IMG/VR virus record: IMGVR_UViG_3300021090_000061
Location: 1 to 39,827 of that record
Reading direction: 5' to 3' (one strand)
Origin: a virus
Length of the DNA stretch: 39,827 bases
Below, piece after piece: positions 1 to 39,827 of this stretch; the stretch's first letter is position 1, and every line of letters starts with the position of its first letter. A model generated the notes under the pieces. It worked only from the letters and a program-made list of their open reading frames with translations. It searched no databases and was not told the DNA's origin. Made by a program: the position numbers and the translations under genes.

Positions 1-591
1 ATAATATTTATCCTTTCCGCCTATATTTCTCCATCCTTGCTTCCAAGTTCTTTCTCCTCCTTCATAACAAGGAGCTAGGGTTCCATGATTTTCTAATCTG
101 GTAGCTAAAGATTTTTTTGTTCTGGTTCTTCTCATTTCAGGAGTGGCGTCCTTGTGCCATTTTTTTACTCTAGCCGATATCTTTTCGCAATATTCAGGAG
201 AATGATTTTTACCTAACATTCCCTTCGGATGAACATGAGATTGGTACCATTTTTTTTTACTTATCGCCATCAAATCTTTAGATTTCTTTGAAAGTTTCCT
301 TTTTAAGTTTGTTAATCCTAATTTGCGGGCTTGTCTGCATATGCTATGACGATCTCTTTTCAGTTCTAATACCAAAAATTCAGTTATGCCGTTTCCCTTC
401 TCAAAGTTTGCATAGGCAGCAATAATCTTTTTGTTCTCTTCATTTGAGTAATAATTTTTATCATTAAGAAAATTATGGCGTTTAAGTCTTTCCCATACTG
501 ATTGACCACACATTCCGAATTCTTCTGCCACTTGCCAGATATTTCCAAGCCTTTCATAGGATTCCTTCAGTTGTTCGATTGTTGCTTTCAT
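1..591 (-). CDS. NUMOD/PD-(D/E)xK-type endonuclease, N-terminal part (continues across window end)
   Basis: The frame opens at ATG 591 and stays open for 197 codons to base 1, where it continues in phase at base 39827 (entry 39531-39827). The N-terminus contains two helix-turn-helix-like segments (about residues 8-35 and 60-90). A NUMOD3-like stretch follows (GMLGKNHSPEYCEKIS, about 125-140), and then a Trp/Gly-rich linker ending GWRNIGGKDKYY. This order, DNA-binding modules before a nuclease core, is typical of phage-borne homing-type endonucleases. The start overlaps the end of the RusA-like gene by 38 bases, so it is probably co-expressed from the repressor side. The joined protein would be 295 residues. 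The family assignment comes from memory of similar phage proteins; the in-phase continuation is seen directly. Confidence 0.8.
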   Translation of the reverse strand, partial: MKATIEQLKESYERLGNIWQVAEEFGMCGQSVWERLKRHNFLNDKNYYSNEENKKIIAAYANFEKGNGITEFLVLELKRDRHSICRQARKLGLTNLKRKLSKKSKDLMAISKKKWYQSHVHPKGMLGKNHSPEYCEKISARVKKWHKDATPEMRRTRTKKSLATRLENHGTLAPCYEGGERTWKQGWRNIGGKDKYY

Positions 592-937
592 TGATTTGTG
601 GCAAGAGGTGAATCACTACCTTGGGTGATGATGAGTAAAACTTTTGTATAGATGTTTTATAAAATTGATTCTTATTTAAAACCAATATATTTTCTAACAG
701 ATTTGAATAAAAATCAAGAGCCTTGAAAATATTAAAATTATCATTAGGTACGATCAATTGATTTATTGCTTGGCGTTTTTTTATAGAACCAAAGGAAGAG
801 GGGATTTTAATTCCAATACCCACATGAAGATCTACAGGAACTAATAAAGGGTCTTTTCCAATCCATTGCGTGCGTATTTGCCAAGTAAGTTGTTCTTTAT
901 TTTTTAACGATTCGCCTAATAGCTCTAATGAAATCAT
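554..937 (-). CDS. RusA-like Holliday junction resolvase fold, possibly degenerate
   Basis: A 127-residue protein read from ATG 937, preceded by GAGG at a 5-base spacing; a GTG two codons upstream is an alternative. Length and layout resemble RusA-type resolvases: an N-terminal strand region, then a P-N-D-N-F-N...FKAL motif where RusA has P-D-x-D-N..K, then a C-terminal strand ending KFYSSSPKVVIHL. RusA enzymes cut Holliday junctions using several Asp residues. Here the second acidic pair (DD in the family) reads NK, so activity is doubtful. It lies between the HTH gene and the nuclease gene on the same strand. The assignment rests on pattern similarity only and could be wrong. Confidence 0.45.
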   Translation of the reverse strand: MISLELLGESLKNKEQLTWQIRTQWIGKDPLLVPVDLHVGIGIKIPSSFGSIKKRQAINQLIVPNDNFNIFKALDFYSNLLENILVLNKNQFYKTSIQKFYSSSPKVVIHLLPQINESNNRTTEGIL

Positions 938-988
938 ATACACCTCACCTTCTAAATACTTAGGGAGGTAATTAATTCCAATTAAATT

Positions 989-1186
989 TTATTTTACTAG
1001 TTCTGAGGCTTTAATTTCATACATCGAGCCAATCTCTATACATTGGGCCTTCAGAGGATGAATGGGTTCTCCTTTTAGGTATTTATTCAGGGAAGATCTA
1101 TGGATTCGGCATCTTTTGGAGAAGTGGATCTTAGAAATCTTAGTTCGATCGAGATATTCTTGAAGAATTTCAGCTGGTGTTTTCAT
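989..1186 (-). CDS. Small Cro/C1-type helix-turn-helix DNA-binding protein
   Basis: A 65-residue protein. Residues 17-40 (ISKIHFSKRCRIHRSSLNKY) have the spacing of a Cro/C1-type HTH: a first helix, a turn and a Ser/Arg-rich recognition helix. The rest is a short helical tail. It is transcribed away from a palindromic operator at 1223-1262 and the rightward promoter at 1238-1267, the classic arrangement of a phage repressor with its control region. At this size it lacks a cleavable C-terminal domain, so RecA-type induction by self-cleavage is not expected. Whether it acts as CI-like repressor or as Cro cannot be told from sequence. Confidence 0.75.
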   Translation of the reverse strand: MKTPAEILQEYLDRTKISKIHFSKRCRIHRSSLNKYLKGEPIHPLKAQCIEIGSMYEIKASELVK

Positions 1187-1222
1187 AGAGACATGTTAAG
1201 AAATGAAGGAATTAAAGTCTAG

Positions 1223-1262
1223 CTCGACGTTTTTTACTTGTGTTAAACGTCGAGGTCGACGT
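1223..1262. promoter_or_regulatory. Operator array with three TCGACGT half-sites
   Basis: A perfect 10-bp inverted repeat, CTCGACGTTT (1223-1232) and AAACGTCGAG (1245-1254), is followed directly by a third half-site. The second and third halves form a tight palindrome ACGTCGAGGTCGACGT (1247-1262). The sites occupy the -35 to -10 interval of the rightward promoter and sit 37 bases upstream of the HTH gene start. A dimeric repressor bound here would block rightward transcription and could adjust its own. The repeats are seen directly; the binding protein is inferred from position. Confidence 0.7.
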
Positions 1263-1267
1263 ATAAT
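1238..1267 (+). promoter_or_regulatory. Rightward early promoter
   Basis: TTGTGT (1238-1243) and a perfect TATAAT (1262-1267) are separated by 18 bases. The operator palindrome lies in the spacer and touches the -10 box. The promoter reads into the early operon that starts at 1301. Confidence 0.7.
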
Positions 1268-1300
1268 GAAGCCATTAACGAACTCAACCAGGAGAAAAAG

Positions 1301-1579
1301 ATGAGCACACTAGAAAATGATAGAATCCGAGAGGCAAGTTATGAAGACTTTTGTGAGCTCTTCGATTGTTCAGATTCTTTTAAATCATTAGTGCAGGAAC
1401 TTTTTACATCACAAGAGTCATGGGCAGAAAAAGAGTATGGACGAATGGATGAAGATGCACTTGGCCGTATTCATAATGCTCTGTGGGATAATGATGCCGA
1501 ATTGTTATGCCAAGATAAAAGAACGGCTGTCGAAGCCTATATTATGTTTAAAGATTCAATGAAACAATTGAATGCATAA
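1301..1579 (+). CDS. Hypothetical acidic early protein
   Basis: A 92-residue protein with a good AGGAG site before ATG 1301. It is rich in Glu, Asp and Ala and predicted mostly helical, with no cysteine pairs, membrane segment or motif that I recognise. As the first gene after the repressed rightward promoter it occupies the position of an immediate-early regulator or host take-over protein, but nothing in the sequence shows a function. Confidence 0.7.
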   Translation: MSTLENDRIREASYEDFCELFDCSDSFKSLVQELFTSQESWAEKEYGRMDEDALGRIHNALWDNDAELLCQDKRTAVEAYIMFKDSMKQLNA

Positions 1580-1583
1580 TTAT

Positions 1584-1607
1584 AAAAACCCCGGCTCGCG
1601 ACCGGGG
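1584..1607 (-). terminator. GC-rich hairpin, intrinsic terminator on the minus strand
   Basis: A 6-bp perfect stem (CCCCGG 1589-1594, CCGGGG 1602-1607) with a 7-base loop. Read on the minus strand it is followed by TTTTTATA, a proper U-tract; on the plus strand the hairpin is followed by CAACACAAAG, so plus-strand termination would be weak. No minus-strand gene lies immediately upstream, so it may stop antisense transcription or act as an attenuator or processing hairpin between 1579 and 1625. Confidence 0.5.
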
Positions 1608-1624
1608 CAACACAAAGGATAACC

Positions 1625-1720
1625 ATGATGAATGATGATCTGTTCTTAAAGAATAGCTCCTCGAGCTCTTTTTCAAAAGCAAAATTCTCATGGTTGACCA
1701 TAAAGCATACTCCAATGTAA
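1625..1720 (+). CDS. Possible small ORF, 31 residues
   Basis: ATG 1625 follows AAGGA at a suitable spacing. The product is a 31-residue Ser-rich peptide with a run of five Ser in the middle. It fills the gap between the first early gene and the next one on the same strand. Length and composition do not prove coding; the ribosome site and strand are the only support. Confidence 0.35.
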   Translation: MMNDDLFLKNSSSSSFSKAKFSWLTIKHTPM

Positions 1721-1743
1721 ACAAATAATTTTACGGAGATTAT

Positions 1744-1851
1744 ATGATTGGATACAGTCGATTAGATGCGTGGCCAGATGATGAGTGGCCAGAAGATGAA
1801 AAACCAGAAGGAGAGTATAATGAGTACGATGACGACAGAACAAATGAATAG
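1744..1851 (+). CDS. Small highly acidic protein, 35 residues
   Basis: ATG 1744 is preceded by ACGGAG. The peptide contains a near repeat (WPDDEWPEDE) and ends in an Asp-rich tail, so it is strongly negative. It overlaps the start of the ERF gene by 32 bases, which suggests translational coupling; the GGAG of the ERF gene lies inside it. Acidic small phage proteins are sometimes DNA mimics, but that is speculation here. Confidence 0.5.
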   Translation: MIGYSRLDAWPDDEWPEDEKPEGEYNEYDDDRTNE

Positions 1852-2509
1852 TTTATTGGAAAGACTTAAAGCGTTAGTCCACGCAACTGGAGATGAAAAT
1901 CCCCAGTCGTCTCAAAGCCGTGAAATAGGGAAACTTGTTGAAGCTCTTGCCAAAGCGCAAAACACAATGGAAGAAGCAAAAGAAGACTCAAAAAATCCTT
2001 TTTTTAAGTCTAATTATGCAGATTTAACAAGTGTGTGGAGGGCATGTAAAAATTCGCTAAGCACTAATGGATTAGCTATTTCTCAAACTACTGCATTTAT
2101 GGGTGGACAGCTTTTCTTAGTTACTACATTAGCCCATTCGTCTGGAGAATGGATGAAGGGATACTACCCATTGTATTTATCTAAGCAAGACCCACAAGCT
2201 GTAGGGTCTGCGATTACATATGCTAGACGTTATGCTCTGGCTGCAATCGTGGGTGTTTGCAAAGAAGGTGAAGACGATGATGCCGAGAAAGCACAGGATC
2301 GCAAAGCTCCTAAAGAGCTAATCACCGATGAGCAGCTAAAGCAGTTGATCAAGACAGTCGGCACAGATTTAGAAGCAAAAGACATCATTCTCAAACGTTT
2401 TGGCGCAAAGGCATTCAATGAGATCCCGAAAGAGAATTTTGCCACAATGATGACCTGGTTAGAAACGCGCATGAAGGAGAAGGCAAATGGAAAAACAAGA
2501 GTGGCTTAG
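1820..2509 (+). CDS. erf: ERF-family single-strand annealing protein
   Basis: A 229-residue recombinase of the ERF superfamily, which coats single-stranded DNA and anneals complementary strands in phage recombination. The conserved core is clear: KNPFFKSNYADL at about residues 58-69 and QDPQAVGSAITYARRYAL at 123-140, followed by an acidic stretch. I chose ATG 1820 because AAGGAG lies 6 bases upstream; an in-phase ATG at 1766 lacks a ribosome site. The gene overlaps the exonuclease gene by 23 bases, and the two probably form a two-component recombination pair like lambda Bet/Exo. Product size is normal for the family. Confidence 0.9.
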   Translation: MSTMTTEQMNSLLERLKALVHATGDENPQSSQSREIGKLVEALAKAQNTMEEAKEDSKNPFFKSNYADLTSVWRACKNSLSTNGLAISQTTAFMGGQLFLVTTLAHSSGEWMKGYYPLYLSKQDPQAVGSAITYARRYALAAIVGVCKEGEDDDAEKAQDRKAPKELITDEQLKQLIKTVGTDLEAKDIILKRFGAKAFNEIPKENFATMMTWLETRMKEKANGKTRVA

Positions 2510-3359
2510 ACAAAGAAAGATTGGATCCAGTGATGCAATTGTGATTATGGGTTGTGCTCCTAGAAACTGGGAGATCAACACGCCGTATAAGCTTTGGCAA
2601 CAGCGGATCAACCAAACCGAAACCGTAGAAACTGCGCCGATGCAAAAGGGTAAATTCTACGAAGAAGAGGCAACACAGTGGGCAGAAGATCACTTAGGGG
2701 TTCTGCTTGAGAGACAAAAGTGCGTATTCCATCCAGAGAATGGATTCATGAGCGCGACTTTAGATGCCGTTTCATTTGATGGTCGTTTGATCGTAGAGGT
2801 CAAAACGAGCCAGCAAGTATTTATGCAGATCTCGGCCGGCAAAGTTCCTCCCACGTATTATCCACAGGTTCAGCATCAATTAGAGGTCCAAAGAGCAGAC
2901 AAATGTTATTTGATAGGTTACGTTCCTGCATCCGATGGTGATGAGCCGATGGGAGCATGCATCGAAGTTAAGCGCGACGATAAGTATATTGCAGATATGA
3001 TGAAGAAAGAACAGATCTTCTGGGAATGCTTGACCACTTTCACCCCTCCAGAGCTAACAGCCTGGGACTATGAAGAGCGTAGCGATGTTTTATGGGATGA
3101 GGCTGCATACGAGTTCCTTATGCTTGAAAAAGAACTTGAGGCATATGAATCGTTAAAGAAGAAGCGCGATGAGTTTAGAGAGCGTTTAATCGAGCTTGCT
3201 AACGGTCGTAATAGCCGGGGTAGCGGCGTTAAGCTAACTCAGTCCTTCCCCAAAGGACGGATAAACTACGAGTCTATTCCTGAACTGAAGGTGGTAGATT
3301 TAGAAAGATACCGCGAGCCGTCTAGAGAAAGATGGACAATCTCAAAATTTGGTAGCTAA
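2487..3359 (+). CDS. YqaJ-family 5'-3' exonuclease (lambda Exo-like)
   Basis: A 290-residue PD-(D/E)xK nuclease of the YqaJ/lambda exonuclease family, which resects double-stranded ends to give the single strands that ERF anneals. Visible motifs are GSSDA (13-17), the Glu cluster FYEEEA (58-62), the catalytic D93 in TLDAV, E104-V-K106 in IVEVKTS, and the Q-x-x-H-Q element (127-131). A charged coiled coil follows at about 210-240. ATG 2487 is preceded by AAGGAGA. It is the last gene of the early operon, before the terminator at 3417-3443. Confidence 0.93.
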   Translation: MEKQEWLRQRKIGSSDAIVIMGCAPRNWEINTPYKLWQQRINQTETVETAPMQKGKFYEEEATQWAEDHLGVLLERQKCVFHPENGFMSATLDAVSFDGRLIVEVKTSQQVFMQISAGKVPPTYYPQVQHQLEVQRADKCYLIGYVPASDGDEPMGACIEVKRDDKYIADMMKKEQIFWECLTTFTPPELTAWDYEERSDVLWDEAAYEFLMLEKELEAYESLKKKRDEFRERLIELANGRNSRGSGVKLTQSFPKGRINYESIPELKVVDLERYREPSRERWTISKFGS

Positions 3360-3416
3360 AAATATTTAAAATATTTATTTTACAAATACGGCCTTCTACA
3401 AAACCTCTCTTGGTTT

Positions 3417-3443
3417 CCCCGGGTTAAACGCCTGGGGTTTTTT
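3417..3443 (+). terminator. Intrinsic terminator of the early operon
   Basis: A 7-bp stem with one G-U pair (CCCCGGG 3417-3423, CCTGGGG 3431-3437), a 7-base loop and six T. It closes the ERF/exonuclease operon and overlaps the stop codon of the convergent minus-strand gene. Confidence 0.85.
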
Positions 3444-3723
3444 CTTCCCTGAAGCTTTCCCATCTTGAAAGAACATTTTTCCTTAGAACCTGTAAATAAT
3501 CTTCAAGATATTTTTCTTTATCCTTTCCTAAAATAAATAAATATGAAGCTAGCTGTCCGCTATAAATATATTGAATTGCATTTAGATAAATCTGAATGTC
3601 TTTGCAATTGGTTTCTACAACAATATCTTCTAGAGCATCGTTTACTGCATTGCACATCTGATCAAAGTGATCGATTGCATTGTCCGGTAAGTCCCCAATC
3701 TGCAATATATTTTCTCTTTTCAT
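3424..3723 (-). CDS. Hypothetical helical protein
   Basis: A 99-residue mostly helical protein with several Asp and Asn, two Cys (residues 23 and 40) and no recognised domain. Its start ATG overlaps the stop of the upstream gene in an ATGA, so the two are translationally coupled. The coding end runs into the terminator shared with the early operon. Confidence 0.65.
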   Translation of the reverse strand: MKRENILQIGDLPDNAIDHFDQMCNAVNDALEDIVVETNCKDIQIYLNAIQYIYSGQLASYLFILGKDKEKYLEDYLQVLRKNVLSRWESFREEKTPGV

Positions 3724-3923
3724 TTTACCTTCCTTGGCCTTCCCCTTTTCTTCTTCATTTCAATAACTTTATTCCCATCGACTGGCTTCCACATTATCAA
3801 AGCTTCGAGCCTTTTAATCCTTCGAATTAAGTATATCACTAGAATTAAAATAATGTTTATAGTTAATACTAATGCGCCTTGAATGCAAAGATCGAATAAG
3901 CTTAATAAAATATTACCATCCAT
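3720..3923 (-). CDS. Membrane protein with C-terminal AT-hook-like tail
   Basis: A 67-residue protein with one strong hydrophobic helix (about residues 14-33, ALVLTINIILILVIYLI) followed by the basic segment RRIKR. By the positive-inside rule the C-terminus faces the cytoplasm. That tail ends KKKRGRPRKVK, which contains the AT-hook core R-G-R-P flanked by Lys/Arg. The protein could hold AT-rich DNA at the membrane. A good AAGGA precedes the start. The motif is seen; the DNA-tethering role is inference. Confidence 0.6.
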   Translation of the reverse strand: MDGNILLSLFDLCIQGALVLTINIILILVIYLIRRIKRLEALIMWKPVDGNKVIEMKKKRGRPRKVK

Positions 3924-3962
3924 TGGGAAGTCCTTTTTTTAACACAAAAATGATAGCAGATG

Positions 3963-3999
3963 GAAAGAAAAATGGGCAGGATTATGGAGAAACCCGCCC
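3963..3999 (-). terminator. Intrinsic terminator on the minus strand
   Basis: A 7-bp stem with one G-U pair (GGGCAGG 3974-3980, CCCGCCC 3993-3999), a 12-base loop and, on the minus strand, ATTTTTCTTT directly after. It lies about 265 bases downstream of the minus-strand promoter at 4270-4297, so together they bound a short transcription unit. Confidence 0.65.
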
Positions 4000-4263
4000 A
4001 AAAATGGCACCCTTCTAAACGTAAAGGTTATTGATATGCCTAGAAGTCCTGGGTTACCGCTGACAGTTTCAATGCCGCTATCCAGGTTTAAGATCCACGT
4101 GCCTGAGGACCTGTAGCTTCAGAGGAACACTCTTTAGCTGACTTCAGCCTATCTGAAAATCTTTTTTTGTGGAAATAAATATTTAGGAGATTTAGGATGG
4201 CCCTACAAATAAGAAGAGGGGCCCAAACCAAGTTCCCCTCTAACGACTTATGAACTATATGAT
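3966..4263 (-). ncRNA. Candidate minus-strand small RNA or short-peptide transcript
   Basis: The 433 bases between the genes at 3923 and 4357 hold no convincing ordinary gene. They do hold a minus-strand sigma70-like promoter (4270-4297) and an intrinsic terminator (3963-3999), which predict a transcript of about 300 bases. It contains paired elements such as CCTGG/CCAGG flanking about 4048-4085. It also contains a possible 47-codon frame (4088-4231, TTG start, AGGGG at only 3-4 bases) that would encode a hydrophobic then basic peptide. Whether it is a regulatory RNA or a peptide messenger is open. Confidence 0.4.
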
Positions 4264-4315
4264 TCCCGAAGTATAGCATAACCGCTAAAATCTTCAAGAA
4301 AAAAAGTCGTTAGAG
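4238..4315. repeat. 12-bp inverted repeat flanking a promoter (operator-like)
   Basis: CTCTAACGACTT (4238-4249) and its exact reverse complement AAGTCGTTAGAG (4304-4315) flank the minus-strand promoter, one arm upstream of its -35 and one downstream of its start. Only one arm would be in that transcript, so a DNA-level role is more likely than an RNA hairpin: a repressor or initiator bound to both arms, possibly with looping. The rightward rep gene starts 41 bases beyond. Confidence 0.55.
4270..4297 (-). promoter_or_regulatory. Minus-strand promoter of the candidate small RNA
   Basis: On the minus strand TTGAAG (4292-4297) and TATACT (4270-4275) are 16 bases apart. The pair lies midway between the two arms of the inverted repeat at 4238-4315. 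Confidence 0.5.
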
Positions 4316-4356
4316 AAAAAAATAGGGTCTCTTCTTCTATAACCCATAGGAGAAGC

Positions 4357-5340
4357 ATGTCATATTCATCACACCATCATTCATTCGACATTAAAATAGC
4401 CGCCATATATGGCATTGAAAAAGCTCTTTTAATTCATCATTTCCAACATTGGATCAGATTAAATAGATTCAAAGGCAAAAATATTAAAGATGGAACCTGC
4501 TGGTCATATCAGACACGAGAATCTATCGCAGCGACTTTCCCCTATTTCACTATAGACTCTGTTCGCCATCATTTAAACGGCCTCGTGGAGTTAGAGATTC
4601 TGAAAGTGGGAAATTTTAATAAAAGCAAGTTCGACAAAACCCTTTGGTATGCATTCGAATGCGAAAGAGCATGGGGTGTAGACGACTTCTCGATTAAAGA
4701 ATTTTATACGAAAGGGGAAAACCCCAAATCGCAGGGAAAAAGCGATTTCTCCTGCGATGTGGGGAAAACCCCACATCGGGTTGATGAAAACCACAGTGGA
4801 TGTGGGGAAAACCCCAAACCTATACCAGATACTAAAAAGAAGATACTAAAGAAAGATAAGTATATTAGAGAGGGTCTCGCAGCTTTGCCTTCCGCTGACG
4901 CTCAGGCCCTCAAAGAAAAATTCCATTCAAAAATTTTAGAGCTAAAGCCAGACATAATGCTAAGAACCACCGAGAAGTGGGCTAGTGAATTCGCAAAGAT
5001 GCTCAGGATAGACAAGCGAGATCTCAAGACGATCGAGGATGTTATCGATTGCCTTGACCTGAAAGCCTTGACCTATGTGCAATCAGCGAAGAAGTTTAGA
5101 GATGAATTCGATAGTCTCGAAATAAAAAACTCATTAAGGCTAAAGAAAAAGCTAATAGAAGGCAATAGAATTTTCTTCTTAAAGCATAAAGAAGAATTGA
5201 AAGAAGAATTTAAAAACTTTTCATTTAACGACTCGGAAGTAATTGAGACAAAAACAGGAAAGAGAATTGGATTTAGCCTGAGCTATAGGGAATTTGCTCA
5301 AGAACTCGCGAACTTAATCGGAGGGACTATCCATGAATAA
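4357..5340 (+). CDS. Phage replication initiator (winged-helix N-terminus), carries the origin in its gene
   Basis: A 327-residue protein. Residues 1-100 form a winged-helix-like region starting with an aromatic/His segment (HHHSFDIKIAAIYGIEKALL) and containing WSYQTRESIAATFPYFT and RHHLNGLVELEILKVG, typical of N-terminal domains of phage and plasmid initiators. A low-complexity linker at about 120-155 (repeated GENPK, GKTPH) is encoded by palindromic iteron-like DNA. The C-terminal half is charged and helical and resembles helicase-loader-type segments, but I cannot name it. ATG 4357 has AGGAGAAGC before it. The overall plan is that of lambda O, with the origin inside the initiator gene. No helicase or polymerase gene is visible nearby, so host enzymes are presumably recruited. 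Confidence 0.7.
   Translation: MSYSSHHHSFDIKIAAIYGIEKALLIHHFQHWIRLNRFKGKNIKDGTCWSYQTRESIAATFPYFTIDSVRHHLNGLVELEILKVGNFNKSKFDKTLWYAFECERAWGVDDFSIKEFYTKGENPKSQGKSDFSCDVGKTPHRVDENHSGCGENPKPIPDTKKKILKKDKYIREGLAALPSADAQALKEKFHSKILELKPDIMLRTTEKWASEFAKMLRIDKRDLKTIEDVIDCLDLKALTYVQSAKKFRDEFDSLEIKNSLRLKKKLIEGNRIFFLKHKEELKEEFKNFSFNDSEVIETKTGKRIGFSLSYREFAQELANLIGGTIHE
4714..4865. other. Predicted replication origin inside the initiator gene
   Basis: Three copies of GGGGAAAACCCC lie at 4714-4725, 4761-4772 and 4804-4815. The middle copy is the centre of a perfect palindrome with 10-bp arms (4755-4778, arms CGATGTGGGG and CCCCACATCG). Between copies one and two are AAATCGC/GCGATTT (4726-4732, 4742-4748) and CGCAGG/CCTGCG (4730-4735, 4751-4756). 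An A-rich segment with repeated AGATACTAAA (about 4829-4850) follows and could be the unwinding element. Repeats plus an AT-rich tract inside an initiator gene match lambdoid origins. Confidence 0.65.
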
Positions 5341-5770
5341 TCTCACCATCCACTCAAAAAAGGAAAATAAAAAACCTGATTTTTCAAATACTTGGGTAAA
5401 CCTTGAGTTCTGTAGAAGCATTTTTAAAAATAAAAAGTTAGGCGAAGGATTTAAAATGACCAAATGTGACTCAGGTTCACAAAACTTTGGTTCGATCAAA
5501 GATGCGCTCGTTTATCTTACTTGGTCTCCTCCATTTGCAACTCGTTTCTCAACGATGTCGAGGCCAATATCTACCCTTCAAGATCCAAAGGAATTCCAAC
5601 AGGAATTTAAACAAGCACAAGAAGAATATGAAAAGTATGCCAAAGAGTGTTATGATAAATTGAACGAGAAGCCAGAAAAATGGCGATCTAACCCACCAAA
5701 AGAAAAAAGGATGGGCGTCGGGAGGGTAAATTATAAACAGAGGAATGTAGATCCTGTAAGCATTGTTTAA
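5333..5770 (+). CDS. Hypothetical protein downstream of the initiator
   Basis: A 145-residue protein. ATG 5333 has a GGAGG upstream and overlaps the end of the initiator gene by 8 bases. A second in-phase ATG at 5456 also has AAGGA, so a 104-residue form is possible. The middle (DALVYLTWSPPFATRF) is hydrophobic and Pro-rich; the C-terminal half is a charged helix with many Glu and Lys, then a basic tail. I do not recognise the family. Its position suggests a replication accessory role. Confidence 0.65.
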   Translation: MNNLTIHSKKENKKPDFSNTWVNLEFCRSIFKNKKLGEGFKMTKCDSGSQNFGSIKDALVYLTWSPPFATRFSTMSRPISTLQDPKEFQQEFKQAQEEYEKYAKECYDKLNEKPEKWRSNPPKEKRMGVGRVNYKQRNVDPVSIV

Positions 5771-5888
5771 AAGGCTCAACCAAACGCGTAAGATGGGCCT
5801 AATTCATCTTTGAGAAGAGGAGTAGGGTGATTCCCTTCCTAAAAAAAGATAAGCGATTATAAAGGATTTAAACGTGGTTTAAGGGCTT

Positions 5889-6638
5889 TTAGCAAATCAA
5901 GAAGCCTTGGAAATAAGTATTTCGTACGCCGGCACCACCGCCTGTCGCATTAATATTGATGGTTTTGGTTCCTCCGCTGACGCTCCATTGTACTCTTGCA
6001 GTATCGCCGGCTGTCATGACAGCCTGCACTACAAGATTATAAATTAAGCCTCCTCCAGTATCCGCAACGGTAGAACATCTGTAATTCGGCCCTTGATAAG
6101 TATTTGAGGTGGTAACCATATTTAAATTCGATAATGTATGTGCAGCACCCACAGCATTAAATCCTACTGCGCAGCACAGAAAATAAGTGCCATTAACTGG
6201 TGCAGTAAATATTCCAGTCGCATTGTTATAATTCGATGATTGGTCATTTATTTCTGTATCGAAAACTATTGTTACAACAGTTCCATCTCCAGTAGCATTT
6301 AACTGGTTAGCACTTTTATAAGCCGAAAAACAGGGTTGGAGTGGCATTGTCCTACGTCCAGTAGTATCCATTCTCCAAGTATCATTGGTGCCTAATGCTG
6401 TTCCTTGAGAAATTGTCAGGTTATCAGAAACGCTATTATCAATTCCCATCTCCCAGTTCGTTACACCAGAAACATTCCAATTTATTGTAGGATCAGAGGC
6501 TGTGGCCCCTCCAACAACAATTGTCTCTCTAGCGGCAGAAGAAGCTGTATTGCTTGGGTTTGTAACTGTTAAAGTATTAGTTACCCCTGAAATAGAAGCT
6601 CCAACCGTATTAGTAATTGCATTGTTTGATGATACCAT
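5889..6638 (-). CDS. Fibre protein with C-terminal C1q/TNF-like head
   Basis: A 249-residue fibre-type protein. The N-terminal 95 residues are Thr/Ser/Asn-rich. Residues about 100-249 look like a C1q-like jelly-roll: an aromatic start (CFSAYKS), FDTEINDQSSNYNNATGIFT, then APVNGTYFLCCAV, and a closing strand NTYFQGFLIC. Such trimeric heads form receptor-binding tips on phage fibres. It shares this head type with the proteins at 8033-9937 and 11812-13956. It is the last gene of the late block. Confidence 0.75.
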   Translation of the reverse strand: MVSSNNAITNTVGASISGVTNTLTVTNPSNTASSAARETIVVGGATASDPTINWNVSGVTNWEMGIDNSVSDNLTISQGTALGTNDTWRMDTTGRRTMPLQPCFSAYKSANQLNATGDGTVVTIVFDTEINDQSSNYNNATGIFTAPVNGTYFLCCAVGFNAVGAAHTLSNLNMVTTSNTYQGPNYRCSTVADTGGGLIYNLVVQAVMTAGDTARVQWSVSGGTKTININATGGGAGVRNTYFQGFLIC

Positions 6639-6645
6639 AATTATC

Positions 6646-7734
6646 CTAGACTGATATTAAGTTTCCTGTTTCTGCTATGACTTTCCAAGTAGTATTTGCT
6701 GTTATACATAATAAATAAGTGGTGGCTGTAGATTCGGAACTCGATAAGGTTCCTAATACGCCTACTGAAGTTGTACTGGATCCATTAATAATGCTTTGGC
6801 CAGCATTTTGTTGGACTTGCCATCCTCCCGCTCCTTTTCCTACAATCCAAAGGACGCTTCCGAAAGCTGCAAGAAGGGGAAGGGTTAATCCTACTTGACC
6901 GCCATTATTGGCTACATATCCTTGGTTTACAAGCATAGGAGTAGGTCCAACAACAACTATTTCATTCCAGGAAAGCCCTCCCCCGGTTGAATTTATAGTT
7001 ATAGTAGATCCAGCACCAGAAGTAGTTGTACTTCCAGCACCAAGAATATTTAAATTATTTGCAGCGGGAGTGGCAGATCCTGCGTCGGCAGTAAATGTCG
7101 TAGGAATAGTAACGCCAGCTGTGATAGTAACAGTTGATCCTGCACCGGAAGTTGTAATACCAGCCGCACCAAGAATATTTAAGTTATTAGCTGACGGGGT
7201 TGCAGATCCAGCATTTTCAGTAAATGTAGTAGGAATCGTTGCACCAGCAGTTATTGTCACAGTGCTTCCCGCTCCAGAAGTAGTTATTCCTCCGGTCCCA
7301 GTAATCGTTAAAGCTCCTGCCGCTGGAATTGCTATGCCTGCCATTGTAGGGAAGGAAGAAGCGATCGCCCCGCCGAGGTTTATAGCCAACGTATTTGTGC
7401 CGCCGTTCCCTGCAACAGTAACATTCGTTCCACCTAAAAGGTTAATATTATTAGCACCATCTGGGCCTACGGAACCACCACTGTCTCCAGTAACTGTAAG
7501 AATCCCCGTACCACCACCGGCGCCCATCTGAACCCAAGTTCCAGAATCCACTGTACGATCGACCATTATCCAGGCCCTATCGGCAAGATCATTGATCCAA
7601 ATATCGAAAATCTGAAATTGACGAAAATCTCCCAAAACTCCAGACACAGGATCGCGTAGAGGATCAAGCCATTTCCTAACAGGGAAAGAATTTGTCGCAG
7701 GATAAGTAAGAGTGCTTCGATCAATAAATGGCAT
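6646..7734 (-). CDS. Repetitive Gly/Thr-rich fibre protein
   Basis: A 362-residue protein. The N-terminal 70 residues contain KWLDPLRDPVSGVLGDFRQFQIFDIW, a likely attachment region. Residues about 75-230 carry repeats of the type NLNILGAAGITTSGAGSTV, each followed by a TITAG strand, giving a beta-structured shaft. The C-terminal region has GYVANNGGQVGLTLPLLAAFGSV and WQVQQNAGQSIING, a compact domain common at phage fibre ends. The start overlaps the stop of the upstream gene by one base (TAATG). Likely a tail fibre or head decoration fibre. Confidence 0.7.
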   Translation of the reverse strand: MPFIDRSTLTYPATNSFPVRKWLDPLRDPVSGVLGDFRQFQIFDIWINDLADRAWIMVDRTVDSGTWVQMGAGGGTGILTVTGDSGGSVGPDGANNINLLGGTNVTVAGNGGTNTLAINLGGAIASSFPTMAGIAIPAAGALTITGTGGITTSGAGSTVTITAGATIPTTFTENAGSATPSANNLNILGAAGITTSGAGSTVTITAGVTIPTTFTADAGSATPAANNLNILGAGSTTTSGAGSTITINSTGGGLSWNEIVVVGPTPMLVNQGYVANNGGQVGLTLPLLAAFGSVLWIVGKGAGGWQVQQNAGQSIINGSSTTSVGVLGTLSSSESTATTYLLCITANTTWKVIAETGNLISV

Positions 7735-8018
7735 TATATTTTATCTCTTTGAGAACGATTTTTATAGTCTGGCTGTGAAAAAACAAGATTTGCAAAGGCG
7801 TCTTTATTAGTAGGAACTGCGTCCATTCTTTCTGCCAATTTGGGTTCCCATTCAGACTTAAGTCTTTCAAAGCATCTTTCATATTTATGCATTAAAATAT
7901 ATTCCAACCTACGACACATATCCTGATGGAATATTTCCTCAGGTATATCATTCATAATTACTTTCTTTTGAACTTCATTAAGTTCAAATAATTTTCCATC
8001 GTTAACACTTATTTTCAT
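7734..8018 (-). CDS. Small tail-associated protein, conserved phage type
   Basis: A 94-residue protein with a charged helix (about 35-65) and a C-terminal NLVFSQPDYKNRSQRDKI segment that I associate with small proteins found among phage tail genes. It lies between two fibre genes and shares a one-base stop/start overlap with the downstream one. It may be an assembly factor or a small structural subunit; no catalytic motif is visible. Confidence 0.6.
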   Translation of the reverse strand: MKISVNDGKLFELNEVQKKVIMNDIPEEIFHQDMCRRLEYILMHKYERCFERLKSEWEPKLAERMDAVPTNKDAFANLVFSQPDYKNRSQRDKI

Positions 8019-8032
8019 TTTCTTACCTTTGA

Positions 8033-9937
8033 TTAAACTTCTAAAGATCCACTAATCCATGTTCTTATAGCACTACTAATCAATCCACTAACATCATCTA
8101 CTTTACCCCCAGTATCTGTCGCCGTTATTGTTACTGTGGCAGTGTCTGCTGCGTCCATATCCATTAAAGCACAAATTAAATTACTACAATTTGTTGTAAG
8201 AGCTGTGGAAGGTGCATTATTAGATTTAGTTATAGTATTATTCCCAGTCACTATAGAGGCGGTGCCCGATGTATAAGCAGTAGCCCCTGTTAAATTGATC
8301 CCATATTCAAATCTATATCTTCCAGTAACAGGTGCAGTGAACGTGCTTGTTCCTAAATTAAAGTCTGCATTTTGATCAAATACTTCAGTATCAAAAATAA
8401 TTGTATAGGTAGTTCCATCTCCTGTTACATTAAGAACAGAAGTATTCATATAGGCAAAAAAAGCCGATTGTAGAGGATAAGTAATTTCCCCCGTATCCAA
8501 GGCGCTCATCACTGTACCAGTTGCTGAGGCAAGAGTAAAATCGGCCGTCCCATATTTGAGTGCCAATGAAGATGTTGTGTTAGTGGTCCCAAGAGTTACC
8601 ACTTTAGCTCCCGCGCCTGTAGCAATATTATAAGTAGCTGCCGTTGCATCAGACCCTATACTTACTGTCCCTGTGCCACTATTCATAGTGATGGCACCGT
8701 TGGTCGCAGTTAAACTTAATGTTCCGGACCCGGATTGTATGGTAGTTGCAGAAGTTGAGTTTGTAGAACCTAAAGTTGTAGTTTTAACAGCTCCACCAGT
8801 CGCAATGTTTACAGTAGTAGCTGCTGCATCAGTGCTTATGCTCATTGCCCCAGTCCCAGAATTATGAGTTTGGGCTCCATTTGTAGAAGTGATGTTTAGA
8901 GCTCCAGACCCAGATTGGATGGTTGTAGCTGAAGTTGAGTTAGTTGATCCAACTGTAGTTGTGTGGGCATTTGCGGAAGCCCCAAAACTAGCTCCCCCCG
9001 TTCCACAATCAATTGTAGTGACAGATGTTGTATTGGTAGATCCAATAGCAACGGTTTTAACCCCTCCACCTTGAGCGATTGCAACAGTTGTTGCGGCTGC
9101 GTCTCCACTAATTGTCAGAGCCCCAGTACCAGAGTTAATTGTTAGGGCCCCATTCGTAGCGGTTACATTCAATGCTCCAGATCCCGATTGGACAGTCGTA
9201 GTCGAAGTGGTATTGGTCGAACCTAAAAATGTTGATTTAACACCAGCTCCTGTTCCTATATTTAATGTAGTAGCCGTAGCGTCTGTGCTTATTGATATAG
9301 TTCCAGTTCCTGTAGTAAGACCAAACGTCCCATTAGTCGACGTTGCTAAAGTTATACCTCCTGAGCCGGACTGAATTCCTGTGGTGGCAGTAGTAGTAGT
9401 TGATCCAACTGTAGTAGTATGAGCTGTAGCATTTGTGCCTAAATTACATGCGCCCGTGCCAGCTGAAACTACGGTGATGGTTCCATTTGCATTAGTTGCT
9501 TCTATTGTATTAAGATCGATTCTAATATTATCGATTTGAGCAGAATAATTAGCTGTACCAAAAGTAGGATGTGTAACATAAAGTCCATACCCCGTTGTAA
9601 CAGTCCCGGCTCCAGCCTGAGTACCGCTAGCAATATAAAGACCATACCCTGTGGTAATCGTCACGCCACCAGGAGGAGTGAAGGTAGGATACAATCCAAT
9701 AGAGGCGCAGTTTACAACGTTTGCTGAAGGACGAAAGTCAGCATCTATGAACAACCCATCTGCGTCAGCGCCAGTTGAAATGTTCGATCCTGTAATCCAT
9801 GCACCAATTCGGTTGGTAGCATTGACATAGAGTGCGGAAGTAACGGCTGCTGCACCAACGCCAACAGTACTGAATTGGCCCGTATTTTGGACTACGTTGC
9901 CGATCGCTGGAGGAGATCCTAATTTTACATATGACAT
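8033..9937 (-). CDS. Long repetitive fibre protein with C1q-like tip
   Basis: A 634-residue fibre. Residues 1-150 form an N-terminal region with two copies of a TTGYGLYV-type motif (about 95-122). Residues about 175-490 are Thr/Ser/Gly repeats built on TTTVGSTNSTSATTIQSGSG, NGAxTxNSGTG and SxDAAATTVNIATGG. Residues about 500-634 form a C1q-like head (FDTEVFDQNADFNLGTSTFT, APVTGRYRFEYG). Repeats of this sort form long thin trimeric shafts. The start at 9937 has only a weak ribosome site, perhaps because the GIY-YIG gene was inserted just upstream. Confidence 0.8.
   Translation of the reverse strand: MSYVKLGSPPAIGNVVQNTGQFSTVGVGAAAVTSALYVNATNRIGAWITGSNISTGADADGLFIDADFRPSANVVNCASIGLYPTFTPPGGVTITTGYGLYIASGTQAGAGTVTTGYGLYVTHPTFGTANYSAQIDNIRIDLNTIEATNANGTITVVSAGTGACNLGTNATAHTTTVGSTTTTATTGIQSGSGGITLATSTNGTFGLTTGTGTISISTDATATTLNIGTGAGVKSTFLGSTNTTSTTTVQSGSGALNVTATNGALTINSGTGALTISGDAAATTVAIAQGGGVKTVAIGSTNTTSVTTIDCGTGGASFGASANAHTTTVGSTNSTSATTIQSGSGALNITSTNGAQTHNSGTGAMSISTDAAATTVNIATGGAVKTTTLGSTNSTSATTIQSGSGTLSLTATNGAITMNSGTGTVSIGSDATAATYNIATGAGAKVVTLGTTNTTSSLALKYGTADFTLASATGTVMSALDTGEITYPLQSAFFAYMNTSVLNVTGDGTTYTIIFDTEVFDQNADFNLGTSTFTAPVTGRYRFEYGINLTGATAYTSGTASIVTGNNTITKSNNAPSTALTTNCSNLICALMDMDAADTATVTITATDTGGKVDDVSGLISSAIRTWISGSLEV
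8530..9415 (-). repeat. Tandem coding repeats of the 634-residue fibre
   Basis: Diverged tandem repeats, about 60 codons per full unit, each with the elements GSTNTTSxTTIQSGSG, TNGAxTINSGTG and DAAATTVNIATG. One interior unit is shorter and contains ANAHTTTVGSTNSTS. The units are the same type as those at 12540-13465, so recombination between the two genes could shuffle shaft length. Confidence 0.75.
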
Positions 9938-9949
9938 ATCTAATTAACT

Positions 9950-10618
9950 TTAGTTTTCTTTTGTTTCTTTCTCTAGTTTTTTCAATTCAAATGCTTGTTT
10001 TATTTTAATTCTTCTATATTCTCGAACTTCAGAAGATTCGTTTAACCGATTATTTCTAACTTTTTCTCCAAATCCTACAGGTTTTTTCTTGCCTTTCCTT
10101 TGTAGACTAAAAATTTTTTTTGTTTCTTCAGAATGTTTCTGTCCTTTCCTGGAATCGGATTTTATTTTAAATAATTCCTCGGGTGTATATTTTTCTCTTT
10201 TTCTTATCCACGCTTTTTTTAAAATTTCAGAAAAATTTTTTAAATCTTTTGGCCCGTGTGTATAAGTTTTAAAATATTCCAACTGCTCCGAAGTGTATTC
10301 TCTATTTTTTGCATTGTATATATTTTTCCAAACATTATATTGGGCATTCCATAATTCAAAATAATATTGTTCCCGTTCTTTCAACTTTTCTTTTTCACAA
10401 TATTCGACTATTCCAAATAAAAAAGAATTAACTCCATATTTTTCGCAATCTTTCTTCATCCTAATATTTTCATTTAGGCCATTTTTTAAAACATATTTAT
10501 GCCTTCCTATTCTTTTATAAACATCAGTTGAAGACCCAATATATATTTTACCTGTAACCATATTTTGTATTCTGTAAACCCCTGATTCCTTTCTATATAT
10601 TCCTGTTCTTTTACCCAT
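9950..10618 (-). CDS. GIY-YIG homing endonuclease with NUMOD3-type DNA-binding tail
   Basis: A 222-residue GIY-YIG nuclease. The catalytic core is at residues 13-90: GVYRIQN (13-19), KIYIGSS (24-30), R36 in DVYKRIGRH, and the metal-binding E83 in REQYYFEL. The C-terminal part carries Lys-rich NUMOD3-like segments (KGQKHSEETKK at about 163-173, GKKKP, then a basic helix) that bind DNA in group-I-type homing enzymes. A good AAGGAG precedes ATG 10618. It sits between two fibre genes on the same strand, a common place for free-standing homing endonucleases. Confidence 0.9.
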   Translation of the reverse strand: MGKRTGIYRKESGVYRIQNMVTGKIYIGSSTDVYKRIGRHKYVLKNGLNENIRMKKDCEKYGVNSFLFGIVEYCEKEKLKEREQYYFELWNAQYNVWKNIYNAKNREYTSEQLEYFKTYTHGPKDLKNFSEILKKAWIRKREKYTPEELFKIKSDSRKGQKHSEETKKIFSLQRKGKKKPVGFGEKVRNNRLNESSEVREYRRIKIKQAFELKKLEKETKEN

Positions 10619-10668
10619 AGACTCTCCTTACTGCGGATTATCTATATTTAGAACATTTGATACAACCA

Positions 10669-11457
10669 TCAAAATACCTGGTAAGTTACCCCATCGAAAA
10701 GTAGTTCAATAGCCTGATAAGCCGAGTTAATAACATATGTAGTAGCCCCATCAATTAGAACTGCACCCCCAACCGTGGTCACAGTGATATTATTTGCAAG
10801 TGATGAGCCTGTGCGATCTTTAACTGCAAATACCCTTCCTGATGCAGGAGCATTAGGTAGCTGAACAGTAATTATCCCTCCAGAACAATCAACGCCCAAA
10901 TATTGGTCGCCAGGAAGGGCTATATACGGGGTGGTATTGACATTGGTATATGTGAATCCCGAGCCGCCGGTATTGGTTATAGTAATCGTTCCAGGCCCGA
11001 CGGCAATCCCTATCCCCGCTCCAGCCGTAAGAGTGTTCAAAACAGGAGTCAGTCCAGTGGAACCAATAAGAACCTGGCCATTAGTAGGAGCTGCCGTCCA
11101 GGATATAGCCGATGTAGAACCAGCACCTATGGGAAGACCAAAAGCAGTTTGAGTTCCTAATTTAGCAGCAAGCGAAGCAGGAGTGACCGCATCTATTATG
11201 CTTGTCCCAGCTATAGCTTCCGCATTCGAGGCCAGTGCAGTAACGCCAATTTGGGTGTCAGTAGCCTGAATACCAAGAATATTAATTGTATTTGTACCAG
11301 GATTGCCAATGGTGGTAATCCCCATAGTGGTATTGGCAACGAGATTGAAATTGAATCCTGCATCCGGAGGGACTGGCCCTCCCACATTGCCCGTAATGAA
11401 CTCAATTGGGGATCCGCCAGCGCTTCCGGAGGTTCTAGAAGGCCCCCCCTGTGACAT
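10669..11457 (-). CDS. Fibre/baseplate-type structural protein
   Basis: A 262-residue Gly/Thr/Ile-rich protein. The N-terminus contains GNVGGPVPPDAGFNFNL and NTINILGIQA, strands typical of fibre shafts. The C-terminal 95 residues (PYIALPGDQYLGVDCSG, VQLPNAPASGRVFAVKDRTG, IELLFDGVTYQVF) form a compact domain seen at the ends of many phage tail proteins. It overlaps the 115-residue gene upstream by one base and is followed by a 13-codon orphan frame and then the GIY-YIG gene. Confidence 0.7.
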   Translation of the reverse strand: MSQGGPSRTSGSAGGSPIEFITGNVGGPVPPDAGFNFNLVANTTMGITTIGNPGTNTINILGIQATDTQIGVTALASNAEAIAGTSIIDAVTPASLAAKLGTQTAFGLPIGAGSTSAISWTAAPTNGQVLIGSTGLTPVLNTLTAGAGIGIAVGPGTITITNTGGSGFTYTNVNTTPYIALPGDQYLGVDCSGGIITVQLPNAPASGRVFAVKDRTGSSLANNITVTTVGGAVLIDGATTYVINSAYQAIELLFDGVTYQVF

Positions 11458-11804
11458 TAGACGCCGCCTTGTCCGTAAACTACTTCAATCCAAAGATTAC
11501 CCGAAGCCGGGGCTCCAGCCGAAGTCTGCTTGACGTAGAATATCGTTCCTTCTTTTAGGAACAGGCCGTCATCATGGATCTTGTTCGTAGAAAAGTCGAA
11601 AAGGACAAATCCCCCACCAGCAATACGCAAGTGGTCCACAACCCCGTCAATAGAAATATACACGTCCGTGCTTAAAGTGCTTACGATGTGTATAATTCTT
11701 GAATGATCAGTCGTTGCCGCTCCAACAGCCGTGTAGGAGCCTGTTACGCTTCCAAACGCGACCTCTCGCACTGGCTCAAATGCTACTCTTGTTCCGTATG
11801 CCAT
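11457..11804 (-). CDS. Small structural (tail-associated) protein
   Basis: A 115-residue beta-rich protein. Motifs such as DHSRIIHIVSTLSTDVYISIDGV, HLRIAGGGFVLFDFSTNKI and GTIFYVKQTSAGAPASGNLW are like those in small tail or decoration proteins that have one jelly-roll domain. It lies between two fibre genes in the same operon. No enzymatic motif. The specific role is unknown. Confidence 0.65.
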   Translation of the reverse strand: MAYGTRVAFEPVREVAFGSVTGSYTAVGAATTDHSRIIHIVSTLSTDVYISIDGVVDHLRIAGGGFVLFDFSTNKIHDDGLFLKEGTIFYVKQTSAGAPASGNLWIEVVYGQGGV

Positions 11805-11811
11805 GTTTTCC

Positions 11812-13956
11812 TTATCCTATGAGGTATCCGCAGAAATATGTTGTTCTTGTAGCGCCGCCCAAAATATCATCGGTAGCAGCCGCTTCACCCGTCACTGCGA
11901 TTGTTACTGTGGCTGTGTTAGTTGCAGTCATATTTGCATATGCAGTAATGTCAATTGTTTCATCTTGCGCACCCGCTGCTTTAGTAAACGTTTTTGTGTA
12001 AGTCGCAAGAGTTGTAACGATAGAAATTACGAATGTCGTAGCAATCGTAGCTCCCGTAATAGCCACTTGAGCATGAAGGTTATAAAGACCAGTAACGTTA
12101 GCAGTAAATGTACCGTTAGTGTTCATCCCTCCGTCTCTATCATATGCTTCCGTAAGAGCATCAGTACCAAGAGTATACGATGTCCCATCCCCAGTCTTGT
12201 TAACCGCTGTAGCAGCCAACGAAGCGAAGAATGCAGGGCCTGTAGTTTTAAGAACGTTTCCAACTAATGTAAGGTTGCCGCTTCCTGAATTGATCGTTGT
12301 AGCTGATGTGGTGTTGGTAGAACCGATCGTAACTGCGTTAGCCCCAGCACCTGTTGCAATTGCAACCGTTTTACCGCCGGTAGAGTTGGCTACGTTAATT
12401 ATTTGAGCTCCAGTACCGCCAAAAACAGTTGCTGTACCTGTATTCGCTCCAGTACCACCGATATTCATCGTAGCAGATGTAATGCTCGGAGCAATCGTTA
12501 CTGTTCCTGTCGCAGCACCATCTATGGACAAGTTACCTGTTCCGTAAGCTACTGTTGTGGCAGACGTTGTGTTAGTCGAACCAAGAGTCACAGTTTTAGC
12601 CGCTGCACCAGTACCGATTAAGAGTGTTGTTGCCGCAGCATCATTACTGATGCTCATGGCGCCGGTTCCCGAGATAATCGTTAACGCACCACCGGTAGCA
12701 GTGATATTTAAGGCTCCTGTGCCTGATTGGACTGTAGTAGGAGATGTAGTATTGGTTGATCCAAGCGTGACGGTTTTGACGCCCGCTCCAGTACCAACGT
12801 TCACAGTAGTTGCTGCTGCGTCGGCAGATATGCCTATCGTTCCTGTTCCGCTGGCTACAGTTATCGCACCGTTAGCAGAAGTTACCGTGATAACGCCCGA
12901 TCCTGACTGTATAGCCGTAGTAGAAGTAGTGTTTGTAGAGCCGAGGGTTACAGTCTTTACACCAGCTCCAGTTCCTAGGTTAACAGTTGTTGCCGCAGCA
13001 TCCGCTGATACCCCGATTGTGCCTGTACCGCTGGCGATAGTAATTGCGCCATTAGTAGATGTAAGAGTTAAAACACCAGAGCCCGATTGGATTGCAGTTG
13101 TAGACGTTGTGTTTGTAGATCCAAGCGTCACAGTTTTGACACCGGCGCCAGTTGCCAAGTTGACCGTAGTGGCTGTAGCATCAGTGCTTATGCCGATTGT
13201 TCCTGTTCCTGAATTAATCGTGATTGCACCGTTACCAGCTGTGAATACTAGGCCTCCAGATCCAGATTGAATGGTAGTAATAGAGGTTGTGTTAGTAGAG
13301 CCCAGAGTAAGAGTTTTAACGCCGGCTCCTGTCGCCACGTTAACCGTAGTTGCTGCTGCATCAGCCGATATTCCTAGAGTCCCTGTGCCAGATGCTAAAG
13401 TAAGTGCTGCGTTTGTGGCAGTAATTGTAATACCACCAGAACCAGAAGTAATGCCAACTGAAGTAGCACCGGTAGCGTTACCAAAGGTGTTAATGCTAGC
13501 CCCGGTTGTCGCTAGGGTTGTTGCTCCGGCCGAAGTAAGAGTAGTACCAGCGGTTAGTCCCGTTGTGGAAGCCAAAGAACCAGGCGCAGTTACAGCCGCT
13601 GGAAGTGTAAAGGTAAGAGTTCCAACGCCAGCTGTTACAGCGATTTGAGCGGCAGTTCCTAGCAACTGAATGTTGTTTGCGACTGGGCTAACTACAGTGG
13701 AGGCCGTGTCTGTTAAAGTATTAAGAGGGCCGCCGGATCCTGCACCCACAAGCGTCCAAGTTGCGACACCACCAGCAACAGCTGCTAGCTGATAAATCGC
13801 ATTCGAGCTCTCATCAACCCAAGTTTGTCCGAGTGCAAAGCCAACATCACCTGTAGATGGAGGTCTCTGAGCGGTAATAGCTCTTTCTTGGAAGTTGGTG
13901 AAGTTTGGTTGTGGTGATCCCGAAAGTGATTGGGCTTGTGATCTTCTTACTGGCAT
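11812..13956 (-). CDS. Longest repetitive fibre protein with C1q-like tip
   Basis: A 714-residue fibre. Residues 1-75 hold an attachment-like segment (GQTWVDESSNAIYQLAAV, WTLVGAGSGG) found at N-termini of phage fibres. Residues about 165-475 are five to six tandem repeats of about 60 residues (GSTNTTSTTAIQSGSG, TNGAITIASGTGTIG, SADAAATTVNLGTG). After a Gly-rich linker, residues about 580-714 form a C1q-like head ending TTYFCGYLIG. It is the first gene of the fibre bank and has the most regular repeats, suggesting recent amplification or homogenisation. Confidence 0.82.
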   Translation of the reverse strand: MPVRRSQAQSLSGSPQPNFTNFQERAITAQRPPSTGDVGFALGQTWVDESSNAIYQLAAVAGGVATWTLVGAGSGGPLNTLTDTASTVVSPVANNIQLLGTAAQIAVTAGVGTLTFTLPAAVTAPGSLASTTGLTAGTTLTSAGATTLATTGASINTFGNATGATSVGITSGSGGITITATNAALTLASGTGTLGISADAAATTVNVATGAGVKTLTLGSTNTTSITTIQSGSGGLVFTAGNGAITINSGTGTIGISTDATATTVNLATGAGVKTVTLGSTNTTSTTAIQSGSGVLTLTSTNGAITIASGTGTIGVSADAAATTVNLGTGAGVKTVTLGSTNTTSTTAIQSGSGVITVTSANGAITVASGTGTIGISADAAATTVNVGTGAGVKTVTLGSTNTTSPTTVQSGTGALNITATGGALTIISGTGAMSISNDAAATTLLIGTGAAAKTVTLGSTNTTSATTVAYGTGNLSIDGAATGTVTIAPSITSATMNIGGTGANTGTATVFGGTGAQIINVANSTGGKTVAIATGAGANAVTIGSTNTTSATTINSGSGNLTLVGNVLKTTGPAFFASLAATAVNKTGDGTSYTLGTDALTEAYDRDGGMNTNGTFTANVTGLYNLHAQVAITGATIATTFVISIVTTLATYTKTFTKAAGAQDETIDITAYANMTATNTATVTIAVTGEAAATDDILGGATRTTYFCGYLIG
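12540..13465 (-). repeat. 180-bp tandem coding repeats of the 714-residue fibre
   Basis: The sequence repeats with a period of 180 bases; for example, the segments encoding AGVKTVTLGSTNTTS recur near 12770, 12950, 13130 and 13310. Units differ mainly at third codon positions, so the protein repeat is kept while the DNA drifts. Confidence 0.85.
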
Positions 13957-14068
13957 TTGTCCTCTAAGGGTTGTAAAGTATTTTCTTTAACATATGTTAC
14001 TTTGGACACAATGACAAGTAATTCTTTCACATATCGATAAATAGACGTTTATAGTACAATGTAAACAT

Positions 14069-14275
14069 ATGACGAACGAAAAACGCTACCTAACGATGAC
14101 TCAGTTTTGCGAATATTATCCGTGGCCTACATATGCGGGAATGAGATGTAGATTTAGAGAGAGGAACATTAATGGTTATGCCGAGGCGTTCTTAAGAGAT
14201 GGCAAGAGAATAGTGATCGACGTCAATAGATTCTGGGAAATACTCAGAGAAAAACAAAATAAAAAGGAGGAATAG
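14069..14275 (+). CDS. Excisionase-like small DNA-binding protein
   Basis: A 68-residue protein of the winged-helix excisionase-like type: YLTMTQFCEYYPWPTYAGMR (helix-turn-helix start), then GYAEAFLRDGKRIVIDVNRFWEIL, which has the usual 'R-x-G-r-x-x-I-D-x-x-x-F' ending. Such proteins act as Xis or as small regulators. It is the first gene of a plus-strand cassette inside the minus-strand late block, with small membrane proteins downstream. No integrase is seen in this genome, so a regulatory role for the cassette is more likely than excision. Confidence 0.7.
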   Translation: MTNEKRYLTMTQFCEYYPWPTYAGMRCRFRERNINGYAEAFLRDGKRIVIDVNRFWEILREKQNKKEE

Positions 14276-14277
14276 GA

Positions 14278-14502
14278 ATGAATATTGAAATGACTGTTAC
14301 TGTGATTAGCACTTCTGTAACTGTAGTATCCGTTATTTATGGTTTAGTAAGAAATATTCGAAAAGATATAAAAACTGATTTTGAAAAATTAGACAATAGA
14401 ATTACCCAATTAGATAACAGAATGTTTAACCTAGCAATGGGTAAAACATTTAAAGAGATTTTGTTAGAAGAAAAATTAAAAGAAGAAGAAATTAAAGTAT
14501 AA
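14278..14502 (+). CDS. Small membrane protein with coiled-coil tail
   Basis: A 74-residue protein with an N-terminal hydrophobic helix (about 5-25, VTVISTSVTVVSVIYGLV). A basic then heptad-like helix follows (FEKLDNRITQLDNRMFNL, about 38-55) and a Glu/Lys-rich tail. An N-out/C-in single-pass membrane anchor with an oligomerising coil is predicted. It could be a holin-like or exclusion protein; neither is shown. It starts two bases after the excisionase-like gene stop. Confidence 0.65.
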   Translation: MNIEMTVTVISTSVTVVSVIYGLVRNIRKDIKTDFEKLDNRITQLDNRMFNLAMGKTFKEILLEEKLKEEEIKV

Positions 14503-14533
14503 TAAATTTAAAATATAAAAAATGGAGAATAAA

Positions 14534-14821
14534 ATGACAATCCACCCCTTAATTAGTATTCCTATTGCATTCGGAGGAGCAATATTCTTCATAGGATTTT
14601 TCTGCATTCTTGATCAATTTCTAAATCGAAAAGAAAGGAAAATCAAAAAATTGGAAAAATTAATCCAAGAAGAAGCACTTAAAGGCAATAAATTTGCTTT
14701 CTCCTTTATGCTTAGAGATCGAAGCGTTACATTTTCTCGAATTCCAATTATCGAGGAAGCTATGAAAGGTAATGAATATGCCTTAGAAATATTAGGAATA
14801 AAAAATGAGGAGAAAAAATAA
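14534..14821 (+). CDS. Membrane-anchored protein with GNK-A-L half-repeats, copy 1
   Basis: A 95-residue protein from ATG 14534, chosen because GGAG lies 6 bases upstream; an ATG at 14522 has none. It has one membrane helix (about 7-28), a Lys-rich stretch, then two short repeats, EALKGNKFAFSFML and EAMKGNEYALEILG. These look like half-units of Sel1-like helical repeats. The next gene has the same plan, so the pair is a tandem duplication. The start of the next gene overlaps the stop by one base. Confidence 0.65.
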   Translation: MTIHPLISIPIAFGGAIFFIGFFCILDQFLNRKERKIKKLEKLIQEEALKGNKFAFSFMLRDRSVTFSRIPIIEEAMKGNEYALEILGIKNEEKK

Positions 14822-15096
14822 TGCCGAAAATATGTATAGTTTTATTCAGTATTGTTGGCCTTGGTATTTTAGCAGGTCCGCTGTACGCATATTATATAGA
14901 ATCCAATCGTAAAGATAAAATAAATTTAGTGCGCAGGGAAGCCTTAGCAGGAAATAAAAATGCTTTAATCATGGTTAGATGTCCTTACAACTTTAAAGAC
15001 GAAGATCTTAAGTTAATTCAAGAAGGATTAAACGGGAATAAAAACGCACTGATAATTATGGGATACGAACTTTTGATGAAGTTGGAGGAAAGATAA
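14821..15096 (+). CDS. Membrane-anchored protein with GNK-A-L half-repeats, copy 2
   Basis: A 91-residue paralogue of the preceding protein. It has an N-terminal membrane helix (about 4-25, IVLFSIVGLGILAGPLYAYY), then REALAGNKNALIMV and EGLNGNKNALIIMGYELL. The two copies share the anchor-plus-two-repeats layout and the GN(K/E)xA(L/F) core but little else. Stop and start codons overlap with both neighbours, so the cassette is translated as one coupled unit. Confidence 0.65.
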   Translation: MPKICIVLFSIVGLGILAGPLYAYYIESNRKDKINLVRREALAGNKNALIMVRCPYNFKDEDLKLIQEGLNGNKNALIIMGYELLMKLEER

Positions 15097-15281
15097 TGCC
15101 CCAGGCATTTAATTGTGTAACATTTTGGGTCGTTCTCGCATGGGGAATATCTATAAATGTAGCAGTGTATTTTATGGCTAGGAGTTTCAGTAAAGAGCTT
15201 AGAGAGTATAGAAAAACTCGTGATAGAGAAACGCTTATAAAAATAGATAAAATAATGAAAATGGTAGAGGAGAAAAAATGA
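15096..15281 (+). CDS. Small single-pass membrane protein
   Basis: A 61-residue protein with a hydrophobic helix at about 8-28 (VTFWVVLAWGISINVAVYFM) and a strongly charged C-terminal helix with many Arg, Lys and Glu. Same plan as the other cassette members: short anchor, cytoplasmic charged tail. No family recognised. Confidence 0.6.
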   Translation: MPQAFNCVTFWVVLAWGISINVAVYFMARSFSKELREYRKTRDRETLIKIDKIMKMVEEKK

Positions 15282-15334
15282 TCGCGATTTTGATGGCAAT
15301 TGGATGCTATTTATTAATCTGTACTTACGATTGA
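15278..15334 (+). CDS. Possible 18-residue membrane peptide
   Basis: ATG 15278 overlaps the preceding stop in an ATGA and has GAGGAG before it. The peptide MIAILMAIGCYLLICTYD is almost entirely hydrophobic. Its end overlaps the convergent minus-strand gene by 21 bases. The size makes it uncertain, but coupling and ribosome site are good. Confidence 0.35.
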   Translation: MIAILMAIGCYLLICTYD

Positions 15335-16636
15335 ATCGAATAAATCGGGGTCTTTTTTCTCGATTTCTTTTTCCATTCCCTTGATATTTTTAATAAATCC
15401 AGCTTTATTTTCGTTAATCGCATCTTTCATTAAATTTCCATAATATTGTCTTAGAGTAGGATTTTTAAACATTCGCGCTAGAAGTTCTCCTGTTTTCAAA
15501 GCGCCTAAAGCTGGAAGTGTGCCTTTTAATATCGCAGGTTTAAAAATAGCTTCCAATAAAAAAAGTGAGCCATGTCCTAACTTGCCATAAGGAATGGCCC
15601 TTTTTATCCAATTCCCCACTTTTTTGCTTTGTTGAAAACCAGAATATGCTTCATTGGCAGCTTTATAATGTTTATAAAATTGAGGATTTTCTTTCCCATA
15701 ATTCTCAATTGTCTCATCTAAATTCTTAGCAATTTCATTAATTTTAGTTCGAGCATATTTTTGCCCCCCCTTTCCTTTAACTTCTTCGAATAATCCAGAG
15801 CGTAATTCGTTTATTTTTTTCTTAGCGACAATCGCATCTTCCACTCTCATTTCGCCATCTCGAATAGTTTTCTGTAAATCTTTTAAAGGCTTTTGAACAA
15901 ATCTTTGAGAAGGCGTTTCAATCCCCCCTTTTCGTAGCTCTGAGCCTAATTTGTCTAGCTGACGATCTAATTTAAATGCCTCTAATTTCGCCCCTTTTGG
16001 CACAGCTTTGTCGGCTAATTCGTATTGATTATTCCAGTATTTCTTTACACTTCCCCTTCCAGCCAGACCGGAAAGAAAAAATGCCCCTAATTTAGCAACA
16101 GTTTGCCATTTTTCTGAAAGTCCCAATTGTTTAGCGCCCTCTCCAGCTACGTTACCGGCTATGGCAGTTCCTATTGAACGAATAAAAGGAATTTTCCCTT
16201 TAACAGGTATTGCTAAAACTGTTGCGTCGGCTACAATATCATCTATTAAAGATTCATTTTTGGATTGCGGAGTTACAATATCTCCAAATATTTTCTGTGA
16301 AAATTCTTTTAATTCTTGCGATCCCGGCAATCCTTTAGGTCTTTCTTCAGAAATTAATGGTTTTAATCCGATTTTTTCTCTGATTTTTCCTGCACTCTTT
16401 TCAAGCGCCTTGGCTCCTACATCTACGCTTTGAAGAATATCCGAAGGAAGACCCACGGCCGCTTCCACTATTCGAGATCCGGTTCTAGCTGCATGTCGGC
16501 CTACTTCGGATAAAATAGATTTATTTTCACCCTTTTTTTCTAAAATAAAGCCCGGAGGTAAAGAAGGCATTTCAGAAGACTGATTTTGTATTTCAAATCC
16601 TGGTGGTAATGGAGGAATTATTGTATTGTTTGCCAT
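15314..16636 (-). CDS. Probable internal virion (ejection) protein
   Basis: A 440-residue protein. The N-terminus has a repeated LPPGF motif (PPLPPGFEI, PSLPPGFIL). Residues about 150-210 form a Gly/Ala-rich amphipathic region (GTAIAGNVAGEGAKQLG, LGAFFLSGLAGRG), and long charged helices follow to about 330, then another hydrophobic stretch (PAILKGTLPALGALKTG). This mix of helices and membrane-active segments is typical of podovirus proteins ejected with the DNA. Its start overlaps the upstream gene by 19 bases. Function is inferred from composition and position between tail and fibre genes. Confidence 0.55.
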   Translation of the reverse strand: MANNTIIPPLPPGFEIQNQSSEMPSLPPGFILEKKGENKSILSEVGRHAARTGSRIVEAAVGLPSDILQSVDVGAKALEKSAGKIREKIGLKPLISEERPKGLPGSQELKEFSQKIFGDIVTPQSKNESLIDDIVADATVLAIPVKGKIPFIRSIGTAIAGNVAGEGAKQLGLSEKWQTVAKLGAFFLSGLAGRGSVKKYWNNQYELADKAVPKGAKLEAFKLDRQLDKLGSELRKGGIETPSQRFVQKPLKDLQKTIRDGEMRVEDAIVAKKKINELRSGLFEEVKGKGGQKYARTKINEIAKNLDETIENYGKENPQFYKHYKAANEAYSGFQQSKKVGNWIKRAIPYGKLGHGSLFLLEAIFKPAILKGTLPALGALKTGELLARMFKNPTLRQYYGNLMKDAINENKAGFIKNIKGMEKEIEKKDPDLFDSIVSTD

Positions 16637-17607
16637 TTTCCATCTTTTAATTGTAATTTTTCGCCGGTTTGAGGATTAATCGCAATCTTTGATTCCGGGG
16701 GTTCGCTTCTTTCAATAATATCTTTTCCAATTTCATCAAATTGAGCAACTAAATCACCTATTTCTTCTTCAGACATTTGCTCAGCGAGACCTTCAGCGAT
16801 ATCTGCGTCGATTTTTCGAACCCCCCCAGCTTTATCATATACCCTTTTAAGATTCTTGTAATAAGCAGAGTTTATTCGATTTACAATTTCCATTTGTTTA
16901 GAAATTTCGTTTCTTCCTTCTTCTGTATTTAAAAGAGTAGGAAATCTCATCATATATTGTTGCAAATCGAAATTAGTAACTCTTGATCCAAATGTATCTT
17001 TTGCTCCCGCCGAAAATTCATTTAAGGTCTTTATATATCTTTGCGCTTCCGTTGATGCTGCAAAAGGAACTCTTAAATTGCCTTCTTTATCTACGTTTAA
17101 TCGGCCTAAATCTTTAGGCAATTTCCCGGATTTATTTAAATTATTTAAGATATCTAAACGTTCTTTGTCTCGGTCAAGTCCACGTATTTTTTCGGTGGTT
17201 TTTTGATATACTGGTAAACCGGTTTTATATCTTTCTGATTGCCGGCGAAATTTTTCAGAAGGGGTAAGTCCTTTATCCATTTCTTTTACTATATCTTCAA
17301 TAGGGGTTTTATCAGAAATTTCAAATTCTTCTTGTGGTTTCTGACCTCTTTTTCTTTCTTCCAAGAATTCTTTTACAATGGCCGTTTCTCCCCCTCTAGG
17401 CACTTCGGCGCTTAATTCAGCTAAGTCTTGAGGATACCCCAGATCCAAAAACTTCTGAACTCTGTTTCTATTTTGCTTTTGAGTGTGAAATTGCTCTAAT
17501 GATTGTTGCAGTCCTTGTGCAATTCCTTGACCGACTCCGCCACCTAGCGCTAACCCTAATTGACCAGAAGCTCTTGGAACTCCGGATAATTCTTGAATTG
17601 AAGGCAT
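16618..17607 (-). CDS. Probable internal virion protein, helical
   Basis: A 329-residue protein starting MPSIQELSGVPRASGQLGLA at ATG 17607, chosen because GGAGG is 7-8 bases upstream; an in-phase start at 17667 lies inside the upstream gene. A Gly-rich N-terminal helix (GLALGGGVGQGIAQGLQQSL) is followed by charged, coiled-coil-prone sequence. The end NPQTGEKLQLKDGKWQTIQ is a short beta-hairpin-like tail seen in some phage virion proteins. With its two neighbours it forms a probable set of ejection proteins. Confidence 0.55.
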   Translation of the reverse strand: MPSIQELSGVPRASGQLGLALGGGVGQGIAQGLQQSLEQFHTQKQNRNRVQKFLDLGYPQDLAELSAEVPRGGETAIVKEFLEERKRGQKPQEEFEISDKTPIEDIVKEMDKGLTPSEKFRRQSERYKTGLPVYQKTTEKIRGLDRDKERLDILNNLNKSGKLPKDLGRLNVDKEGNLRVPFAASTEAQRYIKTLNEFSAGAKDTFGSRVTNFDLQQYMMRFPTLLNTEEGRNEISKQMEIVNRINSAYYKNLKRVYDKAGGVRKIDADIAEGLAEQMSEEEIGDLVAQFDEIGKDIIERSEPPESKIAINPQTGEKLQLKDGKWQTIQ

Positions 17608-17608
17608 T

Positions 17609-18184
17609 TTAGCCACCTCCCAGAAGTAGTTGTAAAATTTTCTGAAGGAACGAACCTCCGACTGCACCTCCCAAAGATCCTAGTCCTTGGCCCAGGCCGC
17701 CTGAAAGACCTAAAAGGGCTTGCTGACCAAACCCCATTTGTTTAGGAGCGAAAGCTTGAGTGCTCATATTTAAATAATTTTGGGTGTTGCTTATGGGCTG
17801 CTGGGCGTAACCAAGAGCCCTTTCAGAAGCTTGACCTTGAAGACCGCCACGTAATGCTCCCAATCTTTCAGTTAGAGCCGCGCCTTCTTGGCCTAAGGCT
17901 TGTTGGAATGCACTAGAAGATTGAGCCCCTGAACCTAGACCGCTAAATCGTTCTGCGACGGAGGGAATAATTTGCTCGTTAAATTGTCTCATGAGAGGGG
18001 CTTCGAATTTGCTTGTATCTCCCGAGAGAATGTCTTGATTGAACTGCGAACCCAATTGGTATCCACGATTCTGAGTGATATCACCAGCCGCTCCTCCTTG
18101 TTGACCTAGAGAAGATAAAATCTGTTGCAATATTTGAGACTGCTGAGGATTCAAAGTTGAGAAAACATTATAGCCTTTGGGCAT
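17609..18184 (-). CDS. Gln/Gly-rich virion protein
   Basis: A 191-residue protein starting MPKGYNVFSTLNPQQSQIL (ATG 18184, with AAGGAGC upstream). It is rich in Gln, Gly, Leu and Ala (SLGQQGGAAGDITQNRGYQ, RFSGLGSGAQSSSAFQQAL) and ends in a Gly/Leu repeat region with a hydrophobic tail (SFLQKILQLLLGGG). The sequence resembles small internal head or ejection proteins of podoviruses, including a likely membrane-active C-terminus. The start of the next gene lies immediately downstream. Confidence 0.6.
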   Translation of the reverse strand: MPKGYNVFSTLNPQQSQILQQILSSLGQQGGAAGDITQNRGYQLGSQFNQDILSGDTSKFEAPLMRQFNEQIIPSVAERFSGLGSGAQSSSAFQQALGQEGAALTERLGALRGGLQGQASERALGYAQQPISNTQNYLNMSTQAFAPKQMGFGQQALLGLSGGLGQGLGSLGGAVGGSFLQKILQLLLGGG

Positions 18185-18233
18185 AGAGAGCTCCTTTTTC
18201 ACGATAGTATCAAATATTTATTTTACAACATAG

Positions 18234-18728
18234 CTAGTTTTTGAGGTACGCCAATACAATTATGCCTGACGAAACGTTTGGGGCTGTAGCTCCATTAGTT
18301 ACGACAATATTGGTTGCGTTTACTAGTATTTGGATTTGGTCCGTAATTAGCGTTGCAGATGCAAAAGGGATAGGTCTATTGTCAGGAACTACAGTTAATG
18401 CCGTCCCATATATTTGAGTGAATGTGGTTGTTGTGTTAACGCCTGTAATTCCATGGGCAATGAGAGTGGTAGCGCCAGCGGCCGTAGCCGTTAATTCAAA
18501 GACCTTCCTATACGTCTTCCGCTTTACCTGTGGATTACCAGATGTGAACCAATTTTCTCCAGTAAGAAATTCAACCTGATCGAAAACGCCGACCTCTCGT
18601 GTATTCACAGCATTTGCTAAATCCCGATATAGTTCGAGGAATTTTACGCGAAATTCAGGGAACTCATCTGGAAAGAAGGTGCTTGTGGCTATGAAAGGGC
18701 CAAGAGAATTGACCGGATTAAACGTCAT
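18234..18728 (-). CDS. Tail/connector structural protein
   Basis: A 164-residue protein. The N-terminal part (FPDEFPEFRVKFLELYRDLANAVNTREVGVFD) is a helix-rich anchor motif that I have seen in several phage structural proteins. The C-terminal part is beta-rich (TLIAHGITGVNTTTTFTQIYG, GIIVLAYLKN). It overlaps the end of the large tail gene by 11 bases. A head-binding or trimeric spike-adaptor role is plausible but unproven. Confidence 0.6.
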   Translation of the reverse strand: MTFNPVNSLGPFIATSTFFPDEFPEFRVKFLELYRDLANAVNTREVGVFDQVEFLTGENWFTSGNPQVKRKTYRKVFELTATAAGATTLIAHGITGVNTTTTFTQIYGTALTVVPDNRPIPFASATLITDQIQILVNATNIVVTNGATAPNVSSGIIVLAYLKN

Positions 18729-20955
18729 AAGAAATCCTTCCAGCAGAGGAAACGTAGTAAATCAGAGCGTGGATTCGAATATTCGACGTGGTAATATCCA
18801 AGTCTCTCATTTGAGCGTCATTTAAAATGAACTCGTTTTGGAAGAAGGACCCAAATGTATTCGTATAAATCCTATGCCAAATTCTTGCCTGATTAGAAGA
18901 GTATGAAGGGCTAGGCTCTGGAGAGCTTAAAACAATTGATGTTTCTAAAGGAATCGAATCCTGGCTATTAGTATAAAACTGGCAATCAAACTGACCATCA
19001 GTAGTTCTATCTACAAGAATATCTATATAATTTAATCTAACGCTGTCCCCTTTTTCATAAAATGGGTTAAATTCTTTGGTCAGAATTGATATATTCGGCA
19101 CATGGGTGATTAATCCCCCGCCGGTATACGCTGTAGCAAACGTTCCTGTATCTAAAATAAATGTAGACGCTGTAGCTTGAGTAACCTTATAAATAACGTT
19201 GTTTATTCCTGTAGTTCCTTGAACCCCAGTTATAAGAACATAATCGTTGTTCATAAAATTATGGTCAGGCGCAGTAATTAATCTTGTTGCAGGATTAATG
19301 TCAGAAATTGGGATGCTAGGGGCGTTTTGTCCGAGGTTCTGTAATTGGGAAAAGACGAATACAAACCCTCTTTGATTACCTGCAATAATATCGGGGTATC
19401 TAGCCTGCAAGACACCTGAATTCCAAGAAAAGTTCGAAGACTCCCAAGTCCTGTTAAGTTGTGCCCAAGTAATATCTGAAAACCGCTGCCAGAACCCAAA
19501 GCATGTAAAGCAATCGTCAAATTCCGCCCAAGAACCATCTAAATAATTATAGACCAATACCTGGTTAGGATAGGTTAAGTCATAGGTAGTCGCCTGTTTA
19601 TCTTCATCGCTTAATATTGGATAGGTCCAATAAACCAACTGAGCATTATAGTCTCTTATTCCGTAAATTCTCTTGACACCATTATTTTTATTCTGTATTT
19701 GGAAAACTTCGTCGGGTATTTTCTGATCTATCCTTAAAACGTTTACAGAATCACAGGTAATTATCCCGTAATTTCCGACAGCATAGACGCCTCTATCGAA
19801 GGGAACTTTACTAAATGTAGACTCACATCCTAATTCAGTATTAATTTTCTGCCAAACAAATGGCAACGTTTCGTTAGCTGTATAAACTAATTGCCAAGTA
19901 GATTTCTCAAAATAAACAATCAAAGTATCTTTAATAAACTCGGCAGAAACTATAACTTCGGCAGTAGGAGCGTCGATGAATCCTCCCTTACCGACTACAT
20001 CACTTCTCCAAGCATCCGCCTGCGCTGATTGCCCGTCCGGGAAGGCTGAATAAAAAGGCGTACCGTTTTGAGACCACCTAGCTCTTTGAGGAAATCTCGC
20101 CGTCCCTGCTAAATTAACTCCTTCTAAGGTATTTAATACTACAAGCCTGTCTTTATAGGGCAGAATAATTAGGGCGCCATTTAAGAACTCCGTAGCCGTG
20201 ATCGGTGGATTAAAGTTTCTCCATCCCGATGTAGGAGCGGCACCAGTAATACTTCCATACCATCTTATTCCATCACCTTCTGCAATTGGACTTGCAGTCT
20301 GAGCTGCATGGAAACCGGCTATATTATTGGTTGCCCAATAGGCGCTTCTGTAATTTGTTGTCCAAAAAAAATCTGAATTTGTGCCAGTCCAAACAAATAT
20401 ATTGGCTGGATTGTTGGCGAATATGTTTTGGAAAATAAAGGCGTTAATGCCCTGATCAAATAGATAGGAGAACCGAGTATCATAAGCCATTAACAGTTCG
20501 TCATTAATAGCCACCTGTTCAAGAACAGTAAGCCCCATTACTGGAAGACTTGGGAAGTAAACAACAGTAGCACCAATAGCATTTGTAGTTAAAATCCCCG
20601 TTGCACGATCTAGAGTACCTGTTGTAACTCCCGTAGTTAACAGAACTACAGGACTCACCCCTCCGGGATCGGTAAGAGTGTCGCCATTAATAAGGAAAGA
20701 AACTATTCCAGCTGGGATTCCCCCGGGTGCCGCTGCGTCTGGAAGGGTAATTGCTCCTGCGCCATTTGTCACTCCTAGCGTACCCTTTAGCCTTCCATCA
20801 TTGCCCACCAGAGTAGTGCAAGAACGTCTTTCTATTCGTCCACGGAAAAGATAGGCATTTTCAAGTATGGGAAAGGCATCGTTATTTAAAAGAAATGGGG
20901 TAATGTCTCTTCTTGCGCCGTCTCTTAAGTCAACAACTGCAAAGGTTGCATTCAT
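18718..20955 (-). CDS. Large tail protein, nozzle/stabilisation candidate
   Basis: A 745-residue protein from ATG 20955, which shares a base with the upstream stop (TAATG) and has AGGA before it. It starts MNATFAVVDLRDGARRDITPF and contains FPILENAYLFRGRIERRS, a conserved start in podovirus tail proteins that form the nozzle below the adaptor. The middle is beta-propeller-like, with repeated aromatic strands (FVWTGTNSDFFWTTNYR, VLVYNYLDGSWAEFDD). Residues about 555-620 are an FCCH-like beta module (ITAPDHNFMNNDYVLITGV). Position after the adaptor and fibre-type genes agrees. The function is inferred from layout. Confidence 0.6.
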   Translation of the reverse strand: MNATFAVVDLRDGARRDITPFLLNNDAFPILENAYLFRGRIERRSCTTLVGNDGRLKGTLGVTNGAGAITLPDAAAPGGIPAGIVSFLINGDTLTDPGGVSPVVLLTTGVTTGTLDRATGILTTNAIGATVVYFPSLPVMGLTVLEQVAINDELLMAYDTRFSYLFDQGINAFIFQNIFANNPANIFVWTGTNSDFFWTTNYRSAYWATNNIAGFHAAQTASPIAEGDGIRWYGSITGAAPTSGWRNFNPPITATEFLNGALIILPYKDRLVVLNTLEGVNLAGTARFPQRARWSQNGTPFYSAFPDGQSAQADAWRSDVVGKGGFIDAPTAEVIVSAEFIKDTLIVYFEKSTWQLVYTANETLPFVWQKINTELGCESTFSKVPFDRGVYAVGNYGIITCDSVNVLRIDQKIPDEVFQIQNKNNGVKRIYGIRDYNAQLVYWTYPILSDEDKQATTYDLTYPNQVLVYNYLDGSWAEFDDCFTCFGFWQRFSDITWAQLNRTWESSNFSWNSGVLQARYPDIIAGNQRGFVFVFSQLQNLGQNAPSIPISDINPATRLITAPDHNFMNNDYVLITGVQGTTGINNVIYKVTQATASTFILDTGTFATAYTGGGLITHVPNISILTKEFNPFYEKGDSVRLNYIDILVDRTTDGQFDCQFYTNSQDSIPLETSIVLSSPEPSPSYSSNQARIWHRIYTNTFGSFFQNEFILNDAQMRDLDITTSNIRIHALIYYVSSAGRISYDV

Positions 20956-21503
20956 TAATTTCCTATCGCCATATAAAAAACAGTATTTACAGCAGAGCAC
21001 TTAATTAAAACATTGGTTAGCGTAATAGCGCTAAATGTAGCTGTTCTAGTAACAGTCGTGTCAAAAATGCCAAGAGTTATAGAGAATACGTTATTAGGGA
21101 AGGCCGTAGCAAACGTAGCTGTATTCCCGGCGACAGCTCCGACAACGCTTCCCCAATTCATTATTATGCCACCAGGAAGGAAGGTACTACCAGTTCCGGC
21201 GATTACAGGATTGGCTCCAGTTAACTGGACCTCGGTTGCCACTCCATCTCTTTGCATGAAAAGATTGGAAGATCCCCCCGCAAGCTTTTGGTAGACGACC
21301 GCTTCGGCAGCTATAGAACCAGGGGCAGCAACTCTTAAATAGTCAACCTTTCTATGCTTCCCTCGACTGGCAACGGACGCATTATCAAAAGTCACGTGAT
21401 TGATGTCGAAAATCAGATCGGCTTGAGAAAAGTTAGTCTGTATTTGGGCCTGTGATTGTGATAAAATATCATTTGGGCCTGGAATCGCGGCATTAAATGT
21501 CAT
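20955..21503 (-). CDS. Fibre-type protein with gp53-like C-terminal domain
   Basis: A 182-residue protein. Residues 28-50 (ADLIFDINHVTFDNASVASR) and GKHRKVDYL match the 'F-x-x-NH-x-x-F ... GKH' signature of short phage tail fibres. The C-terminal half (PGGIIMNWGSVVGAVAGNTA, FPNNVFSITLGIFDTT, VFYMAIGN) resembles the gp53-like C-terminal domain of tail fibres. It is encoded just upstream of the nozzle gene, so it may be a structural plug or short fibre. Confidence 0.7.
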   Translation of the reverse strand: MTFNAAIPGPNDILSQSQAQIQTNFSQADLIFDINHVTFDNASVASRGKHRKVDYLRVAAPGSIAAEAVVYQKLAGGSSNLFMQRDGVATEVQLTGANPVIAGTGSTFLPGGIIMNWGSVVGAVAGNTATFATAFPNNVFSITLGIFDTTVTRTATFSAITLTNVLIKCSAVNTVFYMAIGN

Positions 21504-21618
21504 CTGTAAACTCTTTTTTTGTACTTTTCTTTTTTATACCATGAGGTAAGATAGATGTGAAGAACGAGTTAAATTTATTTATTGACTCCAACCAAAAAAC
21601 TTGAACACAAGGAAAATC

Positions 21619-21897
21619 ATGAAATCATTAATCAGAAATCTTCTTATTTTGACATGCGCATGCACTTTAGGGATTGCCGCCCAAGGCGAAGCTAAGAGCA
21701 AACATAAAGACAAAGAGCATAAGGTAAAATCAGAGCGTCACGAGAAAAAATCTCATAAACATGACAAAAAACACCGAAAAGACAAAGAAATCGTCCCCGA
21801 AGTGAAGAAAGAAGAGCCTAAAGCGCTTCCTCCTATTGTAATTGAGCAACCAGTTATTGAATTACCGGCTGTGGTAGGCGAAAGAGCCATCCAGTAG
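21619..21897 (+). CDS. Secreted Lys/His-rich small protein
   Basis: A 92-residue protein from ATG 21619 (AAGGAAAATC upstream). It has a signal peptide (MKSLIRNLLILTCACTLGIA, cut near residue 20-23), then a long Lys/His/Glu-rich stretch (KHKDKEHKVK, HEKKSHKHDKKH), then a Pro/Val/Ile-rich tail (PPIVIEQPVIELPAVVG). The His/Lys repeats could bind metal or nucleic acid; the tail could be surface-exposed. It is on the opposite strand to the late genes and is followed 7 bases later by a tRNA gene. No family recognised. Confidence 0.65.
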   Translation: MKSLIRNLLILTCACTLGIAAQGEAKSKHKDKEHKVKSERHEKKSHKHDKKHRKDKEIVPEVKKEEPKALPPIVIEQPVIELPAVVGERAIQ

Positions 21898-21903
21898 TAA
21901 AAG

Positions 21904-21975
21904 GCTGGCGTAGCTCAATTGGCAGAGCGCCCGACTTGTAATCGGACGGTTGAGGGTTCAATTCCTTTCGCCAGC
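21904..21975 (+). tRNA. tRNA-Thr (anticodon UGU)
   Basis: A 72-base cloverleaf: acceptor GCTGGCG/CGCCAGC (7 perfect pairs), D arm GCTC/GAGC with loop AATTGGCA, anticodon arm CCCGA/TCGGA with one C-A mismatch and loop CTTGTAA, T arm GAGGG/CCTTT (two G-U pairs) with loop TTCAATT. The anticodon TGT reads ACA threonine codons. CCA is not encoded. It follows the secreted-protein gene on the same strand. Phages often carry tRNAs to suit their own codon use, and the fibres here are very Thr-rich. Confidence 0.93.
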
Positions 21976-21977
21976 AA

Positions 21978-23078
21978 TTAAATATTGCCAAACATGTTTC
22001 CGAAAGCGAAGTTCCCTGCACCCCCATCCTGATCTTCGTATATGGTTGCTGATCTTTCAGAAGTCTGTTGTACTATTGTTCTTCTTAAAGCTAGCCGCAT
22101 ATACTGATCGAACAAAGGCTGATATTTTTGCAGGTTTTCGAAGTCGGCATTGTCTTCAAATATCTTTAGTGATGCTCCCATAGATAAAAGTTGCCACCAT
22201 TCGAGTAGCTGTGGATTATCCGAAGCATTAATTAAGGCCGTAGGATACTTATACGCTTCGAATGAAATAGTATAAGCCTGGTCAGGTATAGGATAGACGT
22301 AAATCTGATCCTGGAAAAACATTACCGACTGCGGTCTACTAGCAACATAAGGAGAGTACTGGACGTTAATAGCATTACCGACAGGTATTGCGCCTGTGAA
22401 TCCACGAGCATTTATTGCAATGGCTCCGGTTATATAATTTATAGAACCACGAGGGCCTAATGGAAATGGCACTGTCGGATCTGTTGAAGTATCAGCAGGA
22501 TCCCAAAGATTCCCTTGACCATCGTCGATTAAACTAAAAGTGGGAGAAATCCCAGATGTAGCATTTGGGGCTCCTTCTGCGGATACTAGCACATTCCAAT
22601 TTAAAAATTTTGCTGCAATATCTGTAGTAGCTGAACTGGAATACGCACCTGGTGGATTTGGTTTAAAACCCTGGATGATCGGAAGATTCGTTAAGACTTG
22701 CCCAGTATATGTAAGCCCAGAACCATTAGTACCATCCCCGGTATAAACCTGCTGCTGCACAAATTGAATTTCTGGATTATTCCTGAAAAAGCTTTGTCTG
22801 CTTTGAGTCATATACGTCTGATAGCCACCAATAAAGACAGGGGGCATAGCGGTGAGATAAGTGTCTGTAGGTAAATCATAAACCGGGACGTTTGCTTGAG
22901 CTGTAAACTGGTAGTTATATCGAAGGCTTTCCATTTTGATATGCTCGGACATATCCCAAATATAAAAAGTATTGATATACTGATCGATGTCAGCATCACT
23001 AATCTGCGTAGCAGAGGGCCGAGCTGTAATCTTTCTGATTTTGGCGCGGATTGTGGATAAATTGGTGTTAACTGACAT
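21978..23078 (-). CDS. Head-tail adaptor (P22 gp4 / tail tubular A-like)
   Basis: A 366-residue protein. It starts with a helical region (TNLSTIRAKIRKITARPSATQISDADIDQYINTFYIWDM). The segment DxDIxxYINxFYxxDM is a hallmark of phage head-tail adaptors of the podovirus type. A beta-rich insertion fills the middle, and the C-terminal helices (NPQLLEWWQLLSMGASLKIFEDN, then YMRLALRRTIVQQ) complete the ring-forming core. It lies directly after small virion genes and before the nozzle and fibre-type genes. Confidence 0.72.
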   Translation of the reverse strand: MSVNTNLSTIRAKIRKITARPSATQISDADIDQYINTFYIWDMSEHIKMESLRYNYQFTAQANVPVYDLPTDTYLTAMPPVFIGGYQTYMTQSRQSFFRNNPEIQFVQQQVYTGDGTNGSGLTYTGQVLTNLPIIQGFKPNPPGAYSSSATTDIAAKFLNWNVLVSAEGAPNATSGISPTFSLIDDGQGNLWDPADTSTDPTVPFPLGPRGSINYITGAIAINARGFTGAIPVGNAINVQYSPYVASRPQSVMFFQDQIYVYPIPDQAYTISFEAYKYPTALINASDNPQLLEWWQLLSMGASLKIFEDNADFENLQKYQPLFDQYMRLALRRTIVQQTSERSATIYEDQDGGAGNFAFGNMFGNI

Positions 23079-23079
23079 T

Positions 23080-23424
23080 TTAAGACTCCGGGATTATATT
23101 TCGGTTGTTTACAACGGCCTCAGCAAGCGTATTCGCCACTTCGCCAACTGGTATGACCTCTGGCACCTGAACAGTGGATGTAATGGCAAATGTATCGAAA
23201 TTCGTCGTGTCGGCATCAATTGCAAAAGTAGTCGGGCTCAAATTAGTGACTTGATAGACCTTTCCGTTAACCTGCATCATGCCAAAGTTGATTGGGAAGT
23301 AAAACCGAACGAAAAGTCCGGTATCATAGCCATGCGCTTGAGTGGTTGTCACAACGCCAGGGTTTGCCCGAGTAATGCTAGAAACCTGTTGTCGATTAGG
23401 AACAAACCAATTATTTATTGTCAC
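23080..23424 (-). CDS. Small structural protein with FCCH-like beta module
   Basis: A 114-residue protein. Most of it is one FCCH-like module: SSITRANPGVVTTTQAHGYD, then TGLFVRF and FGMMQVNGKVYQVTNLSPTTFAI. The same module occurs in the proteins at 23966-24949 and 18718-20955. A C-terminal tail, VIPVGEVANTLAEAVVNNRN, is nearly the same as in the 327-residue protein (QVVPVGEAAVNS). It is probably a tail or head completion component. Confidence 0.6.
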   Translation of the reverse strand: MTINNWFVPNRQQVSSITRANPGVVTTTQAHGYDTGLFVRFYFPINFGMMQVNGKVYQVTNLSPTTFAIDADTTNFDTFAITSTVQVPEVIPVGEVANTLAEAVVNNRNIIPES

Positions 23425-23915
23425 TCTATGCTATACTCCAGGGACTCAAATCCATAGCGCCGTACCCGTTTGACAATATTATCGATAGGGGCAAGCATTA
23501 CGCCATCGGGCCCTTGAACCTCGTGGCTGGCAGGGAGTTGTTCGCCTGCTGCTTTGAATCCGTGAATTGGATAAGAGCAGGTATTCACCTTACCGTTGAT
23601 GTGGGTGGCTGTAGCGTCGATTCCGTTTAAATGGCGAGCTACGTATAGAGGAACATCATATGTGCCCTCATCAATCATAGTCTTGTCAAACATCTGAACG
23701 CCTTTATATTTTCGCACCTGAATGCGGACAGAAGACCCCGGATTGTCGAAGCAGCGGAACCTTCCCCTGACAACCTTAGTTTCTTCTTCAATAAACTTTT
23801 GAAGCTTTTCCGAATTGGAAGAGATTCGTGTATCCTTTGGAGCATCGGAAATATCGGTACTAATTTTACTAGGCTTATCGGTTGTAACTGATGCTGCTAT
23901 ATTTAAGTTCTTCAT
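23421..23915 (-). CDS. Minor structural or virion-associated protein
   Basis: A 164-residue protein. The N-terminal 50 residues are Ser/Thr/Lys-rich and likely disordered; then VRGRFRCFDNPGSSVRIQVRKYKG and VQMFDKTMIDEGTYDVPLYVARHLNGID form a conserved beta-rich core. GFKAAGEQLPASHEVQGPDG follows. Similar proteins lie between capsid and tail genes in related podoviruses, but I cannot name the role. The start of the next gene overlaps the stop. Confidence 0.62.
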   Translation of the reverse strand: MKNLNIAASVTTDKPSKISTDISDAPKDTRISSNSEKLQKFIEEETKVVRGRFRCFDNPGSSVRIQVRKYKGVQMFDKTMIDEGTYDVPLYVARHLNGIDATATHINGKVNTCSYPIHGFKAAGEQLPASHEVQGPDGVMLAPIDNIVKRVRRYGFESLEYSIE

Positions 23916-23965
23916 AATTCCCTTTGGTTTTAGTTAAAAAAGGGGGAGTTTCCTCCCCCAAACTA

Positions 23966-24949
23966 CTACATAGAGGTTGCTTTGTAGGCAATCCACTGGT
24001 AAAGTTTTGCAGTCGTTTGAACGACAGTGCCTATGATAACCCCTCTGAAAGAGACGTTTCTTGTAGCATCGTCGAGCAAGTTGCCATAAGGCTGAGCAGT
24101 GCTGTTAACAGCAGCTTCGCCAACAGGCACAACTTGAGCAAAGTTCACTCCAAGGGCAGCAATTGCCGATGTTGGGAACACAAAAGCTGTAAAGTTTGTA
24201 CTATCAATATCTACAGTAATCGAGTTAGTTGTAGTATTAATAGCAGTAATAGTTACTAGCTGGTTATTCATCTCAGGCATTCCATAAGCAGCAGGAACGA
24301 TGATGCGAACCTTTTGACCCACAGTGAATCCATGAGTTACAGAAAGAACGATCACAGCGCTTGTTGCAAGACTGATAGATGTAATAAAGCGGTTAACTGG
24401 GTAGTATCTAGGATCGAAGGGAACGCGTCTAAGTGTTCCACCTGTACCAGCACCACCAGGAGCCACCATATAAGCCAGGTTAAGACTTGTGTTAGTGACA
24501 ACAGTGTCAATAGTAAAGTCGTATCCTGAAATATTTAGCTGACCAGCTGAGTTGTAATAACGAACAACATCCCCGTTTGCAAGACCCGCAGTAGATGCGA
24601 GAGAGACAACAGGAGGAGTCGCGTTAGTAGTCGATGTGATGGCCAAAGCAGCCCCCAGCGACACAGATGCGCTATCGTCGACGAAAGTAAATCCGCCGCC
24701 ATTAGCTGCAAGTGTTGTAGGAATTGCAATAGTTGCCGCACCGTTAGTTTTTAGTGCATAAACCCCAGAACCAGCGGGCATTGAGGAAGTTCCCCATGCT
24801 TGCATGACGGGAGTCGCAGCAGCAGCAGAACCCAAATCCGTGATGTTCCAGAGCTCGATCTTTGTATATCCAGAAGGAAGACTAAGATTACGAACCAAAC
24901 CATCAGAGGTAAAAGTTCCTGTTAAAATTGCTTGAATAGGTGTACTCAT
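23966..24949 (-). CDS. Structural protein with two FCCH-like modules
   Basis: A 327-residue Thr/Ala/Val-rich protein next to the capsid gene. Residues about 97-160 and 186-276 are FCCH-like beta modules (NATPPVVSLASTAGLANGD, then VTHGFTVGQKVRIIVPAAYG). The tail TVVQTTAKLYQWIAYKATSM is compact. AAGGAGATAAAAC precedes ATG 24949. It could be a capsid decoration or head-fibre protein; its size and position after the major capsid gene are consistent with that. Confidence 0.6.
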   Translation of the reverse strand: MSTPIQAILTGTFTSDGLVRNLSLPSGYTKIELWNITDLGSAAAATPVMQAWGTSSMPAGSGVYALKTNGAATIAIPTTLAANGGGFTFVDDSASVSLGAALAITSTTNATPPVVSLASTAGLANGDVVRYYNSAGQLNISGYDFTIDTVVTNTSLNLAYMVAPGGAGTGGTLRRVPFDPRYYPVNRFITSISLATSAVIVLSVTHGFTVGQKVRIIVPAAYGMPEMNNQLVTITAINTTTNSITVDIDSTNFTAFVFPTSAIAALGVNFAQVVPVGEAAVNSTAQPYGNLLDDATRNVSFRGVIIGTVVQTTAKLYQWIAYKATSM

Positions 24950-24960
24950 GTTTTATCTCC

Positions 24961-25908
24961 TTATGCTAGCGTGCAACGCAGGTTAAATACCCATTGGTCA
25001 TTCAGAATTCGTGGCACTTCCGCGAATTTATAACCAACTGACGCGTTCAGAGCTAAGGGCCCGTCATAAATAGGCGGACGATAGATAAACTGAGCGCTGT
25101 AACCATCTTGTTCGACGGCAGCGAAAGCTTCGCGTCCAGCAACAAAGATGTTGTAGACCGTAGCACCGAGCAAGGAAGCGTTGGCAGTTGTAGATCCAAT
25201 GCTCGAGAGCAAGAATCTTACGTTAGCAACGGTTCCCCATTCTGGGTCAAGTGTAGACTGCTGATTTGGGTAGTTCCATTTTTGGATGAACCCGGCGACG
25301 TTGTCCAGTTGACCGATAAGGTCAGTATGGCCAAGGCCAAAGTAAGCATCACGTACTGGAGCAGTACCAAAACGGTTTTCCCCTTCGATACCAGTTAAGA
25401 AGCTGTAAGCATTATTACCACGGAGGGTTCTAACGACAGTGTCAACGTCTGAACGAGTGATCTCTGTTGGGTTATCCCCGTTAGTGCCGCCGACGCAGTT
25501 GATGAAGCTAGCTGTAGAGGCTAACATGTCTCTCATCAATTGGTCTTCGGTTTGTCTTAGAGAAACGCCCAAACGCTGAGCAGCTTCGTTAAGGACAGGG
25601 TCTTGGTTTTGAAGAGTTACTTGCTCATTAAGGAGCACATAAGTACCATAGAAATCCATTTTAGCGTCGATGTTGATCGCTGTTAGGTTTTGGGGTGGAG
25701 GTGTAACTCCGCTATTCCCAAGGGGTACTGGAGCAGTTGCCAATGGGTTGTAACGTCTCATGCGAAGAGTCGTACCACCATTTCTTGGCATTGCTTTAAG
25801 ATCGGCTGGGATCTTATGAATCATGTGCGGGACCGGTACTGAGAGCAGCTTAAATGAAAACGACTGCTGGACAGGTGCCGGAAGCGTACTTGTCGTTGTA
25901 ATTGACAT
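24961..25908 (-). CDS. Major capsid protein (N4-gp56-type, HK97 fold)
   Basis: A 315-residue capsid protein. The sequence shows the pattern of the N4-gp56 family: RMRRYNPLATAPVPLGNSG near the start, then MDFYGTYVLLNEQVTLQNQDPVLNEAAQRLG, RDMLAST, the internal domain with DAYFGLGHTDLIGQLDNVAG, EWGTVANVRFLLSSIGS, and YNIFVAGREAFAAVEQDG. The order and spacing match HK97-fold capsids. The scaffold gene lies directly upstream, as expected for a head operon. Confidence 0.88.
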   Translation of the reverse strand: MSITTTSTLPAPVQQSFSFKLLSVPVPHMIHKIPADLKAMPRNGGTTLRMRRYNPLATAPVPLGNSGVTPPPQNLTAINIDAKMDFYGTYVLLNEQVTLQNQDPVLNEAAQRLGVSLRQTEDQLMRDMLASTASFINCVGGTNGDNPTEITRSDVDTVVRTLRGNNAYSFLTGIEGENRFGTAPVRDAYFGLGHTDLIGQLDNVAGFIQKWNYPNQQSTLDPEWGTVANVRFLLSSIGSTTANASLLGATVYNIFVAGREAFAAVEQDGYSAQFIYRPPIYDGPLALNASVGYKFAEVPRILNDQWVFNLRCTLA

Positions 25909-25931
25909 AGCAATTTCCTATTGTTATGCCT

Positions 25932-26651
25932 TTAGGCGCCTTTCTTAATCTGTTGCATCTCTTTCCAGAGCTGAGCTTTTAATTCAGAAGTGAGACCATT
26001 TTCAAACTGATGGGCTTGGCCAATTGCGCTCTGTTTTCCAACAGCCTGTACTGATAGAGGCTTTTTGCTATTTACTTCGGCTTTTTTCTTGTCTTTATTC
26101 ATAGCTTCGTCTCTTTGTGGTACAAACGCTTTTATATACTCATAGGCCAACTTAGCTTGACGATATGGATCATCTTTCAGCAAAGTTAAGGATTCAGCGA
26201 CTTCGGGCTTTAGTTCGTTTAAAAGTTCTATATTTTCCCTAGTTACTGTGGAGCTATAGTCGGAGAACTTGGATTGCATCCTCTCATCAACAGTAGACGC
26301 ATCTCTTTCTCGAAGAACCGTTTCGGCCGTTTGTCTAGCTAATTTTGTGGCAAGCTTCTTAGCTTGGGCCACCGTGAGGATGTCATCCTCTGCTAACTTG
26401 GCGAACTCGTCCTCTTCTTGAGGTGCTTGCTTCTTGTTGATGCTAGAAAACTGATCTCTAAGCTCAGCGATTTCTAAATCCTTTTGTCGCATCTGCTTAC
26501 GCATTTCGGCCCAATTATATTCTGCGTCGTTTCGCGCTTGACGCTCTTGCTGGGTTTCCTGTGCTTGCACTTGCGAATCAGTAGATTCTTCTGGTTGAAC
26601 GACTTCCTCGAGAACTTCCGTCTCTACGTTCGTGTTTTCCTCTTCTGACAT
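25932..26651 (-). CDS. Capsid scaffolding protein
   Basis: A 239-residue protein from ATG 26651 (AAGGA upstream); an in-phase start at 26747 lacks one. It is acidic and Gln/Glu-rich at the start (MSEEENTNVETEVLEEVVQP), with a long helix (RQARNDAEYNWAEMRKQMRQ) and a charged middle, and ends in a basic segment (QAHQFENGLTSELKAQLWKE). Scaffolds of this kind are mostly helical, with a basic C-terminus that binds coat protein. It sits immediately upstream of the major capsid gene. Confidence 0.72.
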   Translation of the reverse strand: MSEEENTNVETEVLEEVVQPEESTDSQVQAQETQQERQARNDAEYNWAEMRKQMRQKDLEIAELRDQFSSINKKQAPQEEDEFAKLAEDDILTVAQAKKLATKLARQTAETVLRERDASTVDERMQSKFSDYSSTVTRENIELLNELKPEVAESLTLLKDDPYRQAKLAYEYIKAFVPQRDEAMNKDKKKAEVNSKKPLSVQAVGKQSAIGQAHQFENGLTSELKAQLWKEMQQIKKGA

Positions 26652-26839
26652 ATTTTCCTTGGGTGGGCGATACCCTTTACGCCTATAACTATAGTTGACG
26701 CGTTTACGACGCATACGAAGACAACTAAATAATTTACTTGATACCACGGACTAACAATACTGTCAAAAATTATTTTAGTGTGTGCAGAAATAGCAATGAT
26801 GTGTTTAATATTTGATTGTCTTCACAAAGGAGAAAAAAC

Positions 26840-27532
26840 ATGAAGAAATTAATCTACACATTTTTGCTAGGTTCCGCAGCCACAGCATTTGCAACAGAGG
26901 CATCTGATTCAGTGAATCTGAAAGAGCCAAGGTTCATTTCAACGGGACATGAGCTGACCCCTAACTTTAGATGGCTAAAGCACAAAGAGCCTGGATACAC
27001 CTACTCTAAATACATCGGCGGCTTTGAATACAACTACGTACGAAGTGAAGGAATGAACTTTAATTCATTTATCGGCTATTCGATTTACAAAGATAAGAGT
27101 TATTTCGTGGCAGATTGGGGGGTTAAGTACCTGATAATCATGGGAGAGAATTGCGAAAATACACTTCTTTATCCAACGGCAGGGATAACAAATACCTCCC
27201 ATTTTTCAACCAATACAAATGATGAAACCTTCCAAATATACCGATCGGCCTTTAATGGGGGATTTGGTTTAACCTATAACGTGAAGGGCATCGTTAATGT
27301 TGACACAACAATTACTTATTTTAAAGACCTTGCAACCAGCTGTATCTTAAGAATGGGAGATGAATTTTGGGGGAAAAACTACTTCTCACCCTCAGGGCTG
27401 AAAGCCACTTTAAGCTTCCGCTTTCCTAATCTAATGAGCAAAGATCTGGAGTTTGGAGGATTTTATTCTAGAACTATTAAAAAATGCTATTCAGAATATG
27501 GGTTTAAAACAGCCGTTGCGTTTGCATTTTAA
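26840..27532 (+). CDS. Outer-membrane beta-barrel candidate (accessory)
   Basis: A 230-residue protein from ATG 26840 (AAAGGAG upstream). It has a signal peptide (MKKLIYTFLLGSAATAFA, cut after residue 18) and then aromatic, alternating strands (YIGGFEYNYVRSEGMNFNSF, GVKYLIIMG). It ends with phenylalanine after an alternating strand (GFKTAVAFAF), the usual signal of barrel proteins handled by BAM. It is on the opposite strand to the late genes, is followed by another secreted protein and a terminator, and is not a virion protein by position. It may alter the host surface, for example to exclude other phages; that is inference. Confidence 0.6.
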   Translation: MKKLIYTFLLGSAATAFATEASDSVNLKEPRFISTGHELTPNFRWLKHKEPGYTYSKYIGGFEYNYVRSEGMNFNSFIGYSIYKDKSYFVADWGVKYLIIMGENCENTLLYPTAGITNTSHFSTNTNDETFQIYRSAFNGGFGLTYNVKGIVNVDTTITYFKDLATSCILRMGDEFWGKNYFSPSGLKATLSFRFPNLMSKDLEFGGFYSRTIKKCYSEYGFKTAVAFAF

Positions 27533-27540
27533 GGAGAAAA

Positions 27541-27873
27541 ATGAAAAAGATATTAGCAATTCTAATGCTTTCTTCGGCCATCTTTGCCGAAAACTCTAGC
27601 GTGGAAAGACCAAATATGTACCCCGAAAAGGACACTCAAAACCATTTGCTAGAAACCATTGACTACAGACTCTCAAACATCCATAATGATCTAGCAATGA
27701 TTAGGGGGCTGTACTTGGAATGTCAAAGAAGCAACGAGTTATTAAGTGCTTTGAACGACAATCTGATTTCCTTAATACAAGAACAACAAAACACAACAAA
27801 GTCAATTGATTATTTAAATTGGCAACAAGATCATAAATTAACAGAAACGAGGCCTCTTAAAAAAGGTCCTTAA
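27541..27873 (+). CDS. Secreted coiled-coil protein
   Basis: A 110-residue protein with a signal peptide (MKKILAILMLSSAIFA, cut after residue 16) and a helical, coiled-coil-prone body (LSNIHNDLAMIRGLYLECQR, NELLSALNDNLISLIQEQQN). One Cys lies at residue 61. It starts 9 bases after the barrel gene and ends just before a strong terminator, so the two form one transcript. No family recognised. Confidence 0.6.
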   Translation: MKKILAILMLSSAIFAENSSVERPNMYPEKDTQNHLLETIDYRLSNIHNDLAMIRGLYLECQRSNELLSALNDNLISLIQEQQNTTKSIDYLNWQQDHKLTETRPLKKGP

Positions 27874-27878
27874 GTAGA

Positions 27879-27908
27879 AGCCCGGGGCAAAGTGCTTCGG
27901 GCTATTTT
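27879..27908 (+). terminator. Intrinsic terminator of the accessory cassette
   Basis: An 11-bp stem with two G-U pairs (AGCCCGGGGCA 27879-27889, TGCTTCGGGCT 27893-27903), a three-base loop and then ATTTT. It closes the barrel/secreted-protein pair and overlaps the end of the convergent minus-strand gene. Confidence 0.85.
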
Positions 27909-28381
27909 AACTTGCCCATAAAACAATCATATATCCACTGACAGAGCTGAGGGTCGTAAAGCCCGGTATTCTTAAGCACGCTGATACAATCTTGTATTCC
28001 AGGGATAGTCCACTTAAGATTAACTTCATTTTTATGCGTATCAACTTCATATAGAATCTTCGCATGGTTCGGGTACTGGGCTACCATGTCCAAAGCGTCC
28101 GGAGCAGTCTCGCGAGCCACGAACCAATTGCGTACAACGTTAGTTGCCCACATTTCTTTATTAGAAAGCACAAAGATATGAAAATGCCCTTTATAGCGAG
28201 CCTCATTGGCATTGATGGTATCTTCGAGTTCCTTAACGAATTTATGTGAGTATCCATCTAATATTTCCTCAACCGTGGTATTTTCGTCTTTAGATGATAG
28301 AATATCATGAACCGCTTGTCCAACACGAGCGCCCTTCATCCCGAAACGATCGTAGGAATATTTCTTATCTTTTGGGTCCAC
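27902..28381 (-). CDS. Hypothetical conserved phage protein
   Basis: A 159-residue protein starting at GTG 28381 (MDPKDKKYSYDRFGMKGARV). It has a central helix region and a segment HFHIFVLSNKEMWATNVVRN with aromatic residues typical of a globular fold, ending WIYDCFMGKLK. It lies at the end of the run of small genes downstream of the portal, read on the same strand. Its start overlaps the lipoprotein gene by 17 bases. No enzymatic motif is visible. Confidence 0.6.
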   Translation of the reverse strand: MDPKDKKYSYDRFGMKGARVGQAVHDILSSKDENTTVEEILDGYSHKFVKELEDTINANEARYKGHFHIFVLSNKEMWATNVVRNWFVARETAPDALDMVAQYPNHAKILYEVDTHKNEVNLKWTIPGIQDCISVLKNTGLYDPQLCQWIYDCFMGKLK

Positions 28382-28532
28382 GGTGTTTCTCTATTTTCTT
28401 TTGCATTTCAGGCTTGTTTTCAGGCTTTTTTCCGGCGTTAATAGCCTCTTCAGGCCTATGCATATAGTGATATGCCCCGCAGCCAAAAAAAATTAATGGG
28501 ATAACGATGAAACAAACAGTTCTTTTTTTCAT
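28365..28532 (-). CDS. Small putative lipoprotein
   Basis: A 55-residue protein. The N-terminus MKKRTVCFIVIPLIFFGC has a hydrophobic core ending in IFFGC, a weak lipobox with Cys18 as the acylation site. The short mature part is charged and Pro/Lys-rich (KKPENKPEMQKKIEKHRG). It starts in an ATGA overlap with the upstream Lys-rich gene. Small lipoproteins are typical of o-spanins, but there is no matching i-spanin nearby, so the lysis role is only a possibility. Confidence 0.55.
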   Translation of the reverse strand: MKKRTVCFIVIPLIFFGCGAYHYMHRPEEAINAGKKPENKPEMQKKIEKHRGPKR

Positions 28533-28651
28533 TTTTTCTTCCCTTTTTTCATACCCATATCACACGCCTTATCCCGCTTTACGTCCTCTTTAACGAGTTT
28601 ATCCATGGATTTATCCATCTTTTTCTTAGCAGCTTTAATCTTCTTGTCCAT
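28529..28651 (-). CDS. Small Lys-rich protein, 40 residues
   Basis: A 40-residue very basic peptide (MDKKIKAAKKKMDKSMDKL...KKGKKK). Its start shares a base with the stop of the gene upstream (TAATG) and its stop overlaps the lipoprotein start (ATGA). It could bind nucleic acid or be a packaged internal protein. Confidence 0.55.
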   Translation of the reverse strand: MDKKIKAAKKKMDKSMDKLVKEDVKRDKACDMGMKKGKKK

Positions 28652-28836
28652 TAACGCTTATCCCCGGCCTTAAGACCTTTTCTTCGAGCTTCAGAAATTC
28701 CAATTGCGACAGCTTGCTTTGGACTTGAAACAACGGGCCCTCTCTTGGAACCGCTATGTAACTTTCCTTCGCCAAACTCCTTCATCACCTTATGAATTTT
28801 CATTTCAGCTTTCTTTGAATATTTCTTTTCTTTCAT
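28651..28836 (-). CDS. Small basic protein, DUF6496-like
   Basis: A 61-residue protein. The pattern 'KVMKEFGEGKLHSGSKRGPVV' followed by 'SSPKQAVAIGISEARRKGLKAG' matches the DUF6496-type small basic proteins found widely in phages and bacteria, with the conserved QAVAIxxSEAR motif. The function of the family is unknown. It is the start of a chain of three overlapping genes. Confidence 0.75.
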   Translation of the reverse strand: MKEKKYSKKAEMKIHKVMKEFGEGKLHSGSKRGPVVSSPKQAVAIGISEARRKGLKAGDKR

Positions 28837-28880
28837 AACTTCCTTAAAATGTTACTTTTGCATGAGGCCACGAAAATGGT

Positions 28881-29015
28881 CTAATGATATAAATAAGGCC
28901 CGGTATTGGGCTTTTCAGGCGCTTTAACTTTAGGTTTCGCAACCTTAACGCCCTTATTTTTCAGAACATCCTTAGCAATCTTATATGCCTTACCGCTTGG
29001 CCGTAGCATTACCAT
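28881..29015 (-). CDS. Small basic protein, 44 residues
   Basis: Starts at ATG 29015, 26 bases inside the end of the upstream gene, with GAGGT before it. The 44 residues are Lys/Pro-rich (KDVLKNKGVKVAKPKVKAPE), ending NTGPYLYH. A longer frame from 29120 is open, but its extra part overlaps the neighbour heavily. No family recognised. Confidence 0.5.
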   Translation of the reverse strand: MVMLRPSGKAYKIAKDVLKNKGVKVAKPKVKAPEKPNTGPYLYH

Positions 29016-29328
29016 CCGTATACCTCGCAGTAGCTTCATTTTCGTGAATGTCAGATACTTCTGTAATACCGAAAGTAAAACTATTGATAATCCCATCTCT
29101 ATAAGAACTTCGATTATCAAATCTTAAATACTTAGGATTTTCAGGCATATTTGCAAAATCCTTGTCACCCATACGAGTGATCGGCTCTTGCTGAACAGAA
29201 AAATTATAATTAGCATTCGGGCCTTTCTTTCGGAGAGTCTCCCCTCTTAATTGGAGTTGGTCCGGCGCCCTATCACCATTTTTCTTACTTAGCATATCGC
29301 CAAGAGATCTAGTGGTTTTTTTAGCCAT
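28990..29328 (-). CDS. Hypothetical protein in the small-gene run after the portal
   Basis: A 112-residue protein starting MAKKTTRSLGDMLSKKNGDR, with GGAG upstream (ATAGGAGCCTCC). The body is polar (QEPITRMGDKDFANMPENPK, then YRDGIINSFTFGITE) and lacks membrane segments. The motif DFANMP also appears in the next gene upstream (DFAGMP), so they may share a short interaction motif. Possibly a small virion protein. Confidence 0.6.
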   Translation of the reverse strand: MAKKTTRSLGDMLSKKNGDRAPDQLQLRGETLRKKGPNANYNFSVQQEPITRMGDKDFANMPENPKYLRFDNRSSYRDGIINSFTFGITEVSDIHENEATARYTDGNATAKR

Positions 29329-29336
29329 GGAGGCTC

Positions 29337-29543
29337 CTATTTCTGGTTAGATAGATATTTGCTTCTTTTGCCCTGAGCGCGTCCATCTACATTATCAATA
29401 TCCGACATAGAATCATCGATTCTCTCATCAGTTGTAAGTCTTGTAGACTGTGGATATTTTTCCATGTAAACATCTTTTGGCATCCCGGCGAAATCATTTC
29501 TACCGATACTTGGCTCATGCCCTTCAATTCTTGCCTTTGACAT
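29337..29543 (-). CDS. Small polar protein directly after the portal
   Basis: A 68-residue protein (MSKARIEGHEPSIGRNDFAG...) with a ribosome site AAGGAGACAAT-type upstream. It is rich in Asp, Arg and Ser, with no hydrophobic core, and shares the DFAGMP motif with its neighbour. It lies between the portal gene and the small-gene run on the same strand. Unknown. Confidence 0.6.
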   Translation of the reverse strand: MSKARIEGHEPSIGRNDFAGMPKDVYMEKYPQSTRLTTDERIDDSMSDIDNVDGRAQGKRSKYLSNQK

Positions 29544-29606
29544 ATTGTCTCCTTATTTAGGCTTTTTTCTTACAATACACGAAACGTGAAATTGTTAAAA
29601 TTTATT

Positions 29607-31619
29607 TTAAACTTCCGCCTTCTTAGCGGTCTTCTCTTCTTCTTTCTCGTCTTCTCCAACGAGCATCTTCAATATATTTAATGCGCGCTCCAGATGGTCC
29701 AGATCGATCGTACTAAGTTCTTTGGCAGCCTTAGCACGGTCAAGATCACCACTCGCGCGGTCGTGCTGAGCTTGCGCCATACGCTCCACGGCAAGAGCAC
29801 GGTTTTCTTGGACTCTACTGGCTCTTTCGACGCCGAGACCTTCGTTGGCCATTGCTTTTGCTTTGAGGTCCTCAATTTGTGCTTGGAGAACCTGGATTTG
29901 GACTTGTTGTTGCTGCTCTGCTGCTTTGGCTTGGCTAGCTTCTTGCTGACCGATTGCATCGATAAGTTCCTTTTTGTTTTGTAAGGTTGAATTCTCAATG
30001 AGCAAGTTAGTCGGTACTGGGACTCCCAGCTCACGCATTTGAAGAAGCTGTTGCATCTGCATTTGCTTCTGAGTAGAAGTATTCAGACCGTCTTCAACGA
30101 CCGCGTCATATTTCCCGAAGGCCCGATTGTAAAACTCCTGAGTTGGCTCTTGCTGAATGATCCTTTGAATCTTGCCCGGCGTCCAGTTCTGTTGCATTAA
30201 ACGAATCTGAAGATTGCCGAGAAGTTTTTGAGATCTATCTAAATTGTCAAATAAACCTCGAAGGGTCGTAAGCCCCGCCCCCTGGCGAAGCATAGAGAGA
30301 ATACCAGCTTTCTCGTCGACAGCTGAGCCTAGTAGTTCCTCGTTGACCCCCGAAATTTCTTGTATCTCTCTTCCCAAAAGCTCGGATAGCTGCATCATCG
30401 AAGGAGGAATTTGAGGGGCTGGGATTTGTTGAACATCAGTGATTTGAGCATCGGCCTTTAATGCCAAACTTCTGCCTTGCCCTTGGAGGAAAGCGTCCTT
30501 AGGATTAACTAAAGCATTCTCTTTGAAGATAATACCGGAATTAACTTGAGACTCGAGAATGTCTAACTCGATAACCTTTCGACGATTATATAGATACTGA
30601 GCATCACGGAGACCACGGACCACCCCCTGGACACGCCAAGGGAAGGCGGGGATTTGCGGCTCATAATAGCCCCACACAGGTACAAAAGGATATTCATCGA
30701 TGCCAAGAGGGTTTGGGCCATGATACATCACCTTCCCTTGAACAGTGATCGCAAGCTTAACTGATGGGATTTCGTTATCGACGACAGTAATTTGGGGGTA
30801 AAAGCGGAGAAACTCCGCGAGGTCCTCGTCGTTTCCCTTCCATTCGATTGATTCGCCCGTTTGAGTGTCCACAAGCATTTTCTGGCGTCTTGAATCCATG
30901 TACCAGAACTCATCGTAGATAAGCAAATCCTGCATAGCATAGCTGAAGCTCTCTGGCATAAATTGAAACTTACCGTCACGATTTCCCCATCCCTTGAAGT
31001 TCTTGATCTCGTCTTCCCTGCCAGGAAGAAGGCTTAGAACCTGCTGCCTAGAAAGATATTTCCTCGTCCAGATGTCATTGCAGTCGGACAAATCCATTTT
31101 CTTGAAGTACGGATCAATCAGATAACCGTTGTAGGCAACATTGTCAACCTTAATATCGCCATTGACTGGATCATTTCGATAATCCACCCACAGACTCATG
31201 AGGTTCATCCCCCCAATGAGCGCGCCCTTAAAAGCATCTGAGATCGTATGTAAAATATCGCCGGTCTGGTTGCTGTGAAAAAGAAGCTTAGTGAATTGGT
31301 CGGCCGTTTGGTCGCTGCTTGACTCGACGGGAACACAGATCGTAGACTTTCGATGGTCCCTTTGATAGCCATCGATCATATTTACAACGCGACGGATACG
31401 GTTAAAGTTGAACTGGCGACGCCTAAAGGCTGGAACGTTTCCGTAAATATCGTTCCAAAGAGTTTGATCTCCAGCATGGAAACGATGGTCGATGTCCGCC
31501 TCGGACCAAAAATTTTGATTAATTGTTACGTTTTTAGTATAAGCATAGTCCATTCGTTTTAAAATGGAATTATCTTGGTCTACATAGTAACTATCTGTTA
31601 ATTGTGGGAATAAGGTCAA
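29607..31619 (-). CDS. Portal protein (P22-like)
   Basis: A 670-residue portal, the ring through which DNA enters and leaves the head. It matches the P22-type portal layout: an N-terminal helical region with WNDIYGNVPAFRRRQFNFNR and MIDGYQRDHRKST, the middle 'crown' stem region (RVVNMIDGYQ, GGMNLMSLWVDYRND), long helices (VIELDILESQVNSG, SMMQLSELLGREIQEISGVN), and a Gln-rich coiled tail (QQEASQAKAAEQQQQVQIQV). I take the start at TTG 31619, with GAGGAG 6 bases upstream; this start lies inside the end of the HNH gene. An earlier GTG start with the same N-terminal peptide survives at 32291. Confidence 0.9.
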   Translation of the reverse strand: MTLFPQLTDSYYVDQDNSILKRMDYAYTKNVTINQNFWSEADIDHRFHAGDQTLWNDIYGNVPAFRRRQFNFNRIRRVVNMIDGYQRDHRKSTICVPVESSSDQTADQFTKLLFHSNQTGDILHTISDAFKGALIGGMNLMSLWVDYRNDPVNGDIKVDNVAYNGYLIDPYFKKMDLSDCNDIWTRKYLSRQQVLSLLPGREDEIKNFKGWGNRDGKFQFMPESFSYAMQDLLIYDEFWYMDSRRQKMLVDTQTGESIEWKGNDEDLAEFLRFYPQITVVDNEIPSVKLAITVQGKVMYHGPNPLGIDEYPFVPVWGYYEPQIPAFPWRVQGVVRGLRDAQYLYNRRKVIELDILESQVNSGIIFKENALVNPKDAFLQGQGRSLALKADAQITDVQQIPAPQIPPSMMQLSELLGREIQEISGVNEELLGSAVDEKAGILSMLRQGAGLTTLRGLFDNLDRSQKLLGNLQIRLMQQNWTPGKIQRIIQQEPTQEFYNRAFGKYDAVVEDGLNTSTQKQMQMQQLLQMRELGVPVPTNLLIENSTLQNKKELIDAIGQQEASQAKAAEQQQQVQIQVLQAQIEDLKAKAMANEGLGVERASRVQENRALAVERMAQAQHDRASGDLDRAKAAKELSTIDLDHLERALNILKMLVGEDEKEEEKTAKKAEV

Positions 31620-32208
31620 TTGGCACTCCTCTTTTGGTGGCCGAGATCAAGACACCCTTGCATTTCTGAGAGCAAGTTTTTCCTAAATTTCTTGAATCGG
31701 CAGGGGTGAATGTATTCCCGCAAACAGAACAGTTTTTGGGCGAAACCTTCTTTAACATTTGAGAACGCGAACGACAGGATTGAGAACAATATTTGGTCCC
31801 ATTTAAATTCTTTGTGTGAAACTTTGTTGAGCATATTACGCAAATCCTCTCAACAGGCTCTCTTTCAACCCACCCCTTTTTAGAGGCGCCAGAAAGAAAC
31901 TTTCCCCCTTCTTCAGACCTATACCATTCATTTGCTTTATCTCGAGATTCTTTTCTTTGCATGGCTTCAACTTGCCTAATTGCAGAGAAGTGCATTGAGT
32001 GGTGCTCTTTCTTATGTATACACTCAAGATTTTCAATCTTGTTATCAGTACTATCCCCATTTTTATGATGAATGTGGTGATCAAGAGGGATCTCTCCAAA
32101 ATGATCTTCCCAAATTCGACGATGCAACCCATATGTTGTCTTATAATATCCTCGATTAAGAGTGTATTTCGTTCCTTTGTAAATAATAGTTTTGTGCTTT
32201 TCTTCCAC
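31591..32208 (-). CDS. HNH homing endonuclease with zinc fingers
   Basis: A 205-residue HNH nuclease. Core: RIWEDHFGEIPLDHHIHHKNGD (H44, H45, H47, H48), then N60 and H65/H69/H70 (DNKIENLECIHKKEHH). Two zinc fingers follow: C123-x2-C126 with C141-x3-C145, and C160-x2-C163 with C179-x3-C183. The end of the gene runs through the portal start region (last residues IPTINR), so its final codons and the portal's first codons share DNA. This is the structure expected of a mobile element that has landed just inside the portal gene. Confidence 0.9.
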   Translation of the reverse strand: MEEKHKTIIYKGTKYTLNRGYYKTTYGLHRRIWEDHFGEIPLDHHIHHKNGDSTDNKIENLECIHKKEHHSMHFSAIRQVEAMQRKESRDKANEWYRSEEGGKFLSGASKKGWVEREPVERICVICSTKFHTKNLNGTKYCSQSCRSRSQMLKKVSPKNCSVCGNTFTPADSRNLGKTCSQKCKGVLISATKRGVPIDLIPTINR

Positions 32209-32261
32209 AAACGGCCTTTTGGTTGTTTTTTGGAATATAATAACACATTATCCATTGGAAT

Positions 32262-32291
32262 ACAATCAGTTAATTGCGGAAATAATGTCAC
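32262..32291 (-). pseudogene. Remnant of the original portal gene start
   Basis: On the minus strand GTG 32291, with AGGA five bases upstream, begins MTLFPQLTDC. The current portal begins MTLFPQLTDS at TTG 31619. The two 30-base segments match at 24 positions; most differences are at third codon positions, so the peptide is nearly unchanged. From codon 11 this frame runs into unrelated sequence and the HNH element. It is therefore the displaced 5' end of the portal gene. Confidence 0.75.
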
Positions 32292-32399
32292 GGGTTTCCT
32301 GGCTTTATAAAATATTTTCTTTACATTAACCGTTTCGCTATTTCTTTTCAAAAAATAAGTCTTTGTGGCAAAGTTATTCGCAAACGGAGGATAAAAATA

Positions 32400-32567
32400 A
32401 TGATTCAACTAGATATTTTTGAAAAAAATGACTTAATATTAGTATTAAACGAGCTGAAAAGAGTGCGCGAGTCGTCTGAAGCCGTTAGACGAGGAGTGTT
32501 TAGAAGGGTGGCAGAGTTGGAACAGAAGCTTAAAGAGCTTCAGGAAGTAAGGTTGCAGGCGAACTGA
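32400..32567 (+). CDS. Short coiled-coil protein, 55 residues
   Basis: Starts at ATG 32400 (GGAGG upstream). The whole protein is a charged amphipathic helix with heptad spacing (LILVLNELKRVRESSEA, VAELEQKLKELQEV), a probable dimerising coil. Its stop overlaps the next start in an ATGA. It is the first of a chain of small plus-strand genes. Function unknown. Confidence 0.6.
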   Translation: MIQLDIFEKNDLILVLNELKRVRESSEAVRRGVFRRVAELEQKLKELQEVRLQAN

Positions 32568-32836
32568 TGAGATTAAAAATAATCGGATCTAAGGAAGTTA
32601 TTCTTTTTGACCCAGGGGGCAATATTGAAGAACCCGCAACTTTTACTAAACAGACATTTATTATTGAAACTGACGATATAAGTTTTGGTATCTTTCGAAC
32701 TGATCGGTCTGTATCGATCTTGCTTAAAAATGGGTATTTAGTGGTCGTTGAATTCGAGAGCGAAGAAGAAATGGACTACGTTTACGACCAACTTTTTCCT
32801 GAATATGAGCCTTGTTTTTGTGAGGATAACAAATGA
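32567..32836 (+). CDS. Small acidic hypothetical protein
   Basis: An 89-residue acidic protein (DPGGNIEEPATFTKQTF, ESEEEMDYVYDQLFPEYE) with two Cys near the end (CFCEDNK). It is beta-rich by pattern and couples to both neighbours by overlapping stop and start codons. No family recognised. Confidence 0.6.
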   Translation: MRLKIIGSKEVILFDPGGNIEEPATFTKQTFIIETDDISFGIFRTDRSVSILLKNGYLVVVEFESEEEMDYVYDQLFPEYEPCFCEDNK

Positions 32837-33072
32837 GTTTTGACACCGGCTCTCTTGGATTAAGAACTTGGAATTCGTTTTCTTCCACAGACCTCACGAG
32901 GCTCCGTCCGTTTTCTGAAAAGAGATGGCTCGGTAGATCTGTATCGTGCCCTGCGCTCATCCCGTGCCACAAGGCAGAAAGAGCGTGGGGATCTCCTTTT
33001 TTTCAGTCGACTTCAAGCGACGGGAGTGAGAGTGAAGCTAAGAAGCATAGAACGAGCCTAGAAGATGAATGA
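32833..33072 (+). CDS. Questionable small ORF in the early chain
   Basis: Open in this frame from ATG 32833 (overlapping the previous stop) to 33072 (overlapping the next start), which argues for coding. But the 79-residue product is Ser/Arg-rich and unlike a normal protein, and the +1 frame over about 32860-33060 reads GSVDLYRALRSSRATRQKER with a more natural look, yet has no start codon. Either this is a true gene with odd composition or there is a frameshift. Confidence 0.4.
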   Translation: MSFDTGSLGLRTWNSFSSTDLTRLRPFSEKRWLGRSVSCPALIPCHKAERAWGSPFFQSTSSDGSESEAKKHRTSLEDE

Positions 33073-33409
33073 GAAAAATACCGAATATCTGTTAACCACC
33101 TATCCCAATCTCTACGAAGACGTCCACAACTTTGCTTGTGGAGATGGATGGTTTAAGATAATTGAGGAGCTTTCGGCTGAGATCTACAACGAGGTTCAGA
33201 GGGCCGAATGCTCGTGCCTTGTGACAGACGTAAAGGAAAAATACGGCACGCTTCGATATTATGCTGATACGCCATCGGCCAAAATCGAGAAGTTAATCGA
33301 CAAGGCCGAATCAGAGAGTGCTAAAATATGCGAGCTCTGTGGGGCCCCGGGGGTAATTCGAGGAAGCGTCTGGTTTTCAACCTATTGCGATGATTGCGCG
33401 GAGAAATAA
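33065..33409 (+). CDS. Zinc-finger-containing conserved phage protein
   Basis: A 114-residue protein. The N-terminal part (GDGWFKIIEELSAEIYNEV, VTDVKEKYGTLRYY) matches a common small phage family. The C-terminus has four Cys in CELCGAPG...TYCDDC, a likely zinc finger. It probably binds nucleic acid or protein, but the role is unknown. It overlaps the gene upstream by 8 bases. Confidence 0.7.
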   Translation: MNEKNTEYLLTTYPNLYEDVHNFACGDGWFKIIEELSAEIYNEVQRAECSCLVTDVKEKYGTLRYYADTPSAKIEKLIDKAESESAKICELCGAPGVIRGSVWFSTYCDDCAEK

Positions 33410-33667
33410 ATGTCTGGCGATTGCGAAGAATGCGGCGAACATTGCCTGGAATGTACTTGTAAACAAACGCGCCCCCCCTTAGTCACCACTAACTGGACCA
33501 AATGTGAAGACTCTCTTCCCCCATCCGGCAAACGAGTTCTAGCTACCGATGGCCTATGGGTAGAAGTAATGTGGTACAAAGGACAGGGAAATTGGGGGTC
33601 TTTATCTCTGATGGCTTTAGATATTACTCATTGGATGGACATTCCAGAACCCCCTGGGCGGCAGTAA
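33410..33667 (+). CDS. DUF551-like protein with Cys-rich start
   Basis: An 85-residue protein. The N-terminus has five Cys in CEECGEHCLECTC, a possible metal site. The rest shows the DUF551 pattern: W..CEDSLPPSGKRVLATD, VEVMWYKGQGNWG, and ITHWMDIPEPPG at the end. DUF551 proteins are common in phages and have no known function. Two more proteins of this type occur in this genome (35273-35476 and 37834-38064). Confidence 0.75.
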   Translation: MSGDCEECGEHCLECTCKQTRPPLVTTNWTKCEDSLPPSGKRVLATDGLWVEVMWYKGQGNWGSLSLMALDITHWMDIPEPPGRQ

Positions 33668-33668
33668 A

Positions 33669-33854
33669 ATGAAACTAAAAATCGTTTGGTGTAACGGCGA
33701 CGTCGAAACTATAGACGTCCCTGAGCCCGTAGTTCGCAATATCCAAAGCGGAAAGTCCATTACAGAGTGGGACGACTGGAGGTTTGTCTCTAAGGGTCAG
33801 CTCATAGGGATCAACATGAAGTACGCTCGCAAGTTTTACTTGGAGGAGGATTAA
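33669..33854 (+). CDS. Small hypothetical protein
   Basis: A 61-residue beta-rich protein (LKIVWCNGDVETIDVPEPVV, WDDWRFVSKGQLIGINMKYA). It begins one base after the stop of the DUF551 gene, and the next gene follows immediately, so it belongs to the same unit. No family recognised. Confidence 0.6.
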   Translation: MKLKIVWCNGDVETIDVPEPVVRNIQSGKSITEWDDWRFVSKGQLIGINMKYARKFYLEED

Positions 33855-34028
33855 ATGAGAAAGATATGCGAAAGATGCCAAACTCCGTGCGATCTTTGTA
33901 CAGCAAATGATCTATGGAATATAGAGTATTGGATATGCCCCAAATGCGACTCAACTTACGTTTTAGAAGAACACCGCGCGCCTAAATCAGTGGATTGTAA
34001 GACGGGCCATACTCCCGAGGATCTCTAA
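33855..34028 (+). CDS. Small zinc-ribbon protein
   Basis: A 57-residue protein with C-x2-C, C-x2-C and C-x2-C spacing in CERCQTPCDLC and WICPKCDSTY, consistent with a zinc ribbon. It directly follows the preceding gene (TAA then ATG) and its last 47 bases overlap the end of the convergent large terminase gene. Possibly an early transcription or nucleic-acid-binding factor. Confidence 0.55.
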   Translation: MRKICERCQTPCDLCTANDLWNIEYWICPKCDSTYVLEEHRAPKSVDCKTGHTPEDL

Positions 34029-35286
34029 ACACTTCAGGCATATCGGATTGATAGCCCATCGCCTCTGAGCGCATGCGGTCATACTCCTGCGGACTCATCC
34101 CCTTGCTGTCCTTAGCAAACATATGAGTAAAAATAGCGTAACGCAAAGAATCAAGTGCATGGTCATTGATTTTAAGGGGTTTATCGATTCCTGTCAATAA
34201 ACTTTTTGAATCCCAAACATAAGACTGAAACTCTTTAATTAAGTTCTCACATCTGCCACAGATCTTTAGAGTCCCATTGTTCAGCAAGTCCCCTACCTTT
34301 CTAATGCCATCGATCACCTCGTTTTCCGCCTCATAGAGATTGGAGATCCCTTGGCGTTGGCACTCCACCTTAAAAGACGCAGCACTCGGGTCTATATAGA
34401 TGGCCTTAACAGGCTTATCCTTAATGAAACGGATCAAGTCGGCGGCGTATTCGCTGTCGGTCTTTTGCCTTTGGCGCACCTTCGAGTCGAAGTAATACTC
34501 ATCTTCAACCCATATATTAGGATGCTTATCGCGATTGTAACCAAGCAAAGTAAAAGCACAAGGATTAGTGGTACCGTAGTCAACGCCAACCACATAGTAT
34601 TTTGCCAAATTTGGCGCATAGTCAATGACGTGGAGGTTTGGGTCGAAAAAATCATAGATGGCCCCCTCGGCTTGCACCCATTTTCCTTCAATAAAACGCT
34701 GAAACCAAAGGCCTCTATATTGTCTACAAAGGTAGGATTTCTCTTCATCGGTAAGCTCAGGGTTGTCATCTAACCTAAAGGCCCAGGATTTTACATCAGG
34801 ATTGTTTTCTAAGTAATCTTTTTTTAGCCAGTGGTACGGCGAATCCGGATTCGTAGTGGCAAATATTTTAGCACCTCCCATAGCGCAACGACTAATAAGC
34901 ATCTTAAAAACAGACTCTGGAATAATGGTAGCTTCATCAACATATGCGCCAGCAAAAGTAGGGCCCCGAATTTTAGACTCAGCACGCTCATCATCAGCAC
35001 CAATAATGTGAACTGTTTTGCCATAGATATGCATCTCCCTTTTGCCTGAATAGTGTCTCGCGTCGAGACCTACCATTGCCTCGAGCTGAGGAAACGTATT
35101 ACGCTTGAATGCGTCGTATGTTTTACAGATCAGGGCGTATTCACCCTCTGGCCCATGCATAAGCTCTTTAATGAACCGCCAAAGCGAAACAAAGGTCTTT
35201 CCGGAACGAACCGCGCCTTCCCAGATGTTGATCCGGGCGTCAGACTCTTGATAGGATTTGATTTGCTTGGGGCTAAATAGTTTCAG
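33982..35286 (-). CDS. terL: Terminase large subunit (PBSX-like)
   Basis: The packaging motor and headful nuclease. Counting from the proposed CTG start at 35286 (GGAG upstream, MKLFSPKQIKSYQESDARIN), the Walker A motif GAVRSGKT is at 24-31, Walker B AYVDEA with D117/E118, the coupling motif ATTNP at 143-147, and the nuclease residues D236 (GVDYGT), an Asp in IYIDPSA and DHALDS near 390. An upstream TTG at 35346 is open but has no ribosome site and would overlap the DUF551 gene fully. Length, 434 residues, is normal for the family. Coordinates of the start are uncertain. Confidence 0.93.
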   Translation of the reverse strand: MKLFSPKQIKSYQESDARINIWEGAVRSGKTFVSLWRFIKELMHGPEGEYALICKTYDAFKRNTFPQLEAMVGLDARHYSGKREMHIYGKTVHIIGADDERAESKIRGPTFAGAYVDEATIIPESVFKMLISRCAMGGAKIFATTNPDSPYHWLKKDYLENNPDVKSWAFRLDDNPELTDEEKSYLCRQYRGLWFQRFIEGKWVQAEGAIYDFFDPNLHVIDYAPNLAKYYVVGVDYGTTNPCAFTLLGYNRDKHPNIWVEDEYYFDSKVRQRQKTDSEYAADLIRFIKDKPVKAIYIDPSAASFKVECQRQGISNLYEAENEVIDGIRKVGDLLNNGTLKICGRCENLIKEFQSYVWDSKSLLTGIDKPLKINDHALDSLRYAIFTHMFAKDSKGMSPQEYDRMRSEAMGYQSDMPEVFRDPREYGPSYNPLI

Positions 35287-35476
35287 CTGGGATCTCCGGC
35301 ACCGGCATCCAGTGGGTTGCTGGAAAGGTAATGAAGGTATTCGCAATGACGAAATATGAGAACCTGTCTCTCTCGATCAAATAGGCCATATGAATAGGAA
35401 AGTTTTTTCTGTAAATAAGGACCTGCTCGCCCAATGGAGGCTGCTCAGTATCTAGATCTATCCATTCATTCTTCAT
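35273..35476 (-). CDS. DUF551-like protein
   Basis: A 67-residue protein with the DUF551 pattern: WIDLDTEQPPLGEQVLIY, then FPIHMAYL, and the closing THWMPVPEIP. It overlaps the large terminase start by 14 bases and the gene upstream by 11, so it belongs to the packaging operon. Function of the family is unknown. Confidence 0.7.
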   Translation of the reverse strand: MKNEWIDLDTEQPPLGEQVLIYRKNFPIHMAYLIERDRFSYFVIANTFITFPATHWMPVPEIPAETI

Positions 35477-35693
35477 AAGCCTCTTCTATCTGTTGCATGA
35501 GCCCAGCGTAAAGTTCTACCGCAAGTTGTGTTACGATTTCCCTGGGTGCAGATATGCAGCAAAGACGGAATTTGCCAGCCGCTAGGTTGTAACACACCGT
35601 TATGGTCTCTAAAGTAGACAGTCCGACCATCGCTCTTCTGCATTCCTGAATACAAGCGCCTAATTGACCGTCATTAATATTTACTTCGTCCAT
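35466..35693 (-). CDS. Hypothetical protein in the packaging operon
   Basis: A 75-residue protein with several Cys (QLGACIQECRRAMVG, then FRLCCISAPREIV) and a C-terminal helix ending EEAYEE. No metal-site spacing is convincing. It overlaps the next gene by 11 bases. Unknown. Confidence 0.6.
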   Translation of the reverse strand: MDEVNINDGQLGACIQECRRAMVGLSTLETITVCYNLAAGKFRLCCISAPREIVTQLAVELYAGLMQQIEEAYEE

Positions 35694-35712
35694 CTCTTCT
35701 CCTTAAAACTAA

Positions 35713-35762
35713 GCGCCCGAGTTAGCATAATCCCAATTTGTTAATTTAAATTGCTCAGGCGC
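35713..35762. repeat. Nested inverted repeat in an intergenic stretch
   Basis: Outer arms GCGCCCGAG (35713-35721) and CTCAGGCGC (35754-35762), 9 pairs with one wobble, enclose inner arms CAATTT (35734-35739) and AAATTG (35748-35753). In RNA this would be a long stem with an internal hairpin, between two genes of the minus-strand packaging operon. It may be an RNA element or a weak terminator. Confidence 0.45.
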
Positions 35763-35768
35763 CTATAA

Positions 35769-35939
35769 TTATTGATGAAACTTCTTGAAATTCAGAGCTA
35801 TCGCTTTCCAGTGGCAGACTTCTTTGTGTAGGGAGTCAATCTCTTTTAGAAGTTCTGCCTTTTCCCTCTTGAGTAAATCGGAGCTCTTCCAATCCTCTGG
35901 CTCCGAAGGGAATCTAAATAACCACGACCAGAAATTCAT
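35769..35939 (-). CDS. Small Trp-rich coiled-coil protein
   Basis: A 56-residue protein starting MNFWSWLFRFPSEPEDW, an amphipathic, Trp-rich start that may sit on the membrane, then a coiled-coil helix (KREKAELLKEIDSLHKEV). Its start shares a base with the upstream stop (TAATG). Membrane association plus coil suggests a small scaffolding or lysis-timing factor; unproven. Confidence 0.55.
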   Translation of the reverse strand: MNFWSWLFRFPSEPEDWKSSDLLKREKAELLKEIDSLHKEVCHWKAIALNFKKFHQ

Positions 35940-36292
35940 TATTTCCCGTCCAGTTTAAAAGGGTTAAGGTAAAGCCCAGGGCATTCTTCGTCCCATTCGA
36001 AACGTGCTCGCCAAGCAATTGAACCTGTCATTTCCTTACCGGTTACAGGACATAAGTGGTCCTTTCTCACGTGAAGATCTTCAGCTATTATCCGGGAGGG
36101 CTTAACCGCAAATGACGAAAGCACCTTTTCCTTGAGAGCCTGACCAATATCTTCAACGGCCCGATCGGACGGAGAAAGTTCGCCGCCGGCTAAATCGCCA
36201 AGAAACGCAAAGGATTCAACGCATCCAGACAGGAAGGTCGGAAGAGGAATATAATCTCCGTACCAAACTATGTTTTCCATCTTTGCCACCAC
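35939..36292 (-). CDS. Hypothetical protein
   Basis: A 117-residue protein, starting at GTG 36292 or the ATG at 36280. It has an N-terminal WYGDYIPLPTFLSG and a C-terminal VTGKEMTGSIAWRARFEWDE segment; the middle is acidic. No motif I recognise. It overlaps the gene upstream by 25 bases and the gene downstream by one. Confidence 0.6.
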   Translation of the reverse strand: MVAKMENIVWYGDYIPLPTFLSGCVESFAFLGDLAGGELSPSDRAVEDIGQALKEKVLSSFAVKPSRIIAEDLHVRKDHLCPVTGKEMTGSIAWRARFEWDEECPGLYLNPFKLDGK

Positions 36293-36477
36293 TTCTTTTT
36301 AGGGCGCCTAACCTCATCGAGGTCAAGATCAATTTCTCTAAGCCACTCTCTAAGATCTTTATCATTTTCTTCTAAGCGCGCTAGCTTGCGATATATGTCA
36401 CTGCGCTGTTCCAAACTCAAATGCCCGCTAGTGTCTATAAAAATCGGCATTCCGTCTTCTGTAGTCTCCTCAGTCAT
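36268..36477 (-). CDS. Acidic protein with basic-aromatic tail
   Basis: A 69-residue protein. The first 55 residues are acidic and helical (EQRSDIYRKLARLEENDKDL, REWLREIDLDLDEV); the tail is basic and Trp-rich (RRPKKKWWQRWKT), a likely membrane-surface or nucleic-acid contact. It overlaps the next gene by 8 bases. No family recognised. Confidence 0.6.
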   Translation of the reverse strand: MTEETTEDGMPIFIDTSGHLSLEQRSDIYRKLARLEENDKDLREWLREIDLDLDEVRRPKKKWWQRWKT

Positions 36478-36682
36478 AGTCGAGCCCTATCTCCTTTCCT
36501 AAATCATGGATGGCGCAGTTAAAGTGCCTTTCGAGCTCGTGTATTATTCCGCGCACTCCGCGAATCTGGGCCCTGAGCTCTATATTCTGCTCCCTTAAAA
36601 CGTTGACCTCATTCTCAAGGTTTGCAATGCGTTCGAGGGCGTTAGATAAGACTTTAGATGTGCAGGTCACAATCTGGTCCAT
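36470..36682 (-). CDS. Coiled-coil protein
   Basis: A 70-residue protein dominated by a heptad-repeat helix (LERIANLENEVNVLREQNIE, residues about 16-40), which predicts a parallel dimer. The C-terminal HELERHFNCAIHDLGKEIG continues the helix. Adjacent genes on both sides share overlaps, so it is part of the packaging-region operon. Function unknown. Confidence 0.6.
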   Translation of the reverse strand: MDQIVTCTSKVLSNALERIANLENEVNVLREQNIELRAQIRGVRGIIHELERHFNCAIHDLGKEIGLDYD

Positions 36683-36915
36683 TAGGCCTCTATTGTGGCT
36701 CCGGCAGCCGGCTCTTCGGTTCTTTCGATGAGTTCTTCCACGACTACGAATGTGATCTTATCCACGCAGATTAGAACATCGCCCAGCTCAAGGAATTTGG
36801 CTGCGTTCTTGATGTCCGCCTCGATTTTATCGAAAGCCTCGCGCTTGCTCTCGTGCTCGTTGACTGCAAATGTGCTTACTTGTCCACAGTGGATTGTTGT
36901 CTTGAACTTTGTCAT
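36682..36915 (-). CDS. Hypothetical protein
   Basis: A 77-residue protein with an alternating N-terminal strand (FKTTIHCGQVSTFAV), a helix (REAFDKIEADIKNAAKFLE), two strands (LGDVLICVDKITFVVVEEL) and an acidic tail. The fold looks like a compact alpha/beta domain. It follows an inverted repeat (36925-36959) that may control it. Confidence 0.6.
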   Translation of the reverse strand: MTKFKTTIHCGQVSTFAVNEHESKREAFDKIEADIKNAAKFLELGDVLICVDKITFVVVEELIERTEEPAAGATIEA

Positions 36916-36924
36916 TGATACCTC

Positions 36925-36959
36925 TTAAGTTAATGGTTTGTTATACCATACGTACTTAA
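36925..36959. promoter_or_regulatory. Two-level inverted repeat between terS and the next gene
   Basis: Outer arms TTAAGT (36925-36930) and ACTTAA (36954-36959) enclose inner arms ATGGT (36933-36937) and ACCAT (36945-36949). The centre on the minus strand reads ATAAC, and TATAAC lies there, so this may be an operator over a promoter for the genes at 36915 and below. Alternatively it is an RNA stem that sets the terS/downstream ratio. Confidence 0.45.
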
Positions 36960-36964
36960 ATGGT

Positions 36965-37453
36965 CTAATCTTTTTTGTCATCCATTTTGTCCATTATCCC
37001 TAGGAATTTCTCGACAAGCGTTTCGTTAGAGTTCTTCTTGGTCATGTCTTCCTTGTCCCATCCAAATTTGTTTCGCATGAACATCTGAAATATAGCTGGT
37101 TGACATTTTTCAATTTGACCAAGCATCATGGTTAATCCACGCTCTTCCCATACCGCTAAGCTCTTAGCCTGAGCCTGTTCCTTCTGTGAAGGGGGAAAGT
37201 CCTCCGGAAATTCTTTAATATATTTTTCAAGTGTTTTATAGGTAATGGACATGACATTGCTTTCGTAGCAAAAAGACTCAATTGATTTGCCGCTTCCAAT
37301 CCATTCCATGTATTTGTTAAAGGCTTTTTGGCATTCTTCGGGGTGCTTGTAGAGTTTGTTATTAAAGGTGTTCCCTAGGCAGGCTTTCTTCTGCGCTTCG
37401 CAATTAACATTGCCTATCTGGAATTGTCCGATCTTATTACGTTTCTCAGTCAT
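36965..37453 (-). CDS. terS: Terminase small subunit candidate
   Basis: A 162-residue protein. It starts TEKRNKIGQFQIGNVNCEAQ, a Gly/Asn region often seen at the start of small terminases, then a helix-turn-helix-like domain (QKAFNKYMEWIGSGKSIESF, YKTLEKYIKEFPEDF). The C-terminal helices read QPAIFQMFMRNKFGWDKEDM, which matches the 'NKFGW' closing motif of several phage TerS families. It is the first gene of the operon that leads to the large terminase, some 1.7 kb away. Confidence 0.75.
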   Translation of the reverse strand: MTEKRNKIGQFQIGNVNCEAQKKACLGNTFNNKLYKHPEECQKAFNKYMEWIGSGKSIESFCYESNVMSITYKTLEKYIKEFPEDFPPSQKEQAQAKSLAVWEERGLTMMLGQIEKCQPAIFQMFMRNKFGWDKEDMTKKNSNETLVEKFLGIMDKMDDKKD

Positions 37454-37567
37454 AGTGATAAATAGTTTAGTCCTTTAATCGAATGGATACCAGTAAAATA
37501 ATTTTTATGTCTAGTGTTTAATTTCTTGAGTGCTACAATGTCCTTTACAATTGAAGGGGTGAAAATA

Positions 37568-37837
37568 GTGCGCGAAGATTTCATGGAAGATTTGGAGGCT
37601 TTGGCTGAAAAAAGAGGTCAGACAGTAAAGGAGATGGGAGAGGAATCTGCTAAAGAAATAATTGGGTTTCTCTCGGAGGCTTTTTCCAAATACGGAAGTG
37701 ATGCTTACGTTATAGATCAGTTTTTGGCCTGGATTTGTTTATATATTGCCGATTATGTAGATGAGGATAATTGGGACGAGCAATTAAGAAGAAGGGTTGA
37801 GGGTGCTATCAAATATATTTCAAAGGGGAAAAGATGA
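37568..37837 (+). CDS. Small acidic helical protein
   Basis: An 89-residue protein. I take GTG 37568 (AGGGG upstream; a TACAAT box at 37533-37538 would place the transcript start just before it). An upstream GTG at 37514 is open but has no ribosome site. The protein is mostly helix (EDLEALAEKRGQTVKEMGEE, then FLAWICLYIADYVDEDNWDE) with a basic end (KYISKGKR). No family recognised. It overlaps the next gene in an ATGA. Confidence 0.6.
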   Translation: MREDFMEDLEALAEKRGQTVKEMGEESAKEIIGFLSEAFSKYGSDAYVIDQFLAWICLYIADYVDEDNWDEQLRRRVEGAIKYISKGKR

Positions 37838-38064
37838 GCTGGCTAAAAGCTAAAGACTGTTACCCGGAAGAAGAGGGTTGGTGTTGGATATTCATTCCCC
37901 CTAAATATGTTGAGCGGGCGTGGTTTGATCCAGACAAACTGACTTGGGCGGTAGGAGAGGGAGCATATTTCCATGATCATCACGAGATAACGCATTGGCA
38001 GCCCTATTTTACGCCGGCTGTTCCAGATGCAATTTCTATGTTTCTCTATGGGGATTCAGAATGA
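37834..38064 (+). CDS. DUF551-like protein
   Basis: A 76-residue protein with W..AKDCYPEEEGWCWIFIP at the start and EITHWQPYFTPAVP near the end, the DUF551 pattern with an aromatic middle (AWFDPDKLTWAVGEG). Third member of this type here. It overlaps both neighbours in ATGA junctions. Confidence 0.65.
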   Translation: MSWLKAKDCYPEEEGWCWIFIPPKYVERAWFDPDKLTWAVGEGAYFHDHHEITHWQPYFTPAVPDAISMFLYGDSE

Positions 38065-38258
38065 CGTTTAGGTTTCTTTGCAAGAAGGTGTATGGTCGCA
38101 CACTTTTTTATCCCATGGATGATAAAGGCAAGAGCCTATTGAAGATTTTCCGAAGAACCTGTATTGATGGGATGAGTTCTATGGGGTTGCTGAAATCTAT
38201 TATCCCCATAGAGATTGAGTATGAAAAGGTAATTTGGGGTGCGGATGAGCGAGCTTGA
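38061..38258 (+). CDS. Small basic hypothetical protein
   Basis: A 65-residue protein from ATG 38061 (GGGG upstream and an ATGA overlap with the previous gene). It has FRFLCKKVYGRTLFYPMDDK, then a helical part and ends EIEYEKVIWGADERA. An open extension to 37995 exists but overlaps the DUF551 gene completely. It resembles short proteins seen in other phages but has no known function. Confidence 0.6.
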   Translation: MTFRFLCKKVYGRTLFYPMDDKGKSLLKIFRRTCIDGMSSMGLLKSIIPIEIEYEKVIWGADERA

Positions 38259-38490
38259 TAAGGATGTTGTCCTTGAATGCTATGATAAATTGCATCGGGC
38301 TTTAGGCGGTTACATGAGCGATGAGTGGATCGAAGAGGGTGTTGAAGCCGCCATTCTTTTGGCTAGTACGGCGATTCAAACCAAATGCGTTTATTTTAAT
38401 ACTAACGTTGAGCATACGCTAGAGGATGCGTTTGATTCTTTAGCCGATTACACATATGGGATGATGGAAGATGAGCTGGAAAAAGATTAG
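38245..38490 (+). CDS. Small helical protein, paralogue of the 39164 gene
   Basis: An 81-residue acidic protein from ATG 38245. The central part (GVEAAILLASTAIQTKCVYF, then EHTLEDAFDSLADYTYGMM) is similar to WLLADTISINAKTH...ELDETFNCIADRVYAL in the minus-strand gene at 38901-39164. The two are probably paralogues flanking the 38471-38752 gene. Helical fold; no motif. Confidence 0.55.
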   Translation: MSELDKDVVLECYDKLHRALGGYMSDEWIEEGVEAAILLASTAIQTKCVYFNTNVEHTLEDAFDSLADYTYGMMEDELEKD

Positions 38491-38752
38491 AGTTGAGAGC
38501 GCGCAGAGGTATTCGTTTCTGATGAAGGTCCTTCAGCTGACTGTCGTCGTAATAGTTTTAGGGCTTCTGCTTTTTAAGACATGCTTTTGTCATGCTCATG
38601 TGGATCTGCATTTCCATTCGATTGAGTGGGAGGCAGAGCAACATATGAGAGAAGATCGTGAAGTTCTTGTTGAAGAATGGCATCTACAAAATCCGGATGC
38701 ATCTGAAGAAGGAGACGAAAGGATTCGTCAGGGTAAAGAGTTTCCTCTCTAA
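38471..38752 (+). CDS. Single-pass membrane protein
   Basis: A 93-residue protein with a strong membrane helix (about 20-40, VLQLTVVVIVLGLLLFKTCF) after a basic N-terminus, then a His/Glu-rich periplasmic or cytoplasmic domain (CHAHVDLHFHSIEWEAEQHM). The basic N-terminus predicts N-in, C-out. It could be a holin, antiholin or exclusion protein. It ends 4 bases into the convergent gene. Confidence 0.55.
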   Translation: MSWKKIRVESAQRYSFLMKVLQLTVVVIVLGLLLFKTCFCHAHVDLHFHSIEWEAEQHMREDREVLVEEWHLQNPDASEEGDERIRQGKEFPL

Positions 38753-38904
38753 AAAGTTGGGCGGTCGAAATCATTTTCTTGTGGTTTGACGATGCCCAGT
38801 TTCTGCTTGATCTCTTCAAGGGCTTTGATGATATCCTTGTTCTGAAAGAAGATCGACTTTACGTTATCGTCGATCGTGTAGACTTTTTTAGGTTGTTCGT
38901 TCAT
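38749..38904 (-). CDS. Small hypothetical protein, 51 residues
   Basis: A 51-residue protein (MNEQPKKVYTIDDNVKSIFF...) with a helix-forming middle (QNKDIIKALEEIKQKLG) and an acidic-aromatic tail (ENDFDRPTF). Its start overlaps the stop of the upstream gene in an ATGA. It is the last gene of a short minus-strand unit. No family recognised. Confidence 0.55.
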   Translation of the reverse strand: MNEQPKKVYTIDDNVKSIFFQNKDIIKALEEIKQKLGIVKPQENDFDRPTF

Positions 38905-39164
38905 TTTTTCTCTCTCGTTAGTCCTTCTAGGGCATAGACCCTGTCTGCTATGCAGTTAAATGTTTCATCCAACTCTGTTTCAATTGGCTGATCGTGAGTT
39001 TTGGCGTTAATAGATATTGTATCGGCTAAAAGCCAAAGCGTCGCCAAGAAAACCTCGTTATAACTCGTATCCGAAACGGATTCGAATAGGTCTTTTAAGG
39101 ATGCATACATATTTTTGGTGATCTCTAGGTCTGCTAATATTTCTGGTCTGTTAATTTTTTCCAT
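38901..39164 (-). CDS. Small helical protein, paralogue of the 38245 gene
   Basis: An 87-residue protein (MEKINRPEILADLEITKNMY...). Residues about 40-80 (ATLWLLADTISINAKTHDQP, ELDETFNCIADRVYALEG) pair with the plus-strand gene 38245-38490. It is the first gene after a minus-strand promoter region (39254-39283), so it is probably expressed early under the repressor. Unknown function. Confidence 0.55.
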   Translation of the reverse strand: MEKINRPEILADLEITKNMYASLKDLFESVSDTSYNEVFLATLWLLADTISINAKTHDQPIETELDETFNCIADRVYALEGLTREKK

Positions 39165-39220
39165 TCTTTCCTTTTGGGGTTTGTTTTCCCTAGTACGTCT
39201 GATAAGCGCTCTTATGTTGT

Positions 39221-39232
39221 GTCGATCGACGT
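39221..39232. promoter_or_regulatory. Possible second repressor site
   Basis: GTCGATCGAC (39221-39230) is a perfect 10-bp palindrome, and TCGACGT (39226-39232) is the same half-site found three times at 1223-1262. It lies just downstream of the minus-strand promoter for the 39164 gene. The half-site spacing differs from the main operator, so it may be a weak or partial site. Confidence 0.4.
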
Positions 39233-39253
39233 CTTTTCGTTATACTTAAATCT

Positions 39254-39283
39254 TTAATACAATTTGTTAAGAAAATTCGTCAA
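39254..39283 (-). promoter_or_regulatory. Leftward promoter for the 38749-39164 unit
   Basis: On the minus strand TTGACG (39278-39283) is followed after 18 bases by TATTAA (39254-39259). A consensus TTGACA lies further upstream (39298-39303), so start choice is uncertain. The site TCGACGT at 39226-39232 lies just downstream. Confidence 0.5.
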
Positions 39284-39329
39284 GAATTTCCTTGGTTTGT
39301 CAAGATTCATAATAATCATTTCTTTAAAT

Positions 39330-39527
39330 TCATTCATCGTCAAAATATTGGTCTTCGCCATAAAGTTCCCGCGCTGTCGCTGTCCGTACCCACAGGTTTA
39401 AGATTGCGCCGTTCACGATAATGCGTACAGGTTCCATCGAGCGGTCGTGGATAGCTTGAACTTCTTCCGGTTCGATTATAAGGTCGATGTAGGTCTCGTC
39501 ATCTATGGTTTCGCTTATTGTCCGCAT
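39330..39527 (-). CDS. Small acidic hypothetical protein
   Basis: A 65-residue acidic protein (ISETIDDETYIDLIIEPEEV, then VRIIVNGAILNLWVRTATAR, then YGEDQYFDDE). The middle is beta-rich and looks like a compact sheet. It begins 3 bases after the nuclease stop and is read in the same direction, so it follows the nuclease in one transcript. Function unknown. Confidence 0.6.
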   Translation of the reverse strand: MRTISETIDDETYIDLIIEPEEVQAIHDRSMEPVRIIVNGAILNLWVRTATARELYGEDQYFDDE

Positions 39528-39530
39528 GGT

Positions 39531-39827
39531 CTACTCCCAATCCTTAATCACAATACTTATATTTTTAGAGCATTCTTTAAACCATTTTCCATCTATAATC
39601 TTCAACTGTTCCTCGGGATAATATTTCTTAAATCTTTTAATCTTAGTTTTACTCCGTGGACACATCCATCCTTTAACTTCTATCCATAAATGAGTTCCAT
39701 CTAAATTTTCAACCCTAAAATCTGGAAGATAAGTTAAACATCCTCTTTTAATTTCACTAAACCAAAAGGTTTGAGGCTCATGTTCCCAGGCTTTTATCAT
39801 TCTTTGTTCTAGATGCCATTGTAAATA
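39531..39827 (-). CDS. PD-(D/E)xK-type endonuclease, C-terminal part (continues from base 1)
   Basis: 98 codons open from base 39827 to the stop at 39531, in phase with the frame that ends at base 1. It contains EHEPQTFWFSEIKRGCLTYL, then LPDF and WIEVKGW, the PD...E-x-K catalytic core of this nuclease type, then SKTKIKRFKKYYPEEQ and IIDGKWF. The first codons after the junction read YLQWHLEQRMIKAW. In the family as I recall it, a conserved stretch with an acidic residue (WEANY-like) precedes YLQW; it is absent here, so either the protein lacks it or a short in-phase piece is missing at the window end. The joined protein is 295 residues. Confidence 0.8.
   Translation of the reverse strand, partial: YLQWHLEQRMIKAWEHEPQTFWFSEIKRGCLTYLPDFRVENLDGTHLWIEVKGWMCPRSKTKIKRFKKYYPEEQLKIIDGKWFKECSKNISIVIKDWE

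Follow-up and report, generated by a model that had tools for sequence, protein, structure and literature searches.

A probable HNH homing cassette at the displaced and replaced start of a phage portal gene

Selfish genes that reside in essential genes are usually tolerated because an intron or intein removes them or because the host protein still functions in two pieces. The portal locus of a virus recorded as IMGVR_UViG_3300021090_000061 in IMG/VR raises the question of how a phage keeps its portal gene when an endonuclease gene lies between two copies of that gene's start. The window, which is the whole stretch of DNA analyzed here, comprises positions 1–39,827 of the record (39,827 nt, one strand), and all features of the locus are on the minus strand. 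A P22-type portal protein gene of 670 amino acids with a TTG start occupies 29607–31619 (Pfam P22_portal, E = 2.8e-76; phrog_156 portal), a 205 amino acid HNH_3 endonuclease gene with a GTG start occupies 31591–32208 (Pfam HNH_3, E = 1.8e-14, 53.5 bits, cut-off 24.8), and a stub consisting of a GTG start and portal codons 2–9 lies at 32265–32291. The 645 bp between the two start copies (31620–32264) form the insert. In our judgement, this arrangement quite probably arose when a free-standing HNH homing cassette that carried a diverged portal start entered the portal gene behind codon 9.

The displaced copy reads GTGACATTATTTCCGCAATTAACTGAT (32291–32265) and the functional copy TTGACCTTATTCCCACAATTAACAGAT (31619–31593), and both encode MTLFPQLTD. 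The two match at 24 of 30 bases, or at 22 of the 27 common coding bases; four of the five differences within these 27 bases are silent third-codon changes, and the fifth is the start codon itself (GTG and TTG, respectively). Codon 10 also differs between the copies, being TGT (Cys) in the displaced and AGT (Ser) in the functional one. A match of 22/27 was reached by none of 2000 random sequences generated with a first-order Markov model of the 1.58 kb upstream region (maximum, 20), and the best chance match between an upstream region and the phage's own portal start in 98 relatives, with L003 (see below) left out, was 18/27. The earlier note on this DNA had reported the same nonamer at both starts with six, mostly third-codon, differences, which proved exact at the coordinates that it gave. 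Its description of the portal gene as split was overstated, as the functional portal is whole; the displacement of a nine-codon stub is the part that stands.

The HNH protein matches HNH_3 over residues 26–70 and has two C-terminal CxxC...CxxC zinc-finger-like motifs. Its C-terminal codons and stop overlap the replacement portal start, in another frame, by 29 bases (31591–31619), and the HNH stop TAG is formed within portal codons 9–10 (GAT AGT). A ribosome-binding sequence, GAGGAG, is located within the HNH coding sequence at 31631–31626, six bases upstream of the portal TTG. An HNH gene between the copies whose tail is the portal start, with GAGGAG and TTG, had likewise been described beforehand, and each of these elements is present where it had been placed. 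On the one basis of this overlap between HNH tail and portal start, we infer that portal translation would be coupled to the HNH gene. RNA folding at the new start and in the leader was no stronger than that of shuffled sequences (z = +1.8 and −0.4).

The native start has left traces upstream. AGGA still precedes the stub start, and a conserved promoter-like motif, TGTAAAGAAAATATT, also written TGTAAAG.AAATATTT, is located at 32311–32325. This motif usually lies about 30–40 bases upstream of the portal start, and TGTAAAG.AAAT occurs within 80 bases of it in 39 of 99 relatives, as against a distance of 706 bases in the window. Its position in these relatives makes the motif a probable promoter, conserved across the phage group. 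The stub start also opens a frame of 151 codons (31836–32291) that overlaps the HNH gene in another frame, and a counterpart of 155 codons (4335–4802) is found in L003. This frame is probably a by-product, and possibly a brake on HNH translation.

If the upstream copy is the displaced native start, relatives with an empty site should be fused at this point. A blastn search of 31400–32700 against 50,697 phage records gave no match, and the identity of the window portal to these records is only ~25%; the comparison therefore rests on metagenomic contigs, obtained by a portal search that yielded 47 loci and was later extended to about 100 distinct loci. The nearest relative, L001, is 86.5% identical at the DNA level over 2.3 kb and has one uninterrupted portal start, where GTGACATTATTTCCGCAATTAACCGAT comes after the leader GTTAATGTAAAGAAAATATTTGATAAAGACAGGAAGCCC and leads directly into portal codon 10. 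The displaced copy of the window is identical to this intact start at 26 of 27 bases and shares its upstream motif. The prediction made beforehand, that an element-free relative would have GTG at the equivalent of 32291 fused to codon 10, thus holds in L001. Another relative, L031, fuses the equivalent of window 32552–32259 directly to that of 31618–28881, with an overlap of 33 bases. The insert is absent from L001, L031 and L002, all of which have an empty site.

A second carrier was found in L003, the only one of the 99 relatives in which the motif is displaced as in the window (699 bases); the element-bearing phages found are thus two. In L003, a displaced ATG stub encodes MTLFPHQSS, the HNH tail overlaps a GTG portal start by 29 bases (5001–5029), and GGAG precedes this start, likewise within the HNH gene, at a spacing equal to that of GAGGAG in the window. 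The stub start lies 83 bases from the HNH start in both phages, and stub codon 10 is TGT or TGC in both. In L003, decay of the stub sets in at codon 6. An assembly artefact was rejected because the L003 contig has the same layout, comes from another metagenome than the window and differs in sequence. The two HNH proteins are 54% identical, with an identical catalytic motif (HHKNGD..DN..ENLE). Their dN is 0.41 at a dS of about 2.8, which is near saturation, and the resulting dN/dS of about 0.15 indicates that the HNH protein is under purifying selection. The HNH domain with its motif, the sporadic occupancy of the site and the absence of an intron or intein agree with a free-standing HNH homing endonuclease.

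The distribution of the element was compared with the portal phylogeny. The tree of portal codons 46–600 is ((((window, L001), L031), L002), L003), each step being strongly supported (100/99), and a clade of the window with L003 is rejected (p ~1e-9). Three empty lineages thus stand between L003 and the window. With the element at both ends of this ladder, either transfer or three losses are needed, and the element evidently moved or was lost repeatedly, as judged from this tree. The earlier suggestion that the element came from a related phage accords with its presence in L003, outside the window–L001–L031–L002 clade, which fits transfer between related phages.

The portal sequence immediately downstream of the new start bears on this choice. 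Over the first ~125 bases of the gene the window departs sharply from L001: the two are 69.4% identical in codons 10–45 vs. 87.5% in the core, and the nonsynonymous difference is 0.19 in these codons vs. 0.027 elsewhere. The drop of 18 points is the largest of all sister pairs (mean, −1; s.d., 5). Informative sites are L003-like at 20 of 33 positions in the first 135 nt vs. 78 of 423 later (Fisher, 4e-7). Portal codons 1 to ~43 (31491–31619), which are not L001-like by these sites and by the identity drop, are a probable imported flank, and this right flank points to transfer. The mosaic signal, which extends to about nt 125 beside the element, coincides with a region in which the empty pair L001–L031 is also diverged (73% vs. 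84%; −11 points), so that codons 10–45 may be fast-evolving or may have recombined more than once in this clade. In the tree of the first 129 portal bases (codons 1–43), an alignment too short to point to a donor, the pairing of window + L001 gains no support but is not rejected either (p = 0.33). Codons 1–9 of the functional copy stand no closer to L003 (18 of 24 positions) than to L001 (20 of 24), which speaks against the homing reading. Sequence comparison establishes the insertion, the empty site, the occurrence in a second lineage and an intact HNH domain under purifying selection, and gives a mosaic signal in the right flank.

The history behind these features can be read in other ways. 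The element may already have been present in the last ancestor shared by five phages (the window, L001, L031, L002 and L003), have been inherited vertically and then have been lost precisely in three lineages, whether the two starts recombined with each other or an empty phage supplied the site. The identical insertion point and 83-base spacing in the window and L003 would be expected from such descent, and the synonymous divergence of this pair is alike in the HNH gene (pS 0.73) and the portal gene (pS 0.77), although both values are near saturation. This history is nevertheless unlikely, since it demands three precise losses, and the window stub is nearly perfect relative to the intact L001 start, whereas the L003 stub has decayed. 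Another possibility is a local event, in which the HNH gene inserted non-homologously and duplicated about 30 bp of the phage's own portal start as target, the copies drifting thereafter. The overlap of the L031 alignment at the junctions is exactly 33 bases, and TTA at Leu3 and Leu7 is common to both window copies and L001 but not to L031, L002 or L003, so that functional codons 1–9 could be native. Against this, it is the functional copy, not the stub, that departs from L001, the departure reaches to about codon 43 and so past any short target duplication, and the same site in L003 would require a second hit, or inheritance plus three losses. Such a duplication is accordingly improbable.

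The HNH genes of many phages sit in group I introns, and the two start copies could be taken for the edges of exons, splicing then joining the first nine codons to codon 10. No Rfam group I or group II intron family matched at the gathering threshold, and relaxed thresholds gave chance matches only. The HNH ORF, moreover, runs into the second start, so that a ribozyme core would have to fit into the mere ~56 bases that the ORF leaves free; the insert is almost wholly coding, and splicing is unnecessary because the downstream copy is whole and brings a ribosome-binding site with it. A self-splicing intron is hence barely conceivable. An intein or split intein was also rejected, as no Hint or intein splicing blocks were found in the portal or HNH protein, and no Hint/intein domain was among the Pfam hits of these two window proteins. 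The HNH protein might instead be a packaging nuclease of the HK97 gp74 or GVE2 kind that belongs beside terminase and portal and is not mobile; HNH genes of this kind are indeed known from the terL–portal interval, including all 89 in lactococcal Skunavirus (PMC12724721). A resident packaging gene should not be absent from the site in the sister phages L001, L031 and L002 or displace the native portal start, and relatives of this HNH gene also occur within terminase inteins, so that this reading is most improbable.

The homing cassette that we favor suggests the following course of events. In a co-infected cell, the HNH protein would nick or cut an uninterrupted portal allele near codons 9–10, and repair of the break from an element-bearing phage would copy in the HNH gene, the new start and about 125 portal bases. 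At its right end the cassette would bear a portal start that has diverged from the native one and is joined to the last HNH codons, and the displaced native start would remain as a dead stub. The resulting allele would be immune to the HNH protein, its displaced target ending at codon 9 and its functional copy having another spelling; the divergence of the copies would also make it harder for them to recombine and so lose the element. Full-length portal, with the predicted N-terminus (M)TLFPQLTDSYYVDQ, would be made from the TTG inside the HNH end, the GAGGAG also being within the HNH gene, by ribosomes that terminate on, or load within, the HNH message. The phage thus evidently survives an insertion in its essential portal gene without an intron or intein.

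The closest likeness is to mobile ORFs of fungal mitochondria, in which an endonuclease ORF resides in an essential gene beside a foreign, diverged copy of the gene end. Such ORFs are found in four genes of Glomus sp. (atp6, atp9, cox2 and nad3; PMC3630166) and in atp6 of Allomyces macrogynus (Paquin et al., 1994, as cited in PMC3630166). In the fungal cases it is the displaced native end that matches relatives, the endonuclease-borne copy being foreign and diverged (PMC3630166), and the window follows this pattern: its displaced copy is 26/27 identical to L001, and its functional copy is 22/27 identical to the displaced one. The fungal elements replace the 3′ end, and so the C-terminus, of mitochondrial genes, whereas the 5′ end of a phage portal gene is replaced here, and the enzyme of the atp6 example is of the LAGLIDADG rather than the HNH type. 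Also unlike the fungal ORFs, the replacement in the window includes a ribosome-binding site and start codon that are overlapped by the nuclease coding sequence.

Phage elements share other features with the window. Like MobE and MobA of T-even phages (PMC2988022), the HNH gene is intronless and promoter-less, is located in or beside an essential phage gene and overlaps the frame of its neighbor. The genes that MobE and MobA occupy (Aeh1 nrdA and T4 gene 60) are split, each giving two functional polypeptides (PMC2988022), whereas in the window a complete portal is restored by the carried start. Among hidden out-of-frame HNH insertions, the ShiLan element is likewise mobile and lodged in a phage gene that has no known splicing element (PMC11855218); it stays open in frame with its host gene, whereas the portal gene of the window starts anew. 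The open-access literature yielded no phage report in which a homing gene brings a replacement N-terminus or gene start.

The terL–portal interval also holds relatives of the window HNH gene in Exiguobacterium phage EauM-23, Lactobacillus phage CL2 and the Yuaviruses PAE1 (L148), SN1 (L150) and FBPa53 (L154), and the last three were compared with L156 and L158. As in the window, the tail of the Yuavirus HNH gene serves as portal ribosome-binding site and start: AGGAGAAGAACC GTG lies 14 bases inside the HNH gene, at the place where the portal of empty-site Yuaviruses (Aergia, MP1412) starts with ATG GCC GAC. HNH-bearing and empty Yuaviruses are ~98.5% identical over the portal and 95–100% over most of the terL end, and the flanks of the HNH gene are sharply foreign relative to the empty-site phages, identity being 60–70% over the first 30–60 bases on the portal side and 80–87% over the last 100 bases on the terL side. 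Co-conversion beside the HNH gene is clear in these flanks (about 60–100 bases). Such a pattern marks a cassette that came in together with short stretches of foreign sequence on either side, a replacement portal start among them. The Yuavirus cassettes differ from that of the window in being inserted at the portal start itself and in having an HNH protein ~27–31% identical to the window's; no displaced multi-codon stub is present in PAE1, SN1 or FBPa53. Nor was a displaced-start signature found beside eight other phage HNH genes, the best match being 16/30 vs. 24/30 in the window and 19/30 in L003. Overlap of an HNH gene with a start therefore recurs, and the displaced stub is special to the present site.

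In Yuavirus PAC5 (L157), a different small ORF (405–794) occupies the same terL–portal junction and the first portal codons are again altered, so that the junction is a possible insertion hot spot. In Salmonella phage SEA1 (L155), a T-even relative, an HNH gene (1992–2597) runs in like manner 23 bases into the start of the prohead protease gene, with no displaced start.

Relatives of the window HNH gene are also encountered inside terL ORFs that hold inteins, as recognized by Pfam Intein_splicing or Hint_2. In L013 (562–1209 within 2–1423), L111 (1612–2262 within 260–2500), L038 (3749–4417 within 2481–4637), L049, L055 and L060, the HNH gene is in a different frame from terL and both are open throughout; in Highwayman (L147) and TJE1 (L153), the HNH-holding region is annotated simply as terL. 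The terL gene of L031 (2071–4351) looks as if it has been fractured by a split intein, with terL-N and intein-N (2071–3495), HNH (3499–4089), and intein-C and terL-C (4028–4351) in succession. The terL gene of the window is uninterrupted. Among the portal relatives, L141 and L142 belong to contigs that were assigned to Simkaniaceae and Parachlamydia bins. This is a hint that the phage group has chlamydial hosts, with which two further bins (Methanomicrobiales, Methylococcaceae) are at odds.

A more general strategy may be at work, in which the 3′ end of an intron-less homing gene evolves into the ribosome-binding site and recoded start of the essential gene that it interrupts, so that the gene is restored, the allele is immune to its own enzyme and precise loss is hindered; we regard the chances of this generalization, taken as a whole, as about even. 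If it is true, the window and L003 would be one set of instances and the Yuaviruses PAE1, SN1 and FBPa53 an independent one. Relative to free-standing homing elements, what appears to be new, and is well supported by the sequences, is the carried gene start, in a phage and with a tractable cultured counterpart. The parallel between the window and the Yuaviruses suggests that, beside intron, intein and a protein that works when split, phages have a further route, which is to carry a working, recoded gene start. This may be one reason why HNH genes beside phage structural genes can overlap the downstream start, and Yuaviruses on PAO1 would offer a laboratory system for the carried-start route.
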